A stretch of 64,000 nucleotides of DNA from contig JABCZO010000006.1 in the NCBI GenBank assembly GCA_013289615.1, positions 1-64,000 on the forward strand. Direction: 5' to 3'. How positions within the stretch are numbered: the first letter of the stretch is position 1; the number at the start of each line of letters is the position of its first letter. The notes beneath the pieces were generated by a model that ran no database searches, was not told the DNA's origin, and saw nothing but the letters and a program-made list of their open reading frames with translations. The DNA is from Gammaproteobacteria bacterium. Lineage in GTDB: Bacteria > Pseudomonadota > Gammaproteobacteria > Steroidobacterales > Steroidobacteraceae. Positions 1 to 64,000 of the stretch are shown in pieces. The translations under genes were made by a program, and so were the position numbers.

Positions 1-1071
1 GGTCAGTGCACAGCAGTTCGACACGCCGATGCCGAAATTGTCGACCGCATCGTCGACCACACCGCCCTGCGCACTCGAAGGCAGCACCAGCATCGTGTGC
101 AGTTCCTTGCAGCGCTCGCGCAGCGCGCGATACTGTGCGGCCGCGGCCAGGTCACGGCTCACCGCCCCCGGCGTATCGATCAATACCATCCGACCGGGCA
201 GCGCCTCGATGCGCGCCGCCAGCGCCGTCGGTCCGACCACGGTTTCGACGCGCACGCCGAGCAGCCGGCCCAGACTTCGCAGTTGTTCGTGTGAGCCGAT
301 GCGTTCGTCGTCGGCGGAGATCAGCAGCAGGTTGGCCGCGTCCTGCTCGAGCACGTAGCGCGCCGCGAGCTTGAACAGCGTGGTGCTCTTGCCGCCGCCC
401 GGCGGTCCGACCAGCAACAGCGCGCCGCTGCGTTCCATCGGCGGCGCACACACCGGGATACGCCGCGCCAGCATCGCGTAGGGCGTGCGCTGCAGTTGTT
501 CGCTGCCAATGCCGGCCGGCAGCTCGCCGACAATCTGCAGTGCCAGCGCGCGATCCAGACCGAGATTGGCAAGATCCGCCAGCGCCCGCGCTTTCAGCGG
601 TTCACGGCGCGTGAAATCATTCCAGGCCAGGGCCGCGAGCTGCTGCTCGAGCAGCGCGCGCAGGCTGCGCAGTTCCTCGCCGACCGAGCGATTCGGGCCA
701 GCAGCTTCCGGACCGGCAAATATATTGGCGAGCAGCGCCTGCTCATCAACCGGACGCAGCACCGTCGATGCGCTTTCCACGCTGGCCGCAGCCGCCGAAC
801 CGACTGCAACCGCCGCCAGCGATGCGCTCGCGGCAACTGTCGATTCTTCACGCACCAGATCCTGCAATGCGGTGCGCCCGAGCTGCTTCAGCTCGGCGGC
901 TTCGGCGAGCGTGCCCTGCCCCGCCACCAGTTCCAGGTCCACGGCCGCGCACACCTCGACCCCTTGCGGCGTCGCGCGGCTGCTCAGGATGACCGCGTCG
1001 GATCCCTGTTCTTCGCGGATGGCCCGCAGCGCGTTGCGCATGTCGGCCGCCAGGTAACGTTTGATCTTCAT
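1..1071 (-). CDS. flhF: Flagellar biosynthesis GTPase FlhF (3' end outside window)
   Basis: SRP-family GTPase that sets the site and number of polar flagella at the inner membrane. The reading frame opens with MKIKRYLAADMRNALR, the usual FlhF N-terminus, and runs off the left edge after about 357 codons. A basic/variable region is followed by the NG GTPase domain. The P-loop reads GPPGGGKSTT near residue 222 and the G3 motif DTPG lies near residue 297. The P-loop differs slightly from the common GPTGVGKTTT but keeps the lysine. The ATG lies 20 bases downstream of the flhA stop codon, so it is co-transcribed with flhA. The C-terminal part, and by analogy flhG and fliA, should lie beyond the left edge. 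The identification is secure; only the end is missing. Confidence 0.95.
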   Translation of the reverse strand, partial: MKIKRYLAADMRNALRAIREEQGSDAVILSSRATPQGVEVCAAVDLELVAGQGTLAEAAELKQLGRTALQDLVREESTVAASASLAAVAVGSAAAASVESASTVLRPVDEQALLANIFAGPEAAGPNRSVGEELRSLRALLEQQLAALAWNDFTRREPLKARALADLANLGLDRALALQIVGELPAGIGSEQLQRTPYAMLARRIPVCAPPMERSGALLLVGPPGGGKSTTLFKLAARYVLEQDAANLLLISADDERIGSHEQLRSLGRLLGVRVETVVGPTALAARIEALPGRMVLIDTPGAVSRDLAAAAQYRALRERCKELHTMLVLPSSAQGGVVDDAVDNFGIGVSNCCALT

Positions 1072-1091
1072 CGGTCCTGCATCTCCAGTAC

Positions 1092-3206
1092 TTAGCGACC
1101 GACCGCCGCCACCAGGCGAACGCGTCGGTTGTCGGGAATTTCGTTCCAGGCCAGCACGTGCAGGCCGGGAACCGTCGCGCGCGTGAAGCGCGCCAGAGTG
1201 GTGCGCAGTTGCGGCGCGACCATCAGCACGGCGGCCTCACCGCAGCTCTCCTGCTTTACCGCAGACTCGGCCAGTCGTGACTGCAGGCGCTCGGCGAGCC
1301 CCGGCTCGATCGCCGCGTTGCTCGCGCCCTGCCCCTGCAGCGACGCCTGCAGCAGCTGTTCCAGCTCCGGCTCGAGTGTGATCACGGGCAACTCGGCGCC
1401 GCTGCCGACGATGTCCTGCACGATCTGCCGGCCGAGCGCGATGCGCACCTGCGCCTGCAGTACTGCCGGGTCCTGCGTGCGCGCGGCGTGCTCGGCCAGG
1501 GCTTCGACGATCGCGCGCAGGTTACGAATCGGAATGCGTTCGGCCAGCAGGCCCTGCAGTACCCGCACCACGATGCCAAGTGACAGCGTTTTGGGCACCA
1601 GGTCCTCGACCAGCCGCGGCGCGCTCTTTGCCAGGCCGTTGAGCAGCTGCTGTACTTCCTCGTGGCCGAGCAGCTCGTGCGCATGCGTCTGGATGACGTT
1701 GCTGAGGTGGGTCGCGACCACGGTACTGGCGTCCACCACGGTGTAGCCGAGTGTCTGTGCATGCTCACGCTTGCCGGGCTCGATCCACACCGCTTCCATG
1801 CCAAACGCCGGATCGCGGGTCTCGATGCCCGCCGGCTTGCCGAACACACGGCCCGGATTGATCGCGAGTTCGCGATCCGGATAGACGACACCATCGGCGA
1901 TCGCAACCCCGGCGAGGCTGATGCGGTAGGCATTCGGCGCCAGCTCGAGGTTGTCGCGGATATGCACCGACTGCACCAGGAATCCCAGCTCCTGCGACAG
2001 CTTGCGCCGTACGCCGCGGATGCGCGCCAGCAGTTCCCCGCCCTGGGTCTTATCGACCATCGGCACCAGCCGGAAACCGACCTCCAGTCCAATCAGATCC
2101 ACCGGCTGCACGTCGTCCCAGGACAGTTCGCGCTGCTCAGCATCGGCGGCGGCTGGCCGCACGACCTGCGCCGCCGTGCCCGCCGCGGCCACACGCTCGG
2201 CACGCCGCTTCAGATACCAGGCGCCGGCACCGCAGATACCGCTGAACAACAGGAACGCCACGTTGGGCATGCCGGGGATCAGTCCCATGACGCCGAGCAG
2301 ACTGGCCGCGACCGCCAGCCCGCGCGGCTTCTGGAACAATTGCCGGGTCAACTCGCTGCCCATGTCCTGGGCGCGCGACATACGGGTGACAATGATGGCC
2401 ACGCCGGTCGACAGCAGCAGCGCCGGGATCTGCGCGACCAGGCCGTCGCCGATCGTCAGCAGCGTGTAGACCCTGGCCGCCTCGCCGAAGCCGAGCCCAT
2501 GGCTCAGCGTGCCGATTGCAAGACCGCCGACCACGTTGATGATCAGGATCAGGATGCCCGCGGTCGCATCGCCGCGCACGAATTTACTGGCGCCGTCCAT
2601 GGAACCGTAGAAGTCCGCCTCGGCGCGCACTTCCGCCCGCCGCACCCGCGCCTCATCCTGGTTGATCAGCCCGGCATTCAGATCGGCGTCGATCGCCATC
2701 TGCTTGCCCGGCATCGAGTCGAGGGTAAAACGCGCGCTGACCTCTGAGATGCGACCGGCGCCCTTGGTGACCACGACGAAGTTGATGATCGTCAGGATCG
2801 AGAACACCACGATGCCGACGGCGTAATTGCCGCCGACCACGAACTGTCCGAAGGCTTCGATCACATGGCCTGCGGCAGCGGTGCCTTCGTGACCGTGCAG
2901 CAGCACCACCCGGGTCGAGGCGACGTTGAGTGCCAGACGCAGCAGGGTGGCGAGCAGCAATACCGTGGGGAAGATGCCGAAATCGAGCGGCCGGGCGATA
3001 TTCACCACCGCCATGACCACCAGCACCGACAGCGCGATGTTGAACGTGAACAGCACGTCGAGCGCCAGCGGCGGCAGCGGCAGCACCACCATCGCCAGCA
3101 CGGCCAGCAAGAGCAGCGGCGCACCGATGCCCCGCTGCAGCATCTTCAGCAGTCCGGTCCAGGGAGCTGCTGCCGCAGCGCTATTATTGATTGCAATTTC
3201 AGCCAT
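1092..3206 (-). CDS. flhA: Flagellar export gate protein FlhA
   Basis: Inner-membrane core of the flagellar type III export apparatus, forming a nonameric gate that receives substrate-chaperone complexes. At 704 residues it has the normal family length. About eight hydrophobic segments occupy residues 25-330, including the conserved cytoplasmic loop around RAEVRAEADFYGSMDGASKF. A large cytoplasmic domain follows from about residue 360 to the end. The ATG at 3206 gives MAEIAINNS. A sigma54-type promoter at 3221-3236 lies so close that the predicted leader is only a few bases, so either initiation is nearly leaderless or the start is the ATG at 3143. It is followed by flhF after 20 bases. Confidence 0.97.
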   Translation of the reverse strand: MAEIAINNSAAAAAPWTGLLKMLQRGIGAPLLLLAVLAMVVLPLPPLALDVLFTFNIALSVLVVMAVVNIARPLDFGIFPTVLLLATLLRLALNVASTRVVLLHGHEGTAAAGHVIEAFGQFVVGGNYAVGIVVFSILTIINFVVVTKGAGRISEVSARFTLDSMPGKQMAIDADLNAGLINQDEARVRRAEVRAEADFYGSMDGASKFVRGDATAGILILIINVVGGLAIGTLSHGLGFGEAARVYTLLTIGDGLVAQIPALLLSTGVAIIVTRMSRAQDMGSELTRQLFQKPRGLAVAASLLGVMGLIPGMPNVAFLLFSGICGAGAWYLKRRAERVAAAGTAAQVVRPAAADAEQRELSWDDVQPVDLIGLEVGFRLVPMVDKTQGGELLARIRGVRRKLSQELGFLVQSVHIRDNLELAPNAYRISLAGVAIADGVVYPDRELAINPGRVFGKPAGIETRDPAFGMEAVWIEPGKREHAQTLGYTVVDASTVVATHLSNVIQTHAHELLGHEEVQQLLNGLAKSAPRLVEDLVPKTLSLGIVVRVLQGLLAERIPIRNLRAIVEALAEHAARTQDPAVLQAQVRIALGRQIVQDIVGSGAELPVITLEPELEQLLQASLQGQGASNAAIEPGLAERLQSRLAESAVKQESCGEAAVLMVAPQLRTTLARFTRATVPGLHVLAWNEIPDNRRVRLVAAVGR

Positions 3207-3220
3207 GTTCCCGGGAGAGG

Positions 3221-3236
3221 AGCAATTCTTGTGCCG
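3221..3236 (-). promoter_or_regulatory. Sigma54-type promoter of flhA
   Basis: On the minus strand the sequence reads CGGCACA-AGAA-TTGCT, matching the RpoN consensus TGGCACG-N4-TTGCW with correct GG-N10-GC spacing. The -12 element is followed by CCT, as in several other promoters in this window. It lies about 15 bases upstream of the flhA ATG. Confidence 0.6.
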
Positions 3237-3278
3237 CCGTGCAGTGCCAGAATCCCGGCGGATAAATCACTCGACAAA

Positions 3279-3294
3279 TGCGACCCGCGTCACA
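3279..3294 (-). promoter_or_regulatory. CRP-like palindrome upstream of flhA promoter
   Basis: The minus strand reads TGTGACGCGGGTCGCA, a TGTGA-N6-TCrCA type inverted repeat with one mismatch. It lies about 43 bases upstream of the flhA sigma54 element. A very similar sequence stands upstream of the fleR promoter. It could bind a CRP/Clp-family regulator or the flagellar activator. Confidence 0.35.
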
Positions 3295-3309
3295 CAATCC
3301 GTCCGTGGT

Positions 3310-4428
3310 TCACTCTTCCGGCAGCTCGATGTCCGGCTGCGCTGGCGCCGGGGCACCACGCCGGCGTGCGGTGCGCAGCTGGTAGACATACACCAGGATC
3401 TTTGCCACCGCGGAATACAGCCGCGCCGGAATCTCGTCGCCGAGCTCGCAGCCCGCATGCAGTGCGCGCGCCAGTGGCGGCGCCTCGACCAGCGCAATCT
3501 TGTGCTCGGCCGCGATCTCGCGGATGCGCAGCGCGATCAGGTCGCGGCCCTTGGCCACCAGCACCGGCGCCCGCATGCGTTGATCGTCGTATCGCAACGC
3601 CACCGCGTAGTGAGTCGGATTGGTGATCACGACGTCCGCCCTGGGCACTTCCTGCATCATGCGTTTGCGGGCGATCGCCTGCTGCACCCGGCGCACGCGT
3701 GATTTGAGCTCCGGACTACCCTCGGTGTCCTTGTGCTCCTCCCGGATCTCTTCGCGGCTCATGCGCAGCGCCTTGTGGTGCTGCCAGATGGCGAGTGGCG
3801 CATCGACCAGGGCGATGGCGGCAAGCGCGCCACCGAGCGCGATCAGCGCGCTGCCCACCAGCGACAGCGCGTGACCGATGGCCGCCCGCATCGGCTCGGC
3901 GCCCAGACCCGAGAAACTATGAAACTGCTCCCACAGCAGCACCGTCGCCACCAGCGCCACGACGATGAAGCGCGCCATCGCCTTGCCTAGCTCGATCCAG
4001 CCGCGGGTCGAGAACATACGGGCCAGTCCCCTGGCCGGATTGAGCCGGCTAAAGTCCGGGGTCAATACCTGGCTGCTGAAGGTCCAGCCGCCGATCGCCA
4101 GCGGTGCCAGTACCGCGGCGGCCAGCAACAGCGCCAGCAGCGGCGCCGCGGCCAGCAGCCCGCGCAGCGCCGCGTGCTCGAACTGCATCAGCATCCGAGC
4201 GTTATCGAGCGCATCGCCGCGAGCGAAGGCCAGTGCATCGTGCATCAGCGACAGCAGGCGGGCACCGGTCAACGAGCCAAGGCCATACAGGCTTAAGCCC
4301 CCGGTAAGCACCACCGCGGCGGCGCCCAGATCGCGCGAGCGCGGCACCTGCCCTTTGCTGCGCGCCTCGTCCAGCCGTTTCTGTGTCGGGCTCTCTGTGC
4401 GGTCGCGATCGCTGTCATGGTCGGCCAC
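3310..4428 (-). CDS. flhB: Flagellar export switch protein FlhB
   Basis: Export-apparatus membrane protein whose cytoplasmic domain self-cleaves and switches substrate specificity from hook-rod to filament proteins. It is 372 residues long, normal for the family. It has a charged N-terminus (MADHDSDRDRTESPTQKR), four hydrophobic segments and the cytoplasmic domain. The autocleavage motif NPTH is intact near residue 268, within VVITNPTHYAVALRY. The gene follows fliR after 10 bases and precedes flhA by 103 bases, a gap that holds the flhA promoter. The C-terminal tail is short and acidic. Confidence 0.97.
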   Translation of the reverse strand: MADHDSDRDRTESPTQKRLDEARSKGQVPRSRDLGAAAVVLTGGLSLYGLGSLTGARLLSLMHDALAFARGDALDNARMLMQFEHAALRGLLAAAPLLALLLAAAVLAPLAIGGWTFSSQVLTPDFSRLNPARGLARMFSTRGWIELGKAMARFIVVALVATVLLWEQFHSFSGLGAEPMRAAIGHALSLVGSALIALGGALAAIALVDAPLAIWQHHKALRMSREEIREEHKDTEGSPELKSRVRRVQQAIARKRMMQEVPRADVVITNPTHYAVALRYDDQRMRAPVLVAKGRDLIALRIREIAAEHKIALVEAPPLARALHAGCELGDEIPARLYSAVAKILVYVYQLRTARRRGAPAPAQPDIELPEE

Positions 4429-4438
4429 GCTGCTGCTC

Positions 4439-5218
4439 CTAGCCGACGCCGCCCAGCGCGCGCAGGAACTGCAATGCCGAGTTCAGCAGCTCGAGCCAAC
4501 CGCTCTGCATGCTCGGCAGTCCCAGCCAGATCACCACCAGTCCAAACACCAGTGTCACCGGCAAGCCGACCGCGAACAGGTTCAGGCTCGGCGCCGCGCG
4601 ACTGGTCACACCGAAAGCGAGATTGATCACCAGCAGCGCCGTCATGCCCGGCAGCGCGATGCGAACTGCACCCATGAACATCTGATCGCCCCAGTCCGCA
4701 AGCGACTGCAGCGCCTGCGGGGAGAAACCCGTGGGTCCGACCGGCAGGCCGCGAAAACTTGCCACCAGGGTTTCGATCAGCGCTATGTGCCCATCGAGTG
4801 CGATGAAGGTCAGCGTACCCAGCACCACGTACAGTTGCCCGAGTGCCGGCGTCTCGACGCCGCGCAACGGATCGATGTTGAACGCCAGCCCCAGCCCCAT
4901 ACCGTTGGCGAGCAGCTGACCGCCCAGGTTGAGCGCATCGAACATCAGCTGCAGCGCAAATCCCATTGCCACGCCGATGACCATCTGCTGCACGGTCGTG
5001 ATCACGCCGTCGGCGGACAGCAGCGTCAGGCCGTCAACCCTCGGAATCAGCGGCAATGCCACCAGTGTCATCGCACCGGCGAGCACAATGCGCACGCGCG
5101 GCGGAACATAGCTCGCCCCGAACAGCGGCGCGACCATTAGGCAGGCGCCGATGCGCAGGAACGGCCAGAACGCCAGCCCGATCCAGCTCTCGATCTGGGA
5201 GTAGTCATAGACCGGCAT
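4439..5218 (-). CDS. fliR: Flagellar biosynthetic protein FliR
   Basis: Inner-membrane component of the FliPQR export-gate complex. I chose the ATG at 5218 (MPVYDYSQIESWIG) because it is preceded by GGCAGGACC and gives the normal 259 residues. A longer in-frame extension to 5302 would overlap fliQ and add a non-homologous basic stretch. The protein is strongly hydrophobic with about six membrane segments and includes the family segment PRVRIVLAGAMTL. It lies 14 bases downstream of fliQ and 10 bases upstream of flhB in one operon. Confidence 0.95.
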   Translation of the reverse strand: MPVYDYSQIESWIGLAFWPFLRIGACLMVAPLFGASYVPPRVRIVLAGAMTLVALPLIPRVDGLTLLSADGVITTVQQMVIGVAMGFALQLMFDALNLGGQLLANGMGLGLAFNIDPLRGVETPALGQLYVVLGTLTFIALDGHIALIETLVASFRGLPVGPTGFSPQALQSLADWGDQMFMGAVRIALPGMTALLVINLAFGVTSRAAPSLNLFAVGLPVTLVFGLVVIWLGLPSMQSGWLELLNSALQFLRALGGVG

Positions 5219-5232
5219 GGTCCTGCCAGGGC

Positions 5233-5502
5233 TCAGCCGAGCAGCGATGGAATGCTCTCGATGAGCATGCGCGTGTAGTTCACGAGCTGCTTGAGCATCC
5301 ACGGTCCGGCGATTAACGTCGCCGTGGCCATGCCGATCAGTTTCGGAATGAACGACAGCGTCATTTCGTTGATCTGGGTCGCGGCCTGGAAGATGCCGAC
5401 CAGGAGGCCAACCACCAGCGCCACCAGCAGCAGCGGTGCCGCAAGCATGACCGTCATCTCGAGCGCACGCTGCGCGATGGTCATCACGGTTTCAGGCGTC
5501 AT
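5233..5502 (-). CDS. fliQ: Flagellar biosynthetic protein FliQ
   Basis: Small inner-membrane protein of the type III export gate. It has 89 residues and two hydrophobic helices (about 16-40 and 50-75), with the family sequence LVVGLLVGIFQAATQINEMT between them. The size is exactly that of the family. It lies 27 bases downstream of fliP and 14 bases upstream of fliR, the usual fliOPQR order. Confidence 0.96.
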   Translation of the reverse strand: MTPETVMTIAQRALEMTVMLAAPLLLVALVVGLLVGIFQAATQINEMTLSFIPKLIGMATATLIAGPWMLKQLVNYTRMLIESIPSLLG

Positions 5503-5529
5503 GCGGCGCGCTCTTGTTGGAGCAACAGG

Positions 5530-6312
5530 TCAATGAAAGAAACTCGAGGCCAGCGAACCCATGACCAGGGTCCAGCCGTCCACCAGCACGAACAGCATCA
5601 GCTTGAACGGCAGCGATATCAGCACCGGCGACAGCATCATCATGCCCATCGACATCAGCACACTCGCCACTACCAGGTCGATGATCACGAACGGTATGAA
5701 CAGCAGGAAGCCGATCTGGAACGCGGTCTTCAGCTCGCTGGTGACAAATGCCGGCGCCAGGATCGTCAGCGGCACCTCCTGCGGTGTCGAAAACCCGTTG
5801 CCGCCGGACATACGCACGAAAGCCGCGATGTCGCTTTCGCGCGTCTGCCCGAGCATGAATGTTTTCAGCGGCGCGACGCCGCGCTCGAGTGCGGCGCCGG
5901 TATCGATCGATCCGGCCATGTACGGCGTCACCGCGTCGGTGCGCACCTTGTCGATCACCGGCGACATGACGAACAGGGTCAGGAACAGCGCCAGACCGAC
6001 CAGCACCTGGTTTGGCGGGGACTGTCCGGCGCCGATCGCCTGGCGCAGTATCGACAGTACGATGATGATGCGCGTGAACGCGCTCATCATCAGCAGCGCC
6101 GCCGGCAACAGCGTGATCGCCGTCATCAGCGCCAGCAGCTGGATCGTCAGCGTGTAGCTCTGCCCAGCGCCGCCGTTGTGCACCGTGAAGGCAGGGATCC
6201 CCGGTGGCGCGGCAACCGCAGCAGCCGCGGGCATCGCCAGGATGAGCGGCAGCAGCGCCAGCGATACCGCTAGCCATTGCTTGAGTGTCGAACCACGCCA
6301 TCGGGCATTCAT
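5530..6312 (-). CDS. fliP: Flagellar biosynthetic protein FliP
   Basis: Pore-forming core of the FliPQR export gate. The ATG at 6312 (MNARWRG) overlaps the fliO stop as ATGA, showing translational coupling, and gives 260 residues; an upstream extension to 6363 lies inside fliO. Residues 1-36 form a cleavable signal-like hydrophobic segment, as is known for FliP. Then come the conserved [19 protein letters not shown] and the C-terminal block ending in [11 protein letters not shown]. Length and motifs are normal. Confidence 0.96.
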
Positions 6313-6812
6313 TTGCCGAGACTCCTCAGCAGCAGCGCCTTGAAAGTCGGCCTGGCACTGCAATCGCTCGCTGGCGCTGCGCCGGCATCCGACGCCATCG
6401 CGGCAGCCACCGGCAGCGATGGCCGCTCGAGCACATGCAGCGTGCGCACATTCCCCGGAGCCACACCGATCAGCACCTGGGTGTCGCCGACACGCACCAG
6501 CACCGCACGTTCGCGCGTACCGAGCGGCAGCTGTGCCAGCATTTCAAGATTTGCGCTGCTGCCACCGCCGCTGAAGCTACGCATGCGCCGCGCCAGCCAG
6601 GCAGCCGCCAGCACGGCGGCCAGCACTACGATCAGCGCCAGGACCACGCGCAGCAGCCCGCCGGCGGGAGCGGGCGCGGCCTGTTGCACCGGCACTGCGA
6701 ACGGAGTTGCCGATGCGGCATACAGCGCGCGGCTTGCCCCGCCCAGTGTCGTCAGTGATCTGAGCGACAGCCGCGCGCGGCGCGCGGTGCAGCTTCGAGC
6801 AGTAGCGTTCAA
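6309..6812 (-). CDS. fliO: Flagellar biosynthetic protein FliO, probable TTG start
   Basis: Assists assembly of the FliPQR gate. One membrane segment ([20 protein letters not shown]) is followed by the cytoplasmic FliO domain with [20 protein letters not shown]. The longest frame starts at an ATG at 6866, but that codon lies inside a sigma54-type promoter (6855-6870), so it should not be transcribed. The TTG at 6812 has GGAG 9 bases upstream and leaves a leader of about 30 bases, so it is my choice (167 residues). About 50 residues, some hydrophobic, precede the membrane segment. The end overlaps fliP by ATGA. Unlike in most relatives, fliN is not directly upstream. Confidence 0.85.
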
Positions 6813-6854
6813 AAGAAGGCGGCTCCGTACGAATTGACGATACTGCCGAGCAGG

Positions 6855-6870
6855 AGCAACGCGCATGCCA
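6855..6870 (-). promoter_or_regulatory. Sigma54-type promoter of fliOPQR-flhB
   Basis: The minus strand reads TGGCATG-CGCG-TTGCT followed by CCT, with GG-N10-GC spacing. The predicted start of transcription is near 6844, about 32 bases before the TTG start of fliO. It shows that fliO heads its own transcription unit here. Confidence 0.65.
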
Positions 6871-6928
6871 CGCAGTCCGGGGTGCGGCTAAGTCATTCTG
6901 CGGATTTGATTTGCGATGATCCGCGCCG

Positions 6929-6944
6929 TGTGATGCGCATCACA
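6929..6944. promoter_or_regulatory. Perfect CRP/Vfr/Clp-type palindrome
   Basis: TGTGATGCGCATCACA is a perfect 16-base palindrome matching the CRP half sites TGTGA and TCACA with 6-base spacing. It lies 58 bases upstream of the fliO sigma54 element and 194 bases upstream of the lipoprotein start, so it could serve either gene. Confidence 0.55.
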
Positions 6945-7138
6945 TTGCGCTCCGCTGCCGGATATTTGGCGCTGCGCGGTGCGCGACCGTCGCCCGCCGC
7001 CGACAGGACCGGCCGAGGTTTCAGTCACCTTTACAGCCACGTCAACCGATTCCTCAGTGGACCGCTGTGCTCCCCACGGCGCATCCAGCCGGATGCCGCA
7101 GGTGGTCGTGTTATGGAATATCCAGTGGAGGGAAGGTC

Positions 7139-9097
7139 ATGAAACTCACGATGCTCAGATACGCCGCGTGCGCTGCGGTGGCCGCGGCCTTCGCCGCCTG
7201 CGGCGGCGGCGGCTCGGATCTATCGTCGATGGGAAGCTCATCCGGCGCCACGATGCAGACCGGCAACGTGCCGTTCATCGTGAGCGATGCATCGGCAGAT
7301 GACTGGGCGCTGGTAGGCGTCAAGCTGCTGAACATCGCCCTGGTGCCGCAGGGCGGCGGCGCCAACGTGACGGTGTTCACCGCCGCTTCGGATGCGCCTT
7401 ATCTGAATCTCGAACAGCTCGACAACCTCGGCGAGATCCTGGGCAACATCGCGGTGCCCGTTGGCACCTACGTCGGCGCGGTGATCACCGTCGGCGGCAA
7501 TCCCGGCGACATCCTGCTGACCGTGGCCGCGGATCCGGAAGCCGGCTTTGCGGGTACCGCGGGATCGAGCATTGCGTCGACCGACATTGAGATTCAGCAC
7601 ACCCATGGCAGCGGAACCAATCTCACGGTGCCGATCGGTATCAGCTTCGATACACCGCTGGTCGTCGCCGCGAGCGGCACGCCGAACGCCGCACTCGATC
7701 TGGAATTCGACCTGTCGCATCCCGCCTTCATCCTCGGCCATCAGCCTCCGGGTGCCGGCACGACGCTGTGGGCGGTCAATTTCGACGGGCCGGTACGCCG
7801 TCATCCGATCGCCGACATTACGCGGCTGGTGCTGCGCCACATGTACGGCAATGTGATGAGCGTAGCCGGCGACGGCTCCTCGATCACGATCACCAAGGAC
7901 TATCCGCTGCTGCCGGTGGCGTCGCCGGAGATGGCGGTGGCCGGCACGCAGCAGCTGACCATCCTGGTCGACAGCACCAATGGCACGTTGTTCTATGACG
8001 TCGACGCCAAGACCCGCACCACCCTCACCAGCTTCTCCAGCGAGACGAGCCTGGCGGGCAAGTACGTGCGGATTGCGGCCCGCTACCAGCAGAATGGAAC
8101 GCTGGTGGCAACCCGGATCTGGGCCAGCAGCAGCTTTGCCAGCGTCTGGTTGAGCCCCGAGGGTCACGTGTTGCACGCGAACACCAGCACCCAGACCATC
8201 ACGGTCACCAACGAATCGGGTGTGCCGGTGGCAATGCAGATCGACGCCAATACGCAGTTCTACCTGCGCCAGCCGTGGTCAGCGATCGCAGATGCGACGC
8301 CGATCGGTACCGGCACGGTATTCCTAGACGCCGGCAACCTGGTGCGCGGCTTCAAGGTGCATGCCAGCGTAGTCGATCCGCTCGCCACACCACTGGTCGC
8401 GCAGAGCATCGATATCGAAACCGCCAGCTACTCGGGCCTCATATCGCTGGCCAATGCGACGTCGTTCACCTATACGCACGACTATCCACATGCGGCCGAT
8501 GACTACGTGATGGCGCTCGACTACATCGCTCCCAGCAGTGCCAACGGCGTCGACTCCAGTGGCAACCCGATCATGGGGTTCAAGTACTGGAACCTCGCCC
8601 TCCCGACGCTGCTGACCGACGGCAGCATGGCGATTACCGACTTCATCGCCGCCACCAACGGCACGGTGAGCTTCGGCGGGCCCGCGCCGCCCATCAGCGT
8701 GGTCGGCTTGAGCGCGGCCAGCTGGGCCGATCCCGCCAATCCGACCGGATGGAGCGCGCCATGGACGGTGCTGCTGCCGGTCCCGGTGCCGCTGGCATCG
8801 GTCGCGACCGGCGTTGCCAGCAATGCCTTCAGCATCGCGGTGGCTAATGGGACCCAGCCGGTGATCGTGGACTTCAGCAACACCGGCGGCTCGGCGACAC
8901 TGGTCTACCAGGTCGATCGTAGCGGCGGCATCCTGACCGTGAGCCCAGTGGATATCGCCACCGCTGGCGGCATGACCACCTTCACCGATAATCTGACCGC
9001 CGGCACGCCGGTCAAGGTGTTTGGTATCGCGCAGGCCGACGGCACGCTCAAGGCCTACGTGGTCATCTACTACACCGGCATGGCGCCGATCAGCTGA
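7139..9097 (+). CDS. DUF4382-type lipoprotein
   Basis: Predicted lipoprotein of 652 residues. The start at 7139 is preceded by GGAGGGAAGG and opens with a classical lipoprotein signal ending in lipobox FAAC (Cys21), followed by a glycine/serine spacer. Residues about 40-210 look like a DUF4382 domain (NVPFIVSDASADDW, VKLLNIALVPQGGG), a beta-sandwich family of unknown function in bacterial surface lipoproteins. The rest is beta-rich with repeated threonine/valine segments and no enzyme motif. It is monocistronic, between a divergent fliO promoter and a strong terminator at 9120-9155. Lipidation and export are well supported; the function is unknown. Confidence 0.75.
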   Translation: MKLTMLRYAACAAVAAAFAACGGGGSDLSSMGSSSGATMQTGNVPFIVSDASADDWALVGVKLLNIALVPQGGGANVTVFTAASDAPYLNLEQLDNLGEILGNIAVPVGTYVGAVITVGGNPGDILLTVAADPEAGFAGTAGSSIASTDIEIQHTHGSGTNLTVPIGISFDTPLVVAASGTPNAALDLEFDLSHPAFILGHQPPGAGTTLWAVNFDGPVRRHPIADITRLVLRHMYGNVMSVAGDGSSITITKDYPLLPVASPEMAVAGTQQLTILVDSTNGTLFYDVDAKTRTTLTSFSSETSLAGKYVRIAARYQQNGTLVATRIWASSSFASVWLSPEGHVLHANTSTQTITVTNESGVPVAMQIDANTQFYLRQPWSAIADATPIGTGTVFLDAGNLVRGFKVHASVVDPLATPLVAQSIDIETASYSGLISLANATSFTYTHDYPHAADDYVMALDYIAPSSANGVDSSGNPIMGFKYWNLALPTLLTDGSMAITDFIAATNGTVSFGGPAPPISVVGLSAASWADPANPTGWSAPWTVLLPVPVPLASVATGVASNAFSIAVANGTQPVIVDFSNTGGSATLVYQVDRSGGILTVSPVDIATAGGMTTFTDNLTAGTPVKVFGIAQADGTLKAYVVIYYTGMAPIS

Positions 9098-9119
9098 TCG
9101 CAAACACTAGAGACTTTCG

Positions 9120-9155
9120 AGCCCCGACGGTCACCGACCGTTCGGGGCTTTTTTT
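9120..9155 (+). terminator. Rho-independent terminator after the lipoprotein gene
   Basis: The stem AGCCCCGACGGTC pairs with GACCG-T-TCGGGGCT around a 3-base loop, with one bulged T, and is followed by seven T residues. It lies 22 bases after the stop codon. Confidence 0.9.
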
Positions 9156-9305
9156 CTGCATGCATCAGCAACATAGGCGCAATGGCAGCGCTCGAAACCA
9201 CTTCCGGTCCAATGTCGATGGGCAAGTCCGGGCAACCGGACCACGCGCTTTGATATTCTCGCACCTTCGATGCTGCATCCAACCTGGATGTTGGTCAGGT
9301 AGAAC

Positions 9306-10322
9306 GTGGCTAAATGCCGTATCGGACCCCACGCTGGTGCGCAATGCGTTGCCGGGCTGCTGCTGCTCGCGCTTTCGAGCTCTAACTGCCCACAGGCCGC
9401 AGATTCACCGCTATTGGATGTCGAATCAAGGATTTCATTGGGCCATGTCCGTGGCAGAATCGATCACCTCGCGATCGACCTGAAGCGCCAAAGGCTGTAT
9501 GTCGCTGAGCTTGGCAACGATACCGTGGCACTGGTCGATCTGCAGGATCGCTCACTGGTTCGTAGGCTGACCGGATTGCGCGAGCCGCAGGGGGTCGGCT
9601 ATGAGCCATCGACAGATACCCTGTATGTGGCCAACGCGGCAGACGGCTCGGTACGTCTGTATCAGGGTGCAGACCTCACGCCGATCGGGCAGATCGCGCT
9701 CGGCGAGGACGCGGATAACATCCGCGTCGACGCTGCTGCCGGCCGCGTGTTCGTCGGATACGGCAATGGAGCTCTGGCGGTGATCGATGCCAGGAGCCGG
9801 ATCAGAATAGCGGACATTCCATTGAAAGCGCATCCGGAGAGCTTCCAGCTCGAGCGCGCGGGCCAGCATATCTTCGTCAATGTCCCCGATGCGCAGGAAA
9901 TTGCACTGGTGGACCGCTCGACCAACCGGCAGATCGCGCGCTGGCCGACACGCGACCTGGGTGCAAACTTTCCGATGGCGCTCGACGAGAATGGCCGCGT
10001 GCTGGCAGTATTCCGGCACCCTGCCAGGTTAGGGGTGTTCAGCGCGGCGAACGGTACGGCGCTGGGCGTCCTCGAGACCTGTAGCGACGCTGATGATGTC
10101 TTTGTCGACTCCAAGCGGCATCGCGCTTACGTGAGCTGCGGCGAGGGGTACGTGGATGTATTCGCGGAGCGGGGCGACGGCTACGCACGGATGGGGCATG
10201 TCGCAACAGTCAGTGGTGCGAGGACGGCGCTATTCGTGCCCGAGATCGACCGGCTGCTGCTCGCGGTGCGTGCAACCCTGACCGCCCCCGCGTCCATCTG
10301 GGTACTCAAGCCGGCATCATGA
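9306..10322 (+). CDS. Secreted YncE-like beta-propeller protein
   Basis: Periplasmic or secreted protein of 338 residues. The GTG start gives a basic N-terminus and a hydrophobic signal segment (VAGLLLLALSSS). The remainder consists of repeated beta-propeller blades of the YVTN/YncE type, for example LYVAELGNDTVALVDL and LYVANAADGSVRLY, each about 40 residues. No catalytic residues can be assigned. Such proteins often act as binding scaffolds, but I cannot name a ligand. It lies 150 bases after a terminator, so it has its own promoter, and precedes the DUF1993 gene by about 100 bases. Confidence 0.7.
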   Translation: MAKCRIGPHAGAQCVAGLLLLALSSSNCPQAADSPLLDVESRISLGHVRGRIDHLAIDLKRQRLYVAELGNDTVALVDLQDRSLVRRLTGLREPQGVGYEPSTDTLYVANAADGSVRLYQGADLTPIGQIALGEDADNIRVDAAAGRVFVGYGNGALAVIDARSRIRIADIPLKAHPESFQLERAGQHIFVNVPDAQEIALVDRSTNRQIARWPTRDLGANFPMALDENGRVLAVFRHPARLGVFSAANGTALGVLETCSDADDVFVDSKRHRAYVSCGEGYVDVFAERGDGYARMGHVATVSGARTALFVPEIDRLLLAVRATLTAPASIWVLKPAS

Positions 10323-10422
10323 ACGGCCCGGCAACAACGATAGCTGCTGAACATTCGCTGGCGCTCAGCCCCTTGCTGCCATACCTTCCCTCGCTCAACT
10401 GTACAGCCCTATGAGGTGCGCC

Positions 10423-10944
10423 ATGGCTTTCTCGCTCTACGCCGCTACCATTCCGAGCTTTCAACAGATCCTGGGGGCCGTTTCCGGCCTGCTCGACAAA
10501 GCGGAAACCTTTTGCGCGCAGAAAGGCATCGCGCCGCAGGAGCTCATTCAGGCTCGGCTCGCCGCGGACATGTTTCCCCTCGCCTATCAGATCAAGTCCA
10601 CGACCGTCCACTCCCTCGGCGCCATCGAGGGCGTTCGTAAGGGGGTCTTCTCACCCGACACAACAGCGCCCCCCGAGACGTTTGCCGCCCTCAAGGCGCG
10701 GATCGCCGCGACACTGACCGCGCTGGAGAAGATCGACAGCGCGGAGATCGATGGTTTTCTCGGCCGCGACGTGCGCTTTGCCTTCGGCAACAATTATCGA
10801 GATTACACCGCTGAGGACTTCCTGCTCTCCTTCTCGCTGCCCAACTTCTACTTTCACGCCTCCACGGCCTACGACATTCTTCGCTGGAAGGGCATGCCCA
10901 TCGGCAAACGCGACTACATGGGCAAAACCCGTACGAAGAAGTGA
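10423..10944 (+). CDS. DUF1993 family protein
   Basis: Cytoplasmic protein of 173 residues. It opens with MAFSLYAATIPSFQQIL and contains VHSLGAIEGVR and FLLSFSLPNFYFHASTAYDILR, the characteristic arrangement of DUF1993, a helical-bundle family related to DinB-like proteins with unknown function. I prefer the ATG at 10423 because GAGGTG lies immediately upstream; the ATG at 10411 overlaps that site. It follows the beta-propeller gene on the same strand and converges with the desaturase gene (49-base gap). Confidence 0.8.
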   Translation: MAFSLYAATIPSFQQILGAVSGLLDKAETFCAQKGIAPQELIQARLAADMFPLAYQIKSTTVHSLGAIEGVRKGVFSPDTTAPPETFAALKARIAATLTALEKIDSAEIDGFLGRDVRFAFGNNYRDYTAEDFLLSFSLPNFYFHASTAYDILRWKGMPIGKRDYMGKTRTKK

Positions 10945-10992
10945 CTGCCAGCGTCGCAAATACCTGGCTTTCGCCCAATGTTCGGCGCGGCT

Positions 10993-12027
10993 CTATGAGC
11001 TCGGCAGCGGCCGCGTTACCTGCCAGCGCGGATCCCTGCGCTGGCGCGCCACTGCCGGGATGATTTCCCGGTATGCCGCCCAGCAGCTCGGGTATGGCGG
11101 CGGGCAGTCGGCTTTGACCAGCTCATGCAGCTGCGGCAAGGCGTGGTAGGGCACCATCGGGAACATGTGGTGTTCCAGGTGATAATTCATATTCCAGTAT
11201 AGAAATCGGAACAGCGGATTCATGTAGACCGTGCGGCTGTTGAGCCGATAATCGAGCGCGTCCTCGGCGAGGCCTGCATGTTGGGTCAGACTGAAGAACA
11301 GCAGTAAGCAACCACCGTAGATCGTCGGCAGTCCAACGAGCATCGCAGGCAGCAGCGAGCGGGTAACCAGGCAGGTGGCGCCGATGGCTGCGAGCAGTGC
11401 CAGCCAGCCTCGAGCCACCCACGGCACCTTCCAGCGTTCCCGGTTGGGGATGAAGGTACACTCCTCGGGGGTCAGACGCCCCGATGCATGCACGGCCAAT
11501 CTGCGCAGCGTGGTCGCGGTCGACTCGAGCGCCAGCAGATTGAGGGCGAGGTTCAGGAGCTTGGGCGGACGCGGCACGACGATCTCCGGATCGCGCCCGA
11601 CGATGAGCGTGTCGGTGTGATGGCGGGTATGACTCCATCGCCATACGGTGGGCTCTCTGAGGAGCATGAAGCTGGCGATCTGGTAGACGGTTTCGTTGAG
11701 CCAGCGCGTCTTGAATGCAGTACGGTGCCCGGTTTCGTGCCACCGACTATCGGCTGAGGACCCGTACAGGATCCCGTACACAATGAAGAACGGTGCGGCG
11801 GCCCAGCTACCCCAGAAATGGACACCCAGAGCCCCGCTGATCGCGAGCGCGCCAAGCCAGATCGCTGTGTCGCGCATCGCCGGCCCATCGCGCCGCTGCA
11901 TCAGCAGTCTCAGTTGCCCGCTGCCGATCGCGCAGGTATAGCGGCGTGCTTGCGCGAGTCCGCTCTGCTCCGCAAGCCTGGTCTCATTGCCGACCAGGCT
12001 GTAGTCCCTCGAAACGACCGCAACCAC
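10993..12027 (-). CDS. MocD-like membrane fatty acid desaturase
   Basis: Membrane di-iron desaturase or hydroxylase. The three histidine clusters HETGH (near residue 97), HTRHHTD (near 133) and NYHLEHH (near 285) are intact, along with QHAGL, and four hydrophobic segments are visible. The sequence SRDYSLVG at the N-terminus and LMQRRDGPAMRDT resemble the rhizopine-catabolism protein MocD and related desaturases, which usually work with a Rieske ferredoxin and reductase; neither is nearby. The GTG at 12027 is preceded by a G-rich site and matches the expected N-terminus. A GTG at 12066 would add 13 residues. It is divergent from the POT transporter gene. Confidence 0.85.
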   Translation of the reverse strand: MVAVVSRDYSLVGNETRLAEQSGLAQARRYTCAIGSGQLRLLMQRRDGPAMRDTAIWLGALAISGALGVHFWGSWAAAPFFIVYGILYGSSADSRWHETGHRTAFKTRWLNETVYQIASFMLLREPTVWRWSHTRHHTDTLIVGRDPEIVVPRPPKLLNLALNLLALESTATTLRRLAVHASGRLTPEECTFIPNRERWKVPWVARGWLALLAAIGATCLVTRSLLPAMLVGLPTIYGGCLLLFFSLTQHAGLAEDALDYRLNSRTVYMNPLFRFLYWNMNYHLEHHMFPMVPYHALPQLHELVKADCPPPYPSCWAAYREIIPAVARQRRDPRWQVTRPLPSS

Positions 12028-12211
12028 TTCCGCCCCCCGCGCTCGATGCGCCGCAAAACACGCCACGACAGCCTACTGGTACGCATCGCGCGCCTCAAGG
12101 GGGATGTGATTTGCGCGGCAAAAAGGGCTACCGGCCGCTCATGAGCGGCACCCGCCTTGTCAGCTGCCGAGTCCTTCGCGATGATGGTTTCGTCACCACC
12201 ATCCAGGACGA

Positions 12212-13672
12212 GTGCTTCATGGCCAAACCCGTGATTTCGCAGTCGTTCCTGACACGCCACCCGAAGGTATCGATGCGCGGGCCGGCGTAGTGGCGACCGA
12301 GGTCCGCGCGGCGGAGTCGCCCGCGCACGTGGGGAGCGGTCGAGAATTCCTGGGCCACCCCCGTGGACTGTTCTTTATCGGCGGCACCGAACTGTGGGAG
12401 CGCATTTCCTTCCACGGGATGCAGGCACTGCTGGTCCTCTACATGGTCGAATATCTGCTGCTTCCCGGGCACGTAGAGAGCATTGCGGGATTTGGCAGCT
12501 TCCGCGCCATCATCGAAGGGGTGACCGGGCCGCTGTCCTCGCAGGCGCTCGCCTCCCAGATCTTCGGCCTCTATGTCGGGCTCGTATACCTCATGCCCGT
12601 GTTCGGCGGAATACTCGGTGACCGGGTTCTCGGTCGGCGGCGCGCCGTGGTAATCGGTGCGCTGCTGATGACTGCGGGTCACTTCTGCATGGCATTCGAG
12701 CGATCCTTTCTGGTGGCGCTTTTGCTGCTCGTCGTGGGTGCCGGCGTGCTGCGCGGCAACCTGGCCTCGCAGCTCGGTGACCTTTATTCCAATCGCGATC
12801 ACCGTCGCGACAGCGCCTTCCAGTTTTACTACGGGATGCTAAATACCGGCGCCTTCATCGCACCGCTGATCACCGGGGTGCTCGCCCAGGCGTACGGCTG
12901 GCATTACGGCTTCGGGTTCGCCGGTGTCGGCATGCTGGCAGGCCTCGTCATCTACCTATCGGGTGCGCGGAACCTTCCGCCCGACTCGATGCGCGGTGCA
13001 ACGACGGTGCGGGTAAGGCTCAATGCGGGCGAGCGACGTGTCGTTGTCGTGATGGTGCTGATGCTGCCTCTGTTGACGCTGTTCTGGACAGCGCAATCGC
13101 AGATCTGGAATACCTATAATCTTTGGGCCCGCGATCACGTCGATATGAGCATCGGCGGATGGAGGATGCCAGTCCCGTGGTTGCAGGCCGTGGACGCGCT
13201 CGGTGTCATTGTGCTGGTGCTGCCGCTGCTGCGATTCTGGCGATGGCAGGCCGCGCGCGCCGGCGAACCCGATGACGTGACGAAACTTGCCGTGGGCTGC
13301 TTGCTGTTCGGCGCCGCGATTGCCTGGTTGGCGGGCGGACAGCTGATCGCCTACGCGACCGGCAAGGTGCCTTTGGCCTGGGCGCTCACGTATCACTTCC
13401 TCTCGGCGATTGGCTACCTTTACTTTGCGCCGGTGGTGCTGGCGCTGTTCTCCCGGGCGGCACCGGCGTCGGTCAATGCGATGATGATCGGCACCTATTA
13501 TCTGTCGATCTTTGCTGGCAGCACTATCAGCGGCCGGCTGGGCGGCCTTTATGAGCGGCTCTCCGTCGCCGAGTTCTGGCTGCTGCACGCGGCGATCGTC
13601 GCCGCGGGCGGGGTTCTGATTCTGCTGTTCGCACGGCGACTGCGGCGCGAACTGACACCGTCACCGGGCTGA
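12212..13672 (+). CDS. POT/PTR family proton-dependent peptide transporter
   Basis: Inner-membrane major-facilitator protein of 486 residues that imports di- and tripeptides with protons. The signature ExxER motif appears as GGTELWERISFHGMQ in the first helix, and GGILGDRVLGRRRAV marks the 2-3 loop. About 12-14 hydrophobic segments follow. The GTG at 12212 adds about 45 hydrophilic residues before the first helix; a GTG at 12290 is also possible. It is divergent from the desaturase gene and followed by a GST gene after 164 bases. Confidence 0.85.
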   Translation: MLHGQTRDFAVVPDTPPEGIDARAGVVATEVRAAESPAHVGSGREFLGHPRGLFFIGGTELWERISFHGMQALLVLYMVEYLLLPGHVESIAGFGSFRAIIEGVTGPLSSQALASQIFGLYVGLVYLMPVFGGILGDRVLGRRRAVVIGALLMTAGHFCMAFERSFLVALLLLVVGAGVLRGNLASQLGDLYSNRDHRRDSAFQFYYGMLNTGAFIAPLITGVLAQAYGWHYGFGFAGVGMLAGLVIYLSGARNLPPDSMRGATTVRVRLNAGERRVVVVMVLMLPLLTLFWTAQSQIWNTYNLWARDHVDMSIGGWRMPVPWLQAVDALGVIVLVLPLLRFWRWQAARAGEPDDVTKLAVGCLLFGAAIAWLAGGQLIAYATGKVPLAWALTYHFLSAIGYLYFAPVVLALFSRAAPASVNAMMIGTYYLSIFAGSTISGRLGGLYERLSVAEFWLLHAAIVAAGGVLILLFARRLRRELTPSPG

Positions 13673-13836
13673 AGCGGCCATGACTCCAGGCCCTAGGCCG
13701 GCTGGCGTCGGCGGGATAGCAAGCAGAATCATCATTACCTTGCCTCGGTGTCGGTGCGCTAGATAAGCTCGTACGGCGCATCTCTACGCAGCGTCTCGCT
13801 TGGACCTGAAGCCGTTTCTATCGAGGAACACACAAG

Positions 13837-14481
13837 ATGATCAGCATTTCCGCCTTCAAATGGGTCCCGGAGTTTGCCCGCGGCCAGGTGCGCGACCTGC
13901 GCGCACGCTGGGCGCTGGAGGAAGCCGGGCTGCCGTACAAGACCCGCCTGCTCGAGCAGGGAGATCAGGACAAGCCGGAGTACCGTGCTCTGCAGCCCTT
14001 TGGGCAGGTGCCGATCCTGGAAGAAGACGGCCTCGTGCTGTTCGAGTCGGGAGCCATCGCACTGCACATAGGCGAGCGCAGCGAGGCGCTCCTGCCGAAG
14101 CAAGCCGCGGCACGCGCACGCGCGATGCAGTGGCTGATAGCAGCGCTCAATTCTATCGAGCCGTTCGTTATGAATGTCGCATTGATCGATCTCTTCTACG
14201 CGCAGCAGGAGTGGGCGAAACTGCGACGCCCCGGTGCCGTGGAGTTCGTGCAGCGGCGTCTGTCGGCACTCTCCAGGTCGCTGGGTGAGAAGTCCTTTCT
14301 CGATGGTGATCGCTTTACGGCCGGCGATCTTATGATGACGACGGTGCTGCGCATCCTGATGCACACCGACATCGTCTCGAGCGACCCTCGCCTGGCGGCC
14401 TACATCGAGCGCTGCACCGCGCGGCCCGCTTTCAAGCGTGCGCTCGATGCGCAGATCGGAGATTTCAGGAAAACTGCATGA
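13837..14481 (+). CDS. Glutathione S-transferase family protein
   Basis: Cytosolic protein of 214 residues with the GST fold. The N-terminal thioredoxin-like domain contains GQVPILEEDGLVLFESGAIALHI, the glutathione-binding cis-proline and ES residues. The C-terminal helical domain has FLDGDRFTAGDLMMTTVLR, the conserved GxxxTxADL-like N-capping box. The substrate cannot be predicted. The ATG at 13837 is preceded by a weak GAGGAA. It is followed closely by the DUF763 gene. Confidence 0.88.
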   Translation: MISISAFKWVPEFARGQVRDLRARWALEEAGLPYKTRLLEQGDQDKPEYRALQPFGQVPILEEDGLVLFESGAIALHIGERSEALLPKQAAARARAMQWLIAALNSIEPFVMNVALIDLFYAQQEWAKLRRPGAVEFVQRRLSALSRSLGEKSFLDGDRFTAGDLMMTTVLRILMHTDIVSSDPRLAAYIERCTARPAFKRALDAQIGDFRKTA

Positions 14482-14559
14482 GGCCGATTGGCCAGCGTCG
14501 CTTCCCCCCGCTCAAGCTCTTGCGTGCACGCCGACGGCACCACGGTGCACAATGACGCG

Positions 14560-15831
14560 GTGACCAGACGCACCGGGAGCGCCGATCTGCCGCTGCACAG
14601 CGGGCATGTGCCGTCGTGGCTGTCCACTCGCATGGCAGCCCTGGGGCGGGTCATGACCGAGGCGATCGTCCATCACTACGGTCGCGACGAGCTGCTGCGC
14701 CGCCTGTCGCATCCGTTCTGGTTTCAGTCGCTTGGCGCCGTCATGGGCATGGACTGGCACTCCTCGGGCATCACCACCAGCGTCGTCGCCGCGCTGCAGC
14801 GCGGCCTGGCACCGATACGGCATGAGCTCGGAATCTACGTGTGCGGCGGCAAGGGCCTGCGCGCCCGCGAGACGCCCTCGCAACTGGCGCGGCTCGGCGA
14901 TGAAACCGGGCTCGATGCCACGGCCCTGACGCGTGCCAGCCGACTGGTAGCCAAGGTGGACGGGGCAGCTGTGCAGGATGGCTTTGACCTGTACCTGCAT
15001 GCATTTATCGCCACCTCGACCGGGCGCTGGTGCGTGGTGCAGCAGGGCATGAACGAACACCGGCGCGACGCTCGACGCTATCACTGGCTGTCGGAGCATC
15101 TCGACAGTTTTCTTGACTCCCCGCACGCCGCCATCGACGGACGCCACCAAGGCGTGATCGTGAATCTTGCGGATGCGCGTGCAGCGCGCAATCGGGCAGC
15201 GAGCCTTGAGCTGGTGCGCGACGGTCCGGATCGCGCCGTAGCAATCTTGCGGCGGCTGCGCCAATCGAGCAGTCCGGCACTCAGTCTGTTTCCGCAGCTC
15301 GATCGGCAGCTCGCGCCTGAGCAGCCGCTGCCGTGCCTGCAGATGCCGGCGCATCACGAGGTCCGTGCATCGGACGTCGTGCTGCGGCGGCTGCACGCCG
15401 CCCTCGCCGCCGCGGCCGAGCGCGGACCTGCGGATTTCAGCGAACTGCTGCTGACCCCGGGTATCGGTGCGCGCACTGTGGCGTCGCTGGCACTGGTCGC
15501 GGAAGTGATCCACGGGGCGCCGTCGCGCTTCTCCGACCCGGCGCGATTCTCGATGGCGCATGGCGGCAAGGACGCGCATCCGTTCCCGGTGCCGCTGAAG
15601 GTCTACGATCAGACCATCCGCGTGCTCAAACAGGCGGTGACGTCAGCCAGCCTTGGTAATGATGACAAGCTGGCGGCGATTACACGCCTCGATGCACAGG
15701 CGCGCTGGCTGGAACGGGCGGCGGACGGCGGGCCGGACTTCGATACGTTGACGGCCGAAGAGCACTCGCGTTCGGCGCAATTTGGCGGACGTACGGTATT
15801 CGGTCCGGCACGCGAGCCGGCGCCGGAATGA
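14560..15831 (+). CDS. DUF763 domain protein
   Basis: Protein of about 423 residues belonging to DUF763, known from archaea and scattered bacteria without an established function. The start GTG at 14560 gives VTRRTGSADLPLHSGHVPSW, which matches the normal N-terminus; the frame is open to 14488. A conserved core includes ADLPLHSG, MGMDWHSSGITTS, RWCVVQQGMN and LLTPGIGARTVASLALVAEV. The last resembles a helix-hairpin-helix and suggests nucleic-acid contact, which is inference. The middle carries HHEV followed by two helical stretches. It lies 78 bases after the GST gene and converges with the HDOD gene. Confidence 0.8.
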   Translation: MTRRTGSADLPLHSGHVPSWLSTRMAALGRVMTEAIVHHYGRDELLRRLSHPFWFQSLGAVMGMDWHSSGITTSVVAALQRGLAPIRHELGIYVCGGKGLRARETPSQLARLGDETGLDATALTRASRLVAKVDGAAVQDGFDLYLHAFIATSTGRWCVVQQGMNEHRRDARRYHWLSEHLDSFLDSPHAAIDGRHQGVIVNLADARAARNRAASLELVRDGPDRAVAILRRLRQSSSPALSLFPQLDRQLAPEQPLPCLQMPAHHEVRASDVVLRRLHAALAAAAERGPADFSELLLTPGIGARTVASLALVAEVIHGAPSRFSDPARFSMAHGGKDAHPFPVPLKVYDQTIRVLKQAVTSASLGNDDKLAAITRLDAQARWLERAADGGPDFDTLTAEEHSRSAQFGGRTVFGPAREPAPE

Positions 15832-15841
15832 ATCAGCACTG

Positions 15842-16720
15842 CTAGCCGAGCGCGGCCTGCAGCGTCTCCATTTCGGTCTGCGACTCGAGCATGATGCGCA
15901 CGAACGCGGAGTCGGTGAGCCCCATGGCCGCGGCCGCGGGCATCTCGGCCAGCGCCGCATCATCGACCTTGCTCGCCATCTGCGCCGCGAGGTTCACCGC
16001 CACGATCAACAGATCCTGCAGGTCCGCCGGCCCACCGTGCGAGCGCTCGATCTCGAGTTGGCCACCCACCGCTGCCGCAATATCCGTCGGCAGCTTCCAG
16101 TTTTCGATCAGCGCCTGGCCGATTCCCGGGTGCCAATCGCGCAATGCGTCGTCATCGATCTGCAGGCGCCCGGCATCCCTCGGTGTACGTGCAATGATGT
16201 ATACCTTGCCGATGTTATGCAGCAGCCCGGCGAGCAGCGCCTCGTCCGGTCGCGTGAGTCGGGTCTCCTTGGCCATCGCGTGTGCAACCCCGGCTACCTG
16301 CACGCCCTGCTGCCACAGTCTTTCAAGATCCGAGCGGATGGGCGCCAGATCGGCGGCCTGGCGCACCTGCGCCGTGGCGTATGCCAGCGCCGCGGCGCGG
16401 ATGCTGTCGTGACCGATACGGGTGATCGCAATCTTCAGATCGGTGACCGGCGAGCCGCCGCGGTGAAGCAGCGTCGAATTGGCCATGGTGAGGATTCGCG
16501 CGGCCAGGCCGGCATCGGAACTGACGACGCGCGCAATGCGCTCGCTGCTGATGCTGTCGTCGCTCAGCACATGCTGTACGCGCGCGACGGCATCCGGAAA
16601 CGAGGGCAGATCGACACGGCCGGCGGACAGCTCGCGGGCGAGATCGCTCAGAAACCGGAATGGCGATCCGGCGGATTCGGACTCTGGTTGCTGCGATCTG
16701 CTGGTCGCTGACACGTGCAT
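15842..16720 (-). CDS. HDOD domain protein linked to fliN
   Basis: Cytoplasmic protein of 292 residues with an HDOD domain (VDLPSFPDAVARVQHVL, VSSDAGLAARILTMANS, LLAGLLHNIGKVYI). The HD metal-binding dyad is degenerate (HN), as usual in HDOD proteins, so it is unlikely to be a phosphohydrolase. HDOD proteins act as signalling scaffolds, several of them in flagellar and chemotaxis control. It starts 60 bases downstream of fliN on the same strand with no terminator between, so it is probably the last gene of the fliLMN unit. Its function here is inferred from position only. Confidence 0.8.
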   Translation of the reverse strand: MHVSATSRSQQPESESAGSPFRFLSDLARELSAGRVDLPSFPDAVARVQHVLSDDSISSERIARVVSSDAGLAARILTMANSTLLHRGGSPVTDLKIAITRIGHDSIRAAALAYATAQVRQAADLAPIRSDLERLWQQGVQVAGVAHAMAKETRLTRPDEALLAGLLHNIGKVYIIARTPRDAGRLQIDDDALRDWHPGIGQALIENWKLPTDIAAAVGGQLEIERSHGGPADLQDLLIVAVNLAAQMASKVDDAALAEMPAAAAMGLTDSAFVRIMLESQTEMETLQAALG

Positions 16721-16780
16721 CTCTCCGGAAATCTGCTATCGCCAGTACTATCGGCACCGCCGCGAATTTCTTGAGGCGGG

Positions 16781-17131
16781 TTATTTCAAATGACGAATCC
16801 GCTCGGCCGGGCTGATGACGTCGGTCAGACGGATGCCAAATTTCTCGTTGACCACGACCACCTCGCCATGGGCAACCAGGGTACCGTTGACATAGACGTC
16901 CAGCGGCTCACCGGCCGCCCGCTCCAGTTCCACTACCGAGCCCTGGTTGAGCTGCAGCAGGTTACGGATACTGATCCGGCTGCGTCCGACCTCCATGGAC
17001 AGTGTGACCGGAATATCGAGTACCACATCGAGATTCAGCTCACGGTTTGTACCGGCTTCCGGCGCATCTGGCTTCAGATTGCCCATTGGAGCCGGTTGCG
17101 CTTCGGTCGCATTTGCTGTGCCTGTACTCAT
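16781..17131 (-). CDS. fliN: Flagellar motor switch protein FliN
   Basis: C-ring protein controlling rotation direction and docking the FliH-FliI export complex. At 116 residues it has a variable N-terminal tail followed by the SpoA domain (LDVVLDIPVTLSMEVGRS, ELERAAGEPLDVYVNGTLVAHGEVVVVNEKFGIRL). The start overlaps the fliM stop as ATGA. Normally fliO follows directly; here the HDOD gene and then an unrelated block follow. Confidence 0.97.
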   Translation of the reverse strand: MSTGTANATEAQPAPMGNLKPDAPEAGTNRELNLDVVLDIPVTLSMEVGRSRISIRNLLQLNQGSVVELERAAGEPLDVYVNGTLVAHGEVVVVNEKFGIRLTDVISPAERIRHLK

Positions 17132-18138
17132 ATCTTTCCACCTATCACGACATTACTTAATACCGGCGATTTGTGCCGCGAGATTCGTTGTGTAACCTTG
17201 ACTGCCTGCTGTCCGCGCGAGGCGCCGTAGCTGCCGCGCAGCACCGGGACACCTTCCGCGTACAGTGTCACGTTGCCGTCGAAATCGCAGGGGATAACGT
17301 CCCCGGGCTTCAGATCCACCAGCCCCCCTACCGACAGCGAACTGCGGCCCAGCACCGGAACGATTTCGACCTCGGCCTCCTCGATTTCCTCGCGCAGCGC
17401 GAGCGTCCAACTGTCGTCGCGTTCGATGCGATCGCTCTGCATGCCGGAATCCAGCAGGTCGCGGATCGGCTCGATCATTGAGTACGGCATGGTCACATGC
17501 AGCTCGCCGCCGCCGCCTTCCAGATCGATCTTGAACGAGCACACGACCACTATCTCGGACGGACTGACAATATTGGCGAAGTTCGGATTGATCTCTGAAT
17601 TCAGGTACTCGAGGTTGATGCTCGCAATGAGCTTCCAGGCCTCCGTGATATCGGCAAAGGCCTGACGCAGCACCATCTGGATGACGCGGCCCTCGGTCAT
17701 GGTAAATTCGCGGCCTTCGATCTTGGCGTAGCGGCCATTGCCGCCGAAAAAGTTGTCGACGATGGAAAATACCAACTTGGCATCGAGCACCAGCAGTGCC
17801 GTTCCACGCAACGGATTGAGCTTGATCAGATTCAGGCTCGAGGGCACTTTCAGGTTCTGCGTGTAGTCGCTGAACTTCTGAACTCGTACCGGCGCCACGC
17901 TGACCTCCGGCGTGCGGCGGATCATATTGAAGAGTCCGATGCGGAACTGGCGGGCAAAGCGATCATTGATCATCTCGAGCGTCGGCATGCGGCCGCGCAC
18001 CAGTCGGACCTGCGTCGCAATATTGTACGGCCGTACCTCGCCGGAATTCTCCGGCGGCGGTGTGGTCGGCACAGCGCCATCGTCAACACCCCGCAGCAGG
18101 GCATCGATTTCATCCTGGTTGAGGATTTCGGCGCCCAT
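17128..18138 (-). CDS. fliM: Flagellar motor switch protein FliM
   Basis: C-ring switch protein of 336 residues. The N-terminal peptide MGAEILNQDEIDALLRG is the CheY-phosphate binding motif. The middle domain contains the conserved PLRGTALLVLDAKLVFSIVDNFFGG, and the C-terminal SpoA domain is similar to FliN. The start is 2 bases after the fliL stop and the end overlaps fliN. All features are normal, implying a chemotaxis-responsive motor. Confidence 0.97.
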   Translation of the reverse strand: MGAEILNQDEIDALLRGVDDGAVPTTPPPENSGEVRPYNIATQVRLVRGRMPTLEMINDRFARQFRIGLFNMIRRTPEVSVAPVRVQKFSDYTQNLKVPSSLNLIKLNPLRGTALLVLDAKLVFSIVDNFFGGNGRYAKIEGREFTMTEGRVIQMVLRQAFADITEAWKLIASINLEYLNSEINPNFANIVSPSEIVVVCSFKIDLEGGGGELHVTMPYSMIEPIRDLLDSGMQSDRIERDDSWTLALREEIEEAEVEIVPVLGRSSLSVGGLVDLKPGDVIPCDFDGNVTLYAEGVPVLRGSYGASRGQQAVKVTQRISRHKSPVLSNVVIGGKI

Positions 18139-18140
18139 GA

Positions 18141-18656
18141 TTACTGGATCACGAAGCTGGTGAAGTAGACCGCTTCGATAAGCTTGCCGTTGCCACCCTC
18201 GCTGTCGAGGACTTTGCGGATTGCTGCCAGCGTGGCGCCCCGCAGCTTCTCCTTGCCATCCACGCTCATCAGCGTGGCGTTATCCTGGCCGGAGAACAGC
18301 ATCACCAGGTCGTTGCGTATCGCCGGCTCGGTGTTCTTCAGGTTCTCCAGGACTGTCATGTCACGTGACATCGCCTCGACCGTGACCTGCAGGTAGCGGG
18401 CACTGCCTTCGCCGCCAAAATTGACCACGAATGCGGGATCGAACTTGTAATAGATAGGCGCGGCGTGCGGTGAGGTCGGCTTAGTGGCCGCGGCGGTGCC
18501 GTCGGACGCTGCGCCAGGCTTGAATGCGAACCAGGCGCCGGCGCCCCCGCCGAGCACGATCACGGCGATGACGATCCAGAGCAGCTTGCCGTTTTTCCTG
18601 GGCTTGATCGGCTGCACGTTTGCTGCTGGTTCTTTCTTGGCGGATTCGGAAGCCAT
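18141..18656 (-). CDS. fliL: Flagellar basal body-associated protein FliL
   Basis: Membrane protein that associates with the stator. It has 171 residues: a short basic cytoplasmic N-terminus, one hydrophobic helix (LLWIVIAVIVLGGGAGAWFAF) and a periplasmic stomatin-like domain (YYKFDPAFVVNFGG, YLQVTVEAMSRD). The length is normal. It is the first gene of fliLMN, preceded by a 120-base gap with a sigma54-type promoter. Confidence 0.95.
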   Translation of the reverse strand: MASESAKKEPAANVQPIKPRKNGKLLWIVIAVIVLGGGAGAWFAFKPGAASDGTAAATKPTSPHAAPIYYKFDPAFVVNFGGEGSARYLQVTVEAMSRDMTVLENLKNTEPAIRNDLVMLFSGQDNATLMSVDGKEKLRGATLAAIRKVLDSEGGNGKLIEAVYFTSFVIQ

Positions 18657-18710
18657 GTTCGGTGGTACTCGCTGCGTTGCTGACGATCAGTTCCGGGTGC
18701 TTTCAATCAG

Positions 18711-18726
18711 AGCAAGCGTTGTGCCA
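18711..18726 (-). promoter_or_regulatory. Sigma54-type promoter of fliLMN
   Basis: The minus strand reads TGGCACA-ACGC-TTGCT, 11 of 12 consensus positions, with GG-N10-GC spacing. It lies in the fliK-fliL gap about 55 bases upstream of the fliL ATG. Confidence 0.75.
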
Positions 18727-18776
18727 GCCCGACTGTGCGGATTTAGACGGAAAACCGTCGCTGCCACAGCGCACAT

Positions 18777-20054
18777 TCAGGCGTACTCGTCGACCAGTCC
18801 GAGGGTATGTGCGGCCGCGACTGCGACCGGTTCGACAGTTTGCGCATGGACAAACGCCGCCCGCGGCGAAACCGCGGTGGATTGGGAACCCGGTCGCGGA
18901 TCCTGCTGCACGTTGGCCTGTCCCAGGGTAAGACCGCCGCTGGCGAATATCTCGCGCAGGCGCGGCACGGTCTGCTCCAGGGCGGCGCGCGTTTCGGCGT
19001 GCGCCGCGCTGAAGTTCACGTTGACCTGCGAGTCGTGCACGTCGATCTGGACCTCGACCGGACCCAGATGCTCGGGCGAGAGGCGCAGGGTGGCGCTTTG
19101 CACACCGTTGTTGACGAACCAGTGCACCTGTGCGGCCACCGCCTGTGGCCAGCTGCCACTGACAACCGGCACGGATATCGTGGCTTCCACCACTGGAGTC
19201 TGCGCTGAGCTGGCGACAAAGCTGCGTACCAGTTCGGGCAGCCCCGCGGAGTCCGTCATGATCGACGTCGGCGCAGCCCGCGAATCGGGACTCGCGCTCT
19301 TGCTCGTTAGCGAAGCCGGCGTGCCGGGCAATCCGGCGCCAGCGCTAATCGATGAGCGCGCCACGTCAAGTATCGAATGCGCCGCATCGCGCGCGGAAGC
19401 CGGGTCGGTTGCGCTCAGGCCGGCGCCGACATCTGCTGCGGCGCCGCTCACGCCGATATCGGCCGCGCGGGCATTACCGGCATCCGCCGCCGCGCTGGCG
19501 CTGTCGGCTGCGTTGCCCATCGGCATGCCGCTGGCGACAAGCAGCAGCGCCACGGCCACCGGATCTGCCGCCAACTTGGAAGCATCGTCGTCGCCGGCGC
19601 TAGGCTCGCCGCTGCCGATCCTGATTGCCGACCTGCCGCCGCGCGTATTGCCGGTTTGGCCGAGCGCGCAGGTTTTCAGGTTCGCAGCGTTCTGGCTCAG
19701 CGCCGGCGATGCGTTTGCGCTAAGGTCGTGCGCGCTCGCGACGACTGTCGCGTTCGCGCCGGCGCTGGAGTTGCTGCCGTCACTGCCATCGGCCGCAGCA
19801 TCGGCCTCGGCTCGGGTGCCATCGTGAATGTGTGTGCCCGCTGCTGAGTCACCGGCATGCGCGGCGTGGCTCATCGCGGAGGAAAAGCGCGGACTTGCGC
19901 CGCAGCCGGATGCGCCGTGCGAGGTAGCCGCCCCGCTGGCGCCGTCCGGGACCGCACTGCCTGCAGCCGGGCCGATAGCCGCAGCGGCCTTGCCGCCGAC
20001 GATGCTGGTGCCGGCACTGGCAGAGGACGCGCTTGACACTTTCGCCGACATCAC
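18777..20054 (-). CDS. fliK: Flagellar hook-length control protein FliK
   Basis: Secreted molecular ruler that triggers the FlhB specificity switch. It has 425 residues. The N-terminal two thirds is a low-complexity alanine/serine/glycine/aspartate ruler region. The C-terminal Flg_hook domain is clear (QSATLRLSPEHLGPVEVQID, VNVNFSAAHAETRAALEQTV, LREIFASGGL). The start overlaps the fliJ stop as ATGA. Low conservation outside the C-terminus is normal for FliK. Confidence 0.92.
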   Translation of the reverse strand: MMSAKVSSASSASAGTSIVGGKAAAAIGPAAGSAVPDGASGAATSHGASGCGASPRFSSAMSHAAHAGDSAAGTHIHDGTRAEADAAADGSDGSNSSAGANATVVASAHDLSANASPALSQNAANLKTCALGQTGNTRGGRSAIRIGSGEPSAGDDDASKLAADPVAVALLLVASGMPMGNAADSASAAADAGNARAADIGVSGAAADVGAGLSATDPASARDAAHSILDVARSSISAGAGLPGTPASLTSKSASPDSRAAPTSIMTDSAGLPELVRSFVASSAQTPVVEATISVPVVSGSWPQAVAAQVHWFVNNGVQSATLRLSPEHLGPVEVQIDVHDSQVNVNFSAAHAETRAALEQTVPRLREIFASGGLTLGQANVQQDPRPGSQSTAVSPRAAFVHAQTVEPVAVAAAHTLGLVDEYA

Positions 20055-20488
20055 CGTGCACCGCCCGGTCGCAGGGCATGCTCGTCGGATTCCTTCTGGC
20101 TGCGGCGCTCCTCGAGTTTCTGGTCATCGGAACGCACCTTGGCGATGACCTTGCGCACCGCACTCTTGCGCGCGGCCGCCTCGACCCAGCTGGCCCGAGC
20201 GCGTTCGCAATCCGAGCGCAGCTGCGCAATGACGTCTTCCTGCTGCCGCACCGCCTCGCCCAGTCGTGCGATGAAAGTCTGGTAGTCGCGCATGCCCGTG
20301 ACGCGCATACCCTCGCTCGCGCGCTGCTGGAACATGCTCTGGTATTCGCCCAGATAGCGCTTGAGCTCAATGCAGCGACGCTCCGCATCCGCCAGCCGGC
20401 CCTGTAGCCCGGCCACGTGCGAGGCGCACCCGCGCTCGGTCTCGTCCGCCAGTGCGCCTACCGGCTCCAATCGTTTCGATCGCTTCAC
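20051..20488 (-). CDS. fliJ: Flagellar export protein FliJ
   Basis: Cytoplasmic coiled-coil protein that sits in the FliI hexamer and contacts FlhA. It has 145 residues, is almost entirely helical and is rich in glutamine, arginine and glutamate (VRQQEDVIAQLRSDCERARA, KVRSDDQKLEERRSQKE). Its length and place between fliI and fliK are normal. It starts 7 bases after fliI and overlaps fliK by ATGA. Confidence 0.93.
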   Translation of the reverse strand: MKRSKRLEPVGALADETERGCASHVAGLQGRLADAERRCIELKRYLGEYQSMFQQRASEGMRVTGMRDYQTFIARLGEAVRQQEDVIAQLRSDCERARASWVEAAARKSAVRKVIAKVRSDDQKLEERRSQKESDEHALRPGGAR

Positions 20489-20495
20489 GTAGTCC

Positions 20496-21869
20496 TCACT
20501 TGGGTCTTGGTGCTTCGGCCGTCTCGGCCATGGTGGCAGCGAGCTGCGCTGTGCTGTGGGCGAGGCTCACGCTGTCACGCATGTCCTGGCGCAGATAGCT
20601 CTCGATCTGCGGCCAGCGCGCGATCGCCCCGTCGATCCGCGGATCGCTGCCGCGCTGGTAAGCCCCGATTGTGATCAGATCGCGATTGTGCTCGTACAGG
20701 CCCGTGATTTGCCGAAAGCGGCGCGCCAGTTCGAGTTGCGTCTCGGGCACGATGTCATGCATGACACGACTGACTGAGGCTTCGACGTCGATCGCCGGGT
20801 AACGCCCGCCGTCGGCGATCCGCCGCGCCAGCACGATGTGACCATCGAGCACCGCGCGCGCGGCATCGACGATCGGATCATTCGGATCGTCGCCCTCCAC
20901 CAGCACGGTGTAAAACGCGGTAATCGAGCCTTCGCCCGCAACGCCGTTGCCGGCGCGTTCCACCAGCTGCGGCAGGCGCGCAAATACCGAGGGTGGGTAG
21001 CCTTTGGTTGCCGGTGCCTCGCCGATCGCCAGCGCGATCTCGCGCTGCGCCTGTGCAAAGCGCGTCAACGAATCCATGATCAGCAATACGTTCTGGCCGC
21101 GGTCACGAAAGTACTCCGCGATCGCGGTCGCCAGCCAGGCGCCATGCAGCCGCATCAGTGGCGGGTAGTCGGCTGGGGTGGCGACCACCACCGAGCGTGC
21201 CAGGCCCTCGCGGCCGAGAATGCGCTCGACGAATTCCTTCACTTCGCGTCCGCGCTCGCCAATCAGCCCGACGACGATGACATCGGCCGCGGTGTAGCGC
21301 GCCATCATGCCAAGCAGCACGCTCTTGCCGACACCGCTGCCGGAGAACAGGCCGACTCGCTGGCCGCGGCCAATCGTCAGCAGGCCGTTGATGGCCCGAA
21401 TGCCGACATCGAGCGGCTGCGTGATCGGCTGACGCAGCAGCGGATTGATCGGACTGCCGGTAAGCCGCACGCTGGCTTCGGATTCGATCGGGCCCTGTCC
21501 ATCCAGCGGCCTGCAGGCGCCATCGACGATGCGGCCGAGCAGCTTCGGTCCGACGCGCACGGTGCCCGCATGCGGTCGCGGCACCACGCGTGCATTGGGT
21601 TTGAGGCCGTGGATGTCGCCGGTGGGCATCAGATACAGCCTCTCGCCGGCAAAACCGACCACCTCGGCCTCGATGCGCGAATGGTCGGCGCTGACAATTT
21701 CGCAGCGATCGCCCACCGCAGCCTGGCAACCGGATGCCTCGAGCGTCAGCCCGATCATGCGCGTCAGGCACCCCGCCACCACCGGTGGCGGCACGTTGCT
21801 CAGGCGTTCCTGGTAGCGCGCCAGTGCGTTGGTCCAGCGCTTGGCCGCGGGCGCATACATTGCGTTCAT
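20496..21869 (-). CDS. fliI: Flagellum-specific export ATPase FliI
   Basis: Hexameric ATPase, related to F1-beta, that unfolds and delivers export substrates. It has 457 residues. The Walker A motif is [10 protein letters not shown], and the Walker B region ([18 protein letters not shown]) is followed by the type III ATPase signature [25 protein letters not shown]. An N-terminal beta-barrel domain is present. The start overlaps fliH by ATGA and the end is 7 bases before fliJ. Confidence 0.97.
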
Positions 21870-22495
21870 CGCGCTGCCTCGCTCGCGGCGCCGCTGCGCT
21901 CATCGCCAAGCACGGTGGCAATGGCTGCACCCAGACGCTGCTCGACCTGCGCGTCGATGGTGGAGTTCTCGCTGCTCACGCGGCAACCGCCGCGCGGCAG
22001 AATCGGATCCTCGGTGATGCTCCAGGCGCGCTCGCTGGTGACTTCAGCCAGCCGCGAACGCACCAGATTCGCGTCCTCCGGATTCAGGTGCACGCGTACG
22101 TCGCGCGCCGCCACCGGCAGCAGCGACACGGTGTCGCGAAGCACCGCGATGATATCGTCGGGCTGCAGCCTGAGCTCGCGGCGTACTACCTGGCGTGCGA
22201 TCGCACCGGCAAGCAGCGCCATCTGGCGCTGCACCTGGTCGTCGACTTCCGCGATCGGCTTGGCCATGAATTCCAGGATTGAGCCGAGGTGCTGCACCCG
22301 GCGGTCGATCTCCGCCTGCGCCGACTGCTGCTGCTGAGCTGCTGCCGCAAGGCCGGCCTCGCGCCCTTCGACATAGCCCTTGTCCCAGGCCTCGCGCTCG
22401 ATGACATCGAGGTCGGCGCCGCGCCGACGGCGCGTGATCACCGGTCCGTCGATCGGCGGCAGCTCCCACACCGCAGCGCCGGCAGCGTCAGACAT
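21866..22495 (-). CDS. fliH: Flagellar assembly protein FliH
   Basis: Negative regulator and docking partner of FliI. It has 209 residues from the ATG at 22495 ([16 protein letters not shown]), which has GTGAGGA immediately upstream inside the fliG end. The GTG at 22504 is part of that ribosome-binding site and is less likely. A central helical, glycine/alanine/glutamine-rich stretch ([18 protein letters not shown]) is followed by the conserved C-terminal domain. It overlaps fliG by 8 bases and fliI by ATGA. Confidence 0.93.
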
Positions 22496-23501
22496 ATTCC
22501 TCACCGCCCTTGCCGCCCAGCGCCAGACGGCCTTCGTCGGCCATGCGCTTCGCCGTCATCACGATTTCCTTCTGCGCCGCCTCGACCTCCGACAGTCGCA
22601 CCGGGCCCTTGGATTCGAGATCGTCTTTCATCATCTGTCCGGCGCGTTCCGACATGTTCTTGAAGAATTTCTGCTTCAGCGTTTCGTCTGCCGCCTTGAG
22701 TGCCACGATCAACTTGTCTGCCGGCACCTCGCGCAGCAGCTCCTGCATGCCGCGATCATCGACCTCAGTGAGGTCCTCGAACACGAACATCAGCTCCTGC
22801 AGCTTCTGGCTCAGCGGTTCATCGACCTTGGCGATCTGCGCCATGATCGTGCCTTCCTGTGCGGTACCGACCAGGTTGAGAATCTCCGCCGCCGCCTTCG
22901 GTCCACCGAAGCCGCCGTCGGTGGTGCCCGCGCCGGTTCCGCAAAACTGCTTCTCGAGTACCTCATCGAGCTCATTCAGTGCAGTCGGATGCACGCCCTC
23001 GAGGGCCGCGATGCGCATCAGGATGTCGCCGCGGGTGAGTTCCGGCAGTTGTACCAGCACTGCCGCCGCCTGTTCGGCTTCCAGGTAGGACAACACGATC
23101 GAGATGATCTGCGGATGCTCGTTGCGCAGCATCTCGCCAACAGCTTTGGGCTCCATCCACTTGAGGGCTTCGAGTCCGCGACTGCTGCGGCCGCGAAGAA
23201 TGCGATCGATCACGCCGCCGGCCTTGTCGGCACCCAGCGCCTCGTTCAGCACCTTGCGAATGTAGTCGTCGGTACCGATGCCGAACGAGGTCTGTTGCTC
23301 GACGGTGTTGGAAAACGTGGACAGCACGGTCGACACTTCTTCGCGTGACACCGACGACAGCTGCGCCATCGCGGCGCCCACCCGTTGTACGTCGCGCGCC
23401 CCGAGGTGGCGCAGCACCTGTGCAGCGTGCTGCTCGCCCAGTGCCAGCAGCAGAATAGCGGCCCGGTCTACCCCCGAGCGCGTCAGCTGGCCTTCACTCA
23501 T
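22488..23501 (-). CDS. fliG: Flagellar motor switch protein FliG
   Basis: C-ring torque-generating protein linking FliF to FliM. It has 337 residues with the N-terminal FliF-binding domain (GVDRAAILLLALGEQHAAQVLRHL), the EHPQ motif in NEHPQIISIVLSYL, and the C-terminal torque domain (MFVFEDLTEVDDRGMQELLR). The start overlaps the fliF stop as ATGA. Its length is normal. Confidence 0.97.
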   Translation of the reverse strand: MSEGQLTRSGVDRAAILLLALGEQHAAQVLRHLGARDVQRVGAAMAQLSSVSREEVSTVLSTFSNTVEQQTSFGIGTDDYIRKVLNEALGADKAGGVIDRILRGRSSRGLEALKWMEPKAVGEMLRNEHPQIISIVLSYLEAEQAAAVLVQLPELTRGDILMRIAALEGVHPTALNELDEVLEKQFCGTGAGTTDGGFGGPKAAAEILNLVGTAQEGTIMAQIAKVDEPLSQKLQELMFVFEDLTEVDDRGMQELLREVPADKLIVALKAADETLKQKFFKNMSERAGQMMKDDLESKGPVRLSEVEAAQKEIVMTAKRMADEGRLALGGKGGEEYV

Positions 23502-25162
23502 TGCTCGCCTACCCAGGTCTTCACGACTTGCGCCACGCGTTTCGCATCCTGTGTGACCAGGCCGTGCGCCTGCACCAGCTGCTGCTCATACGCGAGCGTC
23601 TGTCCGGGCACCGCCGTGGACACCACCGGTCGGTCGTTCGGTGCACCGGCGGCGGCCGGCAGCAGTTCCGGCGGGGTGGCCGCCAGGGCATGGGTGGACA
23701 GATTCTTGATCAGCGGACGCAACACACCGAGCGCGAGCGCCACCAGTACCAGCGCGCCCAGGATCAGGCGCACCACGTCGCGTATCCAGGGCCGTTGCCA
23801 CAGCGGAATCACCTCCGGCTTGAGCGTCTCGGTGACCAGCGGCTGCAATGGCTGATTGACGACGTTGACACTGTCGCCGCGGGCTTCGTCGAACCCGACC
23901 GCGTCCTTGACCAGCCGCGTGATGTCGTCCATCTCCGCTTTGGTCAGCGGCCGTTCGGCTGCTTTGCCGTCGGCCCCGACCTGGCGCATGTTGTCTACCA
24001 GCACCGCAACCGTCACCCGCTTGACGCGGCCGGCCGGCTGGCGCGAATAGCTGACGGTACGATCGATTTCGTAATTGCGCGTGCTCTGCTTGGATGTGTT
24101 TTCCGGCGGCGTCACGCTGGCGGCCGCAGCGGCGGCGTTGGCAGCGGCGCTGCCGGCGGCGGCGGCAACCGCGGCGGGAGCGGCCGGCTTGATTGGACTG
24201 GCCGCGCTGGCCGTGCCACCGGCCGGTGGCTGGTTGGTCAACGCGCCTGGAATGCCACCGGACGCCGCGCTGCCCGAGCGCGAGACCTCTTCGGCACTCT
24301 GTTCGCTGCGCACGATCGCGCTCTCTGGCTTGTACTGCTCGTGCGCCTCCTCGGTGGCGCCCGCGTCCAGGTCCACGGTGACCTGGGCATGCACCCGGCC
24401 ATCGCCGACCAGCGGCGAGATCAGCTTCTCAATGTGCTCGATGTAGGTGTCTTCGACCCGATGCGCGGCCTCGAACTGCTCGGCGGTGATCGCGGCCTCG
24501 GAATTCCTTGGCGACGACAGCAGCCGACCCTGCTGGTCGACCACGGTTACATTGTCGGAGTCGAGCTCCGGGATGCTCGAGGCCACCAGATGCACGATCG
24601 CCGATACCTGCTCGGACTGCAGCCGGTGTCCGGCACGAAGTTGCAGCAACACCGAGGCGCTGGCCGGACGCCGATCGCGTACGAATGCGGATTGCTGCGG
24701 CAGCGCCAGGTGAATGCGCGCCGCCTCCACGGCCTGCAGCGATGAGATGGTGCGCGCCAGCTCGCCCTCGAGCGCGTACTGGTAGCGCGCGTTCTCCATG
24801 AACTGGCTGACGCCGAAGCCCGGGTCCTTGCTCATCAGTTCCAGGCTGGCGTTCTTGCCCTGCGGCAGTCCCTGTCCCGCAAGTTGCAGCCGCGCGTCGT
24901 GTACCCGTTCCGCGGGCACCATGATCGCGCCACTGGAGTTGTCGAGCTTGTACTCGATCGACGCGGCCTGCAGCGCCTGTACCACGCTGCTGGCATCCGA
25001 GTCGGCGAGGTTGCCGTACAACAGGCTCCAGTTCGGCCCGCGCCACCACAGCACCACGGTCACGCCGGCGGCCACGGCCGCGGCGATGCCCAGCAGCAGT
25101 AGCAGCGGCCGCAGATTGAGACCGACGCGGCCGGCTAACGCCGTTGTCTGATTATTCGCCAT
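23498..25162 (-). CDS. fliF: Flagellar MS-ring protein FliF
   Basis: Inner-membrane ring on which the basal body is built. It has 554 residues, one hydrophobic helix near residues 18-40 and a second near residues 455-480. The periplasmic ring-building motifs include NLADSDASSVVQALQAASIEYKL. A low-complexity alanine/proline stretch (about residues 300-360) lies in the variable loop. The C-terminal tail binds FliG. It starts 20 bases after fliE and overlaps fliG by ATGA. Confidence 0.97.
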   Translation of the reverse strand: MANNQTTALAGRVGLNLRPLLLLLGIAAAVAAGVTVVLWWRGPNWSLLYGNLADSDASSVVQALQAASIEYKLDNSSGAIMVPAERVHDARLQLAGQGLPQGKNASLELMSKDPGFGVSQFMENARYQYALEGELARTISSLQAVEAARIHLALPQQSAFVRDRRPASASVLLQLRAGHRLQSEQVSAIVHLVASSIPELDSDNVTVVDQQGRLLSSPRNSEAAITAEQFEAAHRVEDTYIEHIEKLISPLVGDGRVHAQVTVDLDAGATEEAHEQYKPESAIVRSEQSAEEVSRSGSAASGGIPGALTNQPPAGGTASAASPIKPAAPAAVAAAAGSAAANAAAAAASVTPPENTSKQSTRNYEIDRTVSYSRQPAGRVKRVTVAVLVDNMRQVGADGKAAERPLTKAEMDDITRLVKDAVGFDEARGDSVNVVNQPLQPLVTETLKPEVIPLWQRPWIRDVVRLILGALVLVALALGVLRPLIKNLSTHALAATPPELLPAAAGAPNDRPVVSTAVPGQTLAYEQQLVQAHGLVTQDAKRVAQVVKTWVGEQ

Positions 25163-25182
25163 ACGCTTGTTCCATCACCCGC

Positions 25183-25533
25183 TCAGATCGACATGTTCAT
25201 GATGTCCTGGTACACGCTGACCAGACGGTTGCGCACTTCAGTCAAAGCGCGGAACGAGACCGAGGCTTTCTGGCTCTCGATCATCACCCGCGCCAGATCG
25301 ACTCCGGCTGCGCCGCGCTCCCAGGCATCGGCCAGCGCGCCGGCGCTCTGTTGACTGTGATTGACCGAATCGATGCCCTGCTTGAGCAGTTCGCCGAAGG
25401 CCGGCCCCTGCGGCGCGCCGACGCTGCCAGCTGCGCTCGCTGCGGCCGGTGCGACCGGCCTGACGCCCGCCCCGGCCTGCGCCGACATCGACCGGATCTG
25501 TGCCAGCACCTGATCGATGGCCATGTTGCTCAT
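25183..25533 (-). CDS. fliE: Flagellar hook-basal body complex protein FliE
   Basis: Small rod-MS-ring junction protein and first exported substrate. It has 116 residues. The C-terminal helical core is typical ([57 protein letters not shown]). The start overlaps the stop of the upstream sigma54 activator gene as ATGA, so the two are translationally coupled. Confidence 0.95.
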
Positions 25534-26621
25534 GCTGCACTCCCGGTCAGCTGGATCTCATGCGAAAGGTCAACTCCAGCGGCCCGCAGCCGCGCCAGCT
25601 TGTAGCGCAGCGTCCGGGCACTGATGCCAAGCTCCTCGGCCGCGCGCTCGCGGCTGACGTGTGCGCGCAGCGCACGCAGAATGATCTGGCGCTCGGCCAG
25701 CGCCAGCGAGTCCGCCAACGCACCGCCGGCTTGACCCAGCGGCAACTCGGCCGCGACGCCGAGGTGCGAGGCAATCGAGGTCACGTTGCCGGTGATGCTG
25801 GGGCTTGCAGCGACGGTGACGCTGGCGGTGGCAGCGGTGGCACGGATCTCAGGGCCCGCCGGCTCAAACACGATATGCGCGGCACGGATCAGATCGCTCT
25901 CGCACAGCACCAGGGCACGCTGCATGACATTTTCCAGTTCGCGCACGTTGCCGGGCCACTCATAGGTCAGCAGCAGCTGTGCCGCATCGGGCAACAGCGC
26001 CGGTATGCGCGCGCCCGGCTTGCAGTGTGAGGCCAGCAGGCGCATGGCCAGCGGCAGCACATCGTCGCGCCGCGCCCGCAGCGGTACCGGTGTCAGCGGA
26101 AATACGTTCAGGCGGTAATACAGGTCTTCGCGAAAACGCCCGGTGGCGACATCGGTGCGAAGATGACGGTTGGTGGTGGCAATGACGCGCACATCCAGCC
26201 CCATGGTCTGTCGTGCACCCAGGCGCTCGACCTCGCGCTCCTGCAATACCCGCAGCAGCTTGGCCTGCAGCGCCAGCGGAATCTCGGAGATCTCATCCAG
26301 CAGCAGGCTGCCGCCCTGGGCCTGCTCGAATTTGCCGGGATGAGCCGCGTGCGCGCCGGTGAAGGCGCCGCGCTCCCAGCCGAACAGAATCGCCTCCAGC
26401 ATGTTCTCGGGGATCGCGGCGCAGTTGACCGCGACGAACGACTGGCGGGCACGCAGGGAATGCCGGTGGATATATCGCGCCAGCACTTCCTTGCCAGTGC
26501 CGGACTCGCCGGCGATCAGCACGGTGCATTCGCTGCGCGCGACACGGCGCGCCAGCTCCATCAGCCGAGTGGACACTTCGGCACAGGCCACGGGTTCGTG
26601 AACGTACATTGAAACTGTCAT
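25530..26621 (-). CDS. FleR/FlrC-like sigma54 activator without receiver domain
   Basis: Enhancer-binding AAA+ activator of sigma54 promoters, 363 residues. The Walker A GESGTGKE lies near residue 39 and the sigma54-contacting GAFTGA near residue 87. It also has a Walker B (LLLDEIS), an arginine-finger region and a C-terminal helix-turn-helix ([20 protein letters not shown]). FleR/FlrC proteins are normally about 450-490 residues with an N-terminal receiver phosphorylated by FleS/FlrB. Here only about 17 residues precede the AAA+ domain, and no kinase gene lies nearby. It stands in the fliE operon behind a sigma54 promoter, so it may amplify its own expression. Confidence 0.88.
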
Positions 26622-26656
26622 TGCCTCTTCAACTTCGTCGTTCCGGCGAAGACAGG

Positions 26657-26672
26657 AGCAATTTACGTGCCG
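26657..26672 (-). promoter_or_regulatory. Sigma54-type promoter of the fleR-fliEFGHIJK operon
   Basis: The minus strand reads CGGCACG-TAAA-TTGCT followed by CCT, differing from TGGCACG-N4-TTGCW at one position. It lies about 36 bases upstream of the activator start. Confidence 0.75.
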
Positions 26673-26681
26673 CCTTCAATC

Positions 26682-26697
26682 TGTGACGCGGTTCACG
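26682..26697. promoter_or_regulatory. CRP-like palindrome next to the fleR promoter
   Basis: TGTGACGCGGTTCACG is a GTGA-N6-TCAC inverted repeat only 10 bases upstream of the -24 element. The position suggests a regulator touching the sigma54 holoenzyme, or a repressor; the binding protein cannot be named. Confidence 0.4.
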
Positions 26698-26725
26698 ATG
26701 GCGGGGATTTGCCGCCGCCTCAACG

Positions 26726-27946
<1,221 letters not shown>

Positions 27947-28064
27947 GAAGTTGTTGTTCCCTGGATATCTTTGGGAACAGACTAGTTATCGGGTTATGGA
28001 AAAAAGAGGGATTGCGTCACAGTGATGCTGAGCACAGTGTCGCATTTTCCTTAATATCAGGCCT

Positions 28065-28625
28065 TTATGCGCGCGCTTTGCGCGCATCGGCAATGTGGCG
28101 CCGGTGGCGAACGAACGCCAGCCGCTGAATCAGCTCCGCGACGCCATCCGACATGCTGGGAAATTTGACCTTCGCCATGCTGCCCTCGACCGAGATCACC
28201 TGCGCCGGCAATTCAAGCGGCTGCGGCAGCGAGCTGCGCAGCTGCACCCGCAGCAGACCATGCCCGCCGACCGGAGGCGTCTGGCCAATACAGGTCCAGG
28301 ATGCGCCGAGGCTATTGAACAGAATCGTGGTCGCGGGCGGCATGCGATCCTTCGACACCAGTTTCGCGAGCAGCTGCATCACCAGGTTGAGCTTGAAATC
28401 GAGCCGCGCGATTTCGCCGGCCAGCGGCCCCAGGTCCTCGTTCTTGTCGCGCGCCGGATGCTCCTCCACCGAGACGCAGGCCTGCAGCAGCAGCAGATTG
28501 GCTTCCTCCAGGCCGAGCAGTTCGAAGCGATCCGGCGGCTCCCACAGCGCCATCCACTGCACCGGCAGCACGTCCTGATAAGCGAGCTCGTTGTCGAGCA
28601 CGACTGTATCAACGTCTTCGTACAT
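28065..28625 (-). CDS. tPilZ-type (XC6012-like) PilZ domain protein
   Basis: Protein of 186 residues matching the atypical tetramer-forming PilZ group known from Xanthomonas flagellar clusters. It has an N-terminal helical region with heptad character (LEEANLLLLQACVSVEEHP, LAGEIARLDFKLNLVMQLLA) and a C-terminal PilZ beta-barrel (GLLRVQLRSSLPQPLELPAQ). The RxxxR plus NxSxxG motifs of canonical c-di-GMP binders are not present in classical form, so nucleotide binding is uncertain. It lies 50 bases downstream of fliS on the same strand and is probably part of the fliD-fliS unit. Confidence 0.8.
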   Translation of the reverse strand: MYEDVDTVVLDNELAYQDVLPVQWMALWEPPDRFELLGLEEANLLLLQACVSVEEHPARDKNEDLGPLAGEIARLDFKLNLVMQLLAKLVSKDRMPPATTILFNSLGASWTCIGQTPPVGGHGLLRVQLRSSLPQPLELPAQVISVEGSMAKVKFPSMSDGVAELIQRLAFVRHRRHIADARKARA

Positions 28626-28675
28626 ATGGGCTCCTTGGCGCGGCGATGCGGGTATCGGGGCGCCGCGCTGGTATT

Positions 28676-29119
28676 CTACGCGCCCGCGGGCGTCGCCCGT
28701 GCCATTTGCCGCACCTCCGGCCCGATTGCCACCCAGGCGCTGCGAATCTCTGCCAGCAGGCTCAGCACTTCGCAGATGAAGGCGGGATTGTTCTCGACAT
28801 TGGCGCGCAGCAGCTGGCGCATCATGTAATCGTAAAGATCGCTCAGATTCTGCGCTATCGCACCGCCCCGAGCTATGTCGAGGCAGCCGCGCAGCTCGGC
28901 GACGATGCTGATGCAGCTGTGCAGCAGCTTGGCCTTGCGCACGATCTCGCTTCGCTCCATGCAGCCGCGCGCCGTGATCATGCGCTCCACGGCCGCATCC
29001 ATCAGCATCAGCACCAGACCGTGCGGATCAGCGTTGGCAATACCACCGTGCACCGAAACGCTCTGGTAAGCCGCAAGCTTGGAATTTCGCGCAAACCGGC
29101 TCACGCCGTCGTACTCCAT
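28676..29119 (-). CDS. fliS: Flagellin export chaperone FliS
   Basis: Cytoplasmic chaperone that keeps flagellin unpolymerised and delivers it to FlhA. It has 147 residues. The family core is visible in AYQSVSVHGGIANADPHGLV, LMLMDAAVERMITARG, and in the C-terminal LSDLYDYMMRQLLRANVENN. The length is normal. It follows fliD after 64 bases and precedes the tPilZ gene. Confidence 0.95.
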   Translation of the reverse strand: MEYDGVSRFARNSKLAAYQSVSVHGGIANADPHGLVLMLMDAAVERMITARGCMERSEIVRKAKLLHSCISIVAELRGCLDIARGGAIAQNLSDLYDYMMRQLLRANVENNPAFICEVLSLLAEIRSAWVAIGPEVRQMARATPAGA

Positions 29120-29183
29120 CGAACTTCGATGGTGAATATAACGGCCGCCTCAGCGCCAACTTGAACCTGGCCCGCGCGCGGCT

Positions 29184-30632
29184 TTATGCCTGCGGCACGC
29201 CCTGCACCAGCGGCAGGCTGGCAAATTGCTGCGACAGATAGGCCGACGTGGTCTGCAGCGAGGATAGCAGCGTATTCAGGGCCGAGTATTGCTGCGTCAG
29301 GCTCGCAGTGAGTGCGCTCATCTGCTGGTTGAGCGTATTTTCCTGCGCCGTCAGCGCATTTTCCTGCTTGATCAGCGTGCTGCTGGTGGCGGCAATCGCT
29401 CCGGTGGAATTCAGGGCAGTGGTCAGTTGCGAATTGAGCGTGTAGGCGACGCCGCCGGTGCCGCTGAATAGCTGGCTCACGGCGCTGAAATTGGTCGACA
29501 GCGCATTCGACAGCGTCGTTTTGTTGAGGCTCAGCGTGCCATCGGAATTGGTGGTAATGCCGATGCTCGCCAACGAGTTATAGCTCGACGAACCGGTGTT
29601 GACGACGCCGTAGAGCACCTGCTGAACCTGATTTTTGGTGCCCGAGAGCAGCGCGCTGCCCAGCAGCGGTCCGGCCGTGTTGGTGGCCGCATCGTAGCTG
29701 CCGAGCGGCGCCAGTGCGCTCACCAGCGTGTTATAGGCGGTTACGAAGCTGCTGATGTTGGCTTCAATCGTCGTGTTGTCGTTGCTGACGCTCAGCGTCG
29801 GGGCGCTGCCGGCGGTGGTGGTACCCAACAGGTTCAGCGTCACCCCGCTCAGTGCATTGGCCACGGTGTTGCTGGGGCTGGTGTAGGCGACGCCGGAGAT
29901 ACTGAACGCCGCATCCTGGGCGGCCGCCTGCTGCGTGTAATTCCCGGCGTTGCCGGCAGCGTAGGTCAAAGCGGCCAGGCCGTTACCTGCGTCGGTCTCG
30001 GTGACCTGAATGGTATTGGCGGCGCCGGTCAGGGACGACGACAGCACCAGGTGGGCGCCATCGGTACCCTGCAGCACCGTCGCGGCGACGCCAGGATTTC
30101 CGGCTGCACTATTGATAGCCGCCGCAACGCCGTTCAGCGTATTGTCGCTGGCGTCGATGGTGACGTTAAAGCTGGTGCCGCCGAGCGTGAGGGACAGCGT
30201 GCCGGTGCCGACGGTCGCTGCAATGCCGCCCACGAACGGCTTCGACAGCAGCTGCTGCGATTGCGCCAGCGCGCCTACCGTTACGGTGTAAGTGCCGGCG
30301 GCCGCGCCGGAGCTGGCAGTGGCGGTAAACGCCGTCTGGTCGCTGCTGCTCGCGATCTGCGCGTCGAACGCGCTCGGCGTGTCGAGCACCCCCAGGGAGG
30401 ACTGGAAGGTGGACAGTGCGCTCTTGAGCGTCCCGATGGCGGAAATCTGCGTGCTCACCGCCTGCGTCTGCGCCGAGATCTGCGCATCCTGCGGTGCACG
30501 TGTCGCGGCCACCAGCTGCGAGACCAGCGAGCTCACATCGATGACCGAGCCGCCAGCCGCCTGGCTGCTCGAGCTACCCGCAATGGAGATGACCGGTGCT
30601 GTGGTAGCGCTGCCGCTGACGCTGCTGCTCAT
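29184..30632 (-). CDS. fliD: Flagellar filament cap protein FliD
   Basis: Extracellular pentameric cap that promotes flagellin polymerisation. It has 482 residues. The N-terminal FliD domain is recognisable (GSVIDVSSLVSQLVAATRAP, AIGTLKSALSTFQSSLGVL), and the C-terminus has the coiled-coil segment LIKQENALTAQENTLNQQMS. The middle is beta-rich and threonine/serine/alanine-rich, as is usual for the exposed domains. It lies 123 bases downstream of fliC, behind the flagellin terminator, so it needs its own promoter or readthrough. No clear sigma28 or sigma54 site was found just upstream. Confidence 0.95.
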   Translation of the reverse strand: MSSSVSGSATTAPVISIAGSSSSQAAGGSVIDVSSLVSQLVAATRAPQDAQISAQTQAVSTQISAIGTLKSALSTFQSSLGVLDTPSAFDAQIASSSDQTAFTATASSGAAAGTYTVTVGALAQSQQLLSKPFVGGIAATVGTGTLSLTLGGTSFNVTIDASDNTLNGVAAAINSAAGNPGVAATVLQGTDGAHLVLSSSLTGAANTIQVTETDAGNGLAALTYAAGNAGNYTQQAAAQDAAFSISGVAYTSPSNTVANALSGVTLNLLGTTTAGSAPTLSVSNDNTTIEANISSFVTAYNTLVSALAPLGSYDAATNTAGPLLGSALLSGTKNQVQQVLYGVVNTGSSSYNSLASIGITTNSDGTLSLNKTTLSNALSTNFSAVSQLFSGTGGVAYTLNSQLTTALNSTGAIAATSSTLIKQENALTAQENTLNQQMSALTASLTQQYSALNTLLSSLQTTSAYLSQQFASLPLVQGVPQA

Positions 30633-30675
30633 CGTGAGTTATCCCTCAAGTCTGCGGCGTCGAAAGGCCAAGGCC

Positions 30676-30716
30676 AAAAGACACAGGGTGGACGCCTTGT
30701 CGCGTCCACCCTGTGT
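30676..30716 (-). terminator. Rho-independent terminator after flagellin
   Basis: A perfect 14-base inverted repeat, ACACAGGGTGGACG (30681-30694) and its complement (30703-30716), encloses an 8-base loop. On the minus strand it is followed by CTTTT. It lies 40 bases downstream of fliC. Confidence 0.85.
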
Positions 30717-30755
30717 GTTGTTGAGTAGCTGGACTTTCGGATTCATCGCCTTCCG

Positions 30756-31925
30756 TTACGGCAGGTGCTGCAGCAGCGACAGAATGTTCTGCGGAATCAT
30801 GTTGGCCTGCGCCACCATCGCGGTGCTGGCCTGCTGCAGGATCTGCGCCTTCGACAGGTTCGAGGTCGCCTGCGCGTAGTCGGTGTCCTGAATCGAGCTG
30901 CGGGCGCTGCTCAGGTTGGTCGAATCGGTATTCAGACCGCTGATCGCAGCGGTGAACCGGTTCTGATAGGCACCCAGCTGCGCGCCCGACGTCGCCAGCT
31001 GCTGCAGCGCCGTATCGATCTGCGACAGCACCAGGTTGGAGCTGTCCACGGTCGTCACGCCGGCCGTGTTGAGGTACGTGGTCGTGCCGGCCGCCGTAAT
31101 GACGGGGGCGGCGGCCAGACCGAGATTGGCGAGCGTGAAGGAGGCGCCCGATCCGGCAACCACAGCCACCGCGCCGGTCTGGCTGGTGGTGCTGCTCAGA
31201 TTAATGCCATTGGTGGTCGCGTTGATCGTTGCGATGACGCCACCGTCCTGGCCCGAGATCGAGTTGATGGCGGCGGCGAGGGTCTTCAGATCTGTGGCCA
31301 CGACGCCGGTCGCAGTGATGGTGCCAGTGGCCACACCATTGACCGTCACGGAGCCGGTCTGGGCGGCGGTAAGAGCGGCGGCTGTCAGCGGACCCACGGC
31401 CGTATACATTGTGCCCAGGGCTGCCGACTTCGCGCTCGCCACCGACGCCACGGTGATGGTCTGTCCGGCGTTCGCACCGACCTGGAAGGTGCTTCCCTGA
31501 AAGGTGCCGTCCAACAGGTTCACGCCATTGAACTGCGTGGTGGTCGCCACCTGGTCGATGTCGGCCTTGAGCTGCTGGAACTGCGTGTCGAGGTCCGCGC
31601 GGTCCTGCGCGCTGTTGGTCGCGTTGAGCGACTGCACCGCGAGGTCGCGCATGGTCTGCAGGTCACTGGTGATCTCCGACAGCGCGCCCGAGGCCGTCTG
31701 CGTCAGCGACACACCGTCGCTGGCGTTGTTGGCGGCCTGATTGAGGCCGTTGATCTGCGAGGTCATGCCCTGCGTGATCGCATAACCGGCGGCGTTGTCG
31801 GCCGCAGTGTTGATGCGCAAACCCGAAGACAGCTGCGCCAGTGCAGTCGCCAGCTGACCGCCCGAAGACGCCAGGCTGTTCTGCGCTACCAGTGCATCGA
31901 TGTTGGTGTTAAGAACCAGTGACAT
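30756..31925 (-). CDS. fliC: Flagellin
   Basis: Filament subunit of 389 residues. The N-terminal D0/D1 domain (SLVLNTNIDALVAQNSL, LSSGLRINTAADNAAGYAI, NASDGVSLTQTASGALSEI) and the C-terminal D1/D0 domain (SSARSSIQDTDYAQATSNL, ending NILSLLQHLP) are complete. The central variable domain (about residues 170-300) is rich in threonine, alanine and glycine. It is the only flagellin gene in the window and no flaG lies nearby. The ribosome binding site is AGGAGC. Transcription comes from a sigma28-type promoter at 32021-32047 and ends at 30676-30716. Confidence 0.97.
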   Translation of the reverse strand: MSLVLNTNIDALVAQNSLASSGGQLATALAQLSSGLRINTAADNAAGYAITQGMTSQINGLNQAANNASDGVSLTQTASGALSEITSDLQTMRDLAVQSLNATNSAQDRADLDTQFQQLKADIDQVATTTQFNGVNLLDGTFQGSTFQVGANAGQTITVASVASAKSAALGTMYTAVGPLTAAALTAAQTGSVTVNGVATGTITATGVVATDLKTLAAAINSISGQDGGVIATINATTNGINLSSTTSQTGAVAVVAGSGASFTLANLGLAAAPVITAAGTTTYLNTAGVTTVDSSNLVLSQIDTALQQLATSGAQLGAYQNRFTAAISGLNTDSTNLSSARSSIQDTDYAQATSNLSKAQILQQASTAMVAQANMIPQNILSLLQHLP

Positions 31926-32020
31926 TGCAAGTTGCTCCTAATGTTTAGGTCAAACGCCGGACGCCAATCCGTCGCGCTGTTGCCTCTTGCGACCCCATGG
32001 CCGCTGGCGTGTCACGTGGG

Positions 32021-32047
32021 TTATCGGTGCCCGGCAAGCGAACTTGA
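32021..32047 (-). promoter_or_regulatory. Sigma28 (FliA) promoter of fliC
   Basis: The minus strand reads TCAAGTTC-N11-ACCGATAA, against the consensus TAAAGTTT-N11-GCCGATAA. The predicted leader is about 90 bases to the flagellin ATG. Confidence 0.85.
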
Positions 32048-32129
32048 GTGCTGGCGGCCGGCGTTGTTGAAACTGCGCAACGGGTCACAATCCATTGCTC
32101 GATCGCCTGGGCATTAGAATCTATCAACT

Positions 32130-33338
32130 TCAAAGACTTAGGTACTTAAACAGCGACAGCTGCGAAATGGCGGCGTAGGACTGCTCGGCGGCCTGCAACC
32201 CGACCATCTGCTGGCTGAGGGTGGAGACCGCGGCGGCGTAGTCAACGTCCTGCAGACCGGATTTCTGCGTGCTCAGCGCGGTACTGGTCGAGGTATTGGT
32301 CGTGGTCTGCGCGCTCAGCATATCGATACGCGAACCGACGCTCGCCGATACCGTGGACAGGTGATTGACCGTCTGGTCGATATTCGTCAGCGCGCTGCCC
32401 AGGCTGGTTGCGAGCTGCGCCTTGGCAGCCGCAGTGTCCGCCGGCTTGGACAGCGCCGTGGCCAGCTGCGTGAGCGTGGCGAACATGCTCTGCTGGCCGC
32501 TCGGCGCCACCGTGAATGAATCGGCGGCGGCCGGTGAGCCGGTCACGGTCACCTGCACGCCTTGGAACTCAATCGCGCTGCCGGCGGTATAGGCGCCGTT
32601 GGCAACGACGGTGGTCCCGGTGCTGTTGTCGATGACCTGATAGGTGGTCGGACTGGTGAACGTCAGCGTGTACTTGTCGGGCACCCATTGCGCGCTGTCG
32701 ACCACCGAGCCGGAGTCGATGATGCCGCTGCCGGTATTGGCGGCATTGGCGGCGGTGGTAAAGGTGCCGTTGCCAGCGGCTATGTTCATGAATGCGGTGG
32801 CGCCAGTATCGCTGTCGGCCACGCTCTGGTCAGCGCTGATCTGGATCAGCCGATTGCCGGCATCGCCCTGGTAGCTGACGTTGCCGCTGCTGTCGGCCGC
32901 GAACGACTGGGTCTGCGTGGCGTAGCCGGAGAACAGGTACTCGCCGTTGGAGTCCTTGGTATTGGCGGTGCCGAGCAGCGCCTGAATCTGGGTCTGGATC
33001 TGCGTGCCGATCTGTGCCCGGTTACTGTCGTTGAGGGTGGCATCGCCGGCCTGCACTACCAGGTCGCGAATGCTCTGCAGATTGCTGGTCGCAGTCGACA
33101 GCGAACTCTCCTCGAGCGTCAGGCGCGTCTGCGCCGACTGCAGATTGGTGCCGTATTGCGTGAGCTGCGCCTGCTGCTGCGACAGCTGCACGATCTGCGA
33201 TGCCGCGACCGGATTGTCGGCCGCGGTCTGCACCGCCATGCCGCTCGAGAGCTCATTCTGCGTTTTCTGCAGCGCGCTCGATTGACTGTCGATCGCCAGG
33301 ATGGCCTGCGAGGTGAATTCCGCTGTTGAAATGCGCAT
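32130..33338 (-). CDS. flgL: Flagellar hook-filament junction protein FlgL (HAP3)
   Basis: Junction protein of 402 residues. It has a flagellin-like N-terminus (MRISTAEFTSQAILAIDSQS, LSSGMAVQTAADNPVAAS) and C-terminal helix (LSAQTTTNTSTSTALSTQKS, LQDVDYAAAVSTLSQQMVGL). The middle domain is beta-rich and larger than in enteric FlgL (about 317 residues). It starts 3 bases after flgK, forming a flgKL unit. A 204-base region with the fliC promoter separates it from fliC. Confidence 0.95.
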   Translation of the reverse strand: MRISTAEFTSQAILAIDSQSSALQKTQNELSSGMAVQTAADNPVAASQIVQLSQQQAQLTQYGTNLQSAQTRLTLEESSLSTATSNLQSIRDLVVQAGDATLNDSNRAQIGTQIQTQIQALLGTANTKDSNGEYLFSGYATQTQSFAADSSGNVSYQGDAGNRLIQISADQSVADSDTGATAFMNIAAGNGTFTTAANAANTGSGIIDSGSVVDSAQWVPDKYTLTFTSPTTYQVIDNSTGTTVVANGAYTAGSAIEFQGVQVTVTGSPAAADSFTVAPSGQQSMFATLTQLATALSKPADTAAAKAQLATSLGSALTNIDQTVNHLSTVSASVGSRIDMLSAQTTTNTSTSTALSTQKSGLQDVDYAAAVSTLSQQMVGLQAAEQSYAAISQLSLFKYLSL

Positions 33339-33341
33339 GGC

Positions 33342-35240
33342 TTAGCTCTGCACCGCACTAAGGATGGAAGTGAACAGATTCGCCGCCACCTTGATCACCT
33401 CGGCGGCGGCCTGGTAGGCCTGCTGGTACTGCACCAGGTTGGCGGCCTCTTCATCGAGATTGACGCCCGAGACGCTCTGCTGCGCATTGGTGGCATCGGT
33501 CAGCACCGCCTGCTGGGCCGTGGTACCGGTCTGCGCCTGACTGGTCTGGATGCCGATATTGGTGACCAGGTGATTGACCGCCGCGTTGATCGAGGTCGTG
33601 CCGCCGATCAGGCTCTGGTCGAGCAATCCGGCCATTGCGGTTACGTTGCGGTTATCGCCGCTGCCGCTGGCATTGTCATCGATCGCGAAACTGTCGCCGC
33701 TCGCCGGTGCGCCCGTGAGCGTCACCTGGATACCGTTGAAGCTTATCGGCGTGCCGGAGGTATAGGCGCCGTTGCCGACCACGATGCCGGCGGCGTTGGT
33801 CACCTGATAATTGGTAGCGCTGGTGAAACTCAGGGTGTAGTTGCCGCGCACCCAGGTGGCGCTGTTGGGCACGGTCCCCTGATCGATGCTGGCGCTGCCG
33901 GTATTGCCGCTGGCCGCCGAGGTCAGCAGCGGCGCGGCCGCGGCCAGCTGGCTCGGATCGGTCAGCAACACCTGCATGCCGGCTACCGCGCCGCGAGTGG
34001 GTTCGATCTGGTAGCTGTCGCCGGCCGCAGCGCCGGCGCCGACCACGAACGACAGGCCGTCGGCCGTGAACGGCGTGGCAACGCTGCCGTTACCGCTCAG
34101 CGCCACGCTGGCGCCCGAGCTCGCGTCGCTCAGGCTCCAGTTGGCGCCGTCGTACTTCAATATATAGCTGTCGCTGGTGATGGCGTTGGCATTGCTGACC
34201 GTCGCGCTGATCGCGCCGGCGCCGGTATTGGCGCTGTTGGGCAGAACTTCTACCGCGCCGACCGAAAATACCGCCTGCCCGGGATTGCCGGACTGATCCA
34301 GTCCCGCCCGGTTCTGCGCGTTCACGGCGCTGGTCAGCACCACGGCGATCTGGCCGAGGCTGTTGCGTGCCGGATCGAGCATCTGGCTTCGAAACTGCAG
34401 CGTGCCACCGAGGCTGCCGCCGCTGATCTGACGCGTGACGTCGGTCGTACCGGCGGCGGTGCTCAGCGCCAGGTCCTGCTCCGAGGGATCGTAGGCATTC
34501 TGAATGGTCGTCAGGCTGGCGGCCGTGGTGCCGGTCACCAGCGTCTGGCCGGAGCCGATGTAGACATTAACCGAGCCATCGGACTGCTGCGTGGTGCTGA
34601 CGCTCGCGTAGGTGGCGAGCTGATTGAGCAGCTGGTTGCGCTGATCGAGCAGACTGTTGGGTGCCTGCTTGCTCGACGAGGTGTCCGCCATGATCTGCTG
34701 GTTCAGCGTCGCGATGCTCTGTGCCAGGGCTGTCACCTGGCTGGCGTCGCCGCTGAGCTGTGCGTTGGCCTGCAGATCGAGATTCTGCAGGCTGCTGTCA
34801 TCGCTCTGCAGGTTGCTCACCAGCTGCTGCGCCTGGCTGATGAACGCCTGGCGCGAAGCCGAGGCGGTAGGTGCATTGGCGACCGTCTGCAGTGAGCCGA
34901 CCAGACTCTGCAATTGCGAGGACAGGCCGTCGGTCGTACTGCCCAGAAGATTGTCGACCTGCGCGGCCTGGCTGGAAAAACTGTTGAGCTGGTTGTACGC
35001 GCTGGTGGCCGAGACCACCTGGGAGGCGACGGTCTGGTTGAAAGTGCGCTGAATGCCGTTGACCGCGACACCGTCACCGATCGAGATGTTGCCGATGTAG
35101 GGCCCCGGCACACTGATCAGATTGGCGCTTTCGCGGCTATAGCCGGGCGTCGCCGCGTTGGCGATGTTATTGCTCGTGGTATCGAGTTCTTGCTGGAACG
35201 CCAGCAGGCCCGATACGCTCGTGTTCAGCATGTCGGACAT
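33342..35240 (-). CDS. flgK: Flagellar hook-filament junction protein FlgK (HAP1)
   Basis: First junction protein, 632 residues. The ATG at 35240 (MSDMLNTSVSGLLAFQQELD) has AGGAG upstream; an in-frame extension to 35336 overlaps flgJ and is not FlgK-like. The N-terminal rod-type motif NNIANAATPGYSRESA and the C-terminal VNLDEEAANLVQYQQAYQAA are conserved. The central beta-rich domain contains a repeat-like segment (SIDQGTVPNSATWVRGNY, TLSFTSATNYQVTN). FlgL has a similar segment, so the two share a domain. It is longer than the enteric protein (547). Confidence 0.95.
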   Translation of the reverse strand: MSDMLNTSVSGLLAFQQELDTTSNNIANAATPGYSRESANLISVPGPYIGNISIGDGVAVNGIQRTFNQTVASQVVSATSAYNQLNSFSSQAAQVDNLLGSTTDGLSSQLQSLVGSLQTVANAPTASASRQAFISQAQQLVSNLQSDDSSLQNLDLQANAQLSGDASQVTALAQSIATLNQQIMADTSSSKQAPNSLLDQRNQLLNQLATYASVSTTQQSDGSVNVYIGSGQTLVTGTTAASLTTIQNAYDPSEQDLALSTAAGTTDVTRQISGGSLGGTLQFRSQMLDPARNSLGQIAVVLTSAVNAQNRAGLDQSGNPGQAVFSVGAVEVLPNSANTGAGAISATVSNANAITSDSYILKYDGANWSLSDASSGASVALSGNGSVATPFTADGLSFVVGAGAAAGDSYQIEPTRGAVAGMQVLLTDPSQLAAAAPLLTSAASGNTGSASIDQGTVPNSATWVRGNYTLSFTSATNYQVTNAAGIVVGNGAYTSGTPISFNGIQVTLTGAPASGDSFAIDDNASGSGDNRNVTAMAGLLDQSLIGGTTSINAAVNHLVTNIGIQTSQAQTGTTAQQAVLTDATNAQQSVSGVNLDEEAANLVQYQQAYQAAAEVIKVAANLFTSILSAVQS

Positions 35241-35297
35241 GAGGACTCCTGCAAAACACCAGGCTCGGTGCGCTTCACGCCGATACTTCCGTCCACT

Positions 35298-35324
35298 GTT
35301 TCGGCACCGCGTCTCACGACTTGA
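35298..35324 (-). promoter_or_regulatory. Probable sigma28 promoter of flgKL
   Basis: The minus strand reads TCAAGTCG-N11-GCCGAAAC, with correct spacing and 6 of 8 matches in the -10 element. It overlaps the 3' end of flgJ and lies about 58 bases upstream of the flgK start. Confidence 0.45.
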
Positions 35325-36198
35325 GCGCCGCCGCACGCAGCTGGTGTAGCGTCGCGACGGTAGCGACCAGCTTGTTCACATAATCCGGATCGGTGGCATA
35401 GCCGCCGCGCTGCAGCCCACTGGCAAACGCCTGCACGTCCGAACCGGCGTCCAGGGCGCGGGCATAACGCGGACTGCCGCGCAGCAACGAGACATAATCG
35501 CCGACGCTCTGGGCGGCGTCGCCGTAGCTGCGAAAGGCCGCCCGGGTCGTGCCTGGGGTGCCTTGATCGAACTCGGTGGTGGTTGCGGCTACGGAAGCCC
35601 CGCGCCAGGAATCCCCCGCCTTGACACCAAACAGGTTGTAGCTGCTGTGCCCGTCGGCACCCGCCGGCATGTTGCGTCCCCATCCGCTCTCCAGCGCCGC
35701 CTGCGCGATCAGCGTATCTGGCGCCACTCCGAGGCTGTGGCCGGCGCTTTGCGCCAGCGGCTCGAGCGAGCGCACGAAGTCGGCGCGCTGCGCACTGGCA
35801 ATCCTGTCGCCAGCGACGGCGGCGCCCGATGCGGCTGTGGCCCGCGTGTCGGCGCCGCTCGCGGCCGCCGGTGTCGACGCGGCGCTGTGCGCGGCGTTGC
35901 TGCGCATTAGTTGCTGCATCAGCATCTCGGCGAGCCCCAGGCCTTTGCCGTGCGCCATTTGCAGCGCCAGCTGCTGGTCGTACATATCCTGGTAGGTCTT
36001 GGTTTCCTCGCTGTCGCCCAGGCCAGCGCCGAGCGAGCCCTCGCGCATCGATTTCAACATCATCGCGGTAAACAGACCCTCGAACTGGCGCGCCGCCTCG
36101 CGCAGCGCCTGCGGATCTTGCCGCCCCGCTGACGAACGCAGCCGCTCCAGTCCCTGGAAATCAGCATAGAAGCTGGGCGCGACGGTCGGGGCGCTCAT
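35314..36198 (-). CDS. flgJ: Flagellar rod-cap protein and muramidase FlgJ
   Basis: Dual-domain periplasmic protein of 294 residues. The N-terminal rod-capping domain contains ALREAARQFEGLFTAMMLKS. The C-terminal glucosaminidase/muramidase domain contains LIAQAALESGWGR with the catalytic glutamate, SSYNLFGVKAG and FRSYGDAAQSVGDYVSLL. Both halves are intact, as in most gammaproteobacterial FlgJ. It follows flgI after 4 bases. Confidence 0.95.
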   Translation of the reverse strand: MSAPTVAPSFYADFQGLERLRSSAGRQDPQALREAARQFEGLFTAMMLKSMREGSLGAGLGDSEETKTYQDMYDQQLALQMAHGKGLGLAEMLMQQLMRSNAAHSAASTPAAASGADTRATAASGAAVAGDRIASAQRADFVRSLEPLAQSAGHSLGVAPDTLIAQAALESGWGRNMPAGADGHSSYNLFGVKAGDSWRGASVAATTTEFDQGTPGTTRAAFRSYGDAAQSVGDYVSLLRGSPRYARALDAGSDVQAFASGLQRGGYATDPDYVNKLVATVATLHQLRAAALKS

Positions 36199-36202
36199 GC
36201 GA

Positions 36203-37306
36203 TCAGATCACGATCAGTTCCGCGCGCAATGCGCCGGCTTCTTTCAATGCTTCGAGAATAGCCACCAGGTCCCCTGGCGCCGCACCGACCTGATTCACGG
36301 CACGCACAATCTCATCGAGATTCACGCCGGCGTTGAACACGAACATGCGTGCCTCGGGCTGGCTGATCGAGATATCCGAATGCGGCGTGATCGTGGTCGT
36401 GCCCTGGCTGAAGGCGTTCGGCTGGCTGACCTCATTGCGCTCGGTGATCGTCACCGACAGCGAGCCATGGGCGACTGCCGCCGGCGTCACGCGCACGCGT
36501 GAGCCGATCACCACCGTGCCGGTGCGCGAATTGATGATCACCCGCGCCGGCGCATCACCGGGTTCGATCTCCAGCTCCTGCAGCACCGACACAAAGGCGA
36601 TGCGTTGGCGGGCGTCGGCTGGCGCGGCTACCTTGACCGAGACCGGATCGAGCGCGACCGCGGTATCGCCGCCGAGCAGCTTGTTGATGCCCTCGGTCAG
36701 ATGACTGGCGGTGGTGAAGTCGGGGGTATTCAGATTGAGCATCACGAACGGCTGGCTGGCGAAGTCGTTGCGCACCTCGTGCTCGACCGTGGCGCCGTTA
36801 GGCACGCGACCGCCGCTCGGCACATTCACGCTCACCCGCGAACCGTCCTTGCCCGAGACGCCGAAGCCGGCGACCACGACGCTGCCCTGGGCCATCGCGT
36901 AGACCTCGCCGTCGGCGCCGCGCATCGGCGTCATCAACAGGTCGCCGCCGCGCAGGCTGCTGGCATTGCCGATGGAACCGACTGTGACGTCGATGGTCTG
37001 GCCGACCTTGATGAACGGTGGCAATTGCGCGGTCACCGTGACGGCGGCAACGTTCTTGAGCTGCGGACTGATGTTAGCCGGAATGGTGACGCCGAATTTC
37101 TCCAGCATGTTGATGATGCTCTGTACGGTGAACGGCGTCTGCGTCGTCTGGTCGCCGGTGCCGTCTAGTCCGACCACCAGCCCGTAGCCGACCAGCTGGT
37201 TGCTGCGCACGCCGGCGACCACGGCCAGATCCTTGACCCGCTCAGCCGGCGCCAGCCCCGGCAGCAGACACAAGGCGATCACGAAACTCGAGCGAAATCT
37301 GTGCAT
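36203..37306 (-). CDS. flgI: Flagellar P-ring protein FlgI
   Basis: Periplasmic ring in the peptidoglycan layer around the rod. It has 367 residues from the ATG at 37306, giving a signal peptide ([20 protein letters not shown]). An extension to 37363 would run into flgH. The conserved core includes [36 protein letters not shown] and [20 protein letters not shown]. It follows flgH after 14 bases. Confidence 0.97.
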
Positions 37307-37320
37307 GAGTGGCGCTGCGG

Positions 37321-38004
37321 CTAGAACGGCATGTAGGGCGAATCGAAGAAGCGCGCCAGCCACGACTTGGTATTCGAATCCGCCAGCGTGCCCTGGCCGC
37401 CGTAGGAGATGGTCGCGTCGGCGACGTTATACGACGGCACCACATTGTCCGGACCGATATCCACCGGGCGAACGATGCCCTGGATCCGCACGTATTCGCG
37501 GCCCTGATTCAGCGTGATCCATTTCTGACCGCGAACCAGCAGGTTGCCGTTGGCCAGTCGCCTGGCGACCGTCACCGAAATGTATCCGCTCAGCTGGTTG
37601 CTCTGCGCGCTGGTGCCCTCGCCGTCGAACTGGCTGCTGTCGGCCAGTGAGCCGCTCAGAACATTGCGCCCGTGGATCGTCAGCGTGCCGCCGAGGATGT
37701 TCGCACCCGGCAGCGTCGTGGTCGTATTCTTCTTCGTGGTCGTGACCGCACTCTTGGAGGCGTTGGTGCTCTCCTCGAGTTGGATCGTGAGGATATCCCC
37801 GACGCGACGCGCCACGGCGTTATCGAAAAGCGCCTGATCGTGTCCCGACTGATAGATCGCGCCATTGCCGGCGCTGACCACGGGAATCTCATCAGGCAGC
37901 GTCGAAGCGAAATCGGCCGGAGGCGGATGCGCCGTGTGACAGGCACTGAGGGCTGCCATGAGGCCGATCAGGCCGCTACTCTTTAATATAGGGCGGCTGA
38001 TCAC
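37321..38004 (-). CDS. flgH: Flagellar L-ring lipoprotein FlgH
   Basis: Outer-membrane ring lipoprotein of 227 residues. The N-terminal signal ends in lipobox LSAC (Cys22). The conserved body includes [20 protein letters not shown], the [12 protein letters not shown] region, and [20 protein letters not shown]. The start overlaps the flgG stop as ATGA. Its presence confirms a Gram-negative envelope. Confidence 0.97.
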
Positions 38005-38786
38005 AGCGCGGTGCTCAGGTTCTGCAGCATCTGGTCGGTGGTCTGGATCGCCTTGCTGTCCATTTCATAGGCGCGCTGGGTCTCGATCATGCTCACCATT
38101 TCCGACACCACATCGACGTTGGAGCTTTCGGTGGCACCCTGCTGCAGGGTGCCCATGCCCGACAGGCCCGGGTTTGCGGTCTGTGCGGTACCGCTTGAGG
38201 CGGATGCGGTCAGCAGGTTCTGGCCAAGCGGCTGCAGGCCCGCCTCGTTGACGAAGTCCGCCAGTTGCAGCGTTCCCACGGTGGTCGGCGCAGTCTGGCC
38301 GGCCACCAGCACGCTGACGGTGCCATCGTTGCCGATGGTGATCGACTGCGCGCCCTGGGGAATGGTGATCGCCGGCTGCAGCACGTAGCCGCTGGCGGTG
38401 ACCACCTGTCCCTGGGCGTTGGTCTGGAAGCTGCCATCGCGCGTATAGGCCAGGGTGCCCTCCGGTGTCAGCACCTGAAAGAAACCGCGACCGTTGATCG
38501 CCACATCGAGCGAGTTGCCGGTCTGATTGACGCTGCCCTGGGTGTAGAGCTTTTCGGTCGCTACCATCTGCACGCCGGTGCCCAGGTTCAGGCCGGTCGG
38601 AGCCAGCGTGTCCTGCGAGGTCGAGCCACCCACCTGGCGCACGTTCTGGTAATACAGGTCCTGGAACACCCCGCGCGACTGTTTGAAGCCGGTGGTGTTG
38701 ACGTTGGCAAGGTTGTTGGCCACCACCGCCATCTTGCTCTCCTGGGCGTCAAGCCCGGTTTTCGCTGCCCACAGTGCGCTGTTCAT
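38001..38786 (-). CDS. flgG: Flagellar distal rod protein FlgG
   Basis: Distal rod subunit of 261 residues. The N-terminus (NSALWAAKTGLDAQESKMAV, VANNLANVNTTGFKQSRG) carries the rod signature, and the C-terminus (SNVDVVSEMVSMIETQRAYE, MDSKAIQTTDQMLQNL) the conserved helix. The length equals the enteric protein. It lies 24 bases after flgF. Confidence 0.97.
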   Translation of the reverse strand: MNSALWAAKTGLDAQESKMAVVANNLANVNTTGFKQSRGVFQDLYYQNVRQVGGSTSQDTLAPTGLNLGTGVQMVATEKLYTQGSVNQTGNSLDVAINGRGFFQVLTPEGTLAYTRDGSFQTNAQGQVVTASGYVLQPAITIPQGAQSITIGNDGTVSVLVAGQTAPTTVGTLQLADFVNEAGLQPLGQNLLTASASSGTAQTANPGLSGMGTLQQGATESSNVDVVSEMVSMIETQRAYEMDSKAIQTTDQMLQNLSTAL

Positions 38787-38810
38787 GGCTTCATATTTCC
38801 TGTCATGGGA

Positions 38811-39554
38811 TTAGCCGCTGGTCTGCAGCAGCTTGGTTGAGGAGGTGTCGTTATCTTCAGCGGCCTTCATCGACTTGAGCTGCATGTCGTAGCTGCGCGC
38901 CAGCTCGATCATGTTGGTCATCGCTGCCGCCATGTTGACGTTGCTGGACTCGAGCGCACCGGGCACCAGCTGTACCGTGGCATCCGCCGCAGCGTCGCCA
39001 CCGCTGTGCAGGCGAAACAGTCCGCCATCGGTGCGCACCAGCGACTCGCTCGGCGGATTTACCAGCTTGATGCGGCCGCACACCGCGACAGTCTGCGGCG
39101 TCTGGCCGAGCGGAACGATCGAGATCGAGCCGTCGTTCCCGACCGAGATCGACGCGTATGGTGGCACCGCGATCGGACCTGAGTCGCTCAGCACCGGATA
39201 GCCCTGCGCGGTGGTCATTTGGCCGTTGGGATCCACGCGCAGATCGCCGGCACGGGTATAGGCCTCGCTGCCCTGCGGACTCTGCACGGCGATCCAGCCT
39301 GACCCCTGCACTGCCACATCCAGATTGCGCCCGGTCTGTTGGATCGTGCCGGCGCTCAGATCCGAGCCGACCGAGCTGTCGGTGGCGTAGGCTCGCGAAG
39401 GCAGACCGGCACCCTGTACCTGCTGCGACTGGAACGCCGACAGGTCGGCATGAAAGCCGACCGTGCTGATGTTCGCCAGGTTGTAGCTGTTGGTCGTCTG
39501 GGCACGCAGCGTTTGCTTCGCGCCCGACATCGCCACATATACGAGACGGTCCAT
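38811..39554 (-). CDS. flgF: Flagellar proximal rod protein FlgF
   Basis: Rod subunit of 247 residues: MDRLVYVAMSGAKQTLRAQ at the start, then the NLANISTVGFHADLSAFQ signature, and SSNVNMAAAMTNMIELARSY near the C-terminus. It lies between flgE (17-base gap) and flgG, the usual order. Confidence 0.96.
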   Translation of the reverse strand: MDRLVYVAMSGAKQTLRAQTTNSYNLANISTVGFHADLSAFQSQQVQGAGLPSRAYATDSSVGSDLSAGTIQQTGRNLDVAVQGSGWIAVQSPQGSEAYTRAGDLRVDPNGQMTTAQGYPVLSDSGPIAVPPYASISVGNDGSISIVPLGQTPQTVAVCGRIKLVNPPSESLVRTDGGLFRLHSGGDAAADATVQLVPGALESSNVNMAAAMTNMIELARSYDMQLKSMKAAEDNDTSSTKLLQTSG

Positions 39555-39571
39555 GAGGGCGGATCGTCAGC

Positions 39572-40795
39572 TCAGGCCTGAGTCGGAATCTGGATCACGG
39601 TCTGCGTGATCTGGTTCTGGGTCGAGATCATCTGCGCGTTGGCCTGAAAGGCGCGCTGCGCCTGGATCATGTTTACCAGCTGTGCGGTGACATCGACGTT
39701 GGATTCCTCCACCGAGCCGGATTCGACCTGGCCCAGCCCTGCGGTCCCGGCCTGCCCGTACAGCGCCTGACCTGAGGCCGCCGTCTGCTCCCAGTCGGAA
39801 TTACCCAGTTGCGCCAGGCCTTCGGCGTTGGCGAACTTGGCCAGAGCGACCTGCCCGAGCTGTACCGATTGGCCGTTGGTGTACTGCGCTTCCACGATAC
39901 CGGCGGTATCGATGTTGACGCCGCTGAGCGTGCCGGTGGTGAAGCCATCCTGCTGGATCGAACTCACGGCGAACGCATCGCCGAACTGAGTGGTCTTGCT
40001 GAAGTTGAAATTCATCGCCAGCGGACCGGCGCCGGTGGTCGGCGTATAGGGACCGAAGGAGATGTCACCGTTGGCCGGCGTGGTCATGGCACCGCTGCTG
40101 GAGAATGTCAGCGGCTGCGCCGCGCCCACTGCCTGGCCATCGACGGTGAGGTAGGCATTCCATTGGTTCGCGGTGGCGGTCTTGGCGAAAAACACCGTCG
40201 CGGTATGCGCGGCGCCAAGCGAGTCATAGACCGTCGCAGTGGTGGAATTGTTGTAACTGTTGGCATCGGTGGGACTGAACACCGCCGTGGTCGGCACCGT
40301 CGCATTGGCCGGCAGGTCGAGCGTGAAATCGACGTTCTGGGTCGCCACCGGCGCGCTGTCGCCGGCCGAGATCTGCAGGTTTGTGGTCGAGCTGGTGTTG
40401 AAGCCGCCGGTGGTGGGTGCGTAGACCTGCAGCACCTGGCCCTGCGGATTGACCACGAGGCCATCGCTGTTGGTCGAGAAGTCTCCGGAGCGCGTGTACG
40501 ACAGGGCACCGCCGCTGCTGACGGCAAAGAAGCCGCCGCCGCTGATCGCAAGATTGAGATTGTTACCGGTGGTCTCGATCGAACCCTGCGAGAAGTCCTG
40601 CTGCACCGCCGCCACCTGCACGCCATTGCCGATGGCATCGGCGGCGATGCCGTTCTGCGAGCCTGCATACAGATCGGAGTATTCGGTCACGGACTGCTTG
40701 AAACCCGTGGTATTCGCATTGGCGATGTTGTTGGACACGACGTTCAGACCTGCCTGCGCAGCGTCGATACCACTCAAAGCGATGCCAAATGACAT
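39572..40795 (-). CDS. flgE: Flagellar hook protein FlgE
   Basis: Hook subunit of 407 residues, close to the enteric length. The N-terminus (MSFGIALSGIDAAQAGLNVV, SNNIANANTTGFKQSVTEY) and C-terminus (EESNVDVTAQLVNMIQAQRA, FQANAQMISTQNQITQTVI) are conserved. The middle contains the FlgE D1/D2 region with ATVYDSLGAAHTATVFFAK. It follows flgD after 43 bases. Confidence 0.97.
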   Translation of the reverse strand: MSFGIALSGIDAAQAGLNVVSNNIANANTTGFKQSVTEYSDLYAGSQNGIAADAIGNGVQVAAVQQDFSQGSIETTGNNLNLAISGGGFFAVSSGGALSYTRSGDFSTNSDGLVVNPQGQVLQVYAPTTGGFNTSSTTNLQISAGDSAPVATQNVDFTLDLPANATVPTTAVFSPTDANSYNNSTTATVYDSLGAAHTATVFFAKTATANQWNAYLTVDGQAVGAAQPLTFSSSGAMTTPANGDISFGPYTPTTGAGPLAMNFNFSKTTQFGDAFAVSSIQQDGFTTGTLSGVNIDTAGIVEAQYTNGQSVQLGQVALAKFANAEGLAQLGNSDWEQTAASGQALYGQAGTAGLGQVESGSVEESNVDVTAQLVNMIQAQRAFQANAQMISTQNQITQTVIQIPTQA

Positions 40796-40838
40796 ATAGA
40801 TGGCTCCTGTACTAATGATTTCAGATGGAAAATCGGTA

Positions 40839-41522
40839 TCACTCGACCTGTTCGATATTGGCGAGCGCGATCGGGCCGAGCTGCGGCGTATTCACCGTGA
40901 CACCGCTGCCGGAGTTGAGCGAGACGCTCGACACGGTACCGGCCAGATAAGTCTGCGCACCGACGGCGCTGCCATTCACGTTCGCCAGCGCCTGCACGCT
41001 GTAGCTACCCGAGGGCGCCGCGGCGCCGCTCAGCGTGCTGCCGTTCCAGGTAAACGAGCTCATGCCGGAACTTGCGCCGAGCTTGATCTGCTGTACCAGC
41101 ATGCCGCCGCTGTTGGTAATGTTGACCACGATGCTGCTGGCGCCGGCCGGCGCCTGAACCGCACCGGCCATGGATTGACCGGCGGTGTATTGCGTCGAGC
41201 TTGCCTGGGTCAGCACCGAATGTCCGACCAGACTGGCGCTCGACAGCGCCTGGTTAGCCAGCAACGTGGAGCTCAGCGTGGATAGCGAGCTCTGCATCGA
41301 ATCGATGCCGGACACGGTGCCGAACTGCGCCAGCTGCGTGACGAAGGTGGACGGATCGAGCGGCTGCGTTGGATCCTGATTCTTCAGCTGCGCGGTCATC
41401 AGTGTCAGAAAGTCGTTGACACTCAGCGCCGATATCGAGGCTGCGGCCGCCGCGGCCGCGGTCGTGTCGCTGGCTTTGGCTGCGTTGGTCTGGTCGTTGT
41501 TGTTCACACTGGGAATCGACAT
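40839..41522 (-). CDS. flgD: Flagellar hook cap (scaffold) protein FlgD
   Basis: Hook assembly scaffold of 227 residues. The conserved N-terminal segment is LSVNDFLTLMTAQLKNQDPT followed by QPLDPSTFVTQLAQFGTVSG. The C-terminal FlgD tudor/FNIII-like domain includes SSFTWNGSTLSGAAAPSGSY. An alanine-rich stretch precedes the core. It follows flgC after 24 bases. Confidence 0.96.
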   Translation of the reverse strand: MSIPSVNNNDQTNAAKASDTTAAAAAAASISALSVNDFLTLMTAQLKNQDPTQPLDPSTFVTQLAQFGTVSGIDSMQSSLSTLSSTLLANQALSSASLVGHSVLTQASSTQYTAGQSMAGAVQAPAGASSIVVNITNSGGMLVQQIKLGASSGMSSFTWNGSTLSGAAAPSGSYSVQALANVNGSAVGAQTYLAGTVSSVSLNSGSGVTVNTPQLGPIALANIEQVE

Positions 41523-41546
41523 GCGGACGCTCCGTGGTTAGGCGTT

Positions 41547-41978
41547 TCAGCTCTGGCCGAGCTTGAGGGTGTCGAGCATCATGTTGCGGGCCGTGTTCAT
41601 GACTTCCACGTTGTTCTGGTAGGAACGCGAGGCCGAGATCATGTCGGTCATCTCTTCGACCACGTTGACGTTGGAGCTGTAGACATAGCCATCGGAATTC
41701 GCCAGTGGATTACTCGGGTCGTAGCGCTGCTCGGGCGCCGCACTATTGGGCACAATGCCAAGCACCTTGACGCTGGCGCTCGCCTGTTCTGACATCTGGC
41801 TCGCCGCCGCGCCGAGCGCCTGTACGCTCTGGAATACCGGATGCTTGGCCTGGTAAACCTGTTTCGGATCGCCGCTGACGCTGTCGGCGTTGGCCAGGTT
41901 GCTGGCCACCGTATTGAGCCTGACCGATTCGGCGCTCATGCCCGAGCCGGCGATTTCGAAAACCTTGAATGAAGACAT
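41547..41978 (-). CDS. flgC: Flagellar proximal rod protein FlgC
   Basis: Rod subunit of 143 residues. It contains FEIAGSGMSAESVRLNTVAS, then NLANADSV, and the C-terminal YVYSSNVNVVEEMTDMISAS. The length is normal. It lies 19 bases after flgB. Confidence 0.96.
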   Translation of the reverse strand: MSSFKVFEIAGSGMSAESVRLNTVASNLANADSVSGDPKQVYQAKHPVFQSVQALGAAASQMSEQASASVKVLGIVPNSAAPEQRYDPSNPLANSDGYVYSSNVNVVEEMTDMISASRSYQNNVEVMNTARNMMLDTLKLGQS

Positions 41979-41997
41979 GGGTTCTCCGTCTGGCTTA

Positions 41998-42432
41998 CTA
42001 GCCGGTAATCGCGGTCATCAATTCCTTGAGACGCGCATTGAGAAACGTGAGCGTGGCCTGGTAGCGGACCGCATTTTCGGCAAAGGCCGCCTGCTCGAGC
42101 TGCGTGTCGACGGTGTTGCCGTCGAGTGATGGGGCCATCGGCACCCGATATTTGAGATTGCCGCCGAGCGCATCCGCGCCCTCGACGCTCTGGCCGCCCA
42201 GGTGCGCGGCATTGGTGGTCGAGACGCTGAGCGTGCCGCTTGCGCTGGCAGCGCTGCTGCTGGCGGGCCCGCCGCTGGCAGCGGCCAGGGCCGCCTTGAA
42301 ATCGATATCGCGCGCCTTGTAGTTCGGCGTATCGGCATTGGCCATATTGGCCGCGAGCAGCTCGGTGCGCTGCGCTTCCAGCCTCAGCGCCTGCGCATGT
42401 ACGCCCAGATAGCTGTCCAAGTTCAGTGCCAT
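41998..42432 (-). CDS. flgB: Flagellar proximal rod protein FlgB
   Basis: Rod subunit of 144 residues from the ATG at 42432 ([16 protein letters not shown]). The conserved motif [20 protein letters not shown] is present, with a C-terminal [17 protein letters not shown] segment. A longer frame to 42501 would include the sigma54 promoter and is rejected. It is the first gene of the flgBCDEFGHIJ operon and divergent from flgA. Confidence 0.95.
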
Positions 42433-42468
42433 GCCGCCCTCGTGAAGAAATTCACTCGGGGGTGCAGG

Positions 42469-42484
42469 AGCAAGGCTTATGCCA
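42469..42484 (-). promoter_or_regulatory. Sigma54-type promoter of flgB operon
   Basis: The minus strand reads TGGCATA-AGCC-TTGCT followed by CCT, with GG-N10-GC spacing, 37 bases upstream of the flgB ATG. Confidence 0.7.
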
Positions 42485-42698
42485 CGGTGCGCATATCGCA
42501 CTCGTCACAGTCAAATGTGTGAGCCAGTGCCGCCCACGGCTGCGAACGCAGCGCTCGCGCACGGCGGGTGCGGCCAGCGATTGCCGCTTACCGGCAATGC
42601 GCAGCCGCGCCGCGCACGCACGCCACGACGGCGGGCTACATCGCGGTTATCGACCGGGCGCGTGCGCGCTTGAGCGTCAGAATTCCGGCGCCGCTGCG

Positions 42699-42714
42699 TG
42701 GCACGGCAATTGCT
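42699..42714 (+). promoter_or_regulatory. Sigma54-type promoter of flgA
   Basis: TGGCACG-GCAA-TTGCT is a perfect match to the consensus TGGCACG-N4-TTGCW, 35 bases upstream of the flgA ATG. Confidence 0.88.
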
Positions 42715-42748
42715 CCCTGCTCGGTCAGGAGTTATCCACCAGTCAGCT

Positions 42749-43456
42749 ATGAATTGGTTGCACAGCCGCACACTGCGTTTGATTCTGCCGAGCCTGGCAG
42801 TGACCGCTGCTGCGCTGAGCGCACCGGTTGCCGACATCGCGTCGCTGCAGGCCGCGGCCGAACGAGCCGTGCGACACGAGATCCCACAGGGCGAGGGTCA
42901 GGTCATCGTGCACGCGCAGAATCTCGACCCGCGGCTGCGTCTGGCAGAATGCGACCGAGCGTTGACTGCCGGCATCGCCGGCGACGGACAGGCGCGCGCG
43001 CATACCACGGTCGCGGTGCGCTGCGAGGGCAGCGTGCGTTGGACCATCTATCTGAGCGTGACTATCGACTCGGAATTCTCCGTGCTGGTGGCCACGCACG
43101 CACTGGCGCGCGATGCGCAGCTTCGCCCCGAGGACTTCGAACTGACGCCGCGCCACCTGCCCGGCCTGACCACCGATTACGTGACCAAGCCGGCGTTACT
43201 TGCGGGCCAGCGCCTGCGACAGGCGATCGCCAGCGGCGAGGCCCTGAGCCTTGCGGCGCTGACGCCGAGTAACGTGATTCATCGCGGCCAGCAGGTCACG
43301 CTGATCGCCGGCTCGGGAAGTTTCGAGGTGCGCATGAGCGCCATTGCACTGTCCGATGGGCGCGTCGCCGATCGCATCCGCGTCCAGAACCAGAGCTCGC
43401 AGCGCGTCATCGAGGGCATCGTACGCTCGGACAGCGTGGTCGAGGTTCCATTATGA
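42749..43456 (+). CDS. flgA: Flagellar P-ring assembly chaperone FlgA
   Basis: Periplasmic chaperone for FlgI, 235 residues. The signal peptide MNWLHSRTLRLILPSLAV... is followed by the FlgA/SAF domain (LRPEDFELTPRHLPGLTTDY, GEALSLAALTPSNVIHRGQQ, VTLIAGSGSFEVRM). A ribosome site AGGAG lies rather far (17 bases) from this ATG, so a slightly different start is possible. It is driven by a perfect sigma54 element and followed by the flgM promoter. Confidence 0.95.
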   Translation: MNWLHSRTLRLILPSLAVTAAALSAPVADIASLQAAAERAVRHEIPQGEGQVIVHAQNLDPRLRLAECDRALTAGIAGDGQARAHTTVAVRCEGSVRWTIYLSVTIDSEFSVLVATHALARDAQLRPEDFELTPRHLPGLTTDYVTKPALLAGQRLRQAIASGEALSLAALTPSNVIHRGQQVTLIAGSGSFEVRMSAIALSDGRVADRIRVQNQSSQRVIEGIVRSDSVVEVPL

Positions 43457-43471
43457 CAAATCAAAGGCGCC

Positions 43472-43498
43472 TAAAGTTTGACGGACGTCGGCCGATAG
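43472..43498 (+). promoter_or_regulatory. Sigma28 (FliA) promoter of flgMN
   Basis: TAAAGTTT-N11-GCCGATAG matches the FliA consensus TAAAGTTT-N11-GCCGATAA at 15 of 16 positions. It is followed by AAGGAG and the GTG start of flgM, giving flgM its own class 3 promoter within the flgA-flgN unit. Confidence 0.93.
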
Positions 43499-43526
43499 CA
43501 GAATCGAGGACCACAAGGAGACTGTA

Positions 43527-43847
43527 GTGGCAGACCGGATCAAAGGACTGGATAGTAGTTCCCTCGGAGCCAGCAGCAGTGGCAGTCCGATCGAGCAGAT
43601 ACGCGCCAGCACTGCAGTCAGCACGGCGACCAGCGCGCCGCAACCGAGCGTCGACAGCGTGAATATCACCGATTCCGCACGTCGGCTGTTCGCTCTGGCG
43701 CAGGCAGTACACGACGCACCCGAGGTCGACACCCAGCGCGTTGCGGTGCTGCAGCAAGCTATCGTCAGTGGTCAGTACACCATCAACCCGGACCGAATCG
43801 CCGATCGCCTGCTGCAGATGGAGCAGGATCTGGTGGCCGCACATTAA
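43527..43847 (+). CDS. flgM: Anti-sigma28 factor FlgM
   Basis: Small exported anti-sigma factor of 106 residues that holds FliA inactive until the hook is complete. It has a GTG start with AAGGAG upstream. The disordered N-terminus is rich in serine. The C-terminal FliA-binding helices read VDSVNITDSARRLFALAQAV, and VLQQAIVSGQYTINPDRIAD with RLLQMEQDL. It has its own sigma28 promoter and is followed by flgN after 6 bases. Confidence 0.95.
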   Translation: MADRIKGLDSSSLGASSSGSPIEQIRASTAVSTATSAPQPSVDSVNITDSARRLFALAQAVHDAPEVDTQRVAVLQQAIVSGQYTINPDRIADRLLQMEQDLVAAH

Positions 43848-43853
43848 TCCGAC

Positions 43854-44339
43854 ATGACGCTGCCGCGCGCCGACGTCCATCAGCAGCTGAGCCGTATCCT
43901 CGACGAGGAGTTGCGCCTGCTCGAGGAGCTGGAGGCGCTGCTGCGCGACGAATCCGCGATCCTCGGGCGCGACGACGTCGAGGCGATCGCGCGCATCGGC
44001 TCGACGCGCCAGCACTGTGTCGACGCGCTGACGCGCCTGGACAGCGAGCGTGCCGACATCTGCCGCATGCTGTCATTCGGCCAGGGACGCGGCGCCCTCG
44101 GCAAACTGTATGGCTGGTGTGATGCCAACGGCGCGCTCAACTCGAAGTGGCTGGCCAATCTTGCGATTGCCCGTCGCTGCCAGCAGCTCAACGACACCAA
44201 CGGCGCCGTCGTCACCGCCAAACTGTCGCGCGTACAGCAACTGCTGATGGTGATCCGCGGCACCTGCGCGCCGCCGGTGTACAGCGCCCGCGCATCGCGC
44301 TACGGCGTGCTCGGCACCCGCGATCTCGGGCGCGCCTAG
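43854..44339 (+). CDS. flgN: Flagellar export chaperone FlgN
   Basis: Helical cytoplasmic chaperone for FlgK and FlgL, 161 residues. It has long amphipathic helices (QLSRILDEELRLLEELEALL, RVQQLLMVIRGT) and the FlgN-type C-terminus with YSARASRYGVLGTRDLGRA. It follows flgM, the conserved gammaproteobacterial order, and converges with pgl (11-base gap). Confidence 0.93.
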   Translation: MTLPRADVHQQLSRILDEELRLLEELEALLRDESAILGRDDVEAIARIGSTRQHCVDALTRLDSERADICRMLSFGQGRGALGKLYGWCDANGALNSKWLANLAIARRCQQLNDTNGAVVTAKLSRVQQLLMVIRGTCAPPVYSARASRYGVLGTRDLGRA

Positions 44340-44350
44340 AATCACGCGCT

Positions 44351-45067
44351 TCAGGCAGCCCAGTACACCGACACCGGCACCTGCTGTTGCCGCAACAGCG
44401 CGCGCACCGGCATTTCCGCCACCGGCCCGCTCATGGCCGCACGCTCATAGGTGGCCCACTTGCCGCTGCCGATGATCAGCAGTCCAATGCGACGCGAGTC
44501 GAGCAGCGCACTCAGATTCAGACTCATGCGCGCGTGCGGCGCCACCGGGGCGATCATGGCCACACAACCCGGCGGCTGCAGCGGATCGATCGCACTCACC
44601 AGGCCGGGCGAATCCGGAAACAACGAGGCAGTGTGGCCGTCGTCGCCCATGCCGAGCAGCATATAGTCGAATGGCCGCGGCAGCGGCGCGATCGCCGACC
44701 AGATCGAGGCGGCCGCGTCGGCCGGGTTCGCGGCGGCATTCTTCATGCCGACAAAATTTGCGTTCGCGGCCGCGTTGCGCAGCAGGTGCTCGCGTACCAA
44801 GTGCTCATTACTATCGCTGCTCGTGGTCTCGACCCAACGCTCATCGGTCAGCGTGATGCAGACGCGGCGCCAATCGAGCGGCGCGCGCGAAAGTGTGTCG
44901 AACAACGCCATCGGTGAGCGGCCGCCTGAAACCGCCAGGCTGGCGCTGCCGCCGCCGCGCATGCCGCCTTCCAGCGCCGCGACGATCTGGGCCGCCAGCG
45001 CCTCAGTCAGTGCTGCGCGCTCCGGGTAGCGACGCAAGCGGGTATCAAATCTCGCCGTGCCAGGCAT
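44351..45067 (-). CDS. pgl: 6-phosphogluconolactonase
   Basis: Hydrolyses 6-phosphogluconolactone to 6-phosphogluconate in the oxidative pentose phosphate and Entner-Doudoroff pathways. It has 238 residues of the DevB type, with LAVSGGRSPMALFDTLSR, ITLTDERWVETTSSDSNEHL, and the conserved LLGMGDDGHTASLFPDS. Its start overlaps the last codons of the zwf remnant by 23 bases, a preserved coupling of the ancestral zwf-pgl operon. The gene itself looks fully functional, although its substrate-making partner is broken here. Confidence 0.95.
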   Translation of the reverse strand: MPGTARFDTRLRRYPERAALTEALAAQIVAALEGGMRGGGSASLAVSGGRSPMALFDTLSRAPLDWRRVCITLTDERWVETTSSDSNEHLVREHLLRNAAANANFVGMKNAAANPADAAASIWSAIAPLPRPFDYMLLGMGDDGHTASLFPDSPGLVSAIDPLQPPGCVAMIAPVAPHARMSLNLSALLDSRRIGLLIIGSGKWATYERAAMSGPVAEMPVRALLRQQQVPVSVYWAA

Positions 45068-45190
45068 AGCCGTCCCGTCCGATCAGCGAGCTGGCGGCCG
45101 CCGGACCCCAGCTTCCAGCGGTATAGCTACCAGATCGAAGTCCGGCAATTGCTTCGCCGGCATGGAACGGTCCCTGGAAGTGGCAGCCAA
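45045..45190 (-). pseudogene. zwf: Glucose-6-phosphate dehydrogenase remnant (start and end only)
   Basis: Two zwf fragments are joined. From a TTG at 45190, with AGGAGA just upstream (45195-45200), the frame gives MPAKQLPDFDLVAI, the N-terminal beta strand before the nucleotide loop of Zwf. Near 45113-45125 the sequence switches to another frame, encoding TAGSWGPAAASSLIGRDGY plus AWHGEI and a stop at 45045, the characteristic Zwf C-terminus. About 440 codons are missing, including all catalytic residues. The final codons overlap pgl as in intact operons. I infer an internal deletion; misassembly is an alternative. Confidence 0.85.
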
Positions 45191-45267
45191 GCGCTCTCCT
45201 TTATATGGTCACATGCAGCCTAGTCTGTACTATATTCCCCGGCACAGCATCTGCACTTACCGTACCA

Positions 45268-45468
45268 GTGACCCAGCAAAAATCTCCGATCGCATCGCTG
45301 CACACCGGCGTTGCCGAAGTGACCGAGCGCATTCGCTCGCGCAGCCAGCACACACGGCACGACTATCTTGCGCGCATGCGGGCGGCGCGCCGGGTGGCAC
45401 TGGTGACCGACGGGCACATGTCGGGCGCATCGGGCAGCGTGCCGGCGATGCCGAATCCGGCGCACTGA
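45268..45468 (+). pseudogene. edd: Phosphogluconate dehydratase remnant (internally deleted)
   Basis: A 66-codon frame from a GTG start. Residues 1-40 (HTGVAEVTERIRSRSQHTRH, DYLARMRAA) match the start of Edd. They are fused in frame to RRVALVTDGHMSGASGSVP, which in Edd lies near residue 500-520 of about 610. The frame then ends in MPNPAH and a stop, so the last 90 or so residues are also gone. The iron-sulfur cysteines and active site are absent, so it cannot be a dehydratase. It lies divergent from the zwf remnant and 10 bases before an intact eda. Confidence 0.88.
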
Positions 45469-45478
45469 GCTGCTTCGC

Positions 45479-46117
45479 ATGAAAACCGCAAGCCCGAACA
45501 TTCGCGACATCATGGCGACATCGACCGTCATCCCGGTGCTGACCATCCAGCGTCTGGAGCATGCCGTGCCACTGGCCGAAGCGCTGGTGCGCGGCGGATT
45601 GCGGGTGCTGGAAGTCACGCTGCGCACGTCCTGCGCACTCGAAGCGATCCGGGCGATGCGCGCGGCAGTGCCCGCTGCGATCGTCGGCGGCGGAACGCTG
45701 ACACGGGCCCGTGATCTTAGCGCCTGCGCGGCGGCGGGCGCGCAATTTGGCGTGACACCGGGCCTCACCGCAGAGTTGATCGCGGCTGCGGCAAAATCAC
45801 GCTTTCCAATGTTGCCCGGCATCATGACGCCGACCGAACTAATCGCGGCACGCGCGGCAGGCTTCGACGCCTGCAAGCTGTTCCCGGCGCAGCAGGCCGG
45901 CGGTGTCGGCATGCTCAAGGCCCTGGGCGGTCCGTTTCCGGATCACGTGTTCTGCCCCACTGGCGGCGTCACCCGCGCCAACGCGGTCGAATACCTGGCA
46001 TTGCCGAACGTGCTGTGTGTCGGCGGCTCGTGGATCACCCCGGCGGCGGCCATGGCCACTGCTGACTGGACGACGATCGAGTCGCTGGCACGTGAGGCGG
46101 CCGCCTTACACAGTTGA
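45479..46117 (+). CDS. eda: 2-dehydro-3-deoxy-phosphogluconate aldolase
   Basis: Cleaves KDPG to pyruvate and glyceraldehyde 3-phosphate. It has 212 residues with an intact TIM barrel. The Schiff-base lysine lies in FDACKLFPAQQAGGVGMLKA, the active-site glutamate in GGLRVLEVTLRT, and the phosphate-binding region in FCPTGGVTRANAVEYLALPN. It begins 10 bases after the edd remnant and probably still uses the ancestral edd promoter. It also has non-ED roles (oxaloacetate decarboxylase, uronate breakdown), which could explain its survival. Confidence 0.95.
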   Translation: MKTASPNIRDIMATSTVIPVLTIQRLEHAVPLAEALVRGGLRVLEVTLRTSCALEAIRAMRAAVPAAIVGGGTLTRARDLSACAAAGAQFGVTPGLTAELIAAAAKSRFPMLPGIMTPTELIAARAAGFDACKLFPAQQAGGVGMLKALGGPFPDHVFCPTGGVTRANAVEYLALPNVLCVGGSWITPAAAMATADWTTIESLAREAAALHS

Positions 46118-46128
46118 TACTGCTGGTC

Positions 46129-46160
46129 GGCGGCGGTGCCGATCGGCGGCGGTGCCGATC
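46129..46160 (+). repeat. Two tandem copies of a 16-base unit
   Basis: The unit GGCGGCGGTGCCGATC is present twice in exact tandem just after eda, in otherwise unremarkable intergenic DNA. Confidence 0.8.
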
Positions 46161-46225
46161 GGTGCGAAAATGAGCTATGCTTGCAGAGCTCGTTTGATCC
46201 TCCAAGGACCGTCAGGCCGATAAGC

Positions 46226-46546
46226 GTGAAGATCACCGGACCATTGAACAGAATGCGACGCTCGCCGCTGCGCCGACTGGTCGCGCTGATCGCGGTGTTC
46301 GCGCTGTTCGGCGGCGGCCTGGCGCAGGCGGCGCATTTTCATAAGAACGAGGGCGCCCGTGGCGCCGAGACGCACCTGCAGTGCCTGCTGTGCGTGCATG
46401 CCGATCGCTGGGCCGGACCACCCGAGCTGCCCAAGCACACCGGTCCGACGCTCGCAGTCAGCACGGTCATCGCACGGCTCACCACGCCAGAGCCCACCCG
46501 GCCGCACGCCGACTTCTACGACGCCCGCGGTCCGCCCCTGATCTGA
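46226..46546 (+). CDS. Small secreted His/Cys protein, DUF2946-like
   Basis: Protein of about 106 residues (GTG 46226, or ATG 46253). A hydrophobic signal (LRRLVALIAVFALFGGGLA) precedes a short mature part with HFHKN and LQCLLCVHADRW. The paired cysteines and histidines resemble the DUF2946 family of small secreted proteins that often precede TonB-dependent receptors and are suspected to handle copper. It lies 100 bases before such a receptor on the same strand. Family assignment is tentative; the metal role is inference. Confidence 0.6.
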   Translation: MKITGPLNRMRRSPLRRLVALIAVFALFGGGLAQAAHFHKNEGARGAETHLQCLLCVHADRWAGPPELPKHTGPTLAVSTVIARLTTPEPTRPHADFYDARGPPLI

Positions 46547-46646
46547 TCCTGTCCGCCCGCCCATCGCGGCGGGCTTCCACGCAATCGCCTTGCGCCTTCG
46601 GGTTCTCCCGTACGCGCTCCATATGGCTTTCACAGGATCCGATCAA

Positions 46647-48878
46647 ATGTCTTATTCAAATGCCCGTATCACGCTGGCCGCGGCGCTCTACTGCGTGCTG
46701 GCTGTACCAGCGCTGCGTGCCGCCGAGGCTGTCGGCAGCAGCACCGCCGCTGACAGCATCGCCGCTGACAGCACCATTGGTAGCGCCACTACCGCCGTCA
46801 CCGTCAGTCCCGACTCGGCTGCCAGCGGGGCAACTGCCGACGTGCTGCCGACGATCGTCATCACCGCGACGATACTGAATGAGAAGCGCGCCGGGATCGA
46901 GACGCAGACCGGCGCCTCGACCTACATCATCGATGATGCGGCGATCGCAGCCACTCCCGGGGGCGACAATACGCTGCTGAACCAGGTCATATTGCAGGCG
47001 CCGGACGTGGCGCAGGATTCCTTTGGCCAATTTCACGTCCGCGGTGATCACAATGATCTGCAATACCGCCTGAACGGCATCATCCTGCCGGAAGGCATCA
47101 GCGTCTTCGGTCAATCACTGAGCCCGCGCCTGATTTCCTCGCTCAAGCTGATCACCGGTGCATTACCGGCCGAGTACGGGCTGCGCACCGCCGGCATCAT
47201 CGACATGACCACCAGGAGCGGTCTGCTCGATCCTGGCGGCTCGATCTCCGTCTATGGCGGCAGCCACGGCACTTTCGAGCCGAGCTTCGACTACGGCGGC
47301 AACTCCGGCAACCTGAATTACTTCATCTCGGGCGATATGCTGCGTAACGATCTGGGCATCGAGTCGCCCGACGGCAGCACCAATCCGATTCACGACCACT
47401 CGACGCAGTATCACGGCTTCGGTTACTTCGAGGACATTCTCGATGCCGGCAATCGGCTGTCGTTGATCCTCGGCACCTCCAACGATAGCTTCCAGATTCC
47501 CGACCTGAACGGCCTGCAACCGAGCCTCGGGCTGAGTGTCAACGGCCAGACGGCGTATCCGAGCCAGCAGCTGAACGAGAACCAGCGCGAGCTGACCAGC
47601 TATGCGATCGTAAGCTGGCAGCACTCCGAGGATGCGCTGGACTGGCAGAGCTCGCTGAGCGGCCGATATTCGAGTCTTACCTTCGAGCCCGACCCGACCG
47701 GCGACCTGCTCTACAACGGCATCTCGCAATGGGCCTACAAGCGCGACGATGCGCTCGGCTGGCAGACCGATGGCGCCTACAAGCTCAACGACGCACATAC
47801 GATACGCGGCGGCTGGTACCTGCAGCACGACAGCGCCACCAACACCACCACCTCGCTGGTGTTGCCCACCAACGTCGGAGCGCCGGCCAACGAGATTCCC
47901 GAGTCGATCGCTGACAGCGGCTCGCAGACGCAATGGATCGAGAGCCTGTACCTGCAGGATGAATGGCAGATCGCGGCGCCGCTGACCCTCAATTACGGTC
48001 TGCGCGCCGATCACTACAATGCCTATTCGAGCGGCAGTCAGCTCAGTCCGCGCCTCAACCTCGTGTGGAAGCCCTGGGCGGCGACCACGCTGCATGCCGG
48101 GTATTCGCGCTACTTCACGCCACCGCCATTCGAGCTGATCGCGAGTGAGTCGATCAGCAAGTTCGCCAACACCAGCGCCGCCCCGGCGGTGCTCACCGAC
48201 ACGGCGCCGATGGCGGAGCGGGCCAACTACTTCGATGCCGGTGTGGAGCAGAAACTGCTCGACGGCCTGACGCTGGGTGTCGACAGCTACTACCGCCGCT
48301 CACAGAACCTGATCGACGAGGGCCAGTTCGGCGCACCGATCATCCTCACGCCGTTCAACTATCTCAAGGGCAAGATCGAGGGCATCGAGTTCACCGGCAA
48401 CTACGCCAGCCACGACTTCTCCGCCTACGCGAACCTCTCGTTCCAGACCGCGATCGGCCGTCATTTCGAGTCGGCACAGTTCAATTTCTCGCCGGATGAT
48501 CTGGTGTACGTCGCCAACAACTACATTCATCTCGATCATGAGCAGCGGGTCAACGCCTCGGCCGGCGCCTCCTATCTGTGGGACGGCACGCGCTTCAGTG
48601 CCGATATGCTGTTCGGTAGCGGCCTGCGGGCAAATCAACCGCTTGCGGACGGCAGTTCCATCCCCAACGGCACCCACCTGCCCACGTACGCGCAGGTGAA
48701 TCTCGGCACCAGTCACGCCTTTCACTTCGCCGGCACCGGAGCCCTGACGGTACGCTTCGACGTCATCAACGTGTTCGACAAGATCTACGAGATTCGTAAC
48801 GGCACCGGCGTTGGCGTCGGCGCACCGCAGTTCGGACCGCGACGCGGATTTTTTGGCGGGCTGTCGAAGCAGCTATAG
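46647..48878 (+). CDS. TonB-dependent outer-membrane receptor
   Basis: Outer-membrane beta-barrel of 743 residues. It has a signal peptide (MSYSNARITLAAALYCVLAV), a TonB-box-like segment (LPTIVITAT), a plug domain (GQFHVRGDHNDLQYRLNGII, GALPAEYGLRTAGIIDMTTR) and a 22-strand-type barrel ending in a short aromatic/hydrophobic C-terminus. A long threonine/serine/alanine linker separates signal and box. The first ATG at 46647 has CAGGATCC upstream. The neighbouring His/Cys protein suggests a metal substrate, which is not proven. Confidence 0.88.
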   Translation: MSYSNARITLAAALYCVLAVPALRAAEAVGSSTAADSIAADSTIGSATTAVTVSPDSAASGATADVLPTIVITATILNEKRAGIETQTGASTYIIDDAAIAATPGGDNTLLNQVILQAPDVAQDSFGQFHVRGDHNDLQYRLNGIILPEGISVFGQSLSPRLISSLKLITGALPAEYGLRTAGIIDMTTRSGLLDPGGSISVYGGSHGTFEPSFDYGGNSGNLNYFISGDMLRNDLGIESPDGSTNPIHDHSTQYHGFGYFEDILDAGNRLSLILGTSNDSFQIPDLNGLQPSLGLSVNGQTAYPSQQLNENQRELTSYAIVSWQHSEDALDWQSSLSGRYSSLTFEPDPTGDLLYNGISQWAYKRDDALGWQTDGAYKLNDAHTIRGGWYLQHDSATNTTTSLVLPTNVGAPANEIPESIADSGSQTQWIESLYLQDEWQIAAPLTLNYGLRADHYNAYSSGSQLSPRLNLVWKPWAATTLHAGYSRYFTPPPFELIASESISKFANTSAAPAVLTDTAPMAERANYFDAGVEQKLLDGLTLGVDSYYRRSQNLIDEGQFGAPIILTPFNYLKGKIEGIEFTGNYASHDFSAYANLSFQTAIGRHFESAQFNFSPDDLVYVANNYIHLDHEQRVNASAGASYLWDGTRFSADMLFGSGLRANQPLADGSSIPNGTHLPTYAQVNLGTSHAFHFAGTGALTVRFDVINVFDKIYEIRNGTGVGVGAPQFGPRRGFFGGLSKQL

Positions 48879-48931
48879 CAACCGAAGGCCGGCACGGTAT
48901 AGTCGCGCGATATCCATGGCGAGGATCGGCG

Positions 48932-49804
48932 ATGCCGGATCTGATCGATGTATTCGTGCTCGCGATCGTGCAGGGAGTGTGCGAGCTGCTGCCGGTGTCG
49001 AGTTCGGCGCACGTGATCATCGCCGAAAGGCTCATGGGTCTGGATCCGACCACGCCAGCCATGACGTTTCTGCTGGTCATGCTTCACACCGGCACCATGC
49101 TGGCGGTCATCGTGTACTTCTGGAGCACCTGGCGCAGCCGCTTCTTTTCCTCCGCTGCCGCGTTCTGGTCGTTCGCCCGCAATGTCGTGGCAGCCACGGC
49201 CTGCACCGGTGTCGTCGGTCTCGGTCTGACGCTGCTGATCGAACGTGTGCTGCTCGGCGGGGCGCCCGGGGCGGCCGTCGAGCAGCTGTTCGGCAACCTG
49301 ATGCTGATCGCCGTGGCGCTGGCGACGGTCGGAATCATGATCATCTGGTCCGGTCTGCGCACTACCGGGACGAACGAGAAACAGTCCATGGTGCTGCCCG
49401 ATGCGATCTGGATAGGCACGGTGCAGGGTTTGTGTCTGCCATTCAGAGGTTTCTCGCGCTCCGGGGCGACGATTTCCACCGGCTTGTTTCGCGGTCTGCG
49501 CAAGGACCTGCTGGAAGACTTCAGTTTTGCGCTGGCGGTCGTGCTGACGCCCGCCGTCATCGTGCGCGAATGGCATCGGCTGCTCAAGGCTCAGCACCTC
49601 GCCGATGTCGCGAGCGATAGTCTGGGGCCGATTTGGCCCTGCCTGCTTGGCATGGTCCTGAGTTTTGCCGCCGGCTGGCTGTCGCTGAAATGGCTGTCGC
49701 GTTGGCTCGAGCATGGGCGTTGGCACCTGTTTGGTTACTACTGCCTGTTTGCGGCCGTGGCGGTGTTTATTACCGGTAAATTCCTGTCGGGACCGCTCGG
49801 CTGA
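48932..49804 (+). CDS. uppP: Undecaprenyl-diphosphatase UppP/BacA
   Basis: Membrane enzyme that recycles undecaprenyl pyrophosphate for peptidoglycan synthesis and gives bacitracin resistance. It has 290 residues and about eight hydrophobic segments. The active-site motifs are AIVQGVCELLPVSSSAHVII (Q-x3-E plus the histidine) and FSRSGATISTGLFRG with the catalytic arginine. The second motif lacks the usual IPGVSRSG proline-glycine start, reading LPFRGFSRSG. The start has GAGG upstream. Confidence 0.9.
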   Translation: MPDLIDVFVLAIVQGVCELLPVSSSAHVIIAERLMGLDPTTPAMTFLLVMLHTGTMLAVIVYFWSTWRSRFFSSAAAFWSFARNVVAATACTGVVGLGLTLLIERVLLGGAPGAAVEQLFGNLMLIAVALATVGIMIIWSGLRTTGTNEKQSMVLPDAIWIGTVQGLCLPFRGFSRSGATISTGLFRGLRKDLLEDFSFALAVVLTPAVIVREWHRLLKAQHLADVASDSLGPIWPCLLGMVLSFAAGWLSLKWLSRWLEHGRWHLFGYYCLFAAVAVFITGKFLSGPLG

Positions 49805-49883
49805 CGGCGTCGGTCGCGCGGCCGCGTCGACTCATCATCCCGGCATCGCCTGCTATCGCCGTCGCTTCCTGGCGCGCTCGCCT

Positions 49884-49889
49884 TATAAT
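49884..49889 (+). promoter_or_regulatory. Possible sigma70 -10 element of the RND operon
   Basis: TATAAT is exact, about 120 bases upstream of the adaptor gene. The -35 region is weak, so the promoter is likely to be regulated. Confidence 0.4.
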
Positions 49890-49910
49890 TCGCGGTCGAT
49901 ATTAAATGTT

Positions 49911-49949
49911 GTTAACTAATCAATGATTTACGGTTAGTCCGGTTAACTA
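49911..49949. promoter_or_regulatory. Paired GTTAACTA boxes, candidate operator
   Basis: The 8-base sequence GTTAACTA, with a palindromic GTTAAC core, occurs at 49911-49918 and 49942-49949, 31 bases apart (about three helical turns). It lies downstream of the TATAAT element and upstream of the efflux operon, where a repressor operator would sit. No regulator gene is adjacent. Confidence 0.4.
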
Positions 49950-50010
49950 TCGCGCGGGTTGATTGTCATCGTATGCGCAGCACGCCTCACTCGACGAGAC
50001 GGAACAACAC

Positions 50011-51351
50011 ATGACCCCACAGCTTCCGCCGAGCGATGCCGACCATGGCGCCTACGGCGAATCCGGATTCCGGCGTCGAAAAATGCTCTGGTGGATTATC
50101 GGCGGTATCGCACTGCTGGTGCTGATCGTCATCGGTGCGCGCTATCGCGCCGGCACTCCGGCCGGCCCCGGCGGCCGCGCCGGCATCAACGCAGCGCTGA
50201 CGGTCGGCGCGGCCAGTGTCAGCAGCGGCGACATACCCATCACGATCAATGCGCTCGGCACAGTCACGCCGCTCGCGACCGTCACCATACATCCGCAGAT
50301 CAACGGGCCGCTGGTCAAGATCAGTTTCACCGAAGGGCAGATGGTCAAGCGCGGCGATCTGCTGGTGCAGATTGATCCCCGACCCTATCAGGCGGCTGTC
50401 GACCAGGCCGACGGGCAGCTCAAGCGCGACCAGGCCTCACTCGCCAACGCCAAGGTCGACCTCGATCGATACAAGACGCTGCTGGCGCAGAACTCCGTGT
50501 CCGACCAGGTCTATGCCACGCAGCTGGCGACGGTGGCGCAACAGGAAGCCACGATAGCGAGCGACCGCGCCACGCTCGAAGCCGCGCAGCTCAACCTCGA
50601 CTACTGCCGTATCACGTCGCCGGTGGCGGGGCTGGTCGGCCTGCGGCAGGTAGACGTCGGCAACCTGATGCAGGCCAATGCCACCGCGATCGCCGTGGTG
50701 ACGCAACTGCAGCCGATGTCGGTGCTGTTCACGGTGCCCGAGGACAGCCTCAGCAATATCCTGCAGCGTCTGCGCGACGGCCAGAAGCTGCCGGTCGACG
50801 CCTACGACCGCAGCCTCACCAACAAGATCGCCAGCGGCATGCTGTCGAACGCCGACAACCAGATCGATACCACCACCGGCACCCTGAAACTCAGGGCGAT
50901 GTTCGACAATTCCAAATTCGAATTATTTCCCAACCAGTTCGTCAACGTGCGACTGCTGCTCGATACGCTGCAAAACGTCATGGTCGTGCCCGGCGCCGCC
51001 ATGCAGCAGGGTTCCTCGGGCAGCTACGTCTACGTCGTCAACGCCGACGGCACCGTGAGCATGCGCGCGGTCACCACCGGCCCCTCGAGTGGTGACCTGG
51101 TCTCGATCAGCAAGGGTCTTAAGAGCGGCGAACGCGTGGTGGTGGACGGCGCCGATCAACTGCGCGACGGCGCGCATGTGGTGGTGCCGGGAACTGCGGC
51201 TGGTGCGGGAGCCGCCGCAGCCGCGGGCTCCGGATCGAGCGGTGCCGGCCAGCACCTGCATCGCAGAGGCGCCAGCAGCGCCGGTGGTGATGCCGCAGGC
51301 AGCAGCAGCGGTAGCGGCGCGGGCAGCGCGGGCGGCACACCGCCGCCCTGA
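50011..51351 (+). CDS. RND efflux periplasmic adaptor, MdtA-like
   Basis: Membrane fusion protein of 446 residues linking an RND pump to an outer-membrane channel. It has one N-terminal membrane helix (MLWWIIGGIALLVLIVIG) and a lipoyl half-motif (GPLVKISFTEGQMVKRGDLL) that pairs with YCRITSPVAGLVGLRQVDVG. An alpha-hairpin rich in alanine/glutamine and a beta-barrel domain follow. The C-terminal 60 residues are a glycine/serine/alanine-rich tail (SSGAGQHLHRRGASS), unusual in length. The ATG at 50011 is chosen; a TTG at 49963 is possible. Confidence 0.92.
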   Translation: MTPQLPPSDADHGAYGESGFRRRKMLWWIIGGIALLVLIVIGARYRAGTPAGPGGRAGINAALTVGAASVSSGDIPITINALGTVTPLATVTIHPQINGPLVKISFTEGQMVKRGDLLVQIDPRPYQAAVDQADGQLKRDQASLANAKVDLDRYKTLLAQNSVSDQVYATQLATVAQQEATIASDRATLEAAQLNLDYCRITSPVAGLVGLRQVDVGNLMQANATAIAVVTQLQPMSVLFTVPEDSLSNILQRLRDGQKLPVDAYDRSLTNKIASGMLSNADNQIDTTTGTLKLRAMFDNSKFELFPNQFVNVRLLLDTLQNVMVVPGAAMQQGSSGSYVYVVNADGTVSMRAVTTGPSSGDLVSISKGLKSGERVVVDGADQLRDGAHVVVPGTAAGAGAAAAAGSGSSGAGQHLHRRGASSAGGDAAGSSSGSGAGSAGGTPPP

Positions 51352-51367
51352 TTGCGGGCGCTGAACC

Positions 51368-54300
51368 ATGAATCCTTCACGCCCATTCATCCAACGACCG
51401 GTCGCCACCTCGCTGCTGATGGCTGCGATCCTGATCGTCGGTGCGATTGGTTACCTGTTCCTGCCGCTGTCGGCGCTGCCGGAGGTCGACTACCCGACCA
51501 TCCAGGTGCAGACCTTCCTGCCGGGGGCCAGTCCCGAGGTCATGACCTCGACCGTCAGCGCGCCATTGGAACGCCAGTTCGGACAGATGCCGGGTCTGAA
51601 GGAGATGTCCTCGCGCAGCTCCGCCGGCGCCTCGGTGATCACGCTGCAGTTCGACCTGGCGCTTAACATCGACATTGCCGAGCAGGAAGTGCAGGCGGCG
51701 ATCAATGCCGCCTCCAATCTGCTGCCGCAAAGCCTGCCGGCGCCGCCGATCTACGCCAAGGTCAATCCCGCCGACGCGCCGATCATGACGCTCGCCGCGA
51801 CCTCGACCTCGATGCCGATCACACAGATCGAGGACCTGGCCGATACGCGCATCGCACAGAAGATCTCGCAGATCTCCGGCGTCGGGCTGGTCAGTATCAA
51901 CGGCGCGCAGCGTCCGGCGGTGCGTATCCAGGCCAATCTGCAGGCGCTGGCCGCCTATAACCTGAACATCGACGACCTGCGCACCACGATCTCGAATGCC
52001 AACTCCAACGCCCCCAAGGGCAGTTTCGACGGTACCGCACGCTCGTACTCGATCGATGCCAACGATCAGATCTCGAGCGCCGAGCAATACAGCAACATCA
52101 TCGTCGCCTATCGCAACGAAGCCCCGGTGCGGCTGAAGGATGTCGCCGCGGTGACGCAGAGCGCGGAGAACAACAAGCTCGCCAGCTGGATGAACAAGAC
52201 GCCGGCCATCCTGGTCAATGTGCAACGTCAGCCGGGCGCCAACGTGATCGCGGTGGTCAACCAGATCTTAAAGGAGCTGCCGGACATCCGCGCGTCAATG
52301 CCCGCCAATGTCGATGTCACGGTGCTGTCCGACCGCACCAACACCATTCGCGCTTCGGTCAATGACGTGCAGTTCGAACTATCGCTGGCGGTGGCACTGG
52401 TGGTGCTGGTGATCTTTCTGTTCCTGCGCAACGTGCCGGCGACGATCATTCCGAGCCTGTCGGTGCCGCTGTCGCTGATTGGCACTTTCGCGGTGATGTA
52501 TCTTTGCGGCTTCAGCCTCAACAATCTGTCGCTGATGGCGCTGACGATCGGCTCCGGGTTCGTGGTCGACGACGCCATCGTCATGATCGAGAACATCTCG
52601 CGCTACATCGAGCAGGGCGAGAAGCCGATGGCAGCGGCGCTCAAGGGTTCGGAGGAAATCGGCTTCACGATCGTCTCCCTGACGGTGTCGCTGATCGCGG
52701 TGCTGATTCCGCTGCTGTTCATGCGCGAGGTGGTCGGGCGGCTGTTCCGGGAGTTCGCAATCACGCTGTCGATAGCGATCCTGATCTCGGCGGTGGTGTC
52801 GCTGACGCTGGTGCCGATGCTGTGCGCAAAGATGCTGCGGACCCGCGAGCAGACCGAGGCGCGCGCTCAGAGCGCCATAGCGCGCCACGCCGAGCGCGCC
52901 TTTCAGCGGCTGATTGCCGAATACGACCGGTTGCTGATCTGGGTACTGGACCACCAGCCGCTGGTGTTATGGGTCGCCACTGGCACCGTGGTGCTCACGG
53001 TTGCCCTGTACGTCATCATCCCCAAGGGCTTCTTCCCGCTGCAGGATACCGGCATCCTGCAGGGCACGACCGAGGCCAGTCCGACAATTTCATTCGCTGC
53101 GATGATCGACCGGCAGCAACAGCTGGCGGATGTGATCCTGCGCGATGCGGACGTCGACAGCCTGTCGTCCTTTGTCGGCATCGACGGCGCCAATACCACG
53201 CTCAACAACGGCCGTTACCTGATCAACCTGAAGCCCAAGAACCAGCGCAGCGACAGCATCGTAGAGACCATGGCGCGGCTAGCCAACGCGGCACGTGGGA
53301 TTAGCGGCATCAAGTTGTATCTGCAGCCGGTGCAGGACCTGACCATCGATTCGACCGTGGGCCGGGCGCAGTATCAGTTCATCCTCGAGGCCGCCAGCGG
53401 CGCCACGCTGCGGCCTTGGGTGCCAAAGCTGCTCGACCGCCTCACCCATGTTCCGGAACTCGCCAACGTCTCGACCAACTTTGTCGACAGCGGCCTGACG
53501 GTGCAGATCGACATCGACCGCGATACCGCGGCACGCTTTGGCGTCACCGCGGCCACCATCGACAACGTGCTGTACGATGCATTCGGCCAACGCATCATCT
53601 CGACCATCTACACCCAGTCGAACGAATACCGGGTGATCATGGAAGGTGATCCGAAGCTGCAGGCCTCGATCGATTCGCTGAACGACATCTATGTGCCCTC
53701 GGCCACCTCAGCCAACGGCGGCCAGGTACCGCTGGGTTCGATTGCGCGCATTTCGGTGCAGGACGCGCCGCTCGAGATCGATCACCTGGGGCAGTTTCCA
53801 GCCGCGATGTTCTCGTTCGATGCCGCGCCCGGCGCCTCGCTGGAGAATGCGGTGAATGCGATCCGCGCCGCCGAGGCGGACATCGGACTTCCGGTCAGTA
53901 TCACCAGCACCTTCGAGGGCGCGGCACTGGCGTTCCAGTCCTCGTTGCGCAACGAGGTGCTGCTGATCCTGGCCGCGATCGTCACGGTCTACATCGTGCT
54001 GGGAGTACTGTACGAGAGCTATATCCACCCGCTGACGATCCTGTCGACGCTGCCGTCCGCGGGCATCGGTGCCCTGCTTGCACTGATGATCGCCGGGCTG
54101 GATCTGAATATTATTTCGATCATCGGCATCATCCTGCTGATCGGCATCGTAAAGAAAAATGCCATCATGATGATCGACTTCGCGCTCACCGCCGAGCGCG
54201 AGCGCGGCAAGGCACCGCGTGAAGCCATCCACGAAGCCGCGCTGCTGCGCTTCCGGCCGATACTCATGACCACGGTGGCTGCGTTATTTGCCGCCCTGCC

Positions 54301-54532
54301 GCTGATGCTCGGCGCCGGTACCGGAGCGGAACTGCGCGCGCCTCTGGGCATCTCGATTGTCGGCGGGCTGCTGGTGAGCCAAATGCTGACGCTGTTCACC
54401 ACGCCGGTGATTTACCTGTTCTTCGATCGCCTGGCGGCCGCAGTACGCCATCGCCGCGGTCGGACCGGGGCCGCCGGCGAGGCACCGGTCAGCCCCAAGC
54501 AGGAGCAGGGGCCGGCGCCGCAGTTGCGCTGA
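51368..54532 (+). CDS. RND multidrug efflux transporter, MdtB-like
   Basis: Inner-membrane proton-driven pump of 1054 residues. It has 12 membrane helices with two large periplasmic loops. Helix 4 carries the proton-relay aspartates in [20 protein letters not shown]. The start is [20 protein letters not shown] and helices 7-12 are repeated as expected. The C-terminal tail is short. It begins 16 bases after the adaptor and precedes the second pump by 7 bases. MdtB and MdtC work as a heterotrimer in E. coli, and the same is inferred here. Confidence 0.93.
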
Positions 54533-54539
54533 CGCCGCC

Positions 54540-57500
54540 ATGAACATCTCCGCACCCTTCGTCCGCCGACCGGTTGCCACGACGCTGCTGACGATCGGCC
54601 TGGCGCTCGCCGGCGGCGTCGCCTTCTTCCTGCTGCCGGTAGCGCCGTTGCCCAGCGTCGATATGCCGACCATCGTCGTATCGGCCTCGCTTCCCGGGGC
54701 GAGCCCGCAGACGGTGGCGACCAGCGTCACCACGCCGCTGGAGCGGCACCTTGGCACCATCGCCGGTGTGACCGAGATGACCTCGCAGAGCGCGGTCGGC
54801 ACTTCAAATACCGTGCTGCAGTTCGACCTCAGCCGCAACATCGACGGCGCGGCCCGCGACGTGGAAGCCGCGATCCAGGCTGCGCGCATCGACCTGCCAA
54901 GTTCGTTGCGCAGCAACCCGACCTACCGCAAGCTCAACCCATCCGACGCGCCGGTGATGATCCTGGCGTTGACCTCCGATACGCTGACCGCCGGGCAGAT
55001 CTACGACTCCGCGTCAACGATCATGCAGCAGAAGCTGCTGCAGGTGTCCGGTATCGGTGACGTCACGATCGGCGGCAGTTCGCTGCCGGCGGTGCGCGTG
55101 GAGCTCAACCCGCGCGCGCTATTCAAGTATCAACTGGGGCTGGAGGACGTGCGCGCGGCGCTGTCGGCCGCCAACGCCAACAGCCCCAAGGGCGGCGTCG
55201 ACTTCGCCGATCAGCGTTATCAGATCTATGTCAATGACACCGCCAAGCGCGCGGTGGAATACCAGACGCTGATCGTCGGCTACCGCAACAATTCGGCGAT
55301 AAGGCTGCAGGACGTCGCCACGGTCAGGGACGGCGTGGAGAATATCCGCAATCTTGGACTCGCGGATGGCAAGCCCGCGGTGCTGCTGGTGCTGCACCGC
55401 CAGCCTGGCGCCAACGTTATCGACGTGGTCGATCGAATCCGCGCCCTGCTACCAGAGCTGCAAGCCTCGATCCCGGCCAGCATCCGCATCATTCAGACCA
55501 ACGATCGCACCGAGACCATTCGTGCCTCGCTGCGCGACGTCGAACGTACCCTGATGATCGCCATCGTGCTGGTGGTGCTGGTCGTGTTCGCGACCCTGCG
55601 TAATGCGCGCGCGGCGCTGGTGCCCAGCGTCGCCGTGCCGCTGTCGTTGATCGGTACCTTCGGGGCCATGTACCTGCTGGGCTTCAGCCTTGACAACCTG
55701 TCGCTGATGGCGCTCACGGTCGCGACCGGCTTTGTGGTCGATGACGCCATCGTGGTGCTGGAGAACATATCGCGCCATGTCGAGCAAGGCATGCCGCGCG
55801 TACAGGCCGCATTGGTAGGAGTCAGGGAAGTCGGCTTCACGGTGCTGGCGATGAGCCTGTCGCTGATCGCGGTGTTCCTGCCAATTCTGCTGATGGGCGG
55901 CATTGTCGGTCGCACCTTCCGGGAGTTTGCGCTGACGCTCGCGGTCGCCATCCTTATCTCGATGGTGGTATCGCTGACGACCACGCCCATGATGTGCGCC
56001 CACGTACTTCGGCGCGACAGCGGTCATCAGAGTCGCTTCATGCTCGCGCTGGAACGCGGCTTCGACGCCATGCGCGACTTCTATGGGCGCACGCTGCGGG
56101 TAGCACTGGGTTACCCGCGCACCGTGATGATCGTGCTGGCAATCACCGTGGCGCTGAACGTTTATCTCTACACGATCATTCCCAAGGGATTCTTTCCGCA
56201 GCAGGACACCGGCACGCTGACCGGGAATCTGCGCGCCGACCAGAGCATCTCGTTTCAGGCCATGGCGCAGAAGCTGCGCAGCGTCATGGCGATCGTGCAG
56301 GCCGATCCGGCCGTCAAGGACGTGGTCGGGTTTACCGGCGGCGGCGGCGGCGGGCCGGGCGGAGCCACCAACACCGCCAATATATTCGTCGGCTTGAAGC
56401 CGTTGTCGGAACGCAAGGCCAACAGCGACCGCGTGATTGCACGGCTGCGCGTCAAGCTCGCCAACATCACCGGCGTGCGCCTGTTCCTGCAGGCGATCCA
56501 GGACATCCGCGCCGGCGGCAGGCAGAGCAACTCCCAGTACCAGTACACCATTCTCAGCGACAACCTGGCCGAACTCAATCTGTGGACTCCGAGGATCACC
56601 GAGGCGCTGAAGCCCGTGCCGCAGCTGCTGGACGTCAACTCCGACCGCCAGGACAACGGCCTCGACGTCGCCCTCAACATCGATCGCGATACCGCGGCGC
56701 GCCTGGGCGTCAGCCTGTCGGAAATCGATAACACACTGTACGACGCCTTTGGCCAGCGCCAGGTGTCCACCATATATAACGACATGAACCAGTATCACGT
56801 CGTCATGGAGGTTGACCCGAGCTTCTGGCAGAGCCCGGAGACCCTCAAGGAAGTATGGGTCAGTACCTCCGGCGGCTCGGTCAGCGGGGCGCAGTCGACC
56901 GCCGGAGCGGCGAGCGCTTTTGCTGCCGCGGCAACCCCCAGCATCGCCAGCATTGCGTCGAGCAGCGCGACCAGCAGCAGCGCGACCAGTGGCGCCAGTG
57001 GGTCGCAGGCGCCGGCATCGGCCGCGCAGAATCTGGCGCTCAACCAGCTCACCAACAGCGGTCGGGGCGGTGCGTCGACCGGCGCTTCGATTGCCACCAC
57101 GGTCGAGACCTCGGTGCCGCTGGCGGCCTTTAGTAGCTATGGACCCAAGACCACACCGCTCGCGATCAACCACCAGGGACCATTCGTGGCAACGACCTTC
57201 TCGTTTAATCTGCCTGAAGGCGAGTCGCTTGGCACCGGGATCGCCGCGATACAGCGCACCATGCAGGTTATCCATGTACCGATCTCGGTACATGGTTCGT
57301 TCTCCGGCACGGCGAAAGTGTTCCAGCAGTCGCTGGCGAACGAACCGTGGCTTATCCTCGCCGCGGTGGTGGCGGTCTACGTGGTGCTTGGAATTCTGTA
57401 CGAGAGCTACGTGCACCCGATCACGATTCTGTCGACGCTGCCCTCCGCGGGAGTCGGCGCGGTGATCGCGCTGCTGCTGTTTGGCACCGAATTCAGCCTG

Positions 57501-57899
57501 ATTGCGCTGATCGGCGTCATCCTGCTGATCGGTATCGTCAAGAAGAACGCCATCATGATGATCGACGTGGCGCTCGAGCATGAGCGGCACGAGAACGTCG
57601 ATGCACGCACCGCGATCTACGATGCCTGCCTGCTGCGCTTTCGTCCGATCATGATGACCACGTTTGCCGCGCTGCTCGGTGCGGTCCCGCTGGCGGTGAC
57701 CACCGGCAGCGGCGCGGAGTTGCGCCAGCCGCTGGGCATCTCGATCGTTGGCGGCCTGATCTTCAGTCAGGTGCTGACGCTCTATACCACGCCGGTGGTC
57801 TATATCTACCTGGCTCGTTTCCGTCTGTGGCTGCGCAGCCTGTCGCGTCGTCGCGGCGCTGCCGGATTCGGCGAGCCAGCCTCGGAATCGCCCTCATGA
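54540..57899 (+). CDS. RND multidrug efflux transporter, MdtC-like, with low-complexity insert
   Basis: Second pump subunit, 1119 residues against about 1025 for MdtC. It has helix-4 aspartates in [20 protein letters not shown] and repeated 12-helix topology. Residues about 773-857 form an alanine/serine/threonine/glycine-rich stretch (ASAFAAAATPSIASIASSS, TSSSATSGASGSQAP) in the second periplasmic loop, just before conserved TTPLAINHQGPFVATTFSFN. The sequence is in frame with normal codon use, so it looks like a real insert in the porter/docking region. It overlaps the next gene by ATGA. Confidence 0.92.
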   Translation: MNISAPFVRRPVATTLLTIGLALAGGVAFFLLPVAPLPSVDMPTIVVSASLPGASPQTVATSVTTPLERHLGTIAGVTEMTSQSAVGTSNTVLQFDLSRNIDGAARDVEAAIQAARIDLPSSLRSNPTYRKLNPSDAPVMILALTSDTLTAGQIYDSASTIMQQKLLQVSGIGDVTIGGSSLPAVRVELNPRALFKYQLGLEDVRAALSAANANSPKGGVDFADQRYQIYVNDTAKRAVEYQTLIVGYRNNSAIRLQDVATVRDGVENIRNLGLADGKPAVLLVLHRQPGANVIDVVDRIRALLPELQASIPASIRIIQTNDRTETIRASLRDVERTLMIAIVLVVLVVFATLRNARAALVPSVAVPLSLIGTFGAMYLLGFSLDNLSLMALTVATGFVVDDAIVVLENISRHVEQGMPRVQAALVGVREVGFTVLAMSLSLIAVFLPILLMGGIVGRTFREFALTLAVAILISMVVSLTTTPMMCAHVLRRDSGHQSRFMLALERGFDAMRDFYGRTLRVALGYPRTVMIVLAITVALNVYLYTIIPKGFFPQQDTGTLTGNLRADQSISFQAMAQKLRSVMAIVQADPAVKDVVGFTGGGGGGPGGATNTANIFVGLKPLSERKANSDRVIARLRVKLANITGVRLFLQAIQDIRAGGRQSNSQYQYTILSDNLAELNLWTPRITEALKPVPQLLDVNSDRQDNGLDVALNIDRDTAARLGVSLSEIDNTLYDAFGQRQVSTIYNDMNQYHVVMEVDPSFWQSPETLKEVWVSTSGGSVSGAQSTAGAASAFAAAATPSIASIASSSATSSSATSGASGSQAPASAAQNLALNQLTNSGRGGASTGASIATTVETSVPLAAFSSYGPKTTPLAINHQGPFVATTFSFNLPEGESLGTGIAAIQRTMQVIHVPISVHGSFSGTAKVFQQSLANEPWLILAAVVAVYVVLGILYESYVHPITILSTLPSAGVGAVIALLLFGTEFSLIALIGVILLIGIVKKNAIMMIDVALEHERHENVDARTAIYDACLLRFRPIMMTTFAALLGAVPLAVTTGSGAELRQPLGISIVGGLIFSQVLTLYTTPVVYIYLARFRLWLRSLSRRRGAAGFGEPASESPS

Positions 57900-59410
57900 C
57901 AGCGTACAAACCATGCTTGATTGCGTTGCAGCGCTGGCCGCTCACCGTGGCCACCGCCGTCACCGTGGCGCTGGCCCTGGCAGCTTGTGCGGTTGGGCCT
58001 GACTATCATCGCCCCAGCGCTGCGATCGCAACCGCCTACAAGGAGGATCAGGGATGGAAGCCGGCGACGCCGGGGGAGATACAGAGCGATAAACCCTGGT
58101 GGTCGATCTATGACGATCCGCTGCTCGATAGCCTGGAGCTGCAGGTCGAGGTATCCAACCAGACGCTCAAGGCTGACGAGGCTGCCTATCGGTCCGCCGT
58201 GGCGGCGATCGGTGTCGACCGCGGCACGCTGTTCCCGTCGGTCTCGGTCAACGGCGGTGTCACCCGCAGCGGCAGTGCCAGCGGCGTCAACCAGGCCATC
58301 ACGACCTCATCGGGCACGGCCGTGACGACCGGCGTCGGCAGCAATGGCCATCGCACCATCTACAGCGCCGGAGCACAGGCGAGCTGGTCGATCGACGTCT
58401 GGGGTCGCATCCGGCGCCTGGTCGAGTCGGATGTCGCCAAGGCGCAGGCGAGCGCGGCCGACGTTGCCGCTGCCCGACTGTCGGCGCAGGCGCTGCTGGC
58501 GCAGGATTATTTCCAGCTGCGCGCGGCCGACGAGCAGATGCGTCTCTACCAGACGGAGATCGACAACTTCCAGGCCGCGCTGACGATCACGCAGAACCAG
58601 GTCAAGGCCGGCACCACGACGCTGGCGGACGTGTATGCGGCCCAGACGCAGCTCGAGAGCACCCAGGCGTCCGCGGTCAACGTGCAGCTCACGCGCGCCA
58701 AGTTTGAACACGCCATTGCGGTCCTGATCGGCAAGCCACCATCGGAACTGGCAATCGACCAGGGCAGCTTCAGCACCACCGTACCGGTGGTGCCGGCTGG
58801 TGTGCCGTCCGCGCTGCTGGAGCGTCGGCCCGATATTGCTGCGGCCGAGCGCAGCATGGCGAGCGCCAACGCACTGGTGGGGGTCGCCGAGGCCGCCTGG
58901 TTTCCGACCCTGAACCTCACCGGGTCGTATGGCTTTACCTCCAGCGTACTGCCCGGGCTGCTCAAGGCCAGTAATTCCCTGTGGTCGTTCGGGCCGGCGC
59001 TGGCCGAGAACGTATTCAATGGCGGCGCTACGTTGTCACAGAATCGCGAGGCCCGCGCCAACTACGATCAGGCGGTCGCAACCTACCGCCAGACGGTGCT
59101 ATCGGCGTTCCAATCGGTCGAGGACGATCTGGTGACCTTGCGCGTGCTGGAGCAGCAGGGACAACTGCAGCAATCCGCGGTCAAGGACGCACGCCTTTCC
59201 GAACAGCTGACGGTCAATCAGTACAAGTCCGGCATCGTCGCCTATTCAAGCGTCATCACGGTGCAGAGCACCCGCCTGGTAGACGAGATCAATCTGCTGG
59301 GCATCCAGAGTCAACAACGCGTGTCGAGCGTCGACCTGATCTCCCAGCTTGGCGGCGGCTGGGACGCCGCACAGCTCGATCGGGCCGATCGCGGAGTGCC
59401 GTCACATTGA
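57896..59410 (+). CDS. Outer-membrane efflux lipoprotein, NodT/OprM family
   Basis: TolC-like channel of 504 residues. The start overlaps the pump stop as ATGA, so coupling is clear. The signal ends in lipobox LAAC, and the mature part begins CAVGPDYHRPSA, the family signature. Typical helical repeats (QALLAQDYFQLRAADEQMRL, LEQQGQLQQSAVKDARLSEQ) and LLERRPDIAAAERSMASANA are present. It completes a tripartite pump with the adaptor and the two RND proteins. Confidence 0.94.
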   Translation: MTAYKPCLIALQRWPLTVATAVTVALALAACAVGPDYHRPSAAIATAYKEDQGWKPATPGEIQSDKPWWSIYDDPLLDSLELQVEVSNQTLKADEAAYRSAVAAIGVDRGTLFPSVSVNGGVTRSGSASGVNQAITTSSGTAVTTGVGSNGHRTIYSAGAQASWSIDVWGRIRRLVESDVAKAQASAADVAAARLSAQALLAQDYFQLRAADEQMRLYQTEIDNFQAALTITQNQVKAGTTTLADVYAAQTQLESTQASAVNVQLTRAKFEHAIAVLIGKPPSELAIDQGSFSTTVPVVPAGVPSALLERRPDIAAAERSMASANALVGVAEAAWFPTLNLTGSYGFTSSVLPGLLKASNSLWSFGPALAENVFNGGATLSQNREARANYDQAVATYRQTVLSAFQSVEDDLVTLRVLEQQGQLQQSAVKDARLSEQLTVNQYKSGIVAYSSVITVQSTRLVDEINLLGIQSQQRVSSVDLISQLGGGWDAAQLDRADRGVPSH

Positions 59411-59450
59411 TCGCTTGCCAAGCGCCATCGAAATACTTGAGCATCGGCAC

Positions 59451-59846
59451 ATGATCTGGCAGGCACTGGCAGTGGGCATCGGCGCCGCACTCGGCGCTTT
59501 GCTGCGCTGGCGCCTGGGCGCGTGGCTCAATCCGGTGTTCCCCACCATACCGTTCGGCACCCTGGCCTCCAATCTGATCGGCGGCTTCATCATGGGGCTG
59601 TGCATGGAATATTTTTCCCGCACGGCGGTCATACCGCCCGAGCTACGGCTAGCGGCGACCACCGGCTTTCTTGGCGGACTGACCACCTTTTCCACGTTCT
59701 CGGCCGAAACCTCGGTGCTGCTGCTGCGCCGGGACTATCTGTGGTCCGCCGCCATCATCGGCGCACACCTGCTCGGCTCGGTGCTGCTGACGATAGCCGG
59801 CGTCTATTGTGTGCGGCTGCTGTTCGGTCTCAGGGAAATCGCATGA
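59451..59846 (+). CDS. crcB: Fluoride channel CrcB/Fluc
   Basis: Small dual-topology fluoride exporter of 131 residues with four hydrophobic helices. The signatures GTLASNLIGGFIMGL and TTGFLGGLTTFSTFSAE, including the phenylalanine box, are intact. It lies 40 bases after the efflux channel gene, with no room for a fluoride riboswitch, and overlaps the DUF190 gene by ATGA. It is probably expressed with the efflux operon. Confidence 0.93.
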   Translation: MIWQALAVGIGAALGALLRWRLGAWLNPVFPTIPFGTLASNLIGGFIMGLCMEYFSRTAVIPPELRLAATTGFLGGLTTFSTFSAETSVLLLRRDYLWSAAIIGAHLLGSVLLTIAGVYCVRLLFGLREIA

Positions 59847-60223
59847 AGGCAACGGTGCTTCGGCTGTACATGCACGAGAGCCGGCGTTTTCGCGGCATGC
59901 TGCTGTACGAGTGGCTGCTCGAGCATGCCCGCAAGCTCGGCATCCATGGCGGCTCGGCGTTTCGCGCCGTCGCCGGCTATGGTCGCCATGGCGTCATGCA
60001 CGAACAGCACTACTTCGAATTGGCCGGCGAGTTGCCAGTGGTCACCGAGTTCATCGTCAGCGACGCCGATGCGGAGCGCATTCTCGCGCTGGTTCGCAAA
60101 GAGAACATCGATCTGGTGTACGCGTGCTGGCCGGCGGAGTATTCGGCGACCAGCACGGCGTTAGCACCCGGCTCGCCCGACGCGCCTGCCAGTCCAAGCC
60201 CCTCCCCGGGCGGCACGTCGTAA
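59843..60223 (+). CDS. DUF190 family protein (CrcB partner)
   Basis: Small cytoplasmic protein of 126 residues with a ferredoxin-like PII-related fold (ATVLRLYMHESRRFRGMLLY, HGGSAFRAVAGYGRHG, LPVVTEFIVSDADAERI). DUF190 genes are frequently found next to crcB. A proline/serine-rich C-terminal tail of 20 residues is added. It overlaps crcB by ATGA. It may sense a ligand, but its role is unknown. Confidence 0.85.
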   Translation: MKATVLRLYMHESRRFRGMLLYEWLLEHARKLGIHGGSAFRAVAGYGRHGVMHEQHYFELAGELPVVTEFIVSDADAERILALVRKENIDLVYACWPAEYSATSTALAPGSPDAPASPSPSPGGTS

Positions 60224-60236
60224 TTTACCCGCCAGC

Positions 60237-60809
60237 TCAGGCCCAATCGGGTTGCTGACCGGATTTCCACTTGATGTTGCAGCCGACGCTGGCAATCTGC
60301 TGCTTGACCGTCTGGCCCGCGAGCAGCGCATCGGCCGCGGCGCGCAGATCCGCCCCGCTCACCGGCTGCCCGTTGCCCGGCCGACTGGCGTCAAACTGGC
60401 CGCGATACACCAACTGTCGCGCCGGGTCGAACAGAAACAGGTCGGGCGTGCACACTGCCTGATAGGCTTTGGCCACCGCCTGCGACTCATCGTAGAGATA
60501 GGGAAATTCGAATCCATTCTGCGCCGCGAACTTCACCATGTTCGGCGGGCTGTCGTCGGTGTAACGGCTTGCATCATTGGAATTGATTGCCACCATGGCG
60601 ACCCCGCGCGGCTGGTAGTCGTGCGCAAAGCGCGCCAGGCCGCCGACGATATGCTTGACGTACGGACAGTGATTGCAGATAAACGCCACCAGCAGCGCCT
60701 TCGAGCCGGCAAAATCCCTGAGATGGTGGATCTTTCCGGCCGGGTCAGGCAGCGAAAAATCCGGCGCGGCCGTTCCCAGCGCGAGCATGCGCGACTGCGT
60801 CATGACCAT
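60237..60809 (-). CDS. Thioredoxin-like (AhpC/TSA) redoxin
   Basis: Cytoplasmic redoxin of 190 residues. It opens with MVMTQSRMLALGTAAPDFSL and has a CxxC-type active site in LVAFICNHCPYVKHI, followed by VAMVAINSNDASRYTDDSP and the conserved VCTPDLFLFD with cis-proline. This CNHCP pattern marks the redoxin family often annotated as peroxiredoxin-like or ResA-like. GAGG lies 9 bases before the ATG at 60809. A longer open frame to 61211 is chance. It is divergent from the downstream TonB receptor gene. Confidence 0.88.
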   Translation of the reverse strand: MVMTQSRMLALGTAAPDFSLPDPAGKIHHLRDFAGSKALLVAFICNHCPYVKHIVGGLARFAHDYQPRGVAMVAINSNDASRYTDDSPPNMVKFAAQNGFEFPYLYDESQAVAKAYQAVCTPDLFLFDPARQLVYRGQFDASRPGNGQPVSGADLRAAADALLAGQTVKQQIASVGCNIKWKSGQQPDWA

Positions 60810-60996
60810 TTGGCGCACCTCGATTGACGGCCGACAGGGCTGGCCGCACATTACCCGCCCGTTATATTCACCACAAGGCTCACGGCAATGGTGACCGGCA
60901 GCCGCCGGCGAGCGTGGCTGCAACCTGGCGGGCATAAGGCAGCACTTACTCGGGTAGCACGCGTTGAGCCATGCCCCCGCTCCGCGAGAATCAGTC

Positions 60997-63255
60997 ATGT
61001 TCACCGATGAACCATCGCATGGTCCGGCACGAGCCTCGTTCGGAAAAGCTCTGATCGCGTGCCTGTCGCTGATGGGAAGCGCCGGCGCACAGACTGTGTT
61101 GCCCGACTCCGCCGGCGCGTCGATTGGCGGCCAGGTGCTCGAGCAGATCACGGTGCGCGCGGAACGGCGCGAGATGGACCTGCAGCAGGCGCCAGTGGCG
61201 ATCACCGCCATCGGCGCCAGCGCACTCGATCAGTCCAATGTCACGCAACTGGCCGACCTGAACGGTCTGGTGCCCGGCCTGACGATTGCCACCAGCAGCG
61301 GCTTCGAACGCATGGTGTCGATTCGGGGCATCGGCTCCGAAACGCCGGAAAACGCCTTCACGACGCAGCCGGGAGTGTCGTTGCATGTGGACGGGGTGTA
61401 TATCGCCAATTCGATTTCTCTCGACCAGACGCTATTCGATGTCGACCAGATCGAGATCTCGCGCGGCCCGCAGGCGACGGTGTTTGGACAGGCATCGACC
61501 GGCGGATCGATCAACCTTATCGGCAAGCAGCCGCAACTGGACCGCTACGACGCCTACATCGACGTCAGCGGCGGTAGCTACGACCTGTATCGCTCTAGGG
61601 GAATCCTGAATGTACCGATCGGTGAAACCTTCGCCATTCGCGGCTCGGCTCAAATCTTTAGCCACGAGGGCTTCGCGCCCGATACCGATCTTCCGGGATT
61701 CAGGCTCGGCGATGCCGATGAGCGCTCCGGCAAGCTGGCGATGCTATGGCGGCCGTCGCAGGATTTCGCGGCAACGCTGACGGCGCAGCTCTACCACGCC
61801 CATCACGATGGCGAGGAGCAGAAGAACATCCTCGATCCCAATCCTGATCCCTATGTGGTGTCGCAGGATTACCCGAGCCTGTTCCGGCTGGATACCCAGC
61901 TGTATTACCTCAACCTGAAATGGGATCTGCCGCGGATGCAGCTCAAGTCGACCAGCAGCTGGCAGGTGCTGAACAACCACATCCAGGAGGACGGTACGCG
62001 ACTGGATGTAGCGCTGATCGGCTATTTCGACCACGTGCAGGCCTGGAACACCTTCATGCACGACCTGACGCAGGAACTCAGCATCGCCTCGCAGCCAGGC
62101 GCCGCCATCGACTGGACGCTGGGCGGGCTGTATCTGGCGCAGATCAATCATCAATTCGTCGACGAGCGCAGCGATGTCGGCGGCAACCCAGCGCCGTTCC
62201 TGCTGTACGACAATGATGCCCATATCGATCGCCATTCGTACTCTGCCTATGCGCAGGCCACGGACCATCCGGATGCACACTGGCGACTGACCCTCGGCGC
62301 TCGCTACAACCATGATCGCTACAGTGGGCCGAGCACCTCGTTCGGAGTCACCACCGACGATACCTATTCAAAGGGGGTCGGCACCGGCAAGGCCGAAGTT
62401 CAATATGATCTGGCGGCCGGCAGCATGGAATACGCGAGCTTCACGCGTGGTTACAAGCCCGGTGGCGTCAATGACAATCCCGGGGCGGTGCTGGTGCCGC
62501 ACCTGTTCCGGCCGGAAAGCATCAATGCGTACGAACTTGGTTCGAAGAACCGCCTGCCGGGCGACACACTGCTGCTCAATGCTGCTGCCTACTACTACGA
62601 CTACCGCAACATGCAATACATCGCCAACGACCCGGTGCCGTTCAAGTACGGAATCGACAACATTCCGGCGGCTCGTATCGTCGGCTTCGAACTCGAGAGC
62701 TCGTACCTGACCCTGGACAAGCACCTGCGTATCAACGGCAACCTGTCGTTGGCGCACGGAACACTGGTCGGCAATTTCAAGACACTGGATGCCAAGGCAG
62801 CCGCACGACTGACCGCGGCGAGCCCCGACTGTGCCTTTGGTGGCGCCTTCTTCAGTCCGGCCTGCTGGGCCGAGATCGTCGCCGGTGCACCGAACACCAA
62901 CGGCAACGAAGTGCCGAAACTGCCGCACCTGCAGGGTGGATCCAACGCCGGCTATACCGCGGAACTGGGCGCCTGGCAGCTGCTGTCGCGGATCGAATAT
63001 ATCTACCGCGGCCCGTTCGAGTATCGGATCTTCAACGACGGCCTGCTCGACCGCGTCGGCGGCTACAGCCAGTGGAATCTATACTTGCAGCTCGCTGCGC
63101 CCGGCAGGCACTTATCCTGTTCGCTGGTGGCCAGTAACCTGTTCGACGTCGCGGGCATCAATTCGCGCTACACCGACCCGTTTGGAACCGGCCAGACCAG
63201 CAACGAATACATTCCGCCGCGACAGCTCATAGCCACCGTCGCCTATCAATTCTGA
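60997..63255 (+). CDS. TonB-dependent receptor
   Basis: Outer-membrane receptor of 752 residues. A signal-like segment (KALIACLSLMGSAGAQ) is followed by a plug domain with VLEQITVRAERREMDLQQAP, RMVSIRGIGSETPENAFTTQ, and ISRGPQATVFGQASTGGSIN. A large beta-barrel ends in ATVAYQF with the terminal aromatic needed for insertion. This QxRRE-type receptor class is common in oligotrophic proteobacteria for uptake of complex organic substrates; the substrate is unknown. It ends inside the convergent MFS gene (10-base overlap). Confidence 0.9.
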   Translation: MFTDEPSHGPARASFGKALIACLSLMGSAGAQTVLPDSAGASIGGQVLEQITVRAERREMDLQQAPVAITAIGASALDQSNVTQLADLNGLVPGLTIATSSGFERMVSIRGIGSETPENAFTTQPGVSLHVDGVYIANSISLDQTLFDVDQIEISRGPQATVFGQASTGGSINLIGKQPQLDRYDAYIDVSGGSYDLYRSRGILNVPIGETFAIRGSAQIFSHEGFAPDTDLPGFRLGDADERSGKLAMLWRPSQDFAATLTAQLYHAHHDGEEQKNILDPNPDPYVVSQDYPSLFRLDTQLYYLNLKWDLPRMQLKSTSSWQVLNNHIQEDGTRLDVALIGYFDHVQAWNTFMHDLTQELSIASQPGAAIDWTLGGLYLAQINHQFVDERSDVGGNPAPFLLYDNDAHIDRHSYSAYAQATDHPDAHWRLTLGARYNHDRYSGPSTSFGVTTDDTYSKGVGTGKAEVQYDLAAGSMEYASFTRGYKPGGVNDNPGAVLVPHLFRPESINAYELGSKNRLPGDTLLLNAAAYYYDYRNMQYIANDPVPFKYGIDNIPAARIVGFELESSYLTLDKHLRINGNLSLAHGTLVGNFKTLDAKAAARLTAASPDCAFGGAFFSPACWAEIVAGAPNTNGNEVPKLPHLQGGSNAGYTAELGAWQLLSRIEYIYRGPFEYRIFNDGLLDRVGGYSQWNLYLQLAAPGRHLSCSLVASNLFDVAGINSRYTDPFGTGQTSNEYIPPRQLIATVAYQF

Positions 63256-64000
63256 AGCGCTCGCCGCTGCGACGGCACCCGCATGTTGACCACCGCGAGC
63301 GCCAGCACGATCAACACGGCTGCCAGCACGGCAAAGATCGGGCTGAAGGTGCCGAAGCGATCGGCAATCACGCCCGCCAGCAGCGGCCCGGCAGCAGCCA
63401 CGGTGCTCACCAGCCAGATCACCGACAGCACGCGCGATCCGACTTCGCGGCCGAAGTACTGCAGTGGCAGCACGCAGCCGGCCAGGTAGCTGCACCCCCA
63501 TCCGACTCCGAAGGCAGCGGCGAACGCAAAGGCGCCGAACGGCGAGCCACCATAGCTCAAGGCGATATCGCCGGCGCACTGCAGCGCCAGCCCCGCCGCA
63601 AACACCCGGCTGGGCCGGTACTTCTCGCACAGGCGGCCGGCGACACCCTTGGCGATGGTCGCCACCAGCGCCACCAGGCTCAGGATCCAGGCGGCGAACG
63701 CCGGCGTCGCGCCTTCTCGCACCAGGTGGCCAACCGCAACGCTCGACGTGGTGGTGACGCCAGCGACAGTCAGCGTCATCGATGCCGCCAGCAGCATGAA
63801 CTGCGGTGTCAGCATCGCTTCGCGCTCGCTCCACCGCGCCTCATGGTCCGCGACACTCCCGGCCGCGGGCTTGCCCTCGGGCGACTTTGCCAATGGCGAA
63901 TCCCTGATCAGCAGCAGGCAGATCAGCGCAATCAGCGCGGCGACGCTGCTCATCAGGAACCAGTGAATGCGCCAGCTGTGCGTGGCGGCGACCAGCGCCC
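63246..64000 (-). CDS. MFS transporter (5' end outside window)
   Basis: Major facilitator permease; the last 251 residues are seen and the frame continues past the right edge. Six to seven hydrophobic segments are visible, with an internal hydrophilic loop (SPEGKPAAGSVADHEARWSE) between the two halves and the family-like KGVAGRLCEKYRPSRVF loop. The C-terminal half is complete and ends in VVNMRVPSQRRALQN. The substrate cannot be assigned. It converges with the TonB receptor and overlaps it by 10 bases. Confidence 0.85.
   Translation of the reverse strand, partial: ALVAATHSWRIHWFLMSSVAALIALICLLLIRDSPLAKSPEGKPAAGSVADHEARWSEREAMLTPQFMLLAASMTLTVAGVTTTSSVAVGHLVREGATPAFAAWILSLVALVATIAKGVAGRLCEKYRPSRVFAAGLALQCAGDIALSYGGSPFGAFAFAAAFGVGWGCSYLAGCVLPLQYFGREVGSRVLSVIWLVSTVAAAGPLLAGVIADRFGTFSPIFAVLAAVLIVLALAVVNMRVPSQRRALQN

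Follow-up and report, generated by a model that had tools for sequence, protein, structure and literature searches.

Truncated zwf and edd genes next to intact pgl and eda genes at a divergent Entner-Doudoroff locus

We describe a divergent zwf-pgl / edd-eda locus in which the internal parts of zwf and edd are missing and only the ends of the two genes, together with a short internal segment of edd, have been retained next to intact pgl and eda genes. The observations make it quite probable that the Entner-Doudoroff-type zwf and edd genes have been lost naturally and recently, either by three internal deletions or by one complex event. The window, which refers to the whole stretch of DNA analysed here, corresponds to bases 1 to 64,000 of contig C6 (128,530 bases) in the genome bin G000. 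The bin consists of 3.76 Mb of sequence in 74 contigs, and was scored as 82.9% complete and 2.8% contaminated.

Gene remnants at the zwf-pgl and edd-eda locus

The pgl gene (44351..45067, minus strand) encodes an intact 6-phosphogluconolactonase of 238 amino acids, which obtained a score of 173.2 bits against TIGR01198 (cut-off 124.45). Its start is overlapped by the 3' remnant of zwf (45045..45128, minus strand), identified from the translation, the alignment to the relative G004 and the TIGR00871 model. This remnant contains the final 27 codons of zwf and the stop codon, the latter of which is located inside the overlap with pgl at 45045-45047. It matched positions 460 to 484 of the 486 positions in TIGR00871 with an E-value of 0.001, a match that is weak because it is short. 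The 5' remnant of zwf (45129..45190, minus strand), as defined by the alignment to G004 and the translation, contains a TTG start codon at 45190 and the first 20 to 21 codons, and the motif AAGGAG upstream of the start codon resembles a Shine-Dalgarno sequence. These segments agree with the initial annotation, according to which zwf has kept its ribosome-binding site, its first codons and its last codons. The translation across the deletion gives a short ORF of 35 codons (45083..45190, minus strand), which begins at the TTG codon and ends with a TGA codon located 15 nucleotides ahead of the ATG codon of pgl.

The divergent 5' region shared by zwf and edd (45191..45267) has been retained, as inferred from alignments to relatives. 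A scan of the locus for promoters and terminators identified one weak sigma-70-like site in this region (45208-45236, plus strand), which is a consensus match only (9/12), and no terminator.

On the other side of this region, the edd gene is represented by three segments on the plus strand. Alignments to relatives and the translation showed that the 5' remnant (45268..45390) contains a GTG start codon at 45268 and 41 codons. It is followed by a middle island of 50 to 57 bp (45391..45447), which matches positions 501 to 520 of the 601 positions in TIGR01196, and of which the last 7 bases are common to the next segment. The 3' remnant (45448..45482), also identified by alignments to relatives, contains the last 11 to 12 codons and a TGA codon in the native frame that overlaps the ATG codon of eda (ATGA). 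The initial annotation had described edd as about 40 N-terminal codons plus a piece of 20 codons, and both of these pieces were recovered here, but the third piece had not been told apart. The translation across the edd deletions gives a short ORF of 66 codons (45268..45468, plus strand), which ends with a TGA codon 10 nucleotides ahead of the ATG codon of eda. The eda gene itself (45479..46117, plus strand) encodes an intact KDPG/KHG aldolase of 212 amino acids and scored 245.2 bits against TIGR01182 (cut-off 156.05). Hence, pgl and eda are both of full length and score above the NCBIfam cut-offs, in line with the original observation that they are undamaged.

Junctions in comparison with collinear relatives

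The nearest relative in the comparison was G004, the gammaproteobacterial MAG palsa_1209, which showed about 81% nucleotide identity over a collinear stretch of 57.6 kb. In this stretch, positions 1-57,553 of C6 are collinear with G004:C42 from position 100,243 to the end of the contig at 160,980. Contig G004:C42 corresponds to PKWJ01000014.1 of palsa_1209, and the edd genes are identical. The named matches to eda were farther off, with 64% to 66% identity, and included Steroidobacter. Both palsa_1209 and a second relative, G011, contain the same gene order and the same collinear flanks as the window, but with full-length zwf and edd genes between the matching pgl and eda genes. The comparison with close relatives thus bears out that both genes have been gutted in this small divergent locus. 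Furthermore, since G004 and G011 are intact at the same position and in the same flanks, the anatomy of the locus in the window is not due to chance.

All three of the junctions proposed initially were seen in the alignment to the collinear G004 contig. At the first junction, J1 (45128/45129), about 1345 bp of zwf is absent, with HSPs that stop at 145470 and restart at 146816 of G004:C42. At the second junction, J2 (45390/45391), about 1.41 kb of edd is absent, as seen from the correspondence of 45129-45398 to 146816-147093 and of 45391-45447 to 148501-148557 of G004:C42. The third junction, J3, is located within a 7-bp microhomology, GCCGGCG (45441-45447), and about 0.21 kb of edd is absent here in the alignments to G004 and G011. 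In total, the three segments that are absent relative to G004 amount to about 2.97 kb. The GCCGGCG motif occurs at both ends of the J3 deletion in G004. No in-register shared word was found at J1 and J2 in the comparison with G004, a relative that is 19% diverged, and clear microhomology was observed at J3 only. The longest words common to the deletion ends in G004, in any register and within at most 25 bases of the approximate ends, were 5, 7, and 7 bases.

The offset between the window and G004 shifts by about 2,988 bases at the zwf/edd locus, whereas the other net shifts were at most 226 bases. Among the net deletions in the collinear 57.6-kb stretch, the one at this locus is therefore the only large one. 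When only HSPs within 6,000 bases of the expected position were considered, 41 of the 48 ORFs picked by composition in G004 were covered at 85% or more. The other 7 ORFs consisted of 2 in a replaced segment, 1 on its edge, 3 with a coverage of 80% to 84%, and 1 long ORF across the zwf/edd locus. The replaced segment covers about 5.3 kb in the window (9154-14524), with no nucleotide match to a similarly long segment in G004, and represents an unrelated replacement. Its ORFs were named by eye, from the ORFs only, as desaturase-like, peptide-transporter-like and glutathione-S-transferase-like.

We also used the 441-base locus as a query against 217 genomes of the family, including its own, and scored three candidates per genome. 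A full match was obtained in its own genome only, and the same junctions were found in none of the others. The few matches in other genomes that extended about 10 bases to either side of a junction had a length of at most 43 bases and were taken to be chance matches.

The three junctions against the collinear relative are best explained by repeated deletion, which was among the explanations put forward at the outset. Gene loss is in itself ordinary, and the loss of a pathway by deletions that spare the downstream genes is a known process. Another explanation is that the organism carries intact zwf and edd genes, and that an assembler or a gap filler has joined short pieces over a region of missing coverage. 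We consider such an artefact unlikely. It would fit with the fragmentation of the bin into 74 contigs and with the limited decay of the remnants overall. Gap collapse also happens at the same locus in another bin, G005, in which edd is split by NN and 10 NN runs are found within 7.6 kb. However, the window contains no N at all, and the collinear 57.6-kb stretch holds no second large net deletion. Moreover, shared words of 5, 7, and 7 bases would seem too short for a k-mer collapse. The island of 50 to 57 bp is below the usual size of contigs and reads, and single reads would thus probably need to carry both J2 and J3.

The island also differs from edd homologues at one residue. It reads TDGH, with the codon CAC for histidine at 45415-45417, whereas TDGR was found in 66 of 66 edd homologues (duplicates possible). 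These were obtained from a search of 83 relative loci, in which those with an edd match of at least 400 residues were counted. The loci had mostly been chosen for carrying eda, and L042 and L058 represent one locus, with further duplicates possible. Taken together, the short island, the lack of a long shared word at the junctions, the lack of N and the altered invariant residue disfavour the misassembly that had also been suggested. In the 99 codons of the remnants, 4 amino acid changes were unique to the window versus 2 unique to G004, and in the 65 codons of the edd remnants the numbers were 4 versus 0. Because the remnants show little other decay, three separate fixed deletions would all need to be recent, although the low decay is also what an artefact would produce.

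Remaining sugar pathways and the retention of pgl and eda

A search of the bin for additional genes identified zwf homologs on C5 (461.9 bits) and C22 (427.4 bits) and a gnd homolog, gnd_rel, on C5 (402.6 bits). Both zwf genes passed the TIGR00871 cut-off, gnd_rel passed its NCBIfam cut-off, and the zwf gene on C5 is located next to gnd_rel. For pgl, there was a single match in the whole bin, located at the locus described here. With the other zwf genes, gnd and this pgl gene present, the conversion of glucose-6-phosphate to ribulose-5-phosphate via 6-phosphogluconate is still encoded. No match to TIGR01196 above the cut-off was found for edd elsewhere in the bin, an absence that is provisional at 82.9% completeness. 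Two weak matches to TIGR01196 scored best as ilvD (C24) and as a member of the dihydroxy-acid dehydratase subfamily (C4). The suggestion of a selective loss of the route from glucose-6-phosphate to KDPG thus holds for the Edd step, which is absent from the bin, but not for the preceding part, since zwf on C5 and C22 and gnd on C5 remain. As judged from the gene content, the step from 6-phosphogluconate to KDPG would be the only one missing, provisionally and subject to the 83% completeness.

We noted that G004 contains three zwf genes in addition to the one at this locus, which suggests that the redundancy of zwf probably predates the loss. The bin also encodes a PPi-type phosphofructokinase on C13. 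A further zwf gene on C72 was considered as a candidate for the missing Entner-Doudoroff-type gene and rejected, because it is an 82% to 84% identical copy of the C22 locus. Its G6PD_C score belongs to the 300-bit class, as do those of the genes on C22 and C5, and not to the 400-bit class of the genes at this locus in G004 and G011. The 3-kb contig C72 (L006, G000:C72:1-3018), which is a copy of L007 (G000:C22), is probably a contaminant contig from a related organism.

If another dehydratase of the IlvD/EDD family supplied the Edd activity, the Entner-Doudoroff route would still run and eda would keep its old job. Two genes of this family, on C24 and C4, are indeed left in the bin, and PMC9424857 describes the use of IlvD as EDD in cyanobacteria as assumed but unproven. 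The gene on C24, however, scored best as ilvD and the gene on C4 as a member of the dihydroxy-acid dehydratase subfamily, and G004 carries genes of both score classes in addition to edd. We therefore regard a substitute for Edd as very unlikely.

The two short ORFs end so close to the next start codon, 15 nucleotides for pgl and 10 nucleotides for eda, that translation may be handed on to the downstream gene. This raises the question of whether the remnants have been kept for a function, as short leaders through which pgl and eda would continue to be translated after a natural non-polar deletion under selection. Both ORFs retain their starts in addition to their stops near the next ATG codon, edd and eda are joined by an ATGA overlap in G004, and the 93 remnant codons that could be aligned to G004 include 29 synonymous differences and 8 that alter the amino acid. 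Yet most of this pattern would be a legacy of the time when the genes were functional, the island is already altered at an invariant residue, and two ORFs that happen to stop close to a downstream start are a weak coincidence. A function as leader ORFs is thus rather improbable. It is also doubtful that the locus represents a natural non-polar double knock-out shaped by selection, in which the remnants would serve as leader ORFs for pgl and eda, and eda would have a role independent of both Edd and a KDG kinase.

For the intact genes, pairwise comparisons with G004 gave dN/dS values of about 0.13 for eda and about 0.34 for pgl. Unique amino acids numbered 9 for the window and 12 for G004 in eda, and 23 for each of them in pgl. 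There is thus no excess of amino acid changes in pgl and eda, by a test that is blind to a very recent relaxation. Being the sole copy found, pgl is probably required for what is left of the pentose phosphate pathway. None of the 4 PfkB-family genes in the bin scored above the KDG-kinase cut-off, a search that covered the PfkB family only. Three of them scored above the cut-offs for ribokinase, HldE domain I and IolC, respectively, and the fourth above none, with its best score to a nucleoside kinase model. Possible substrates of Eda are 4-hydroxy-2-oxoglutarate and oxaloacetate. Activity on the former has been proposed in Synechocystis (PMC9424857).

Two other loci in the bin were noted. A second, distant eda-like match with 31% identity is located at G000:C11:74331-74813. 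Furthermore, a myo-inositol cluster with an iolD-iolC-iolB-like gene order is located at L173 (G000:C17:44889-48779), for which the order was assigned by eye and iolC alone was confirmed by the family library.

Eda without Edd in other genomes and the proposed course of the loss

Among 60 genomes, including G000, a close match to eda (E-value of 1e-40 or better) was identified in 23, of which 19 contained edd above the cut-off. Partial or distant matches to eda, such as those in G014 (at a contig end), G017, G023, and G030, were excluded from the count. The 4 genomes with eda but with no edd above the cut-off were G000, G016, G018, and G005, and the opposite pattern, edd above the cut-off with no close full match to eda, was observed in G014, G017, G023, and G040. 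Within this set, G000 fits the eda-only pattern of the Entner-Doudoroff pathway, with an intact eda gene and no edd found, although provisionally since the bin is 82.9% complete. G005 was rejected as a second case of a gutted edd gene, since 4 of its 10 NN runs (5161-5769 of L051) are located within the edd stretch and indicate a gap artefact. The NN runs at L051 (G005:C5:5000-12641) break pgl as well as edd, and thereby imitate gene gutting.

In G016, which was scored as 100% complete, zwf-pgl is divergent from eda, and the two divergent genes zwf and eda lie about 150 bases apart (L044, 6000-6260). This locus resembles the one in the window in that edd is absent between zwf and a full-length eda gene, but differs in that zwf is of full length and there is no recognisable remnant of edd. 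A similar situation is described for Pectobacterium carotovorum (PMC7814964), in which eda is present, edd is absent and the Entner-Doudoroff pathway is incomplete. As in the window, eda has been kept and edd is gone, and a close relative has both genes (PMC7814964). The difference is that edd is reported as absent in P. carotovorum (PMC7814964), whereas zwf is also broken in the window and the remnants and three junctions are still present. Furthermore, pectin breakdown is described as a source of KDPG in P. carotovorum (PMC7814964), and such a source was not found here, with no PfkB gene above the KDG-kinase cut-off. No publication on the locus itself was present among the literature matches listed, as far as their excerpts go.

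Under the deletion scenario that we favour, three internal deletions, or one complex event, would have removed the insides of zwf and edd from a divergent zwf-pgl / edd-eda locus. The zwf gene at this locus would have been redundant, with other zwf genes present in the genome. The edd gene may have been dispensable because glucose could be metabolised via glycolysis with the PPi-type phosphofructokinase and via the oxidative pentose phosphate pathway. The deletions would have been tolerated where they left the regulatory region and the beginning of the downstream gene usable, as pgl was the sole lactonase gene found and eda may still have been useful.

The locus neatly illustrates a process that is already known. 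It shows clearly, and apparently at an early stage, how one branch of the central sugar metabolism is dropped, in which the insides of the branch genes are gone and the downstream genes, which may be needed by other pathways, have kept their start regions. With the full locus in some members of the family and no edd in others, the family would be suited to studies of the role of Eda in genomes that lack Edd.
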